Under the pieces are notes generated by a model. The model saw nothing but the letters and a program-made list of their open reading frames with translations. It did not search any database and was not told where the DNA came from. A stretch of DNA of 36,030 nucleotides from an uncultured Pseudomonadota bacterium (GTDB lineage Bacteria; Pseudomonadota; Alphaproteobacteria; Rs-D84): assembly GCA_949296475.1 (NCBI GenBank), contig CASFOK010000009.1, positions 1 through 36,030 of the forward strand. The letters are read 5' to 3'. This document shows, piece after piece, positions 1-36,030 of this stretch. Both the position numbers and the translations under genes were made by a program. The stretch's first letter is position 1. Each line of letters opens with the position of its first letter.

Positions 1-25
1 CGCGTTTTCGGCGCTATACACGATT

Positions 26-50
26 AAAGCCGTGGATAACCACGGCTTTT
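26..50 (+). terminator. Rho-independent terminator
   Basis: A perfect 10-bp stem (26-35 with 40-49) and a four-base loop are followed by a T-rich stretch on the + strand. It probably ends a + strand gene lying before the window. Read from the other strand it could also stop the tRNA-Pro transcript, although the T-run there is poor. Confidence 0.65.
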
Positions 51-58
51 CTTATTTC

Positions 59-135
59 TGGTCGGGGCGAAAGGATTCGAACCTTCGACACCTTGGTCCC
101 AAACCAAGTACTCTACCAGACTGAGCTACACCCCG
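59..135 (-). tRNA. tRNA-Pro (anticodon TGG), CCA encoded
   Basis: The reverse strand folds as a full cloverleaf. The acceptor stem CGGGGTG pairs with CGCCCCG, the anticodon stem CTTGG/CCAAG encloses loop TTTGGGA, and the T-arm carries GTTCGAATC. The anticodon is TGG, the discriminator base is A at 62, and CCA is encoded at 59-61. A promoter lies just upstream at 147-174. Confidence 0.96.
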
Positions 136-146
136 AAACGACCCTC

Positions 147-174
147 ATTATAACAATATTTTTTTTAAATGCAA
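147..174 (-). promoter_or_regulatory. Promoter of tRNA-Pro
   Basis: On the reverse strand TTGCAT and TATAAT are separated by 16 bases, and the -10 is extended (TGTTATAAT). Transcription would begin just before the tRNA. The element overlaps the ATG at 169, which argues against that codon as the start of the neighbouring protein gene. Confidence 0.6.
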
Positions 175-195
175 ATTTTTATGTTAATTTTATAC

Positions 196-224
196 TTGTG
201 TAAATTTAACAAAATTTTTACAAT
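196..224 (+). promoter_or_regulatory. Promoter of the Cys-motif secreted protein gene
   Basis: TTGTGT and TACAAT are separated by exactly 17 bases. Only seven bases separate the -10 from the ATG at 232, so the transcript would begin at or within a base of the start codon. No Shine-Dalgarno sequence is visible, which fits a leaderless mRNA. Confidence 0.5.
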
Positions 225-231
225 ACAAAAC

Positions 232-1248
232 ATGTTAGGAAAGTTGAAAATTTTTGCAATCTTATCTACTTTGATTTTAATCGGAAAATTCGCACTGGCG
301 GCTAGTTCCCCTTCTGATTTTATGAGCGCAAATTCTTATAACAACTTATATCCATATATGAACAATACAATGCGCACACAATTAAACCCGGGTACAACAC
401 CTTCTGCGTCCAATGCGCAAATAAACGTATTAACAAGAACAAAATCCACAGGAAATACCGCTCGTAACGTCGTACCAAGAACGGTTACCGCACGCAGCGC
501 AACAAACAATAATGTAACAACCGCCAGGTCCGCCGTTACCAGCGTTCAATCTGGTAATACAGCGAACACCGCACGCGTCGCAACATCTACAAGAAACGCA
601 ACCTCACAAAATAGCAATAGACGCGTGGTGGCGCGTTCTGGCACAACCACAACAAATGTTCAGCCTGCCGCTTCACGTTCAAGTCGTGGTGACATATCCA
701 TACAAAATCAAAATACTGCCACGGCAACGGCTTTATACGATGACGGAACAGTCAGTATTTCTTCATCACGTTGCATGGCGGATTATATTGACTGTATGAA
801 CGATTATTGCGAACGCGAAGACGCTGCATATAATCGCTGTTATTGCAGTTCTAAACTGGCGCAAATTGATTCTACGTATCAACCAGAAATAGACCGACTG
901 ATAAAAGAAATACTGACTCTCAAAGGTACAAACCATTGGACAGAAGAAGAAATGAATGAGTATTGGATGAACATGATTGGTAAATATACCGGCGACAATT
1001 CATGGACAAACCTGGACGAAGCATTAGATATAGATTGGGCCAGCACAGAAAGCAGGGTTCGCGGTCAACAAGCGTTCGTAACTGGTCATTCTTATTGCGT
1101 ACAACACTTACGTGGTTGTTCTTACATGGCCACCAATATGCGCGATGCGTATCGGTCAGAAATATCACGCGATTGCGCAACTTATGAAAATTCTTTGAAA
1201 AAACTTAAAAACGCCGCCGAAAGCATAGTTGAGGCATACAAACAATGA
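232..1248 (+). CDS. Secreted protein with C-x6-C-x4-C-x9-C-x-C motif
   Basis: I do not recognise a named family. The 338-residue product starts with a signal peptide (about residues 1-24, ending near LALAA-like sequence FALAA). A long low-complexity linker rich in Asn, Thr, Ser, Ala and Arg follows to about residue 170. A cysteine cluster comes next at C181, C188, C193, C203 and C205, followed by SS, and the C-terminal half is helical and charged with two more cysteines. The same spacing occurs in the 1073-residue protein at 30546. The start at 232 is preferred over ATG 169 because it places the signal peptide at the N-terminus and a promoter lies between the two codons. The gene converges on the spanin-like pair with no gap. 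Export is well supported; function is unknown. Confidence 0.8.
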   Translation: MLGKLKIFAILSTLILIGKFALAASSPSDFMSANSYNNLYPYMNNTMRTQLNPGTTPSASNAQINVLTRTKSTGNTARNVVPRTVTARSATNNNVTTARSAVTSVQSGNTANTARVATSTRNATSQNSNRRVVARSGTTTTNVQPAASRSSRGDISIQNQNTATATALYDDGTVSISSSRCMADYIDCMNDYCEREDAAYNRCYCSSKLAQIDSTYQPEIDRLIKEILTLKGTNHWTEEEMNEYWMNMIGKYTGDNSWTNLDEALDIDWASTESRVRGQQAFVTGHSYCVQHLRGCSYMATNMRDAYRSEISRDCATYENSLKKLKNAAESIVEAYKQ

Positions 1249-1263
1249 TTATTCATCATTGTT
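1241..1263. terminator. Weak hairpin at convergent gene ends
   Basis: A perfect 9-bp stem (1241-1249 with 1255-1263) spans the abutting stop codons of two convergent genes. It is AT-rich and has no good T-run, so its role as a terminator is uncertain. Confidence 0.3.
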
Positions 1264-1449
1264 ATATTCTTCACATATTTTATTATTCCTATAAATATTT
1301 CGTGCCAAATCGTCGCTGATGTTATCCCAGTCTTTTGAATGACCGTATATAATCAAACACGGTGCACATTCTGATTCATTCTGAAATTGAGTACTTCTCG
1401 TGCAGGATACGACGAATATCAGCGGTATCAGTAGTAAGAACTTTTGCAT
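1249..1449 (-). CDS. Small lipoprotein, candidate outer-membrane spanin (Rz1-like)
   Basis: The 66-residue product has a lipoprotein signal ending in VVSC (Cys16), so it should be a 51-residue lipid-anchored protein. The mature part has four further cysteines or near-cysteine pairs (ECAPC, ICEEY) and an acidic tail. The start is supported by GGGAG six bases upstream. It begins inside the preceding gene, overlapping it by 74 bases in another frame. That is the architecture of phage Rz/Rz1 pairs, in which a membrane-anchored inner spanin gene overlaps an outer-membrane lipoprotein gene. No holin or endolysin lies nearby. The spanin role is inferred from size, topology and overlap, not from sequence identity. 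Confidence 0.6.
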   Translation of the reverse strand: MQKFLLLIPLIFVVSCTRSTQFQNESECAPCLIIYGHSKDWDNISDDLARNIYRNNKICEEYNNDE

Positions 1450-1600
1450 TTATATCTCCCAGTTTTTTTATATTTGCATTTTTCCTTTCAGATGCCAAAG
1501 ACACATATTCATTTATACATTTTTGTTGGGCGATTCTGCCACCAGCCCAATAAGCACACAAAACAAAAGCGATGAACATCATCGCAATATAAACACGCAT
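1376..1600 (-). CDS. Small membrane-anchored protein, candidate inner-membrane spanin (Rz-like)
   Basis: The 74-residue product has one N-terminal membrane segment (about residues 3-20) and then a charged, probably helical periplasmic part with the motif TADIRRILHEKY near the C-terminus. ATG 1600 is chosen because AAAGGG lies ten bases upstream; an in-frame TTG at 1609 is too close to that site. The gene sits just after the rho terminator and overlaps the lipoprotein gene. Short phage-type lysis accessory proteins share this form, but no family can be named with certainty. It could be a remnant of a prophage or a domesticated pair. Confidence 0.6.
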   Translation of the reverse strand: MRVYIAMMFIAFVLCAYWAGGRIAQQKCINEYVSLASERKNANIKKLGDINAKVLTTDTADIRRILHEKYSISE

Positions 1601-1619
1601 ATCAACCAATCCCTTTGTT

Positions 1620-1644
1620 AAAAAAAGGCCCCTTGGCGGGGCCC
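1620..1644 (-). terminator. Terminator of rho
   Basis: On the reverse strand GGCCCC pairs with GGGGCC (1638-1643 with 1627-1632) around a five-base loop, followed by seven T residues. It lies 20 bases after the rho stop codon. Confidence 0.85.
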
Positions 1645-1663
1645 TGATGATAATACCAACGAA

Positions 1664-2932
1664 CTACTGATTCATAGAATTAAAGAAGTCCGCGTTCGTT
1701 TTTGTTACCCGCAATTTATCCAACAAGAACTCCATCGCCTCTAATGTTCCCATAGGATTAATTATACGGCGTAAAACGTACATCTTGGACAAAGTATCTT
1801 TTCCAACCAGTAAATCTTCTTTACGCGTTCCGGATTTTGTTATATCAATTGCAGGATAAACGCGTTTATCAGACAATTTTCTATCCAAAATAATTTCGCT
1901 GTTTCCGGTCCCCTTAAATTCTTCAAAAATTACTTCGTCCATCTTTGATCCCGTATCAACCAACGCCGTTGCGATAATGGTAAGCGAACCGCCGCCTTCT
2001 ATGTTACGCGCAGCGCCAAAGAAACGCTTTGGTCTTTGCAGCGCATATGCGTCAACACCGCCGGTTAAAACTTTACCGCTGCTTGGTACAACAGTATTAT
2101 AAGCACGCCCTAACCGAGTAATAGAATCCAACAAGATAACCACGTCCTGCCCTGCTTCCACCAATCGTTTGGCCTTTTCAATGACCATTTCTGCAACTTG
2201 AATATGTCGTGCTGCAGGTTCATCAAAGGTGGAAGATATAACTTCGCCCTTAACGCTACGTTGCATATCCGTAACTTCTTCTGGTCTTTCATCAATTAAC
2301 AACACTATTAATTTTACATCTGGATAATTCGTCGCAATTGAGTGTGCAATATTTTGTAACATGACCGTCTTACCGGTACGTGGTGGCGCAACTATCAAAC
2401 TGCGTTGTCCCTTGCCTGTTGGTGAAATTAAGTCAATTACACGTGCAGACAGACTGCGCCCTTTATCTTTATCGTCTTCCACCTCCATTTTCAGCATTTC
2501 ATCTGGATATAAAGGCGTCATGTCGTCAAAAGAAACGCGATGACGCAATTTTTCTGGGTCGCCGCCATTTACGCGTTCAATGGTTTCCAATGCAAAATAA
2601 CGTTCAGATTCATTTTGCGGCGCTTGAATCTGGCCTTCTATGTAATCGCCGGTCTTCAAACCGTACTTTTTAATCAAGCCAGGCGACACATACAAATCAT
2701 CGGGACCTGCCAGATAGTTACTTTCTGGTGCACGCAAGAAACCAAATCCGTCCTGCATACGTTCCAGCACCCCGTCACCAATCAATGTTATCTTTTTATC
2801 TGCCGCAAAAACGCGCATAACAGCAAAACGCAGTTGTTGTACATTTAATTGCGATGGGTTTTCAATGCCCATATCTTCTGCCATTTTCAGCAACTGTTGT
2901 GGCGATTTAGCCTTTAATTCATTTATATGCAT
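1664..2932 (-). CDS. rho: Transcription termination factor Rho
   Basis: Rho is the hexameric RNA helicase that releases RNA polymerase from untranslated transcripts. The 422 residues match the normal length. Residues 1-45 form the N-terminal helical domain. The RNA-binding cold-shock-like domain carries the RNP1 motif DGFGFLR at 61-67. The ATPase domain has Walker A PPRTGKT at 183-189, Walker B VVILLD at 264-269 and the following [10 protein letters not shown]. An AAAGGA site precedes the ATG. The gene has its own promoter (2997-3025) and terminator (1620-1644), so it appears monocistronic. No insertion of the kind seen in some actinobacterial and Bacteroidota Rho proteins is present. Confidence 0.98.
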
Positions 2933-2996
2933 TCAAAAATCCTTTTGTGGAAATAGGAAACGAGGAATTCGCCCCCCTTATTTAATAGACCAATAT

Positions 2997-3025
2997 ATTA
3001 TATAGTTTTTTTGTCAAAAAGTCAA
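2997..3025 (-). promoter_or_regulatory. Promoter of rho
   Basis: On the reverse strand TTGACT and TATAAT are separated by 17 bases. The predicted leader is about 60 bases long, the kind of length used for Rho autoregulation elsewhere, but no specific attenuator was recognised. Confidence 0.7.
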
Positions 3026-3124
3026 GTTTGGTTTAAGCGATCTGTTTTAAGCGTATGATTTTTCTTGCAATGTTTCGCTTTTATTGCTCAAATTATAATA
3101 AAGAAAAACCAAAGGATAAAAATC

Positions 3125-3589
3125 ATGGCAGGCAGCATAAATAAAGTAATACTTGTTGGCAACGTCGGACAAGACCCACAAATTCGTACAATGCAAAGCG
3201 GACAAAAAGTTGCAAGTTTTTCGTTGGCGACATCTGACCGTTGGCGCGACAGACAGTCTGGCGAACAAAAAGAACAAACCGAATGGCATCGCGTTGTTAT
3301 TTTTAATCCTAATCTGGTTGATGTTGCCGAACGTATGTTGCAAAAAGGCACAAAACTATACATAGAGGGGGCTTTGCGGACGCGCAAATGGCAAAACCAG
3401 CAAGGCGTTGATGTTTACACTACCGAGGTTGTGTTAAATCCATTCGCAGGACAAATGGTTATTCTAAGCGGTGCAAAATCTTTGGATAGTGGATCCTCTA
3501 TGGGTGGTGATTTTGGATCCGGTCCAACAGCGACGCAACCACGCGAAGAAATATCAGTATCAGATATCGGTGACGATATACCCTTTTAA
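3125..3589 (+). CDS. ssb: Single-stranded DNA-binding protein
   Basis: SSB coats single-stranded DNA during replication and repair and recruits partner proteins. The 154-residue product begins MAGSINKVILVGNVG, the typical start of the OB fold, which ends near residue 110. A short Gly/Ser-rich linker leads to the acidic tip DDIPF, the partner-docking tail. ATG 3125 is chosen over an in-frame upstream start because the OB fold begins there and AAAGGA lies nine bases before it. A TATAAT box at 3094-3099 may be part of its promoter, but no convincing -35 is seen. A hairpin terminator follows at 3611. Confidence 0.97.
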   Translation: MAGSINKVILVGNVGQDPQIRTMQSGQKVASFSLATSDRWRDRQSGEQKEQTEWHRVVIFNPNLVDVAERMLQKGTKLYIEGALRTRKWQNQQGVDVYTTEVVLNPFAGQMVILSGAKSLDSGSSMGGDFGSGPTATQPREEISVSDIGDDIPF

Positions 3590-3610
3590 AATAAAAACGT
3601 TGCTTTTATT

Positions 3611-3636
3611 AACCCCGTTTTGCAACGGGGTTTTAT
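3611..3636 (+). terminator. Terminator of ssb
   Basis: A 9-bp stem AACCCCGTT/AACGGGGTT with loop TTGC is followed by TTTAT. It lies between the convergent ends of ssb and the autotransporter gene and could weakly serve both strands. Confidence 0.8.
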
Positions 3637-3642
3637 ATAATC

Positions 3643-6600
3643 TTAAAATCTATAAGAACCAGATAATTTTATATTATGGATTTGAATCATATCGTTGTAT
3701 TGGTATTTATAACCTAACCCGACTTGTATTCCATTAGCCGCCAAGACTTCTATACCTGCCCCCATATTTGCCCACAAAGGATTAACATCTATGTCATATT
3801 TTGTATAATCGTGTGCCAAAGCAAATTTATACTCCATGAAATCGGGCATACCCAATACATCATATTCCACGCCGACAGACGCATACGGTCTTATTTGTAT
3901 CCAAGCAGATGGGTATATACGTTTTTGTGCAATCACTGAATACCCAGGCGTTAAAATAAAGTATCCGTCAGATTGCAAATCCATGTATTCTTGACCTGCC
4001 GATTGTTCTGTCCCAGAAAATCCGAAATTATATCCAACGCGAGCGTACATATTGCCGACAATATATTGATTTAGCCAATCATGTAACAATCCCCATTCAC
4101 TGATAAGACTAAATGACGTACCATCACCGTCAATCGTAGAAACGTAGTTTTGTGTACGCGTAATATCAAACAAGTGCATATCCAAGAATGCGTTTCCATA
4201 TAAACGTGTTTTTTCACCTAAAATCTTTATAATATACCCACCAACGCCGATGTTTGTATCATCAACATTGATGTCAACGCGACCATTTGCACTTACCGAA
4301 CCGTAACTTAAATCAAAACTATCTGTACTGTCACCAGACATATTAGAGATACGACCAGCCAAACCGACAATCATCGTTTCAGATTCCTGCCAATCAAATC
4401 CACCAAAGGCTTTAACCCGATTCCCTTTTATATTCACATCGTCAGAACCGTTTTGTCTAAACATACCAAAATCAATATCCAACCAAGCCTTTTTCAAATT
4501 CCGATTACGATTCCAAATGAACTCGTCAAACGCATAGTGTTCAAAATCACGTGCATTTAGATGTTCGTTCAACGCGATACTACCCGCGACGTTTTCCAGT
4601 TCGCGTGCTTGGAACAAGCGACTGAAGCGCGACAAAGACGTACCATCTAATGTATTCTGATAGTTTTCCATACGGTTATACAACTCGTTTGACATAGTCG
4701 CCAAATTAGTACCGCCGAATATATATGGTATCGCTTCTATTGGTGTAGAATACCAGAAATTCTTATTCGCCAACTGTCCCGCAATAAGCGAATCCAACGC
4801 GCCTGCAGAAACGTATTCGCCGTCCGTGTGACCCGACGTTTTTGCAACAATGGGTTGTATTTTAAATACTTCTACTGGCCCGCCAAAACGTGGGTCAAAG
4901 ACGATATAAACGCCGTCTGCAACGCCATCATTATCTGTATCGCGTATAGACAGGTATACCGGCAAATCTTCATCAGCACCGTTATATTTGTTATACGATT
5001 CTAAGTAGTTGAAACAAATGCTGCCGTCTGCGTTACAGAAATTAACGTTTAGATTGCGAATTTTATCCCCAAGTTCTTGAATACCTTCACTGGCATCTAC
5101 CAGCCAAATGGCAGTACCTTGGTCAACAATACTGAACAAATCAATACCGATTTGACCGTTTTGCAATGGACTGTTATCAGAAGGCGTCCCAAAACCAGAC
5201 ACGTTTGAGACAAAGGTCCCACCAACAGTAATTAACGCCTGACCGCCTGGTGCGTTTGTAATCTGCCCCAACGTACCATCATCATTCAAACTGACAGAAG
5301 ACCAATAATTGCGCGCAGAATTATTACCACCAGACGTACCGTACGGCAAAATAGCAGTATTAATTAAACTGTTATTGTCAAATATAAAATTTTCACCAAT
5401 TGTCATTTCTTGTAAACCGACGAATTGAACGCCACCCGTAACATCGCCGGTAACATTAACGACAAGGTTGCCAACAGGATTCTGACTGTCACTGGTATCA
5501 ACACTTTGCAGTGTTGTTATTCCACCAGAATTAATCAAATCACCACTGATAGAAACATTACTGGCATTCATTTCTAAATTGCCGATTGTATTTTCTACAC
5601 TGCCATTAACGGTTATTGAACCGTTGGACTGCAAGGCTGTAATTTCTAATAATTGCCCGTTATTAGTAACAGAATCCGCCGTAACAGATTGCCCCAACAA
5701 CTGCATTGTTGCATTCTGATTACCCGATCCGTTTAAAACCTGGGTCAATGCCAAGTTGCTTTGATTTACCTCCAGATAAAAATTATTCAGGCGATTAACT
5801 GAAATTTGCAACAAAGCATCTGCGGACGTCCCTTCGCCAAAAACTAAATTTCCCGTTATTAATTTAAATGTATTTTCGGCGTCCATATTATTTAGGTTAA
5901 AGCCGTATTCTAATGTCGTAGTACCAGTAATTAAAATATCTAAATCACCAGCATTAACAAAAGAAGCACCTGTTTCCGCATCTCCTCCATTAACAGTTAA
6001 ACTGTCTGCATTAATTATTATAGAACCGCTATTAGAATCGTTCTTGACAGTACCAGCGACATTTATATCAACGCCGGTTACGCCTGTTTGACGGCGAACA
6101 ATCAACGAAGTACCAGAATTTTCAAGACTTCCAACGTCCTGTTCAGACCCGGTCCCTTGATTTACTGTTAAATCGCCCCCCAGTTCAACGATAAAGTCAC
6201 CACCGTTATTCTGCACACTGCCGTCCGACGTCATTTCTGATGCAATAATTGTAACATCACCCGCACCAGAATTTACAAAAAAGCCGTCCGTACTTAACGC
6301 ACCGGTCAGTGTTATATTAGTATTACCCCCGCCTATGTTAACGGCGCCTGTTGTCATTGTATTTGCGCTTACCGATAAACCTGCCCCCGCAATCAAAGAA
6401 TTTGTAACAGTAAAAGAATCCGCATTATCAATCGTCAACATTCCCCCTGCAGATATCGCCCCGAAACTCATATTAACAGACGGCACGGTATTCGTAGTCA
6501 ACGCCAACGAATAATTTTGCGCTATTTGTAAAGTATCCGATACATCAACTGCACCATCAGACTTTATTGTAAATCCCGTCTGATTAATATCAGGTCCTGC

Positions 6601-6771
6601 ATAAAAAGTATTATCCGACGGATCTTCTGGTATGGTCATACCAATGTACATATTTGTAACAGACAAACCGCCAGATCCGATAACAGATCCGTTATTGTTA
6701 TCTGGATAAATGGGCGCCGCATACAACGACACTGGCACCATAGTCAATATAAAAGATATTAATTTTTTCAT
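3643..6771 (-). CDS. Autotransporter (type V secretion), beta-helical passenger and barrel
   Basis: The 1042-residue product begins with a signal peptide (MKKLISFIL to SLYA). A long Asn/Gly/Thr/Ser-rich passenger, about residues 25-600, contains repeated short strands such as TVNGS and LTVNQG, as in right-handed beta-helix adhesins. A linker and then an autotransporter barrel of roughly 270 residues end in the outer-membrane signature SYRF with terminal Phe. The first in-frame codon of the longer frame is TTG (6792), and its extra residues would spoil the signal peptide, so ATG 6771 is used. GGAAG lies 14 bases upstream, which is a rather long spacing. The protein is probably displayed on the cell surface; its ligand is unknown. 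Confidence 0.88.
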   Translation of the reverse strand: MKKLISFILTMVPVSLYAAPIYPDNNNGSVIGSGGLSVTNMYIGMTIPEDPSDNTFYAGPDINQTGFTIKSDGAVDVSDTLQIAQNYSLALTTNTVPSVNMSFGAISAGGMLTIDNADSFTVTNSLIAGAGLSVSANTMTTGAVNIGGGNTNITLTGALSTDGFFVNSGAGDVTIIASEMTSDGSVQNNGGDFIVELGGDLTVNQGTGSEQDVGSLENSGTSLIVRRQTGVTGVDINVAGTVKNDSNSGSIIINADSLTVNGGDAETGASFVNAGDLDILITGTTTLEYGFNLNNMDAENTFKLITGNLVFGEGTSADALLQISVNRLNNFYLEVNQSNLALTQVLNGSGNQNATMQLLGQSVTADSVTNNGQLLEITALQSNGSITVNGSVENTIGNLEMNASNVSISGDLINSGGITTLQSVDTSDSQNPVGNLVVNVTGDVTGGVQFVGLQEMTIGENFIFDNNSLINTAILPYGTSGGNNSARNYWSSVSLNDDGTLGQITNAPGGQALITVGGTFVSNVSGFGTPSDNSPLQNGQIGIDLFSIVDQGTAIWLVDASEGIQELGDKIRNLNVNFCNADGSICFNYLESYNKYNGADEDLPVYLSIRDTDNDGVADGVYIVFDPRFGGPVEVFKIQPIVAKTSGHTDGEYVSAGALDSLIAGQLANKNFWYSTPIEAIPYIFGGTNLATMSNELYNRMENYQNTLDGTSLSRFSRLFQARELENVAGSIALNEHLNARDFEHYAFDEFIWNRNRNLKKAWLDIDFGMFRQNGSDDVNIKGNRVKAFGGFDWQESETMIVGLAGRISNMSGDSTDSFDLSYGSVSANGRVDINVDDTNIGVGGYIIKILGEKTRLYGNAFLDMHLFDITRTQNYVSTIDGDGTSFSLISEWGLLHDWLNQYIVGNMYARVGYNFGFSGTEQSAGQEYMDLQSDGYFILTPGYSVIAQKRIYPSAWIQIRPYASVGVEYDVLGMPDFMEYKFALAHDYTKYDIDVNPLWANMGAGIEVLAANGIQVGLGYKYQYNDMIQIHNIKLSGSYRF

Positions 6772-6808
6772 ATTATTTTTGTTTTCTTCCAATCGTTTTT
6801 ATGTTTAT

Positions 6809-8152
<1,344 letters not shown>

Positions 8153-8160
8153 ATATCGGG

Positions 8161-8178
8161 GGGCGGTCCTTACCGCCC
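8161..8178 (+). other. GC-rich hairpin between eno and the immunity-like gene
   Basis: GGGCGGT (8161-8167) and ACCGCCC (8172-8178) form a perfect 7-bp stem with loop CCTT. No T-run follows in either direction, so it is probably an mRNA structure that stabilises the eno 3' end or limits expression of the next gene, whose ATG is 12 bases away and lacks a Shine-Dalgarno site. Confidence 0.5.
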
Positions 8179-8190
8179 TAACGAAACAAA

Positions 8191-8397
8191 ATGAATATAT
8201 CGTTTGATTTTTTAATGGTCTTAAAATATATCGCCGCAATTACAATTATTGTCGCGATTATTTTGGCGCCCGCCTGGCTGGCACGCCAAACAAAAAAATC
8301 TAAATACGATATGTTATTAATACGTCTTGCCAGTTGGGTTTTCGGCTGGACCGGAATCGGTTGGTTGTGGGCATTGTTTTGGGCGATAAAAAAATAG
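8191..8397 (+). CDS. Small membrane protein, superinfection-immunity-like (Imm family)
   Basis: The 68-residue product has two membrane segments, about residues 8-29 and 46-66, joined by a basic loop (RQTKKSKYD). The segment LAPAWLARQ and the ending FGWTGIGWLWALFWAIK resemble the superinfection immunity family named after phage T4 Imm, which blocks DNA entry by a second phage. Members are also common on chromosomes, with no proven function there. No Shine-Dalgarno site is visible, so translation may depend on eno. It ends before a bidirectional terminator. The family call is by pattern; the immunity role is not established. Confidence 0.7.
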   Translation: MNISFDFLMVLKYIAAITIIVAIILAPAWLARQTKKSKYDMLLIRLASWVFGWTGIGWLWALFWAIKK

Positions 8398-8418
8398 CAA
8401 TAAACAAAAATATAAAAT

Positions 8419-8448
8419 AAAACAAGGGGCAAGAAAGCCCCTTGTTTT
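8419..8448. terminator. Bidirectional terminator
   Basis: A 12-bp stem, AAAACAAGGGGC (8419-8430) with its complement at 8437-8448, encloses a six-base loop. It has A-runs on one side and T-runs on the other, so it can stop the eno/Imm transcript from the left and the 53-residue gene from the right. Confidence 0.85.
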
Positions 8449-8465
8449 AAACTGTATTAACGGTT

Positions 8466-8627
8466 TTATTTTTCTTCTTGTCCGTTATTTTGCCAATTTT
8501 TTAATTTATGCGCGTTCCATATCGCAGCCAAATCAACCGCTGCCACACCCTTATTAAACTTGCTGTTGCGCGCTTTTGCAGAAACAGCAACGATGCCTTT
8601 ATCAAATTTATTTTTATTTTCAGTCAT
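8466..8627 (-). CDS. 53-residue protein with an internal duplication
   Basis: This short gene encodes 53 residues starting MTENKNKFDKG. Two imperfect copies of a 14-residue unit are visible: NKFDKGIVAVSAKA (residues 6-19) and SKFNKGVAAVDLAA (residues 22-35). A tail with two tryptophans and an acidic end follows. It has no signal peptide or membrane segment and is probably cytosolic. AGAGG lies eight bases before the ATG, a strong promoter lies at 8666-8694 and a terminator follows at 8419-8448, so this is a complete transcription unit. I do not recognise a family. The basic residues in the repeats could bind nucleic acid, but that is a guess. Confidence 0.75.
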   Translation of the reverse strand: MTENKNKFDKGIVAVSAKARNSKFNKGVAAVDLAAIWNAHKLKNWQNNGQEEK

Positions 8628-8665
8628 TTTCAATGCCTCTTTAAAAACATCTCTCTGACAAACAT

Positions 8666-8694
8666 AATATATACCAATAAATATTTTTTGTCAA
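8666..8694 (-). promoter_or_regulatory. Promoter of the 53-residue gene
   Basis: On the reverse strand consensus TTGACA is followed after 17 bases by TATATT (or after 19 by TATTAT). It is among the strongest promoter matches in the window and starts just after the stop of the OmpA-like gene. Confidence 0.7.
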
Positions 8695-8722
8695 GTATTT
8701 ATTGATACGCTCCGTTTCAAGA

Positions 8723-10252
8723 TTATTCTGAACACCCGTACATTCCGCAATTTTGATCTTCTGTGACGGAATATTCTTCTACCACTGCGACCGGTACTTG
8801 TTTTGCGGGTTCTGTATAATGTACCTCTTTCACAACACGGACGCGACGATTTGCCGCATTTGCCACACCGTCAGGCGTTGGAACAGCCAAATCTTCTTCA
8901 CCGGCTGACACAGCAACTATCTGACTGGCAGGGATACCATATTTGATTAACATTTTCTGTACGGCTTCTGCACGACGACCACCCAATGCATAGTTATAAT
9001 CGGACGAGCCCATTGTATCCGTGTGCCCCACAACAGAAACCTTGATATTTTTGTTAGATTGTGTAGCCGTCGCCAAACGATAGATTAATTCTTCGTATTC
9101 AGGCTTTATTGTGGCTTTGTCAAAATCAAATCTTATTTCAAAGACTTCTTCCATTACATGTTGCTTTGGCTCTAATGGGATTTGTTGAACTTTTATAACG
9201 GTCTTGTCCCCTTCGTTTGCCTGCATAGCATCCAGTCTGGCATTAATAGCCTGCAATTCTGAACGCATTGCCATCATCATATTTATAAATTCTTCGCGCG
9301 TAACTAATTCATCACCAATCATCGGTATGTCTTGCGTAGCGGGCTGTTCCGTTTGTTCTACACAATCAACGTCGCCGCCACGTATACATTTTACACTGCT
9401 GGTATTACCACTGTTGTTATTTACATCAGAAATAGTCTTGTCACCACCATAAATATTTTGATTGAACACCATCGGTTGAACAGGAACAGGATTTATCAAA
9501 TGTTCCGGGACATTGACATTATTAACGATGATGACGCCTTCACGTGGTTTTGATGCAGTACGCATTTCAGACAAATTGCGGGTATCAGGATAATAATTTG
9601 CGTCGTTATTAACGTCGGCACTGCGTTGTTCGGTTTGAACCACGACTTCACCGTTTGTTGTAACAGTTGTTTGCGTCATATCTGTTGTTATGTTATTAAC
9701 GATTTTCCCGCCCGAGCAATCGCGCAAAGCAGTCATTGTTTTATAAAAACGCTCGCGACATTCGTTTGCCGTACCGACCTGCCCGCTTGCAGACGCAGAC
9801 AACCAGCAATCATACTTAGCTTGCGCTTCTGCGGCAAGTCTGGGGTTAGTCATGCTTGCGTCATTCTTTAATTGCTCTATCAACTGATTATATGCCGTAT
9901 ATAACTCGTACTCATCATCGGCGTTTCCGACAGGCCAATTATCCAAAGTTTCCGGGAAAGGTAATTCACCAGAAAACGCAGCAACCGCTTTTTGAGCAAA
10001 CAACTCGCCCATATCGGGAAAACCACTGGTTCGCGCGTTATAAATTGCATAAGAACGATAGTTCATCGCCAACTGATTTAAAAAAGAGTCTTGATGTGGT
10101 GCGGAATATACGTCCAAACTTTCTACATAATCAACTGTTGGCGTCGCCACCGGCTGATTATTTACATTGCTACTACCCGCACACGCTGCCAAAAAAGAAA
10201 CAGCAACCATTAAGCAAATATGTGAAACGTGCAAGAAAGATGTACTTTTCAT
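8723..10252 (-). CDS. OmpA-family outer-membrane lipoprotein
   Basis: The 509-residue product has a lipoprotein signal ending in FLAAC (Cys24). Its middle is long and rich in Asn, Thr and Val, with a predicted helical stretch around MMMAMRSELQAINARLDAM. The C-terminal OmpA-like domain, about residues 365-475, contains RFDFDKATIKPEY, VVGHTDTMGSSDYN, LGGRRAEAV and ANRRVRV. These residues bind peptidoglycan, so the protein should tether the outer membrane to the wall, as Pal does, although it is much longer than Pal. AAGGG precedes the ATG. A short tail after the domain ends with two cysteines. Confidence 0.9.
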   Translation of the reverse strand: MKSTSFLHVSHICLMVAVSFLAACAGSSNVNNQPVATPTVDYVESLDVYSAPHQDSFLNQLAMNYRSYAIYNARTSGFPDMGELFAQKAVAAFSGELPFPETLDNWPVGNADDEYELYTAYNQLIEQLKNDASMTNPRLAAEAQAKYDCWLSASASGQVGTANECRERFYKTMTALRDCSGGKIVNNITTDMTQTTVTTNGEVVVQTEQRSADVNNDANYYPDTRNLSEMRTASKPREGVIIVNNVNVPEHLINPVPVQPMVFNQNIYGGDKTISDVNNNSGNTSSVKCIRGGDVDCVEQTEQPATQDIPMIGDELVTREEFINMMMAMRSELQAINARLDAMQANEGDKTVIKVQQIPLEPKQHVMEEVFEIRFDFDKATIKPEYEELIYRLATATQSNKNIKVSVVGHTDTMGSSDYNYALGGRRAEAVQKMLIKYGIPASQIVAVSAGEEDLAVPTPDGVANAANRRVRVVKEVHYTEPAKQVPVAVVEEYSVTEDQNCGMYGCSE

Positions 10253-10278
10253 AAAAAACCCTTTTTATAACTATTTAC

Positions 10279-10307
10279 ATTATACGTTTTTTACAAATAT
10301 GAGTAAA
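10279..10307 (-). promoter_or_regulatory. Promoter of the OmpA-like gene
   Basis: On the reverse strand TTTACT and TATAAT are separated by 17 bases, with a short leader before the AAGGG site and ATG at 10252. Confidence 0.6.
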
Positions 10308-10341
10308 GTGAAAAAACACCACACATATCACGTTAACATTT

Positions 10342-11145
10342 CTACTCTGCAAACTTTGTTACAAAAGCCCCCAGCGTAGACAAAGACCCCAGACCGCCAC
10401 CAGAATTTACGATACTGCCGACCTGCTCCATAATCGTACCTGTACTTGTCGGCTGACCAATGTTAGTTATCGTACCTGTCAAGAACTCGCCCCACATTGC
10501 GCGTTTTTTAGCACTTAATTTTGCGTTTGAACAACTTTCAATTTTATTAAGAAGTTTTGCCGCCATGGTCGCCTCTGACGCGGTATAATCAGCCACATCA
10601 AAATCAATCAAGTTAAATATTTCATATATATTTGAAGCCGTTTTTTTATCCTTACAAGTATTTGAACCGTCTTCACAATAAGTTACCTTTACCGCCTTTG
10701 GATACCCTTCCCATACCATACCCTCATTACCTGCACCAGCAAAATAATCAAAACATATATTATTTGTATCCATTAGGGCGGCGGCTTTAACGGAACTTTC
10801 GTATCCGCCTTCTGCAACGCTACATTTTTTCCACCCCAGTTTTGTTTCAACTTCTTTCACGCTCAGCGTGCCTGTTTTGGCCCACTCTTTCATCATATTA
10901 TTAACAAAATTCAATTCTTGCGAAGTCGGAATGCATTCTGCGGTCATTTCTTTTTGTTTCGCGCTTAGCTGTTGAATGCCTGAAACAAGGTTTATCACAG
11001 TCGGAACAAGACTTGCGGTCGTAGACGACGCGCTTGTTTCTTGTTTTGCAACAGGCTCTGCCTTTTGAATAGAAACCGCAGAAAACGCCGGCAAATCAAC
11101 CAAGCAAAACGATGAGCACACAAAATATAGAAAAAACTTTTTCAT
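10342..11145 (-). CDS. Secreted protein of unknown function
   Basis: The 267-residue product has a signal peptide (MKKFFLYF to AFSA). A Ser/Thr/Ala-rich stretch leads to a mixed domain with about seven cysteines, including WKKCS, NICFDYF, VTYCEDGSNTC and IESCSN. The C-terminus is rich in Gly, Thr and Ser. I see no catalytic motif and no known family. The paired cysteines suggest disulfides in the periplasm or outside the cell. The start is fixed by the signal peptide; the purine-rich AAAGAGAG abuts the ATG. The gene is divergent from lptC. Its stop lies about 90 bases before the OmpA-like gene, so the two may be cotranscribed in part. Confidence 0.75.
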   Translation of the reverse strand: MKKFFLYFVCSSFCLVDLPAFSAVSIQKAEPVAKQETSASSTTASLVPTVINLVSGIQQLSAKQKEMTAECIPTSQELNFVNNMMKEWAKTGTLSVKEVETKLGWKKCSVAEGGYESSVKAAALMDTNNICFDYFAGAGNEGMVWEGYPKAVKVTYCEDGSNTCKDKKTASNIYEIFNLIDFDVADYTASEATMAAKLLNKIESCSNAKLSAKKRAMWGEFLTGTITNIGQPTSTGTIMEQVGSIVNSGGGLGSLSTLGAFVTKFAE

Positions 11146-11196
11146 CTCTCTTTCATGGCATTATAGCATAAAAACAAACGCGAATAAATATAAAAA

Positions 11197-11225
11197 TTGC
11201 TTTTTCGTTTATATCAGGTTACACT
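11197..11225 (+). promoter_or_regulatory. Possible promoter of lptC-lptB
   Basis: TTGCTT and TACACT are separated by 17 bases. Six bases separate the -10 from the GTG at 11232, so the mRNA could begin at that codon. Both hexamers are weak matches. Confidence 0.35.
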
Positions 11226-11231
11226 AAGTAT

Positions 11232-11711
11232 GTGAAAACCGATAATCGTACTTTTATAATATTTATGAAACACCGGCGTCTTAAACGTCTGTGGCAGTTC
11301 TTTTTTACTGGCTGGGGGTTGGTAATGGTTGTTGCGCTAATTGCGGGCGCTTTGTTTACCAAGCAATTATTATGGACGCCGATTTCCGCAATAAACATGA
11401 CAGACATCGTCAGCAATCAATTTAAAATGTCTGGCGCGTCTTTTGCCGGCACAGACACAAAGGGCGAACCATTTAAGATATACGCAAAAAGCGGTCGCCA
11501 AGAATACGACAGCCCAGATATAATATTACTAGAAGGTGTATCTGGTACGGTTAACAGAATGTCAGATGGAACAAAAATAACGGATAACATCTCTGCAAAC
11601 GCTGGCAGGTACAATCGCAAGAAAAAGACGGTTACACTACTGGGCAACGTGCGCATAGATTCCAGCAATGGCGACAAAATCAGAACTAATGAATTGGTGA
11701 TAAAACTATGA
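11232..11711 (+). CDS. lptC: LPS export protein LptC
   Basis: LptC is the bitopic inner-membrane protein that takes LPS from the LptBFG transporter and passes it to LptA. The 159-residue product has a basic N-terminus, one membrane segment at about residues 24-46 and a periplasmic beta-jellyroll domain with FKIYAKSGRQEY, DIILLEGVSG and NVRIDSSNGDKIRTNEL, typical of the family. The start is uncertain: GTG 11232 fits a promoter just upstream, while ATG 11265 would give 148 residues with the same domain content. Neither has a clear ribosome site. Its stop overlaps the lptB start (ATGA). No lptA gene lies between the two. Confidence 0.88.
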   Translation: MKTDNRTFIIFMKHRRLKRLWQFFFTGWGLVMVVALIAGALFTKQLLWTPISAINMTDIVSNQFKMSGASFAGTDTKGEPFKIYAKSGRQEYDSPDIILLEGVSGTVNRMSDGTKITDNISANAGRYNRKKKTVTLLGNVRIDSSNGDKIRTNELVIKL

Positions 11712-12436
11712 AGCAATCTGTATTACGTATTCAACATTTATCCAAATCATACGGCAAACGTATGGTTATCAAAGACATTTCACTGGAAGCAAGACAGGGC
11801 GAATCGGTCGGTCTGTTGGGACCAAACGGCGCAGGGAAAACGACCGCATTTTATTGCATAACCGGTCAATTAAGCGCGACTGGCGGACAGATTTTTCTTA
11901 ATTCCCAAGACATTACACACCTGCCCTTTTATCAACGCGCACGTTTACACATTGGATATCTGCCCCAAGAAAACAGCGTATTTCGCGGTCTGACCGTTGA
12001 ACAAAATATAATGGCAATCTTAGAAGTTGTTGAACCAGATAAGAAAAAGCGCCAAAACAAACTGGACGCTTTACTGGAAGAATTTTCCATTTCTAGCCTA
12101 CGTCGCAGTCCTGCAACCGCATTATCTGGCGGCGAACGTCGTCGCGTTGAAATCGCACGTGCCTTGGCAAACGACCCGAAGTTTATTTTATTAGATGAAC
12201 CATTTGCAGGAATTGACCCAATTGCCGTAAACGAAATTCGTTGTCTGGTGTCGCAATTGAAAAATCGCGGTCTGGGCGTCATAATAACCGACCACAACGT
12301 CCGCGAAACGCTTGGCATTACAGACCGCAGTTATGTGTTACACGACGGAAAAATATTAAAGCAAGGCACAACCGAAGAAATCGTCAAAGATCAAATGGTC
12401 AAGAAAGTATACCTTGGGGAAGATTTCGTAATGTAA
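11708..12436 (+). CDS. lptB: LPS export ABC transporter ATP-binding protein LptB
   Basis: LptB is the cytoplasmic ATPase that powers LPS extraction with LptF and LptG. The 242 residues are the usual length. Visible motifs are Walker A GPNGAGKT at 38-45, the ABC signature LSGGE at 139-143, Walker B FILLDE at 159-164 and the switch histidine H196 in ITDHNV. The sequence around the Q-loop, IGYLPQE, also fits LptB. It overlaps lptC by four bases, so translation is probably coupled. The gene ends directly before a terminator shared with convergent carD. Confidence 0.97.
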   Translation: MKQSVLRIQHLSKSYGKRMVIKDISLEARQGESVGLLGPNGAGKTTAFYCITGQLSATGGQIFLNSQDITHLPFYQRARLHIGYLPQENSVFRGLTVEQNIMAILEVVEPDKKKRQNKLDALLEEFSISSLRRSPATALSGGERRRVEIARALANDPKFILLDEPFAGIDPIAVNEIRCLVSQLKNRGLGVIITDHNVRETLGITDRSYVLHDGKILKQGTTEEIVKDQMVKKVYLGEDFVM

Positions 12437-12438
12437 AA

Positions 12439-12462
12439 GCCGCCTTTTCAGGCGGCGTTTTT
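12439..12462 (+). terminator. Terminator of lptC-lptB
   Basis: GCCGCC (12439-12444) and GGCGGC (12451-12456) form a stem with loop TTTTCA, followed by GTTTTTA. It starts two bases after the lptB stop and its tail overlaps the last codon of carD. Confidence 0.85.
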
Positions 12463-13024
12463 ATTCTTCTTCGTCAATTTCTTCGTCTTCATCATCAACG
12501 TCAACTGCATTTAAATCAATCTCTTTCGGGATACCAAGAATGTCTTCTATCTTATCAGACGCCGTATCCAAATCTATTTTATGCAACACGGCAAATTCTT
12601 GCGCCATTCTTTCCAAAGCACGTAAATATAACTGACGCGCAGAAAAATTCATTGTATCTGTTGTCGTGCGTCTTTGTAAATCGCGCACTACCTCGGCCAA
12701 TTTCATGGGGTCGCCTGAATTAATATTTTCTTCATATTGCGCGGCACGACGCGACCATATCATCCTTTTGGCGTCTGCCTTGCCCTTGGCCGAAGCGATT
12801 GCTTCGTCCATTTTTCTAACTGAAACTAACGGACGCAGTCCGGAAATTTCTGCACGTTCAACCGGGACGCGTAAAGTCATATGATTTCTTTCAAAATCAA
12901 TTACCAACATTTTAATTTTTTGCCCGGCGACAGTTTGTTCTTCCACACGAACAAGTTTTCCCACACCTTGTGTAGGATAAACAACATATTGACCTGTTTT
13001 AAAATCTAACTTTTTACTTGGCAT
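12461..13024 (-). CDS. carD: CarD/CdnL-family RNA polymerase-binding regulator
   Basis: CarD-type proteins bind the RNA polymerase beta subunit through an N-terminal domain and stabilise open promoter complexes, notably at rRNA promoters. The 187-residue product has that domain at about residues 8-65 (FKTGQYVVYPTQGVG, MLVIDFERN, LRVPVER). A helical domain at about 75-165 contains the conserved WSRRAAQYEENINSGDP and LAEVVRDLQRR. The tail is an acidic run (EDEEIDEEE). AAAGG lies eight bases before the ATG. Alphaproteobacterial homologues are usually called CarD or CdnL. Confidence 0.93.
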   Translation of the reverse strand: MPSKKLDFKTGQYVVYPTQGVGKLVRVEEQTVAGQKIKMLVIDFERNHMTLRVPVERAEISGLRPLVSVRKMDEAIASAKGKADAKRMIWSRRAAQYEENINSGDPMKLAEVVRDLQRRTTTDTMNFSARQLYLRALERMAQEFAVLHKIDLDTASDKIEDILGIPKEIDLNAVDVDDEDEEIDEEE

Positions 13025-13065
13025 AACGGATACCTTTAACAGTTGCCATTCTCTCTGTCTTACCC

Positions 13066-13093
13066 ATTATACCACAAAAAACAAGAAAAACAA
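13066..13093 (-). promoter_or_regulatory. Promoter of carD
   Basis: On the reverse strand TTGTTT and TATAAT are separated by 16 bases, and the -10 is extended (TGGTATAAT). Confidence 0.6.
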
Positions 13094-13102
13094 ATAAATG
13101 AC

Positions 13103-13129
13103 AAAAATAAAAAAGCCCCCAAAAGGGGC
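13103..13129 (-). terminator. Terminator of the Cys-rich secreted protein gene
   Basis: On the reverse strand GCCCC and GGGGC form a 5-bp stem (13125-13129 with 13115-13119), followed by six T residues and a further T-rich tract. It lies ten bases after the stop codon at 13139. Confidence 0.75.
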
Positions 13130-13138
13130 AAGAAAATT

Positions 13139-13693
13139 TTATCTTATCGGTCTACGTAAAGTACCGGTTCTGCGAACGCTTGTTTCACGAATACTTGTTT
13201 CTGTACCAACCGCAACCGCACAAACCCACTCTCCATCTTGCAAAATGGCTGTTTCTCCGTCTTCACACTCTGGTTTCTCTAGCCGCCATGCAAAACAACT
13301 GCCCTTTTGATAAGAAATATAGTTTGCATTATCTGTGCCGCCACGCGTATAAGCACCATATTCGGGGTTCCATATACCGACAGTTTCACCGCTGCACCAC
13401 TTTCTATCACCAAAACACTCTATGCAATTATTTTCCGCATCACACAATTCAACAGGATAAGAGGTTGTTTTATACCCACTTGCCGCGCCGTTAGCCGCCC
13501 CCATACTTTTCCCTGTTTCTAAATCACGACACCACAATTTCTGACATTCAACAGCCTGAATACCGTCAACATCTTTGTGCGAAACCAGCACATATCCCGG
13601 TCCACAAGATAAAGTCTTTTCCGTAGAAGACACCGCGTTTCCAACCAACAGCACGCATGCCACCAATAAAAATAAGTAAAAAAATTTTTTCAT
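13139..13693 (-). CDS. Secreted Cys-rich protein with SCGPG motif
   Basis: The 184-residue product has a signal peptide of about 22 residues and ten cysteines in the mature part, several closely spaced (LCDAENNCIECFGDRKWC). The segment SCGPGYVLVS, followed by a cysteine about 22 residues on, resembles SCGPGFVSYW in the 1073-residue protein at 30546. This suggests a shared small disulfide-bonded module. The C-terminus is Arg-rich. I chose the ATG at 13693, which gives a clean MKK signal start with GGAAAC close by; an ATG three codons upstream is also possible. Its own promoter and terminator make it a single-gene unit. Function is unknown. Confidence 0.78.
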   Translation of the reverse strand: MKKFFYLFLLVACVLLVGNAVSSTEKTLSCGPGYVLVSHKDVDGIQAVECQKLWCRDLETGKSMGAANGAASGYKTTSYPVELCDAENNCIECFGDRKWCSGETVGIWNPEYGAYTRGGTDNANYISYQKGSCFAWRLEKPECEDGETAILQDGEWVCAVAVGTETSIRETSVRRTGTLRRPIR

Positions 13694-13717
13694 CGTTTCC
13701 ATTCTTTCTTATTTTCT

Positions 13718-13746
13718 ATTGTACACAATTTGCATGCATTTTGCAA
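13718..13746 (-). promoter_or_regulatory. Promoter of the Cys-rich secreted protein gene
   Basis: On the reverse strand TTGCAA and TACAAT are separated by 17 bases. The predicted leader is under 20 bases. Confidence 0.6.
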
Positions 13747-13777
13747 ATGTCTTTTCACCGATTAATAACAAAGCAAC

Positions 13778-14209
13778 TTATTGCCCCAATCCTGCCGGCG
13801 AAAAACGTCCAATATTGTTAAATAATTCTTGCAACGCGTTTAGTTCTATTGCAGCCGGTATATCTGTTTCACCTTCGGCAATAACAACATCTGGCAAATC
13901 CGCGTCATGTAAAATTTTCGTATCGGTTATACGATTCCCATTCACCCAGACCAACAAAACGGTTTGGTTGTCATATTTTAGCGGCAAAGGTCCGCGATAG
14001 TTTTCATCTGCCCCGTAATAAACCCAGACCTCATCGCCATACATTGTTGTAACCTGTGGACTGCCAATTTGTTCTTGTAATTGCCCAGTTGTTTTAATAG
14101 CCGCAATCTGCGTTTCCAAGTCTTCCGGGAAAACATAACCACGATGCTTGGTTTGAAAGGTACAAGCAGACAAAACTATTGCACAAAATAATATAATAAT
14201 TTTTTTCAT
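13778..14209 (-). CDS. bamE: BamE/SmpA-like outer-membrane lipoprotein
   Basis: The 143-residue product has a lipoprotein signal ending in LSAC (Cys16). The mature part has the order expected of the BamE fold: a short helix region, then TTGQLQEQIGSPQV, then GDEVWVYYG, then strands VLLVWVNGNRITDTKIL. BamE is a small lipoprotein of the BAM complex that inserts beta-barrels into the outer membrane. The C-terminal extension (about residues 110-143) is not part of E. coli BamE but is plausible for alphaproteobacteria. AGG sits one base before the ATG. The family call rests on motif pattern and is fairly secure; the exact ortholog is less so. Confidence 0.75.
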   Translation of the reverse strand: MKKIIILFCAIVLSACTFQTKHRGYVFPEDLETQIAAIKTTGQLQEQIGSPQVTTMYGDEVWVYYGADENYRGPLPLKYDNQTVLLVWVNGNRITDTKILHDADLPDVVIAEGETDIPAAIELNALQELFNNIGRFSPAGLGQ

Positions 14210-14251
14210 GCCTAAAATTTACAACAAAACCCGCACCGAATGCAACAAAAT

Positions 14252-14281
14252 AAAAATCCGGTTAAAAAATTCCGGATTTTT
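14252..14281. terminator. Terminator of nifJ
   Basis: A perfect 10-bp stem AAAAATCCGG/CCGGATTTTT encloses a ten-base loop, with T-rich sequence on both strands. It follows nifJ and precedes the bamE-like gene on the same strand. The ATCCGG core recurs in the terminator after tsf. Confidence 0.8.
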
Positions 14282-14298
14282 ATATTTTTGTTATTTTA

Positions 14299-17200
14299 TC
14301 AACCTTCACCGTTTTCTTTAACCTCTGGTGAATTTTTCATAGCAAAATGAGCAATATATTTCTTTAGCTGACTTTTATACTTATTGTTTTCTTTTGCTTC
14401 TTCCACCAAGCGATTAAAGTTAGGATTCACTGCGCGCGCAGCACCGAAACGACTTTCTGTTTTCAAGAATTCTTCCAGCGGCGTCGGCGTATCAACATTA
14501 GAATCCAAGGTTAACGGATTATGACCATCTGCTATCAAAGTCGGGTCAAAGCGATACAAGGGCCACGCACCCGTGCTGACCATTTGCGCCTGATGTTCTG
14601 CGCCGTTCTGCAGTGCAAAACCATGCGCAATACATGGCGCATATGCCAATATAATAGAAGGACCGTTGAACGCTTCGGCTTCACGGAAAGCGCGAATCGC
14701 CTGTGCTTGATTTGCACCCAAGGCAATTTGTGCAACGTACGCCCCAGACATCATCGCTATCATACCCAGGTCTTTTTTTGCATGTTCTTTACCGCCGATT
14801 GCGAACTTCATACTGGCACCAAACGGCGTAGATTTAGATTGTTGCCCGCCAGTATTAGAATATCCTTCTGTATCCAGAACCAATATATTTACGTTTTCAC
14901 CGCTATGTAATATATGGTCTAAACCGCCGTAACCGATATCATACGCCCAACCATCACCACCGATAATCCAGACGGACTTATCAACTATTTCACCGATTAA
15001 ACTACGCGCCAATTCTGCACGCGGCGAATCGATTTTTTCCAGTTGTTTACGCAAATCTTTTTCTATTTTGCGCTGTTTTTGAACATCACGTTCGGCAAAA
15101 ATGCCTTCTACGTTTGGTATGTTTAATTCAAACAACAACCCCTTTAAAGTATTGCGCTTTTGATTTAACGCGATGCGCATTCCCAGACCATATTCCGCGT
15201 TATCTTCAAACAAAGAATTTGACCATGCAGGTCCACGCCCTTCGGCATCGCAAGTCCAAGGCGTTGTCGGCAAGTTTGCACCGTATATAGAAGAACACCC
15301 AGTTGCATTTGCAACAACCATTCTGTCACCGAACAAATGTGCCAACATTTTAATATAAGGTGTTTCACCGCACCCAGCACAAGCACCAGGGAATTCAAAA
15401 TAATGCGGTAATAATTCCACGTGCTTTGGTATATTCAAGTTTAATTGTTCACGTGGTATATCTGGTAATTTAACCGCGCTGTCAAATGCCTTTTGATTAT
15501 CTTTTGCATCCGCCATTGGTACCATAGCCAATGCTTTGACAGGACAATTTTTAACACAAACCCCACACCCCGTACAATCCGCCGGAGAAATGTTTAAAGT
15601 ATAATACATGTTTTGTCCCAGTTCTGGCGTTTTCATCGGGACGACGATTATACCTTCTTTTCTGGCCTCTTCTGCTTGCTGTTCTGTCATAACCTTGATA
15701 CGAATTGCCGCATGTGGACACAACATAGAACACTTGCCGCATTGAATACACTTTGATAAATCGCAAGTTGCGACTTTATCAGATATGGCACGTTTTTCAT
15801 ATTTTGCTGTACCAACTGGATATTGCCCTGCCCCAAACTCACCATCAATTTTAAAACGAGAAACAGGTAGAGCATCACCGCGTTGCGCCGCCATTTCACC
15901 CAAAGTGCCGGCAATTTCGGCCGGGGCATCAAACGTCATTGCAGGAACAAAATCCGGCGCAAAGTTTGATACCGACGACGGCAACTTATATTCCTGCAAA
16001 AAGTCGCCCGCTTTATCAACCGCTGCCCAGTTTGCCTCTACGACATCCATACCTTTCTTTTTATAAGTTTTTTCAATGGCAATTTTTGCGCTTTCTGCTG
16101 CAACCGCAGGATCAATTACCTTTGTCAAATTAAAGAAATTCAACATAATAAAGGTATTTATTCTGTTGCCCAAACCTAACTCTGTTGCGGCACGATTCGC
16201 ATCCAAGAAGAATACGCGTGCACGCATTCTGATTAAATGTTCCTGACTTTCGCGCGGCAGATTTGCAAACGCAACCTCTGGTGCCATTGACGTGTTTATC
16301 ATAACGGTACCACCCGCACGCAATCCTTTAAACACATCAAACCTTTGCGCAATCATAAAGTTAGAAATGCTGATAAAGTCCGCAACTTCTATCAGATATT
16401 GACTTTTAATTGGCTCGTCCGAGAATCTAACATGTGACGCTGTCAACCCGCCGGATTTTTTGGAATCGTATACAGCGTAAGACTGTGGATACAAGTTTGA
16501 ATTTTCCCCGACAATTTTTACAATATTTTTAACAGCCCCCACCGTTCCATCAGAACCAATACCATATAAAATGGCGGTTTTGAAGTTTGGCGCTTCTACT
16601 GCAAATGCGGGGTCTGTTTTCAACGACAAACCCGTCAAATCGTCTTCTATGCCGACAGTAAAATTATGATGCAGTTTGCCCAACATCAAGTTTTCATATA
16701 CGGCTTTGACATCACGCGGTTTAAATTCTTTACTGCCTAAACCATAACGCCCACCAAAGACTTCCGCGGAATCACCAACAACAGTCTTGACGTCTTGATA
16801 CAAAGGTTCCCCGATGGCACCTGGTTCTTTTGTTCTGTCCAGTACAGCAATTCTTTTAACTGTTTTTGGTAGCGCTTTCAAGAACGCTTCACGCGGGAAA
16901 GGACGGAACAAATGAACCTTTAACAGCCCCAATCCCTTTGGCAAGTAAGGCAACGTTTCTTCTATTGTTTCACAAGCACTGCCCATTGCAACGATAACAT
17001 TTTCGGCATCTGGGTCACCAACATAGTCAACCAAATGATAAGAACGTCCGGTCAACTTCGCGAACTTATCCATACATTCTTGAACTATTTCAGGTGTTTT
17101 CATGTACAAAGAATTTGCGGCTTCGCGCCCTTGGAAATAGACATCTGGATTTTGTGCAGTACCCCGAACTTTTGGTTTATCTGGCGTCATACCGCGTGCC

Positions 17201-17805
17201 CGATTTTTCAGCATCAGTTCATCCGGAATCATTTCATGCAACACATCGTCGGTTAATCTTTCTAGTCTGGACTCTTCATGACTTGTACGAAAACCGTCAA
17301 AGAAATGCAAAAACGGTACACGTGCGCGCAAGGTTGACGCATGCGCTATTGCGGCCATATCATGCGCTTGTTGCACGTTATGACTTGAAAGTAACGCAAA
17401 GCCTGTTGAACGAACCGCCATAACATCGCTGTGATCGCCAAAAATAGACAACGCGTGTGTTGCCAGCGCACGTGCAGCAACGTGCATAACGAACGGCGTC
17501 TGCTCGCCAGCAATTTTGTACATATTAGGAATCATCAACAATAGACCTTGTGACGCGGTAAACGTGGTGGCCAAAGACCCCATCTGCAAAGCACCGTGCA
17601 TAGCCCCCGCTGCACCGCCTTCGGATTGCATTTCAATAATTTCTGGAATTGCCCCCCATATATTTTTCTTGTGTTGGAAAGACCATTCATCTGCCAACTC
17701 GCCCATTGTACTGCTTGGCGTAATAGGATAAATAGCCGCAAAATCCACACATCTATACGCTACATCTGCCGCAGCCCAGTTACCATCAACAATTAAATTT
17801 GCCAT
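14299..17805 (-). CDS. nifJ: Pyruvate:ferredoxin (flavodoxin) oxidoreductase
   Basis: This homodimeric enzyme oxidises pyruvate to acetyl-CoA and CO2 and reduces ferredoxin or flavodoxin. All domains are fused in 1168 residues, the normal length. The N-terminal domain has YPITPSS near residue 25. Two 4Fe-4S clusters are marked by CIQCGKCSMLCP (about 685) and CTGCGVCVKNCP (about 742). The thiamine-diphosphate domain has CAGCGETPY (about 805), ATGCSSIYGAN and GGDGWAYDIGYGG (about 947). AAGGAAG precedes the ATG. The enzyme is oxygen-sensitive and uncommon in aerobic alphaproteobacteria, so its presence points to anaerobic, fermentative energy metabolism. It has its own promoter and terminator. 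Confidence 0.98.
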   Translation of the reverse strand: MANLIVDGNWAAADVAYRCVDFAAIYPITPSSTMGELADEWSFQHKKNIWGAIPEIIEMQSEGGAAGAMHGALQMGSLATTFTASQGLLLMIPNMYKIAGEQTPFVMHVAARALATHALSIFGDHSDVMAVRSTGFALLSSHNVQQAHDMAAIAHASTLRARVPFLHFFDGFRTSHEESRLERLTDDVLHEMIPDELMLKNRARGMTPDKPKVRGTAQNPDVYFQGREAANSLYMKTPEIVQECMDKFAKLTGRSYHLVDYVGDPDAENVIVAMGSACETIEETLPYLPKGLGLLKVHLFRPFPREAFLKALPKTVKRIAVLDRTKEPGAIGEPLYQDVKTVVGDSAEVFGGRYGLGSKEFKPRDVKAVYENLMLGKLHHNFTVGIEDDLTGLSLKTDPAFAVEAPNFKTAILYGIGSDGTVGAVKNIVKIVGENSNLYPQSYAVYDSKKSGGLTASHVRFSDEPIKSQYLIEVADFISISNFMIAQRFDVFKGLRAGGTVMINTSMAPEVAFANLPRESQEHLIRMRARVFFLDANRAATELGLGNRINTFIMLNFFNLTKVIDPAVAAESAKIAIEKTYKKKGMDVVEANWAAVDKAGDFLQEYKLPSSVSNFAPDFVPAMTFDAPAEIAGTLGEMAAQRGDALPVSRFKIDGEFGAGQYPVGTAKYEKRAISDKVATCDLSKCIQCGKCSMLCPHAAIRIKVMTEQQAEEARKEGIIVVPMKTPELGQNMYYTLNISPADCTGCGVCVKNCPVKALAMVPMADAKDNQKAFDSAVKLPDIPREQLNLNIPKHVELLPHYFEFPGACAGCGETPYIKMLAHLFGDRMVVANATGCSSIYGANLPTTPWTCDAEGRGPAWSNSLFEDNAEYGLGMRIALNQKRNTLKGLLFELNIPNVEGIFAERDVQKQRKIEKDLRKQLEKIDSPRAELARSLIGEIVDKSVWIIGGDGWAYDIGYGGLDHILHSGENVNILVLDTEGYSNTGGQQSKSTPFGASMKFAIGGKEHAKKDLGMIAMMSGAYVAQIALGANQAQAIRAFREAEAFNGPSIILAYAPCIAHGFALQNGAEHQAQMVSTGAWPLYRFDPTLIADGHNPLTLDSNVDTPTPLEEFLKTESRFGAARAVNPNFNRLVEEAKENNKYKSQLKKYIAHFAMKNSPEVKENGEG

Positions 17806-17837
17806 TTTATTCTTCCTTTGAAATTAACATAAACAAC

Positions 17838-17866
17838 ATGATACCCCCATTTAATAAACAAGGCAA
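17838..17866 (-). promoter_or_regulatory. Promoter of nifJ
   Basis: On the reverse strand TTGCCT and TATCAT are separated by 17 bases, giving a leader of roughly 25 bases before the AAGGAAG site and ATG. Confidence 0.55.
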
Positions 17867-17883
17867 GTTTTATTAAAAAGCAA

Positions 17884-17913
17884 TTGACTTAAACCATATT
17901 TGTATAATAATAC
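17884..17913 (+). promoter_or_regulatory. Possible promoter of the ClpP-fold gene
   Basis: TTGACT is followed by an AT-rich region with TATAAT after 13 bases and TAATAC after 18. Neither spacing is ideal, so the exact -10 is unclear. Confidence 0.35.
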
Positions 17914-17928
17914 TCAAAAAGGTAAAAA

Positions 17929-18582
17929 ATGTCTGATTACAATAACAACTATTTAAACAACAAATGCATATTTATCTTAGAGTCATTGGTTGCAGAAACA
18001 ACAAATAAACTTATCGGTGATTTAGAAGCATTAATAACTGCAAATGAAACAAAAGATCAAACGTTAAAAACAACAATACAAATGACTAACCCTTATAACA
18101 TAAAAGGAACGGTGCCATTCATAATAGACATTTTTATAAATTCCCCTTATGGCGACCTAGAATCATACTCTGCCCTGTCTTCGTTATTAGCTATTGCAAA
18201 AAGCAAAAATATGCTTGTCCGAACAACTGTTATGAACATCGCAGGACAAATGAACAGTTTATTAGCCGTACAAGGTACGCCGGGGCTACGCATTATGTAT
18301 GAAAACGCATATCACTATATGCCGTTCAAAGAGAATGAAAATAAGAATATGGGCTTTATAAATGCTAAATCAGAAAAAAATATAAAAGACGAAATAGCAT
18401 TTGAGTTAACACCAGATGAATATGCAAATTTTATTCATTGCTATAAACACAACACAAACAAACGTACAACAGCGTCCATAACCAAATTATTTAAGAACGA
18501 AATAATAGATGCAAGCGACAGCCTAAAACATGGTCTGTGCGATTGGATATTGTGCAACAACGGTTCATTAATACATCGGTAA
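17929..18582 (+). CDS. ClpP-fold protein lacking the catalytic triad
   Basis: The 217-residue product follows the ClpP/crotonase-like plan. It has IFILESLVAETTNKLI (like the ClpP strand-helix start), IFINSPYGDLESYSAL at 68-83 (ClpP has INSPGG), AGQMNSLLAVQGTPG at 105-119 (ClpP has AASMG..LLAAG) and a C-terminal SLKHGLCDWIL (ClpP has EAxEYGLIDxxI). Aligned by these anchors, the nucleophilic Ser is Gln107, the His is Pro132 and the Asp is Lys186, so it should not be a peptidase. The insert around residues 43-62 is longer than in ClpP. AAAGG precedes the ATG. It stands alone, between nifJ and the repeat protein, and might be structural or regulatory. The alignment is by eye. Confidence 0.65.
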   Translation: MSDYNNNYLNNKCIFILESLVAETTNKLIGDLEALITANETKDQTLKTTIQMTNPYNIKGTVPFIIDIFINSPYGDLESYSALSSLLAIAKSKNMLVRTTVMNIAGQMNSLLAVQGTPGLRIMYENAYHYMPFKENENKNMGFINAKSEKNIKDEIAFELTPDEYANFIHCYKHNTNKRTTASITKLFKNEIIDASDSLKHGLCDWILCNNGSLIHR

Positions 18583-18612
18583 CATTAACCCCCTGCGACA
18601 ATTACACATGAT

Positions 18613-19380
18613 TTATTTTTGCCGGCTTAATAAAACCTCTCTGAAATTCAACATCGCCTGCAATACCTTGTATTCTTCTTTTACAGACAAATTGTTGGAA
18701 GTTTTAAGTCTGTTAAGTCTTTTGGGCAACCCGCTTAAATTAATCAAATCGTTATCATAACAATCGTATTCCGTTTCAACCTCTGTCGGACCATATTCAA
18801 GGTTTTTTAAAAGGTTACGCGAACACTTAAATACCTTTGTCTTGCTGGGGGCCCCCTTTAAATTTTCTAACAAATTATCAGAACAATCATATTCGTCTGT
18901 GACTATTATTGGTCCGCCCTCTAAACTGCGCAAGCGATTAGCAGAACATCTAAATACTCTTGTATTACTTGGCGCTCCTTTCAAAGACTCTAACAGATTA
19001 TACGAACAAATATATTTGTCTTCAACGTCGGTTGGACCATATTCTAAATTTGTAAGATAATTACGAGAACAATCAAAAAAACTAACTTTCTTTGTCGCAT
19101 AGATTAAATTTTTTAAATGATTATAACTACAAATAAACTTTCCTGTAACTTCCCTTGGCGCCCCTTGTAAAGTTTGCAAGTAATTATAACTGCAATCAAA
19201 ACTACCCAAAACCGTTACATCTGATAAATCCGGTAATTGTATAAGTTTTAAATTTGACAACGTCAAATCGCCCTTTTTGACAAATCCCTTTGGCAGATTT
19301 AACAAATCATAGGTTATACCATCTTGCATAAAGAATCTGACCGCATCTGGAATATAATTTTGTGTATTACGATACATCAT
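18613..19380 (-). CDS. Leucine-rich-repeat protein with a Cys-Ser-x-Asn repeat
   Basis: The 255-residue product has a short N-terminal region, then eight repeats of the form C-S-x-N-x-L-x-x-L-x-x-x-P-x-x-V, from about residue 63 to 225, and a helical C-terminal cap. Distances between the repeat cysteines alternate 21, 20, 21, 20, 21, 20, 21, so the real unit is a 41-residue pair. Within a pair one member tends to have GAPS and the other YGPT. There is no signal peptide, so it is probably cytosolic or delivered by another route. Similar repeats occur in phage and bacterial LRR proteins that bind proteins. AGAGG lies seven bases before the ATG. Partner and role are unknown. Confidence 0.85.
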   Translation of the reverse strand: MMYRNTQNYIPDAVRFFMQDGITYDLLNLPKGFVKKGDLTLSNLKLIQLPDLSDVTVLGSFDCSYNYLQTLQGAPREVTGKFICSYNHLKNLIYATKKVSFFDCSRNYLTNLEYGPTDVEDKYICSYNLLESLKGAPSNTRVFRCSANRLRSLEGGPIIVTDEYDCSDNLLENLKGAPSKTKVFKCSRNLLKNLEYGPTEVETEYDCYDNDLINLSGLPKRLNRLKTSNNLSVKEEYKVLQAMLNFREVLLSRQK

Positions 19381-19422
19381 TTTTTTACCTCTTGGTTGGT
19401 TGTTTCGTTATTAAAGATAAGC

Positions 19423-19450
19423 AAAAAAATAAGGGGGCAAACGCCCCCTT
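19423..19450 (-). terminator. Terminator of ctpA
   Basis: On the reverse strand an 8-bp stem AAGGGGGC/GCCCCCTT with a four-base loop is followed by an ATTTTTTT tract, four bases after the ctpA stop codon. Confidence 0.85.
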
Positions 19451-19453
19451 GGT

Positions 19454-20881
19454 TTATTTGTTATCGGTTTTTTCTTTTGTGTCCTTTTTTTTATCTGTAT
19501 CGGTATTGTATTTATCTACCTCCTCGTTTTGTGTTTCTTGAAGCGCTTGTTTTTTCTCTGTCCAACTGTCCATCTTTGACATCGCTATGACCATATCCAT
19601 TGCGCGCTGCAATTGATAATCCAAGGCGTCTTTTTCCTCATCCGTTAATTCTTTTTCTTCATCGTCCGATTTTTTATCGTCTTTATCTTTTGAATCTTCA
19701 TTTTTTAAAGCGTTTTTGAACGACGCCTCTGAATAAACGCTTTCTTTTTTCTCTAACACTTCTATTTTACTTTGCAGTACCTCTATATCCGGTGTAATCC
19801 CCTCGTTTTGTATAGAACGTCCGCTGGGGGTATAATATCTGGCAATTGTTATATGTATAGCGGTACCATCGCCCAAAGGTTTTTGTTGCTGCACACTTCC
19901 TTTACCAAAACTTTGGCTTCCCATAACCAAAGCCCGTCCATTATCTTGCAGCGCACCAGCAACGATTTCAGACGCCGACGCAGAACCATGATTAATCAAC
20001 ACAACAACAGGTTTGCCGTTTGCCAAATCGCCTTTCTTTGCGAAACTGCGTTCTATATCTGTTTTTTCCCTTCCACGTGTAGAAACGATTTCACCGCCGT
20101 CCAAGAAAGCGTCTGACACGTCAATGGCCGCCGTTAAATATCCACCCGGATTATTACGAACATCTAACACATACCCTATAACGTCTTTCTTTTCCAGTTT
20201 TTCCAACGCGTTTTTTAACTCTTTCGCAGTAGTTGCCCCAAAATCGGAAATTCTGATATAACCAATTTTATCCGCATCTTCATCGGCATCAGCCAAAGAC
20301 TTTACTTCATACTTTACGGAATCTACCTTTATGATTGCACGCTTCAACGTCAAGGTTTTAGGTTCTTTACCTTCTGAAACGATTGTCAGTTTTACCTTTG
20401 TGCCGGGTCTGCCCTTCATTTTTTTAACGGCTTGATTCAACGTCATATCAAAAACCTGTTCGTCATCAATATGTGTGATATAGTCCCCCGCCTTGATACC
20501 CGCCTTGTCTGCTGGCGTATCATCAATTGGCGAAATTACGCGCACTGCCCCCCTATCACTGGTTATCTGTATACCCAGTCCACCAAATTCACCCTGTGAT
20601 TTATCGTTAAATTCTTTGAAATCATCCGCAGACAAATAAGAAGAATGCGGATCCAAAGCCCCCAACATACCGTTCATTGCAGCTTCCAGAACTTTTTTTT
20701 CATCAACCTCTTCCACGAAATTATCGCGTGCAGTTTCAAAAACCAAGGCGAACTTTTTCAATTGTTCGTATATTTGTTCATCTGTCAGATGTTCAACTGG
20801 TTCGTCTTTCTTACTTTTGTCGGCCCCGAAAGCGACAACCGGCGTTAATAATATAAACACAATAAATAATTTTTTTAACAT
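19454..20881 (-). CDS. ctpA: S41 family carboxyl-terminal processing protease
   Basis: CtpA-type proteases cut C-termini of periplasmic proteins and can control cell-wall hydrolases. The 475-residue product has a signal peptide (residues 1-20), an N-terminal helical region, a PDZ domain at about 98-182 (GGLGIQI, PADKAGIKAGDYI) and the S41 catalytic core. The Ser/Lys dyad is S302 in GSASASE and K327 in QSFGKGSVQ, with Q331 at the position of the third residue of E. coli Prc. From about residue 395 the tail is highly charged and repetitive (Lys/Asp/Glu). AAAGGA precedes the ATG. In many alphaproteobacteria this gene follows envC; here two other genes lie between. Confidence 0.95.
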   Translation of the reverse strand: MLKKLFIVFILLTPVVAFGADKSKKDEPVEHLTDEQIYEQLKKFALVFETARDNFVEEVDEKKVLEAAMNGMLGALDPHSSYLSADDFKEFNDKSQGEFGGLGIQITSDRGAVRVISPIDDTPADKAGIKAGDYITHIDDEQVFDMTLNQAVKKMKGRPGTKVKLTIVSEGKEPKTLTLKRAIIKVDSVKYEVKSLADADEDADKIGYIRISDFGATTAKELKNALEKLEKKDVIGYVLDVRNNPGGYLTAAIDVSDAFLDGGEIVSTRGREKTDIERSFAKKGDLANGKPVVVLINHGSASASEIVAGALQDNGRALVMGSQSFGKGSVQQQKPLGDGTAIHITIARYYTPSGRSIQNEGITPDIEVLQSKIEVLEKKESVYSEASFKNALKNEDSKDKDDKKSDDEEKELTDEEKDALDYQLQRAMDMVIAMSKMDSWTEKKQALQETQNEEVDKYNTDTDKKKDTKEKTDNK

Positions 20882-20922
20882 GATAAATCCTTTCCCATCT
20901 GCTATTAGCCCAGACTGTTATA

Positions 20923-20951
20923 AGCATAAAACAAAAAAAGACATCTATCAA
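20923..20951 (-). promoter_or_regulatory. Promoter of ctpA
   Basis: On the reverse strand TTGATA and TATGCT are separated by 17 bases, with a leader of about 35 bases. It means ctpA no longer depends on an envC transcript. Confidence 0.45.
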
Positions 20952-20987
20952 CACGATTTTTAATAAAAATATATCTTATAATGTTTA

Positions 20988-21016
20988 TTGACACAAAACG
21001 GTCTACGCACTATTCT
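20988..21016 (+). promoter_or_regulatory. Promoter of the Fic-like gene
   Basis: Consensus TTGACA and TATTCT are separated by 17 bases. It predicts a transcript start near 21023, which excludes the upstream TTG at 20988 as the start codon and supports ATG 21042. Confidence 0.6.
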
Positions 21017-21041
21017 AGGTATATACAAAAATTCAAACAAA

Positions 21042-21638
21042 ATGATTAAAAAAATTAACTATAAAAGTAAAATTGAACAGAATCGCATTGAGATCGCCAA
21101 TATGCTATCAGGCGCACATACATGCAACAGACTAAATACCATTAACTGGATTCGCCACGAGCTGGGAACAGAAGCAGAAATTTTATTTCAATATCCCGAT
21201 TATTTGCCATCATCACAAAAGAAGTTATATTTAGATTATAACAATATCGCAAATTTAAGCAAAGCCTGGGATTACATTCTAAAACACCAAAAAACAAAAA
21301 TAGACAACTATAACATCAGAAAAATTCATCACATTCTTTCAAAAAACACCGATATTCCTGGTGGCACGTATAGAATATCAGATGCTTACATAGAAAAACT
21401 ACAAACGCATGCCATATCTTATGAAAAATTATTATACAAAATGTCAGACATTGAATATATGCTATCAAACGAACAAATTAATGTTATAACACGGGCGTTT
21501 AACACACACTTTGACATAATTATTTCACAACCCTTTAATGATTTTAATAAACGTACTGCCCGACTAATAATGAATTGGCTGTTAATTCAAAATGGTTACA
21601 TGCCTATATTATTTAATAAAAAAAACAGACAAAGATAA
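21042..21638 (+). CDS. Fic-domain protein with altered active site, C-terminus frameshifted
   Basis: Fic proteins usually transfer AMP or another phosphate-containing group to target proteins through the motif HPFx(D/E)GNxxR. This 198-residue frame has the family order: an N-terminal helical region, GGTYRIS, and then QPFNDFNKRTAR at 163-174. Gln163 replaces the catalytic His and Phe168 replaces the Gly of the phosphate-binding loop, so normal activity is unlikely. The frame stops early, and the remaining family-like tail continues in another frame to 21765. No Shine-Dalgarno is visible before the ATG. No antitoxin gene of the usual small type lies upstream. It may be a decaying gene or a repurposed scaffold. 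Confidence 0.75.
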   Translation: MIKKINYKSKIEQNRIEIANMLSGAHTCNRLNTINWIRHELGTEAEILFQYPDYLPSSQKKLYLDYNNIANLSKAWDYILKHQKTKIDNYNIRKIHHILSKNTDIPGGTYRISDAYIEKLQTHAISYEKLLYKMSDIEYMLSNEQINVITRAFNTHFDIIISQPFNDFNKRTARLIMNWLLIQNGYMPILFNKKNRQR

Positions 21639-21765
21639 CTATATGAATGCACTCCAAGCGCGAACCAAGAACGATTGCAAAACATACTCTCATTATTTAT
21701 ATCATTGTATGATAAGAACACAAAACGAGATAATTAAATTACTAAGTAAATCTAAAATGTTATAA
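21618..21765 (+). pseudogene. Frameshifted C-terminal remainder of the Fic-like gene
   Basis: Removing one base from the eight-A run at 21618-21625 joins the Fic frame to a second frame that ends with TAA at 21763-21765. The joined tail contains NYMNALQAR and MIRTQNEIIKLL, which resembles the usual end of Fic proteins (YxxALxxA, then RTxNExIK). The shift may be a real mutation, a sequencing error in the homopolymer, or a slippage site that produces some full-length product. Confidence 0.65.
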
Positions 21766-21769
21766 ATAA

Positions 21770-22690
21770 TCATTTTGTAAATTGTGCTTCTACCGACAGA
21801 ATATCTTGCATTTGTTTACGCATAAAAGCGATTTTGGACAAATTATTATCCACACTTTTCGCATTTATAGGATTTTTACGTAAATCGTCAGACGCCTTGA
21901 TAAAACGTTTTAACAAGACGCCAATCATGCGATACTTCATAATATTTCTTAACGTTTCGCTGTTTGCGCACGGCATATGATATAAAGTTTTATTGTGTAA
22001 ATTTTTATACAACAAATAAACTTTTTTATAAATATCTAATTCCAAATTCAAAGGTGCAAAAATGTCATGATAAATAAAGGTGTAATCCGCTTCTGCAAAA
22101 TCAATGAAAGATAGTTTATTTTTTTCCGGCGAATATAACACATTACCAGTATTTAAATCACCATGAGACCAAACTTGACAAGTTTCATATTCAAAATTAC
22201 CAATTTCGTCACGTATTCTGGCCATTAACTGTGTCTCATTTTTTGTAAACCAGAAATTCATTTTATTTTCTATAAAAGAGTCTAACCTTGCAAATTTTAT
22301 TTCTTTACTAATTTTATATTTTTCCACCACCGTGACCGGCTTAGACTCATTCATATCAACCAAAAAGCTTCCAATGGCGTTAATTATTTCAAATTTCTGC
22401 CGTCCTGATAATTTGTTATATAAATCCCTGGTCAGCGGTTCACCAGGCGCCCTTTCTTCCAAGACCTGAAATTCATCATCATTAACATAGCGCATCGCAG
22501 GAATATTATAGACGGGATTACCAATTGCACGTACGGCACTAATAATTTCTTTTGTTTTATGTTGTTTTTTTAACCACTCTTGCTTTTTCTCGTCTGTAAA
22601 ATTAGGCAAAGGTCTTTTTAATACAAAATCATCGCCATAATAAACAGCGTAAGTTTCACGACCATGATTATATTTATTTAAATCCACCAT
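21770..22690 (-). CDS. APH/choline-kinase-like phosphotransferase
   Basis: The 306-residue product has the aminoglycoside phosphotransferase fold signature. There is an N-lobe with a candidate ATP-binding Lys (FVLKRP, Lys25), a hinge with LEERAPGEPL, the catalytic loop HGDLNTGN (H176, D178, N183) and the metal-binding IDFAEAD (D197). All key residues are present, so it should be an active small-molecule or protein kinase; the substrate is unknown. ATG 22690 is used because the longer reading frame enters envC and a promoter lies between. No Shine-Dalgarno is visible, and the -10 is seven bases from the ATG, suggesting a leaderless mRNA. It converges on the Fic-like gene with a four-base gap. 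Confidence 0.8.
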   Translation of the reverse strand: MVDLNKYNHGRETYAVYYGDDFVLKRPLPNFTDEKKQEWLKKQHKTKEIISAVRAIGNPVYNIPAMRYVNDDEFQVLEERAPGEPLTRDLYNKLSGRQKFEIINAIGSFLVDMNESKPVTVVEKYKISKEIKFARLDSFIENKMNFWFTKNETQLMARIRDEIGNFEYETCQVWSHGDLNTGNVLYSPEKNKLSFIDFAEADYTFIYHDIFAPLNLELDIYKKVYLLYKNLHNKTLYHMPCANSETLRNIMKYRMIGVLLKRFIKASDDLRKNPINAKSVDNNLSKIAFMRKQMQDILSVEAQFTK

Positions 22691-22697
22691 ATTGACA

Positions 22698-22725
22698 TAT
22701 ATAACACTTTTTATGCTTTTGTCAA
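22698..22725 (-). promoter_or_regulatory. Promoter of the APH-like kinase gene
   Basis: On the reverse strand consensus TTGACA and TATATA are separated by 16 bases, and the -10 is extended (TGTTATATA). It lies between the envC stop and the kinase ATG. The predicted transcript start coincides with the ATG. Confidence 0.55.
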
Positions 22726-22730
22726 TACAA

Positions 22731-23807
22731 TCAATCTTCTTTGAATAATCTTGCCGGGTCAACGGCTTTGTTACCACGACGAACTTCCAAGTACATTTCC
22801 GATTTATCGGAATCCATTCTGCCTATTGGTTCACCGGCAAGGACCTCTTGTCCCAACATAACGTTTATAACCCCCAGATTCGTCATAACGGTATTATAGC
22901 CATTTTTATGAGACATGATTATAACCTTTCCAAATCCCTTAAAACTGTCGGCAAATTTTACTTCCCCATCGGCCGGCGCCATAACCAACGCGTCGCCACG
23001 AACGCGTATTCTCCAACCATCAGATTTCAATCCCAGCGCCGTTTTTTCACCGAAACGAACAACCACTTTGCCACGCACGGGTTGATTTAATTTACGGAAA
23101 GAAAACCTAGAATCCCCAGACATTTCAGAGCTCCCCACGCCGGCAGACAATTCGGAAATATTTTTTGCGCGCGCCGACAATTCGCGCAACTTTTTTTGCA
23201 ACGCAGACTGTTGACTGCGCAATTTTTGATTTTGAACTGAACGCGTGCGCAAAAGTTTATCTAACTCTTGCTTTTCCGACGCATATTTTTTGGCGGTTCT
23301 GTCTAACTTTTCTTTTTCAATGGCGCGTTGTTCTCGTAATTTTTCCAATTCTTTGATTTTCTTGGTTGCATCTTGAATGTCGGCATCAAAACTGTTTGCC
23401 GTTCCAGACAATACAGCAGACGTCAAAACATATTCACGCATATTCTCAGAATCAAAACTTGGATGCGACGCAATAAATAAAATGCTTGCCGCAGCATCGG
23501 CAATCCGTTCTTGGTTTTTACGCAAAGACCTTTCTAATTCGGCCTGTTTCGCATCTATGTCTTGAATTTTCTTTATTACTATTCCCCGTTGTTCTTCCAA
23601 AGAACTAACTTGGTCAGCAGCCTTGACCAGTTTTTTCTTGGTTGCCGCGACATCCCTGTCAGACGTTTTTACCTGCTGTTCCAGTTTCTTATTTTGCTGC
23701 TCTGTTTTTTTTATTTGCGCTTGTATCTGTGATAATTCACTGGCGGAACAAACAGGTTGCACCACCGTAAAACACGACAAGAATAAAACGACCAAACACT
23801 TCTTCAT
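22731..23807 (-). CDS. envC: EnvC-like murein hydrolase activator (LytM/M23 domain)
   Basis: EnvC-type proteins activate cell-wall amidases at the division site. The 358-residue product has a signal peptide (about 22 residues), a long coiled-coil region (about 25-225, rich in Lys, Glu and Gln) and a C-terminal LytM domain at about 245-355 (GKVVVRFGEKT, APADGEVKFADSFKGFGKVIIM, GQEVLAGEPIGRM, MYLEVRRGNKAVDP). The zinc-binding His of the usual LHFEVR is Tyr here, as expected for a non-catalytic activator. The start overlaps the tyrS stop (TAATG), so translation is probably coupled to tyrS. In many alphaproteobacteria ctpA follows directly. Confidence 0.9.
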   Translation of the reverse strand: MKKCLVVLFLSCFTVVQPVCSASELSQIQAQIKKTEQQNKKLEQQVKTSDRDVAATKKKLVKAADQVSSLEEQRGIVIKKIQDIDAKQAELERSLRKNQERIADAAASILFIASHPSFDSENMREYVLTSAVLSGTANSFDADIQDATKKIKELEKLREQRAIEKEKLDRTAKKYASEKQELDKLLRTRSVQNQKLRSQQSALQKKLRELSARAKNISELSAGVGSSEMSGDSRFSFRKLNQPVRGKVVVRFGEKTALGLKSDGWRIRVRGDALVMAPADGEVKFADSFKGFGKVIIMSHKNGYNTVMTNLGVINVMLGQEVLAGEPIGRMDSDKSEMYLEVRRGNKAVDPARLFKED

Positions 23808-25024
23808 TATTTCTTTTTCACAACGCGCAAGAAAGTCTTTTTACCTTTTTGCACGATACATTCATCTGCAACATTTATTCCGACCTTCCAATCTGATATT
23901 TTTTTACCGTTAATTTGAATTCCGCCCTGCTCTACCATTCGTCTGGCTTCGGACTTTGATACGAACAAACCGGCAGAAACCAAGAAATCCAAAACCCCTA
24001 CATTTTCGGGAACGTTTATTTCAATACTTGGCATGTTATCAGAATTACCACCGCCACCAAACAGCGCATCAGCAGATTCTTGGGCTTGCATTGCTGCAAT
24101 TTTCCCGTGTGCAATCTCTGTGGCGGCAAAAGCGAGAATTTTTTTTGCTTCATTCAATTCCGCGCCCTGTAATTTTGACAATTTTTCAATTTCATTCAAA
24201 GGAATTTCCGTAAATATCTTTAAAAACTTTTCCACCAAATCATCCGGGGTATTACGAAAATACTGATAATAATCATAAGGCGACGTTTTATCTTCATTGA
24301 CCCAAACGGCATTTCCCGCAGACTTTCCGATTTTTTCGCCCCTGGAATCTGTAATAAGCGCAGTAGATAAAACGAACGCTTCTTTACCCATTTTTTTGCG
24401 TATCAGTTCAACCCCCATAATGCTATTTCCCCACTGGTCCGCACCACAGAATTGCAATATGCAGTTATACTTTTTATATAAAGTCAAAAAGTCAACTGCT
24501 TGAAAAGTCATATAATTAAATTCCAAGAAAGTCATACCGTTTTCCAAACGACGTTTAACACTTTCCATGGACAACATTCTTGGGATAGTAAAATCGGTAC
24601 CAAATTCGCGCAAAAAATCCATATGGTTATACCCCTTCATCCAATCATAGTTATCAACCATGATTGCATCGGAATCACCATCACCAAAACTTATAAACTT
24701 TGATATAGACTTGCGAAGACCCGAACAATTTTTCTCTATTTGTTCGTCTGTTAACATTGGTCGTCCTTTATCGCGTCCCGACGGGTCACCGATACGTCCC
24801 GTTGCCCCCCCTACTAACAAAATAGGCTTATGACCATATTTTTGGAACCAGCGCATCAGCATCAATGAAGCCAAATGACCAACGTGCAACGAATCGCCCG
24901 TAGGATCTGTTCCCCAATATCCAACAACGCGCCCGGCATTTAACGCATCGTCCAAACCGTCTATATTAGAAGATTGATTTAAAAAACCGCGCGCTTCTAA
25001 TTCTTTCAAAAGTTCGTTTTTCAT
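23807..25024 (-). CDS. tyrS: Tyrosine--tRNA ligase
   Basis: TyrRS attaches tyrosine to tRNA-Tyr. The 405-residue product has the class I signatures HVGH at 47-50 and KIGKS at 231-235, the tyrosine-pocket segments GYWGTDPTGDSL and QFCGADQWGN, and a C-terminal S4 RNA-binding domain at about 340-400. ATG 25024 has AAAGGG seven bases upstream; an in-frame TTG six bases earlier is too close to that site. It is first in an operon with envC and has a clear promoter. The usual bacterial GFDPTA start of the pocket reads GTDPTG, which is within normal variation. Confidence 0.97.
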   Translation of the reverse strand: MKNELLKELEARGFLNQSSNIDGLDDALNAGRVVGYWGTDPTGDSLHVGHLASLMLMRWFQKYGHKPILLVGGATGRIGDPSGRDKGRPMLTDEQIEKNCSGLRKSISKFISFGDGDSDAIMVDNYDWMKGYNHMDFLREFGTDFTIPRMLSMESVKRRLENGMTFLEFNYMTFQAVDFLTLYKKYNCILQFCGADQWGNSIMGVELIRKKMGKEAFVLSTALITDSRGEKIGKSAGNAVWVNEDKTSPYDYYQYFRNTPDDLVEKFLKIFTEIPLNEIEKLSKLQGAELNEAKKILAFAATEIAHGKIAAMQAQESADALFGGGGNSDNMPSIEINVPENVGVLDFLVSAGLFVSKSEARRMVEQGGIQINGKKISDWKVGINVADECIVQKGKKTFLRVVKKK

Positions 25025-25044
25025 ACCCAATCCCTTTTAAGCAA

Positions 25045-25073
25045 ATGATATCAAAGATTCCGTTTCCTTGCAA
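25045..25073 (-). promoter_or_regulatory. Promoter of tyrS-envC
   Basis: On the reverse strand TTGCAA and TATCAT are separated by 17 bases, and the -10 is extended (TGATATCAT). Confidence 0.65.
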
Positions 25074-25084
25074 CTTTTACCATT

Positions 25085-25119
25085 AAATAAAATCCGGCAA
25101 CAAGCGCCGGATTTTATTT
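25085..25119 (-). terminator. Terminator of rpsB-tsf
   Basis: A perfect 14-bp stem (25085-25098 with 25106-25119) encloses a seven-base loop. The core ATCCGGC/GCCGGAT is flanked by A and T runs, so it works on both strands. It follows the tsf stop. Confidence 0.85.
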
Positions 25120-25145
25120 GGTATTAATTCAACATAGAATGTAAA

Positions 25146-26015
25146 TTAACCCAGCATTTTTGCAACTTCATCGGCCAAGTTGTCTTCACGTTTTTGAATA
25201 CCTTCACCCAAAACGTAATAAGCAAAGCCAGCCAACTTGCCGCCTGCTTCTTCAACGATTTGTTTTACTGTTTTTGAAGGATCCATAACGAAAGGCTGTT
25301 CTTCCAAAACTGTTTCTGCATAAAACTTCTGTATGCGACCGTTTACCATTTTTTCTACAACTTGTTCTGGTTTACCAGCGGTTGCCCCAGATTCAATAAA
25401 GACCTTCTTTTCACGTTCAACCGCGACAGGATCAACATCTGCAATCGTCATATATTCTGGTTTATTTGCAGCGATATGCATTGCAATCTTGTTACCAATT
25501 TCATCAATTTTATCGGAATCGCCGTTTATTGCGACTGCAACACCAATCTGCCCCATACCTGGGACCAAAGCATTATGAACATAAGTGTAAATATGGTCAC
25601 CAGATACTTTTGCGATACGACGCAAATTCATATTTTCACCAATAGTAGAAATCGTTGCAGCAATGTCGTCTTTTACGGCATTCAAAGTTGCATCAAAGTC
25701 TCCTTTTAAATCCAAGGCTTTACTTGCAACGTCTGCAACCAACTTTTGAAACTTATCGTTTTTAGCAACGAAATCTGTTTCCGCGTTCAATTCAACCACG
25801 CACCCCAGATTGTCGCATTTTACAACCGTCACCAAACCAGAAGCGGCAACGCGTCCTGCTTTTGAAGCGGCCTTTACAATACCCTTTTGACGCAACCAAT
25901 CGGCAGCAGCCTCTATATCACCGTTGTTTTCTATCAAGGCTTTTTTACAATCCATCATACCTGCTGATGTTTTTTCACGCAATTCTTGAATTAATTTTGC
26001 TGTTACTTCTGCCAT
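25146..26015 (-). CDS. tsf: Elongation factor Ts
   Basis: EF-Ts exchanges GDP for GTP on EF-Tu. The 289-residue product has the UBA-like N-terminal domain (residues 1-55, LREKTSAGMMDCKKAL, EAADWLRQKG) and the core contact motif TDFV at 80-83 in LNAETDFVAKND. Two core subdomains follow, and the C-terminal module ends near the stop. GGGAG lies seven bases before the ATG. It lies 118 bases after rpsB on the same strand, the common bacterial order. Confidence 0.98.
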   Translation of the reverse strand: MAEVTAKLIQELREKTSAGMMDCKKALIENNGDIEAAADWLRQKGIVKAASKAGRVAASGLVTVVKCDNLGCVVELNAETDFVAKNDKFQKLVADVASKALDLKGDFDATLNAVKDDIAATISTIGENMNLRRIAKVSGDHIYTYVHNALVPGMGQIGVAVAINGDSDKIDEIGNKIAMHIAANKPEYMTIADVDPVAVEREKKVFIESGATAGKPEQVVEKMVNGRIQKFYAETVLEEQPFVMDPSKTVKQIVEEAGGKLAGFAYYVLGEGIQKREDNLADEVAKMLG

Positions 26016-26061
26016 TGTTTTTTCTCCCGTAAATATATAAAATTATTTTTTTATTTTGCTT

Positions 26062-26085
26062 GGTGCGTAAGTTTTTTTACGCACC
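26062..26085 (-). other. Hairpin between rpsB and tsf
   Basis: GGTGCGTAA (26062-26070) and TTACGCACC (26077-26085) form a perfect 9-bp stem with a six-base loop. No good T-run follows on the reverse strand, so it is more likely an mRNA processing or attenuation element that lowers tsf relative to rpsB than a full terminator. Confidence 0.5.
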
Positions 26086-26133
26086 CCACAAAACGCTTTT
26101 TGCATGTTGTCGGGCATACCCGATTTTCAACAA

Positions 26134-26985
26134 TTATTTATCCGCTTTTTCAGTCAATTTGCTGCGACGTTCCGCGCGCGCTTCCGAAGTTTTTGATTTC
26201 TGACGCGCTTCTTTATCTTTCACATCTGCTTCAAACTCTTCTGCAGCAGCGGCCGCCATATCAGATTCTACTTTTTTCCCAGCGGCACCGCCCAAGCGTT
26301 TTTCAATACCAGACAAAATCGCGTCTACGAACAAGTCGCAATACAACTGTGTCGCACGTGCAGCGTCATCGTTACCAGGTACAGGATAATCAACCAATTC
26401 AGGATTTGCGTTTGTATCGCAAATTGCAATTGTTGGGATATCCAAATTTTTGGCTTCGCGAACTGCGTTAATTTCGCGTGGTACGTCAATAACAATCATT
26501 GCCTGTGGAACGCCGTGCATATCCAAAATACCGCCAAAAATGTCGCGCAATTTTTCAACTTCTTTGGTCATAACGCCGACTTCTTTCTTTGTTAAGCCCA
26601 ATTTATCAGCGTTTTCAATATCCGCTTCCATTTTTTTCAAACGACGGATAGATTGTGAAACCGTTGTCCAGTTCGTTAACATACCGCCCAACCAACGATT
26701 GTTAACGTAAAATTGCCCGCAACGTTCGGCAGCATCTTTTACGATGTCTTTTGCCTGATGTTTTGTAGCCACGAACAAAACCTTGCCGCCTGCGGCTGCG
26801 ATTGCTTCCAAAGCAACCAACGCACGATGTAACAAAGGCGCGGTTTTGTTCAAATTAATAATATGAATTTTATCTTTTACCCCATAAACATAAGGTGTCA
26901 TCAAAGGGTTCCAACGACGTGTATGATGCCCGAAATGCACCCCTGCTTCCATAAGTTGTTTCATAGAAAATGTTGGCAATGCCAT
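26134..26985 (-). CDS. rpsB: 30S ribosomal protein S2
   Basis: S2 is a small-subunit protein needed for mRNA recruitment. The 283-residue product starts MALPTFSMKQLMEAGVHFGH, the family start, and contains HHTRRWNPLM, NNRWLGGMLTNW, IVIDVPREINAV and PVPGNDDAARA. The last 45 residues are an Ala/Lys/Glu-rich extension, common in alphaproteobacteria. A longer reading frame exists upstream, but ATG 26985 has AAGGA seven bases before it and matches the family. tsf follows in the same operon. Confidence 0.98.
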   Translation of the reverse strand: MALPTFSMKQLMEAGVHFGHHTRRWNPLMTPYVYGVKDKIHIINLNKTAPLLHRALVALEAIAAAGGKVLFVATKHQAKDIVKDAAERCGQFYVNNRWLGGMLTNWTTVSQSIRRLKKMEADIENADKLGLTKKEVGVMTKEVEKLRDIFGGILDMHGVPQAMIVIDVPREINAVREAKNLDIPTIAICDTNANPELVDYPVPGNDDAARATQLYCDLFVDAILSGIEKRLGGAAGKKVESDMAAAAAEEFEADVKDKEARQKSKTSEARAERRSKLTEKADK

Positions 26986-27070
26986 GATATAATCCTTTTT
27001 TCTGTTGTTATCCTCGCCGTCAGTAAACAAGCCAAACATATATCATTTGGACAGAAATAAAACTGAACGG

Positions 27071-27122
27071 TTGTGTTCTTCGTCCCAAAAGACGTGCCCT
27101 GATAATAGACCAAAGAACACAA
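27071..27122. promoter_or_regulatory. Inverted repeat spanning the rpsB promoter
   Basis: TTGTGTTCTT (27071-27080) and AAGAACACAA (27113-27122) are perfect 10-base inverted repeats 32 bases apart. One arm lies in the promoter spacer and the other in the early leader. Either a protein could bridge both sites or the RNA or DNA could fold. A smaller CGTC/GACG pair lies between them. Confidence 0.45.
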
Positions 27123-27130
27123 AAAATCAA
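27102..27130 (-). promoter_or_regulatory. Promoter of rpsB-tsf
   Basis: On the reverse strand TTGATT and TATTAT are separated by 17 bases. The leader of about 110 bases is long enough for S2-dependent autoregulation as known for rpsB in E. coli, but no known leader motif was recognised. Confidence 0.55.
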
Positions 27131-27178
27131 GCAAAAATTGATACTTAGAAATATAATCACAAAAACACCGTCAGAAAA

Positions 27179-28036
27179 TTACTTCAGCAGAAACTTATTT
27201 ATATAACTGAACGATATGCCGAACATAAAGTTACTGCCATATACGCTTGTATATCTGGCCTTTGCCAATCTATATTGCACATAGGGCCCCATCGTCAAAT
27301 TCCCCCACATATTTGTATCCAGTCGCAAAACTGCACTTAGGTCGCGTTCCAAGTCGGTCGGTATATATTCGGTATAATCAAAATATTCCCTGTAATATCC
27401 GTCTGCAGACAATTTTACACCTTTTCTGACCGTATATTCTAAATTCACCCCCAATTCTGCGCCTAACTTACTATCTTTTTGATTTGAATACGTCATATCA
27501 TATTCATAAACGCCGACCAAATACAAGTTTTTGATAATTTTATGATCAAACAAAGAAACGCCCAGACTAGACCTAATAACGTTTTGCCTTGGATTTCCTG
27601 CGGTACCAGAAAACTGAGTCTGATACGCTTCACGCAATGTCGGTCCGATTTTCAGGCCATAAAAGTCCCACATCGCATAAGACAAATTACTGGACAACAA
27701 TATTTTGTCTGCGCTTTCATCTGATGCCGGCGGTGCATTACGAGGTTTAAGGGTTGTTTTTCCGTACTCTAATAATATACCATTATCCCACTTAAATTTA
27801 TTTTTGTTATACTCCAAAATAACGTCCAACATACCTTTTATATATTCTTGATTAGAAGTACTTAACGCTGTCACCGGGGACGTGGTATAATATTCGGCAT
27901 TACGAACCTGGGTTTTAGAAAAATCCAAACCTAAACGTCGCAAATCTAAAACCAGCGAAGAATCTTTGCCATCATTCGCCATCACCGATGATAAAGGCAT
28001 TAAACAAAGCAATAAAATAAATACCCATTTATTCAT
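27179..28036 (-). CDS. Predicted outer-membrane beta-barrel protein
   Basis: The 285-residue product has a signal peptide (MNKWVFIL to VMA). The rest alternates hydrophobic and polar residues in amphipathic strands with many Tyr, such as GLKIGPTLREAYQTQ, NLYLVGVYEYDMTYS and LTMGPYVQYRLAKARY. This points to an outer-membrane barrel, although the terminal residue is Lys (FLLK) rather than Phe. ATG 28036 is used; the longer frame starts with TTG. It is the last of three exported-protein genes on this strand, 82 bases after the previous one. I do not recognise a family. Confidence 0.7.
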   Translation of the reverse strand: MNKWVFILLLCLMPLSSVMANDGKDSSLVLDLRRLGLDFSKTQVRNAEYYTTSPVTALSTSNQEYIKGMLDVILEYNKNKFKWDNGILLEYGKTTLKPRNAPPASDESADKILLSSNLSYAMWDFYGLKIGPTLREAYQTQFSGTAGNPRQNVIRSSLGVSLFDHKIIKNLYLVGVYEYDMTYSNQKDSKLGAELGVNLEYTVRKGVKLSADGYYREYFDYTEYIPTDLERDLSAVLRLDTNMWGNLTMGPYVQYRLAKARYTSVYGSNFMFGISFSYINKFLLK

Positions 28037-28118
28037 AAGTAAACTCTGTTTCAAAGAATACTTACAAATAGATACCGCTAAAAAGGATGATTTACCACAC
28101 GATTATATTCATACAGAA

Positions 28119-28733
28119 TTACTTCCATATGCTTACGATACCGTTTTGATTATTTACGTGCCAACCATACATACGAACCGCGTTTGTAAAAGCGTTTTTC
28201 TTATCAAGTGGCACTTCGGCCATTATTCTGTTGCCATTAATATATACGGCAGCCATATCTATTCCATTTGCCCGCGTCAATCTTTTCAATTCCATCCAAT
28301 TTGCTAACTTATCTGACATTATAACTTGCGCGACGAAGACATCTTGGTCAACATCATCCAACATCCAATTATTAATATTATTATCCAGCAACCATTGCTT
28401 TACGGCATCTCTATCCAAATGCATGGTGATATTGGCAGAATAAGTTGTATCAGATTGTTTTTCGCCGTCAATACTGGTTGCGGTTATCAAGTTATTCAAA
28501 GAACTGCCGCTGGTATTTTTTAATGTTTGACGCAGTTGTTCAGAATCTGCATAACCAGTCAAAGCATCAACGATGACCTGTCTGCGCGCTTCATCAAACG
28601 CCATTTCTTTGGCGGTTGCCGCGGTATCGCTGGTTACGTTTACAAAAGCCGTTCCAGACAAATCTGCTGCATCGGCCAAAGAAACAAGCCCGCAAACCCC
28701 CAAGGCACATAAAAACTTATTTAATATTTTCAT
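28119..28733 (-). CDS. Periplasmic protein, possibly LPP20/FlgT-N-like
   Basis: The 204-residue product has a signal peptide (about 22 residues ending ADA). A domain follows that begins with a strand (GTAFVNVTSD) and a long helix, AKEMAFDEARRQVIVDAL. The pattern of Ala and Arg every few residues resembles the N-terminal domain of FlgT and LPP20-type proteins, but no flagellar gene is nearby. The C-terminal half has IYINGNRIMAEVPL and ends VSIWK. The gene begins eight bases after the stop of the barrel gene at 28742, so they are cotranscribed. Function is unknown. Confidence 0.65.
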   Translation of the reverse strand: MKILNKFLCALGVCGLVSLADAADLSGTAFVNVTSDTAATAKEMAFDEARRQVIVDALTGYADSEQLRQTLKNTSGSSLNNLITATSIDGEKQSDTTYSANITMHLDRDAVKQWLLDNNINNWMLDDVDQDVFVAQVIMSDKLANWMELKRLTRANGIDMAAVYINGNRIMAEVPLDKKNAFTNAVRMYGWHVNNQNGIVSIWK

Positions 28734-28741
28734 TTTATATT

Positions 28742-30217
28742 CTAGAAACTTGCGTTTATACCAACCCTTATACCCAAAGACCTGTAAATAGATTCTACTT
28801 CTTTATTAACAGAGCAAACCCATCCAGGACATGAATCACGCAGACTTTGAATTGTTTGAGCTGCAAGATTATATGCCAACATGTCTGCTTCGGACGAATA
28901 ACCACTGCCATAATTAATTTCATACCCGTCTACATTATATATACCGCCTGTTAAAATTCTATTCCATTCAGTCATATAATAATTTTCGTTAAGGTATGTT
29001 TTTGCGTCTGCATCACTTACAGAGTAATAATCATATGTCAAGCCAATAGACAATGCAACCGAATTTGTGATTGCAGTTGTCCAATTTGCCCCAAGTCCAA
29101 AATGTATTGCAGAGCCAATACCCGCCTCGTCCTCTACGCTTTTCGGGTGCGCCCAGTCAAAACGATACGGCTGGTCACCTTCGGACTTATATCCTGGCAG
29201 TCCTAATTCCACACGACCGTTAACTGCATTATTTTGATTTATTGTATAATTCATATCCATGGCAATATAAGGACCCGACCAGGTTGCCTCATAAGAATGA
29301 CTTTTACCAGGCTGATAGTAATAAAACGTATCACCCGTAGCAAAATTGGAACTGTCACTTGGTACACTAGTTGCACCATACGGGTTATCACGAACTAGGA
29401 TTGTACTTCCATTAAAAATCACAACTGGGTCACATTGAACTTCGCCATCAATTTCAAAGCAAGTCATTGTCTCAACTGCTACGCCATAGTTTTTTTCTGT
29501 TGTTAATTTATAACTAAAATGTCTATATCCCAAAGAAGGCGTAAAGCGCACATTACCAAGTTTAAAGAAATCTGTCAGTCCTAACCCAGCATTAAAGCCC
29601 AACATACTGCCGCCCTTGCTGGTACCAATGGATAACGCATGCCCCATTCGGTCACCTATATACCCGATACAATTACCAGCACCATCTACAGATTCACATA
29701 CAGCATTTATAAAATACCCGCCATTAGTAACGTCGTCATCATACATGGCGGATTCACCGTATTGCATTCCGTATTTCACACCAGCATCAACTGTTAACCC
29801 AAAATTACCGGCATCAAAGTTATATCCTGCGCGAACATCTAACACATTCCATGCGACATTATCATAACTTAGTATACTGCCTGATTCTTTCATATCAAAT
29901 CGCCACATTGCATTTTCATGTGCAATGCCTGCATCCACCCAAAAACCTTTTTTACTTGCCGGCTGCGTCCCTGTATTTTTTGTTGCGACATTACTGGCAG
30001 CAGTGGTTCTTGACGAAGAAGGCAAAGAATAACGCACCCCAGAATTAGCATAAGACGTATTATAATTTGTCGCCTGACGTTGCGCATACGTTTGACTTGA
30101 ATACCCTTGTTGTGGGGACTGATAGTACCCAGTATAGTAGGTTCCCGCCGCATTTGCTGTAACAGGGAAAAACGCCAACAAAGAATATCTGAATAATACC
30201 TTGTAAAAATTTTTCAT
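28742..30217 (-). CDS. Large outer-membrane beta-barrel protein
   Basis: The 491-residue product has a signal peptide of about 23 residues. A Tyr/Gln/Ser/Thr-rich linker runs to about residue 90, and about 400 residues of amphipathic strands (WVDAGIAHENAMWRF, NFGLTVDAGVKYGMQYG, VRFTPSLGYRHFSYKL) end in GINASF with terminal Phe, the signal for BAM-dependent insertion. Cysteines occur in exposed-loop-like positions. The overall order resembles omptin- or Opa-like barrels, but the omptin catalytic motifs were not seen. AAGGA lies nine bases before the ATG. It leads a probable three-gene operon. Confidence 0.75.
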   Translation of the reverse strand: MKNFYKVLFRYSLLAFFPVTANAAGTYYTGYYQSPQQGYSSQTYAQRQATNYNTSYANSGVRYSLPSSSRTTAASNVATKNTGTQPASKKGFWVDAGIAHENAMWRFDMKESGSILSYDNVAWNVLDVRAGYNFDAGNFGLTVDAGVKYGMQYGESAMYDDDVTNGGYFINAVCESVDGAGNCIGYIGDRMGHALSIGTSKGGSMLGFNAGLGLTDFFKLGNVRFTPSLGYRHFSYKLTTEKNYGVAVETMTCFEIDGEVQCDPVVIFNGSTILVRDNPYGATSVPSDSSNFATGDTFYYYQPGKSHSYEATWSGPYIAMDMNYTINQNNAVNGRVELGLPGYKSEGDQPYRFDWAHPKSVEDEAGIGSAIHFGLGANWTTAITNSVALSIGLTYDYYSVSDADAKTYLNENYYMTEWNRILTGGIYNVDGYEINYGSGYSSEADMLAYNLAAQTIQSLRDSCPGWVCSVNKEVESIYRSLGIRVGINASF

Positions 30218-30248
30218 GTTCTTAAATCCTTCCTACATCATTTATATA

Positions 30249-30257
30249 AGTATATCA
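30249..30257 (-). promoter_or_regulatory. Extended -10 promoter of the 28742 operon
   Basis: On the reverse strand TGATATACT is an extended -10 element. A -35 is weak or absent (TTACAT at 17 bases). Confidence 0.45.
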
Positions 30258-30311
30258 TAAAAATGTTGAAAATGTAATATCATCTTTGTAAGATTTTGTT
30301 TGCGCACAAGA

Positions 30312-30395
30312 ATTGCGGATATGGCGACTACGAAGCGAAGCGTAGTGCCGCCCTGTCGCAGAATGCAAACTTGTGACATATTGCGGATATGGCGA
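30312..30395 (+). repeat. 16-base direct repeat: partial copy of the tRNA-Leu 5' end
   Basis: ATTGCGGATATGGCGA occurs at 30312-30327 and again at 30380-30395, where it holds the first 13 bases of the tRNA-Leu and three bases before it. The copies are 68 bases apart. A strong hairpin directly follows the first copy. Confidence 0.85.
30323..30349 (+). other. Hairpin in the partial tRNA copy
   Basis: ACTACG (30327-30332) and CGTAGT (30341-30346) pair around AAGCGAAG. GGC at 30323-30325 also pairs with GCC at 30347-30349 across a one-base bulge. The arm grows out of the partial tRNA copy. Confidence 0.55.
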
Positions 30396-30466
30396 AACGG
30401 TAAACGCGCAGCACTAAGGATGCTGTGGAGAAATCCTTGGGGGTTCAAGTCCCCCTATCCGCACCA
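30383..30466 (+). tRNA. tRNA-Leu (anticodon AAG), CCA encoded
   Basis: The acceptor stem GCGGATA pairs with TATCCGC. A three-base-pair D stem, the anticodon stem CAGCA/TGCTG, a long variable arm (GGA-GAAA-TCC) and the T stem GGGGG/CCCCC complete a class II tRNA. The loop CTAAGGA gives anticodon AAG, and discriminator A at 30463 fits leucine. CCA is encoded at 30464-30466. Most bacteria use GAG for this codon box; A34 implies editing to inosine. Confidence 0.9.
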
Positions 30467-30545
30467 AAACTAAAAATAAGTTATTAAATATTCTTTTTTC
30501 CGCTTGCCCGCAATTTCATAAATTTGCTAACATTGTAATCAAAGG

Positions 30546-33500
30546 ATGAAAAAGATAAGGCTATTTTTATTACTTAGTCTTGGTTTGCTGTATATTAACG
30601 TGGCAAACGCAGATGATAACGCTGATGTTGCACGCGCTGCGACACGGCGTGATGTTGCGGCAACCGTTGTTTCAACAAACAGACAACAATCTAACCCGAC
30701 AACATCTGCAACCGCCACTAAAACAAATCAAACTGCTATATCCCGTTATACATCTGACACTGTTGCTGCCAGTACGCAATCGGCTGTTCGCGATCGCGCG
30801 ACTGTGTCCAGAACCGAATCTGTAAACCGTTCTAACGCCACAGATTCCACTAACAGTAACAGGACGGTATCTGCCAGAACCACATCTAATGTTCAAACTC
30901 GTACGACAGAAACGCCTGCGACAGTTGTATCGTCGCCGTCAAGAACGTCGATTCGAAGCGCGACAACGACCGTACAAAGAACAACGCCACGAACCGGCGT
31001 ATCAAACACAACAGGTACGGCAACTCGGGGCAGCCAATCTGTATCGCGCAGCGCGATACAGACCAATTCCAGAACTGCAACACCTGTAATGAATACCGCA
31101 ACCGCACGTCGTGGTTCTGGGAATGGCGCAACAATTTCTCGCAGTACCACCAACACCACGACAGCATCGGTGTTATCCAGCAACTACACACAATGTCGCG
31201 AAGTTTATTACAGTTGCATGGATGAATTTTGCGCCAACAAGGACTCTCAGTTAAAACGTTGTGCTTGTTCGTCACGCGTTAATGAATTTGACAGCATCAA
31301 AAAACAGTTATCCGAAGTAGAAGATAAAATGTTGGACTTTAATCAAAGATTGCTGACTGTGAATATGGACAAAGAAGATGCGGCGGCACTGTTCCAAGCA
31401 ACCGAAGGCGAACTGGCTTTTCAACAAGAAGACACAAGCGAATCAAAAAAGTTATTAGATGAAATCGCAAAAAAATTAAATACCACTTTTGACGACAGCA
31501 CATTCAATCCGAATCTTTCACCGATATCGTTATCGTTAAACGCGGACGCTGCGTTTGACAGCGTTGATTCGTTAATGGGCTCTTCAACCACGACAAAAAC
31601 CGGGCCGGATTTATACAGTGCCGCCCTGCCCGTATGTCGTGAAATGGCGCTTGAGGTATGCAGTCAAGACGAACTGGACATCGCGGAAAGCGGTTATCAG
31701 ATGGCCATAGAGCAAGATTGTAACACCGTTGCGAAATCTTATGCCACCCAGCAAGACAAGGCGCGCGAAAAAATCCGTGAAGGCAGCGCATTGCTTGACA
31801 TGTCGCGTCTTGACATATATCAAAAGCGCAATTCTGACGACATATTAACATGTAAAAAGAAGATGTTGGACATGTTGACAGACACGACAGTATGTGGTGA
31901 CGACTTAGGTAAATGCCTTGACGTCAGTGGCAGATACATTGATCCATCTACGGGCGAAGCGATACTGACCACGAACTTGGTAAATTTAGGTACATTAATT
32001 ACGCGTCCTGAAACGAATCAGACTTGGACCGGTGCCCCCGGCAACGAGGTATTTGTATCATATTTAAATTCCAAGAAAAAGTTCTTGGAACCGGCGATGG
32101 AACAATGCCAAGACATTGCAGACTATGTCTGGGACGCGTTCATAGAAGATGCGTTGGCGCAAATAAAACTGGCCCAGGAACAAAAATTGGAAGACGTCCG
32201 TCAAAGTTGCACCACCTTAACAACGCAATGTTTGACACAGACTTCGGATTCACTGGAAGACTTTGACGCCCGTGCGTTATCCACATTCGGGGTCAAGGCA
32301 GATAAAACTGTTCGGGAAATGTGTGCAGAGGTACAGAATTCATGTACCGCATTGTTAAATGTAACCGACGGCGGTGACGCTTGGAATCAAGGCATGACGG
32401 AAATCGCCACAGACAAGACATATGAAACGATTCTTAAAACCTGTCGCGAGGTTGGGCGCGCTTGCATAATACAGTCTTGCAAATCCATATCTGGTAATTT
32501 TGGGCTATGTGAAAACATTCAAACATCGGTCAACCGCAAGGCCATCATCAACAGAACATCTTGTTGGGACGAAGTTGTTCAGTGCGTTGCGGACGCAGGC
32601 GTTGAATCCATTAATAATATAAACCTGGCGCTGATTGCGGATAACTTGGTAAATCCGAACACTAACGCATTTTACGAATCGTTATATGGTGCAAACGCGA
32701 TAATAACGAACAATGACGTTACTAACAACACATGTATAAACGGTACATCTAACGAGAATTGTATATATGACATATGTGCGTCTGAGTGCGGTCTTAACAA
32801 CAACGGCATTTATACGTTATTGTCATCGTCAGACTGCAAAACATGTCGCATAGCGGAAAGAATCTGGGGTAATTGCGAGGCGCAACCAGCAACGATACTT
32901 AACCAAACAACCACGCACAACAAGATTAAAATAGGTACCGATGAAACGCTGTTGTCTTGGTTTGCCAAGAACACAAATACAGCAGAAGCAATTGACAGTT
33001 GTCGTGACACGTCTTGCGGACCGGGCTTTGTATCGTATTGGGATGAACAAAAGGGTACGATGATATGTATATCTGCGCAAAATGTATCTGATGACGGACT
33101 GATATGCCCGACCAACCATTGGTTGATTACAGTTAGCAACGATTATAAAAACTGTTGCAAAACCAATCAGGGTGGCGCGGGTCTGCCGGACGTTTTCGGC
33201 AACTGTTGTGGTATTGATCAAACCCAAAACTCCATAGACGGATTAAACTGGAATAACAACGACGAATATTGCGGAAAAGACACCACAACGCAAAACATTT
33301 CCGACACGAACAATGATGTACAAAATCAAAATGACGAAGAAGTACCCGCCACAGGATTATGTTTGCCAGATTCTTCAGAGTTTGTCGTCGCCTTTAACCC
33401 AGGAACCGACCAATATTATAACACAAATAATAATATCGGGTACTTAATTTGCGTTGGAACATTATCTGGCGGAGATGTGCTATCAGAATATCCAAATGGT

Positions 33501-33767
33501 CAGACAGTAAACTGCGATGGTTATTATGTCTTTGTAAACAAGAACACTGGTAAGTACATATCACCAAAATACGAGGGCACGACGACCACCGACACAACCA
33601 ACCTGATGCAACCGATTAATTTATATCGCACAGAAACAAACGAAAACGCAACCACATCAACGAACTGCACATACGAATACATAAATAACAACTGGGTTTG
33701 GTCGGGTCAAGATTGCGCGGTCACGTCGCCTACGCATTGGACGGTCACATACCAAGCCGTAAATTAG
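30546..33767 (+). CDS. Very large secreted Cys-rich protein
   Basis: The 1073-residue product starts with a signal peptide (MKKIRLFLLL to ANA). A low-complexity region rich in Thr, Ser, Arg, Asn and Ala runs to about residue 210. The cluster C217, C224, C229, C239, C241 followed by SS has exactly the spacing seen in the protein at 232. A long helical part with scattered cysteine pairs follows, such as CREMALEVC, CTTLTTQC and CREVGRACIIQSC. The C-terminal third is Asn- and Cys-rich and includes SCGPGFVSYW (about residue 823) shared with the protein at 13139. The AAAGG site abuts the ATG. No known family or catalytic motif was recognised. It is probably an exported, disulfide-rich surface or matrix protein. 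Confidence 0.82.
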   Translation: MKKIRLFLLLSLGLLYINVANADDNADVARAATRRDVAATVVSTNRQQSNPTTSATATKTNQTAISRYTSDTVAASTQSAVRDRATVSRTESVNRSNATDSTNSNRTVSARTTSNVQTRTTETPATVVSSPSRTSIRSATTTVQRTTPRTGVSNTTGTATRGSQSVSRSAIQTNSRTATPVMNTATARRGSGNGATISRSTTNTTTASVLSSNYTQCREVYYSCMDEFCANKDSQLKRCACSSRVNEFDSIKKQLSEVEDKMLDFNQRLLTVNMDKEDAAALFQATEGELAFQQEDTSESKKLLDEIAKKLNTTFDDSTFNPNLSPISLSLNADAAFDSVDSLMGSSTTTKTGPDLYSAALPVCREMALEVCSQDELDIAESGYQMAIEQDCNTVAKSYATQQDKAREKIREGSALLDMSRLDIYQKRNSDDILTCKKKMLDMLTDTTVCGDDLGKCLDVSGRYIDPSTGEAILTTNLVNLGTLITRPETNQTWTGAPGNEVFVSYLNSKKKFLEPAMEQCQDIADYVWDAFIEDALAQIKLAQEQKLEDVRQSCTTLTTQCLTQTSDSLEDFDARALSTFGVKADKTVREMCAEVQNSCTALLNVTDGGDAWNQGMTEIATDKTYETILKTCREVGRACIIQSCKSISGNFGLCENIQTSVNRKAIINRTSCWDEVVQCVADAGVESINNINLALIADNLVNPNTNAFYESLYGANAIITNNDVTNNTCINGTSNENCIYDICASECGLNNNGIYTLLSSSDCKTCRIAERIWGNCEAQPATILNQTTTHNKIKIGTDETLLSWFAKNTNTAEAIDSCRDTSCGPGFVSYWDEQKGTMICISAQNVSDDGLICPTNHWLITVSNDYKNCCKTNQGGAGLPDVFGNCCGIDQTQNSIDGLNWNNNDEYCGKDTTTQNISDTNNDVQNQNDEEVPATGLCLPDSSEFVVAFNPGTDQYYNTNNNIGYLICVGTLSGGDVLSEYPNGQTVNCDGYYVFVNKNTGKYISPKYEGTTTTDTTNLMQPINLYRTETNENATTSTNCTYEYINNNWVWSGQDCAVTSPTHWTVTYQAVN

Positions 33768-33820
33768 CCCACAGCGCCAACAACACAATATAAATAAAAA
33801 TTCAAAACCAACAAAAAGAC

Positions 33821-33850
33821 TTGACAAATTTTTACAATCGTCTATATTAT
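33821..33850 (+). promoter_or_regulatory. Promoter of the lipoprotein array
   Basis: Consensus TTGACA is followed by TATATT after 16 bases or TATTAT after 18. It lies just before the first gene of the array; no further promoter of similar quality is seen in the 20-40 base gaps between the array genes. Confidence 0.65.
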
Positions 33851-33873
33851 ACATAAAAGGTATAACAAGAACG

Positions 33874-34374
33874 ATGTATAAGAAAACGCAAAACTTTTAT
33901 AAAAAACGTCTTCACTGGTCGCAGGGGCTGCCCATTTGGACGCGGGGCGAAACGGTGGGGAAAGAGAATGTAAAAATGACGTTTTCTGCATCAAAAACAA
34001 TCAAGATTTTAAAAAATCTGTCGGGGGCGGTCCGGAATTTTTCGGGCTGTTTTGTTTTTAACACGGTAAAAAACGGAACATCAAAACAAAACGTCGTACA
34101 AAACAAGCATTTTACGCAAACAGTTCCTTATAAATTAAAAGAAGCGGTATATTTATTGGGAATGGCGGGCGCAATAACATTTATCGCCCCGTCATGTAAT
34201 ACTTTTAATTCTGACGATTATCCGCCAAAACCAGACCCCGAGCCAAAATTTATAACCCAATGCAACCAGAATCAGGCTTTACGCAATAAGGTTACTGATG
34301 ACGAACCCATGTCAAGCGTCACGCATACCTTGTTTGACTTGCGAACCTTTCGTGCATTTAACAAACAAAAGTAA
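33874..34374 (+). CDS. Divergent first member of the lipoprotein array, long N-terminal extension
   Basis: The 166-residue frame carries the array-type signal (YKLKEAVYLLGMAGAI to APSC, Cys at about residue 109), but about 90 residues precede it. The part after the Cys (DYPPKPDPEPKF and so on) lacks the conserved C-terminus of the later members. ATG 33874 has AAAGG 13 bases upstream, which is long; ATG 33976 is an alternative. The extension is basic and has no membrane segment, so it would have to be removed or tolerated before export. It may be a chimera or a gene in decay. Whether it is translated as drawn is uncertain. Confidence 0.5.
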   Translation: MYKKTQNFYKKRLHWSQGLPIWTRGETVGKENVKMTFSASKTIKILKNLSGAVRNFSGCFVFNTVKNGTSKQNVVQNKHFTQTVPYKLKEAVYLLGMAGAITFIAPSCNTFNSDDYPPKPDPEPKFITQCNQNQALRNKVTDDEPMSSVTHTLFDLRTFRAFNKQK

Positions 34375-34392
34375 CGAAACGGGGTGACAAAC

Positions 34393-34914
34393 ATGAAATA
34401 CACAAAAAAGTTGTCTTATAAATTAAAAAAAGCATTACCTGTGGTTGGTATGATGGGAACTATGCTGATGACGGCATGCGAACCGAACCCCGAACCTGAC
34501 AAAGAAAGCCAAACAATCCCGGTTTTTATCCCCTTGTTCAAAACGGATGTATACGGTTCGGAAAAGTTAGACTACACGGTAAAGACGTCTAAAATTGAAA
34601 TATCCATAAACCCGTATGATGCATATAAAATGATTTCTATGGGCAGTGTGAATTTTGTTACCGACACCATAAACAAATATTCAAAAGACAAAAACATTAA
34701 AACGATTTATTTGGTTCCCGAAGGAGACTGGTCTAACTTAACAGCCCAGAACATAACAGCACTACGTAACCACGCGCTGAGATATGCAAAAGACAATTCA
34801 CCAAAGGTACGTGGTAAAGGCGATTTAAATTTCAGACTGGGTGAAGCATCCAAGGTTCCAGAAGACAGCCTGTGGTTCGTACGTAATGGTTGGACAATTA
34901 ATAAATACAGATAA
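34393..34914 (+). CDS. Array lipoprotein, copy 1 (variable middle)
   Basis: The 173-residue product begins MKYTKKLSYKLKKALP and has a lipoprotein-like signal ending in MTAC. Its middle differs strongly from the next copies except for a strand IKTIYLV and the following DWS. Its last 38 residues, from SPKVRGKGD to GWTINKYR, match copy 2 with one change. ATG 34393 has GGGGTG six bases upstream. The family is not one I can name. The lipid anchor would place it in the inner or outer membrane facing the periplasm or the surface. Confidence 0.78.
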   Translation: MKYTKKLSYKLKKALPVVGMMGTMLMTACEPNPEPDKESQTIPVFIPLFKTDVYGSEKLDYTVKTSKIEISINPYDAYKMISMGSVNFVTDTINKYSKDKNIKTIYLVPEGDWSNLTAQNITALRNHALRYAKDNSPKVRGKGDLNFRLGEASKVPEDSLWFVRNGWTINKYR

Positions 34915-34950
34915 CCCCCGACAAAATAATAAAAACAAAAAGGACGAAAC

Positions 34951-35406
34951 ATGAAATACACAAAAATGTTGCCTTATAAATTAAAAAAAGCATTACCTGC
35001 GATTGGTATGATGGGCTCTATGCTGATGACGACATCATGCGAACAAGAAAAAGATGACTACGAAAACCAACAAAAAACAATTGAATTAACTTTTGGTGCT
35101 TGGGATTCGCACAATATAGTAAAAATACTTCCAGACGGCACACGTACAGTCAGCGATACAATCATAAAATATGCAAACGACCCAACTATTAAAACAATTT
35201 ACTTGGTTACGAACGATGATTGGTCAGGCTGCACACATCCTAGTATAACAGCAATACGAGTCAACGGTGTAGAACACCCAATAAACTACTCACCAAAGGT
35301 ACGTGGCAAGGGCGATTTTAATTTCAGACTGGGTGAAGCATCCAAGGTTCCAGAAGACAGCCTGTGGTTCGTACGTAATGGTTGGACAATTAATAAATAC
35401 AGATAA
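34951..35406 (+). CDS. Array lipoprotein, copy 2
   Basis: The 151-residue product has a basic N-terminus, a hydrophobic stretch (ALPAIGMMGSMLM) and TTSC at the lipidation site, then acidic residues (EQEKDD). The mature part reads TIELTFGAWDSHN, a conserved DTIIKYANDPTIKTIYLV, a variable patch (TNDDWSGCTHPS) and the conserved C-terminus. The lipobox is loose by E. coli rules. AGGA lies six bases before the ATG. It is nearly identical to copy 3 outside the variable patch. Confidence 0.82.
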   Translation: MKYTKMLPYKLKKALPAIGMMGSMLMTTSCEQEKDDYENQQKTIELTFGAWDSHNIVKILPDGTRTVSDTIIKYANDPTIKTIYLVTNDDWSGCTHPSITAIRVNGVEHPINYSPKVRGKGDFNFRLGEASKVPEDSLWFVRNGWTINKYR

Positions 35407-35441
35407 CCCCCAACAAAACAATAAAACAAAAAGGATAAAAC

Positions 35442-35897
35442 ATGAAATATACAAAAATGTTGTCTTATAAATTAAAAAAAGCATTACCTGCGATTGGTAT
35501 GATGGGCTCTATGCTGATGACGACATCATGCGAACAAGAAAAAGATGACTATGAAAACCAACAAAAAACAATTGAATTAACTTTTGGTGCTTGGGATTCG
35601 CACAATATAGTAAAAATACTTCCAGACGGCACACGTACAGTCAGCGATACAATCATAAAATATGCGAACGACCCAACTATTAAAACAATTTATCTGATTC
35701 CAGATGATGATTGGTCAGACTACGCATATCGTAATATAACAGCACTGCGTGTTAATGGGGTGGAACACCCAATAAACTACTCATCAAAGGTACGTGGCAA
35801 GGGCGATTTTAATTTCAGACTGGGTGAAGCATCCAAGGTTCCAGAAGACAGCCTGTGGTTCGTACGTAATGGTTGGACAATTAATAAAAACAGATAA
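35442..35897 (+). CDS. Array lipoprotein, copy 3
   Basis: The 151-residue product matches copy 2 except mainly in the patch IPDDDWSDYAYRNITAL (about residues 86-102), plus single changes such as SSK for SPK and KNR for KYR. The ATG lies 491 bases after that of copy 2, and the gaps between genes are near-identical, so the unit was duplicated recently. AAAGGA lies six bases before the start. Each copy appears to be an intact gene. Confidence 0.82.
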   Translation: MKYTKMLSYKLKKALPAIGMMGSMLMTTSCEQEKDDYENQQKTIELTFGAWDSHNIVKILPDGTRTVSDTIIKYANDPTIKTIYLIPDDDWSDYAYRNITALRVNGVEHPINYSSKVRGKGDFNFRLGEASKVPEDSLWFVRNGWTINKNR

Positions 35898-35933
35898 CCC
35901 CCGACAAAATAATAAAAACAAAAAGGATAAAAC

Positions 35934-36030
35934 ATGAAATACACAAAAATGTTGCCTTATAAATTAAAAAAAGCATTACCTGCGATTGGTATGATGGGCT
36001 CTATGCTGATGACGACATCATGCGAACAAG
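35934..36030 (+). CDS. Array lipoprotein, copy 4 (cut by the window end)
   Basis: The first 32 codons are present, from MKYTKMLPYKLKK to the TTSC lipidation site and the following EQ. The codon after MKYTKML is Pro as in copy 2, not Ser as in copy 3. The array therefore continues beyond the window. Confidence 0.8.
   Translation, partial: MKYTKMLPYKLKKALPAIGMMGSMLMTTSCEQ

Follow-up and report, generated by a model that had tools for sequence, protein, structure and literature searches.

Layout of the lipoprotein array

The window, meaning the whole stretch of DNA analysed here (36,030 nucleotides), is one complete contig (C9) of an 882-kb genome in 21 contigs. Names on the records from its genus place the host in Candidatus Enterousia, of the alphaproteobacterial order Rs-D84; one of them, JADINC010000016.1 (G059), is Ca. 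Enterousia avistercoris. Enterousia is a genus of the gut with reduced genomes (PMC12306168). Toward its 3' end, the window carries a tandem series of lipoprotein genes downstream of a gene for a large secreted protein (Table 1). The lipobox cysteine was present in every copy in the window, and the dN/dS of copy 0 was 0.5.

Table 1. Positions of the array and its neighbouring features in the window
Feature	Position	Strand	Remark
Large secreted protein, 1073 aa, conserved upstream neighbour	30546..33767	+	Position kept in many Enterousia genomes
Promoter-like site TTGACA-N16/18-TATATT/TATTAT, with no other strong one ahead of the array	33821..33850	+	Consensus scan
Copy 0, open frame whose family-like part is limited to a lipoprotein leader (34108-34269), with a short degenerate tail	33874..34374	+	Sister species has copy 0 too
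Copy 1, lipoprotein, 173 aa, variant with a long N-half	34393..34914	+	
Gap 1, with AAAAAGGA ribosome-binding site, almost the same as the gap after copy 3	34915..34950	+	
Copy 2, 151-aa lipoprotein, orthologous to copy 2 in the sister species G175 (dS 0.05)	34951..35406	+	
Variable patch of copy 2, codons 84-107	35200..35271	+	
Copy 3, lipoprotein, 151 aa, copy-2 backbone with an imported patch, extra relative to the sister species	35442..35897	+	
Patch of copy 3 acquired by import, codons 84-107	35691..35762	+	Codons 84-88 as in the terminal copy; codons 102-107 from a donor absent from the 156 genomes searched
Copy 4, 5' end only, gene cut by the contig end	35934..36030	+	

The earlier note had suggested that the array runs on past the window. 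The rest of it was found on contig C14, which opens with a further complete lipoprotein copy (21-476 of locus L003), followed by a Cys-rich secreted gene (L003 569-1786) before which the array ends, and then by pth, an outer-membrane-type gene and polA. The first 97 coding bases of the partial copy on C9 and of the copy on C14 are identical, while two bases just 5' of the ATG differ. Because of this difference, the two may be separate genes, and the array may total four or five copies.

The contig breaks fall inside the array, which would favour an assembly artefact, a danger that the earlier note had recognised. However, in the sister species G175 the array is complete within a single contig (CASETE010000003.1), which carries the large protein, the leader-only copy 0, copies 1, 2 and terminal, the Cys-rich gene, pth and polA. 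Since the order there is the same on one contig, C9 and C14 are neighbours, the array is real and the present genome contains one extra copy or more. In other species, too, the arrays were found within single contigs (56-274 kb). An artefact was therefore rejected; taken jointly with a diversity-generating retroelement, it has a vanishingly small probability. No reverse transcriptase was found in the genome, control genomes gave matches, and the changes between copies are not restricted to adenines and comprise, among others, a series of silent changes at third codon bases, so a retroelement mutator was rejected as well.

Expression

Matches to the promoter consensus were no more numerous in the region than expected by chance, and the position of the strong one before the array is suggestive. 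Between the copies, a consensus scan of the + strand found no promoter save one weak match inside copy 1. The gaps between copies are 35-36 bases long and contain AAAAAGGA ribosome-binding sites, and each of copies 1-3 has its own start, ribosome-binding site and open frame. We infer that all copies are co-expressed, giving several versions per cell. A terminator-like hairpin lies at 34024-34053, inside the copy-0 frame and about 340 bases 5' of copy 1; a similar sequence also precedes arrays elsewhere, and the hairpin is a possible attenuator.

The earlier note had proposed an antigen-variation system. In its classical form, where silent cassettes donate sequence to one expression site, such a system would agree with the leader-only copy 0 and with block transfer between copies. 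However, the copies are intact and spaced by about 35 bases, each has a start and a ribosome-binding site of its own, and promoterless partial cassettes are absent save copy 0. With neither silent cassettes nor a single expression site at the locus, the proposal was not supported in its strict form, and this classical form is very improbable.

Mosaic structure of the copies

Copies 2 and 3 are identical at 430 of 456 bases. Of the 26 differences, 20 are concentrated in codons 81-113 (Fisher 9e-10), a degree of clustering that was never reached in 20,000 random placements; this verified the near-identical ends and differing centre described earlier from the window. The dS between them was 0.64 in codons 81-113 and 0-0.07 elsewhere, about tenfold over the ends, and windows of 25 codons along the two genes reproduced this step. 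Given this difference in dS, the patch of copy 3 is an imported tract rather than the product of selection on single mutations. Recombination breakpoints were found at the patch edges. At codons 84-88, copy 3 agrees with the terminal copy at 7 of 7 differing sites; codons 102-107 contain a run of changes seen only in copy 3, mostly silent, for which no donor tract was found in 156 genomes of the genus. Over 50 informative sites, copy 3 alternates between the copy-2-like and terminal-copy-like states in only 7 runs (p<5e-5).

Copy 1 shares its C-terminus with copy 2 (dS 0.08 and dN 0.01 over the C-terminal 38 codons), and the gaps following copies 1 and 3 are nearly identical, as the earlier note had stated. 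Its middle had been called wholly different. The divergence stood, with codons 33-80 saturated in dS and a dN of 0.64 relative to copy 2, but it is of older date, the same long copy 1 being present in G175. Segmental recombination between copies, by gene conversion as the note proposed or by unequal crossing-over, was borne out.

The comparison with the sister species extends the pattern to orthologues. In the terminal copies, dS was 0 in the leader and 1.05 in the patch, while it was about 0.05 in pth, the outer-membrane-type gene and polA; all 33-codon windows of these three genes and of the Cys-rich gene had a pS of 0.19 or less. In the large upstream gene, windows ranged from pS 0 to 0.71, so recombination is not confined to the array. 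Silent divergence from the sister was 0.28-0.46 upstream (28742-33767 of the window) and about 0.05 downstream (L003 569-5699). The array thus appears to lie at a boundary of recombined chromosome.

Genus-wide pattern

Using one genome per species, we found the lipoprotein family in 84 of 156 genomes of the genus (66 of 103 good genomes); other genera of the host's family showed it weakly. Copy number, to which the earlier note had drawn attention, proved variable in this species-level comparison, with 1-5 copies per locus across Enterousia relatives. Within arrays, pS was lowest in the leader (0.14), followed by the C-end (0.25), the N-half (0.38) and the patch (0.44). Of 40 leaders, 34 had their nearest relative within their own genome (or sister pair), compared with 16 of 40 patches. 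In the pair G136/G177, pS was 0.05-0.09 in the leader and 0.54-0.86 in the patch, compared with 0.37 in the Cys-rich gene and 0.12-0.34 in the other neighbours.

Two-domain fusions of the lipoprotein domain were seen in G096 and G022 (L065 4841-6674 and L016 1147-1971). The same leader was also seen on a diverged mature domain of the HDTxYxW type (L072 3897-4859 and 11973-13413, L018 and L019), which suggests, as far as sequence comparison goes, that leaders may be shared among related domains.

The hypervariable loop

Over 12 non-overlapping pairs, pN/pS reached 0.97 in codons 92-98, compared with 0.18 for the leader and 0.16 for the C-end. This seven-residue loop would be under relaxed or locally diversifying selection, with a pN/pS not clearly above 1. 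The earlier note had expected diversifying selection and an excess of amino-acid change in the patch. Both stood only relative to the ends; an omega above 1 was not proven, and between copies 2 and 3 the dN/dS over codons 81-113 was 0.23. Because of this low ratio and the many silent changes, import explains most of the patch change.

An AlphaFold2 model built with 52 aligned mature sequences had a mean pLDDT of 92 and a pTM of 0.83. In the numbering of the mature protein, it predicted a strand (51-58), a loop and a long helix (67-84). Codons 92-98 correspond to mature residues 63-69, which in the model form the loop and the first helix turn after the central strand; this segment is presumably exposed. 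No clear fold relative was found among PDB folds or viral models. The best Foldseek match had an E of 0.14, the top fold matches being common alpha/beta arrangements, and the best VIA match was MiaB (Z 5.2, rmsd 3.6, 81 aligned).

These values bear on mostly neutral concerted evolution, in which export and folding constrain the ends, the loop tolerates change and recombination homogenises the ends. A loop pN/pS of about 1 and not higher, with silent sites of the patch diverging too, is what it would predict. However, silent divergence of the patch between the sister species is several-fold over that of the flanking genes, which requires import of diverged sequence, and the copies remain open and occur across phyla. 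We regard it as an unlikely account.

The Cys-rich partner gene

Of 42 distinct array ends, 39 are followed by a same-strand gene for a secreted-looking protein with 4-10% cysteine. These ends lie in several places on the chromosome, beside pth/polA, fructose-bisphosphate aldolase and dnaK. In G136/G177 its pN was 0.15, as fast as the lipoproteins, compared with 0.02-0.03 for other neighbours. The lipoprotein array and this fast-evolving gene make up a linked, conserved two-part module. The Cys-rich proteins (L003 569-1786 and its counterparts) often end in FCDxxGCFxLPG..I.Y.

The constant linkage and the shared rate of change would suit an immunity array, in which the lipoproteins neutralise a secreted antibacterial, possibly the Cys-rich protein itself, and copies acquired elsewhere serve as orphan immunity. 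There are precedents in TilA/TslA (PMC10730906) and tipC (PMC9484751). However, Pfam shows no toxin domain in the Cys-rich protein, which resembles a structural protein of the EGF/TNFR type; no T6SS sheath gene was found in the genome, nor any PADLOC match. We therefore hold this reading only tentatively. The fuller form, a two-part antagonism with the Cys-rich protein as weapon, the array as immunity, Bacteroidales-captured copies as orphan immunity and specificity in the swapped loop, is rather improbable.

Copies in Bacteroidales

In CALVDG010000025.1 (L078 5472-6623), 1,152 bases are 98.35% identical to the array of Enterousia G138. The G+C content drops from about 0.55 to 0.40 in the insert, and genes of Bacteroidales type flank it on both sides. 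An Enterousia-like copy occupies the same site in an independent assembly, Ca. Coprenecus stercoravium DXAW01000128.1 (L074 ~5987-6650), and the insertion site is empty in two relatives, G220 and G223. By these comparisons, lipoprotein genes very probably crossed from an Enterousia-like source into gut Bacteroidales. The Cys-rich gene is truncated in both insertions. These two genomes thus have copies without an intact Cys-rich gene, which would fit the immunity reading.

Several further features were observed in Bacteroidota. A promoter motif of Bacteroidales type lies upstream of the inserted array. A repeat of ~270 bases beside the insertion was considered as the end of a mobile element and rejected, being a general intergenic repeat of that genus. 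In Alistipes sp. HAN006, at least six copies were found (L090, L091, L092, L097, L100, L104 and L153). They are scattered, lie next to housekeeping genes, in several cases at contig ends, and have signal peptides of Bacteroidota type.

The portability across phyla, the lipid anchor and the hypervariable loop also fit a surface binding repertoire, that is, adhesins or decoys that recombination diversifies and that are directed at the host, at mucus, at phage or at other microbes. No known adhesin fold was among the structure matches, and such a repertoire is a possibility to which we give limited credence.

Proposed explanation

Taken together, the observations are explained best, and in our judgement with good probability, by an operon-like tandem array of lipoproteins of an undescribed family, in which recombination swaps the centres and a loop contacts a variable partner. 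The near-identical 5' ends encoding the signal peptide, the 3' ends and the gaps act as homology arms. As the sequences show, recombination among neighbouring or incoming copies alters copy number and replaces central segments, while the ends stay uniform within one genome. The mature protein is predicted to be a lipid-anchored single alpha/beta domain, in which the loop after the central strand changes fastest. This loop would most likely meet a variable extracytoplasmic partner, such as a competitor toxin, the linked Cys-rich protein, or a phage or host molecule.

The lipoprotein family had not been characterised before. Its arrays, in gut bacteria that are uncultured and have reduced genomes, bear a clear mark of recombination, with a constant partner gene and entry into Bacteroidales. 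If the loop decides toxin, phage or host binding, this would be a rare, traceable and testable exchange of a surface or immunity repertoire between phyla.

Comparison with known systems

Searches of the lipoproteins against Pfam, NCBIfam, PHROG, PADLOC and PDB sequences gave nothing above noise. In Pfam-A, none of 52 family members matched at E 0.01, and the window proteins had no match even at E 10. No relatives were found in phage and plasmid collections, and Rfam identified only two tRNAs in the window. The lipoprotein family is therefore new, while its evolutionary mode is already known from Staphylococcus lipoprotein clusters.

The S. aureus lpl (nuSa-alpha) and csa1 (DUF576) clusters are likewise tandem intact lipoprotein paralogues of varying copy number, and, as in Enterousia, they recombine via blocks conserved between paralogues. 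According to two reports, lpl/csa1 genes have a conserved block and a copy-number accordion, and recombination between conserved blocks reaches from the end of one gene across the gap into the beginning of the following one (PMC7360770, PMC9484751). In lpl the conserved block is central, whereas in Enterousia the ends are conserved; unlike DUF576, the Enterousia family has no Pfam match, and its host is Gram-negative. One DUF576 lipoprotein of such a tandem cluster, TilA, confers immunity to the lipase toxin TslA, whose gene is found at the 3' end of that cluster, although its family had long been discussed as antigen (PMC10730906). The TslA cluster and the Enterousia array both have a secreted protein gene at the 3' end (PMC10730906).

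Borrelia PFam54/ospC loci and vlsE are tandem or recombining lipoproteins of surface type (PMC11389397). The Enterousia array differs in having no silent cassettes and no family match, and as far as seen it is not on a plasmid. Bacteroidales rAID clusters are also arrays of diverging small proteins in gut bacteria, protective in that case, but the orphan immunity proteins described there are SUKH-type, unlike the Enterousia lipoproteins (PMC12247911).

In streptococcal tipC arrays, the immunity genes carry a lipoprotein signal and recombine, and blocks conserved at the 5' and 3' ends flank a variable centre (PMC9484751); all of these features are found in Enterousia. There is no family match between the two, and neither a known toxin nor a type VII system was seen beside the Enterousia array. 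The array shares its mode of evolution with lpl/csa1 and tipC, outside the membership of either family, and is closer to tipC because the ends are conserved and the centre is variable in both.
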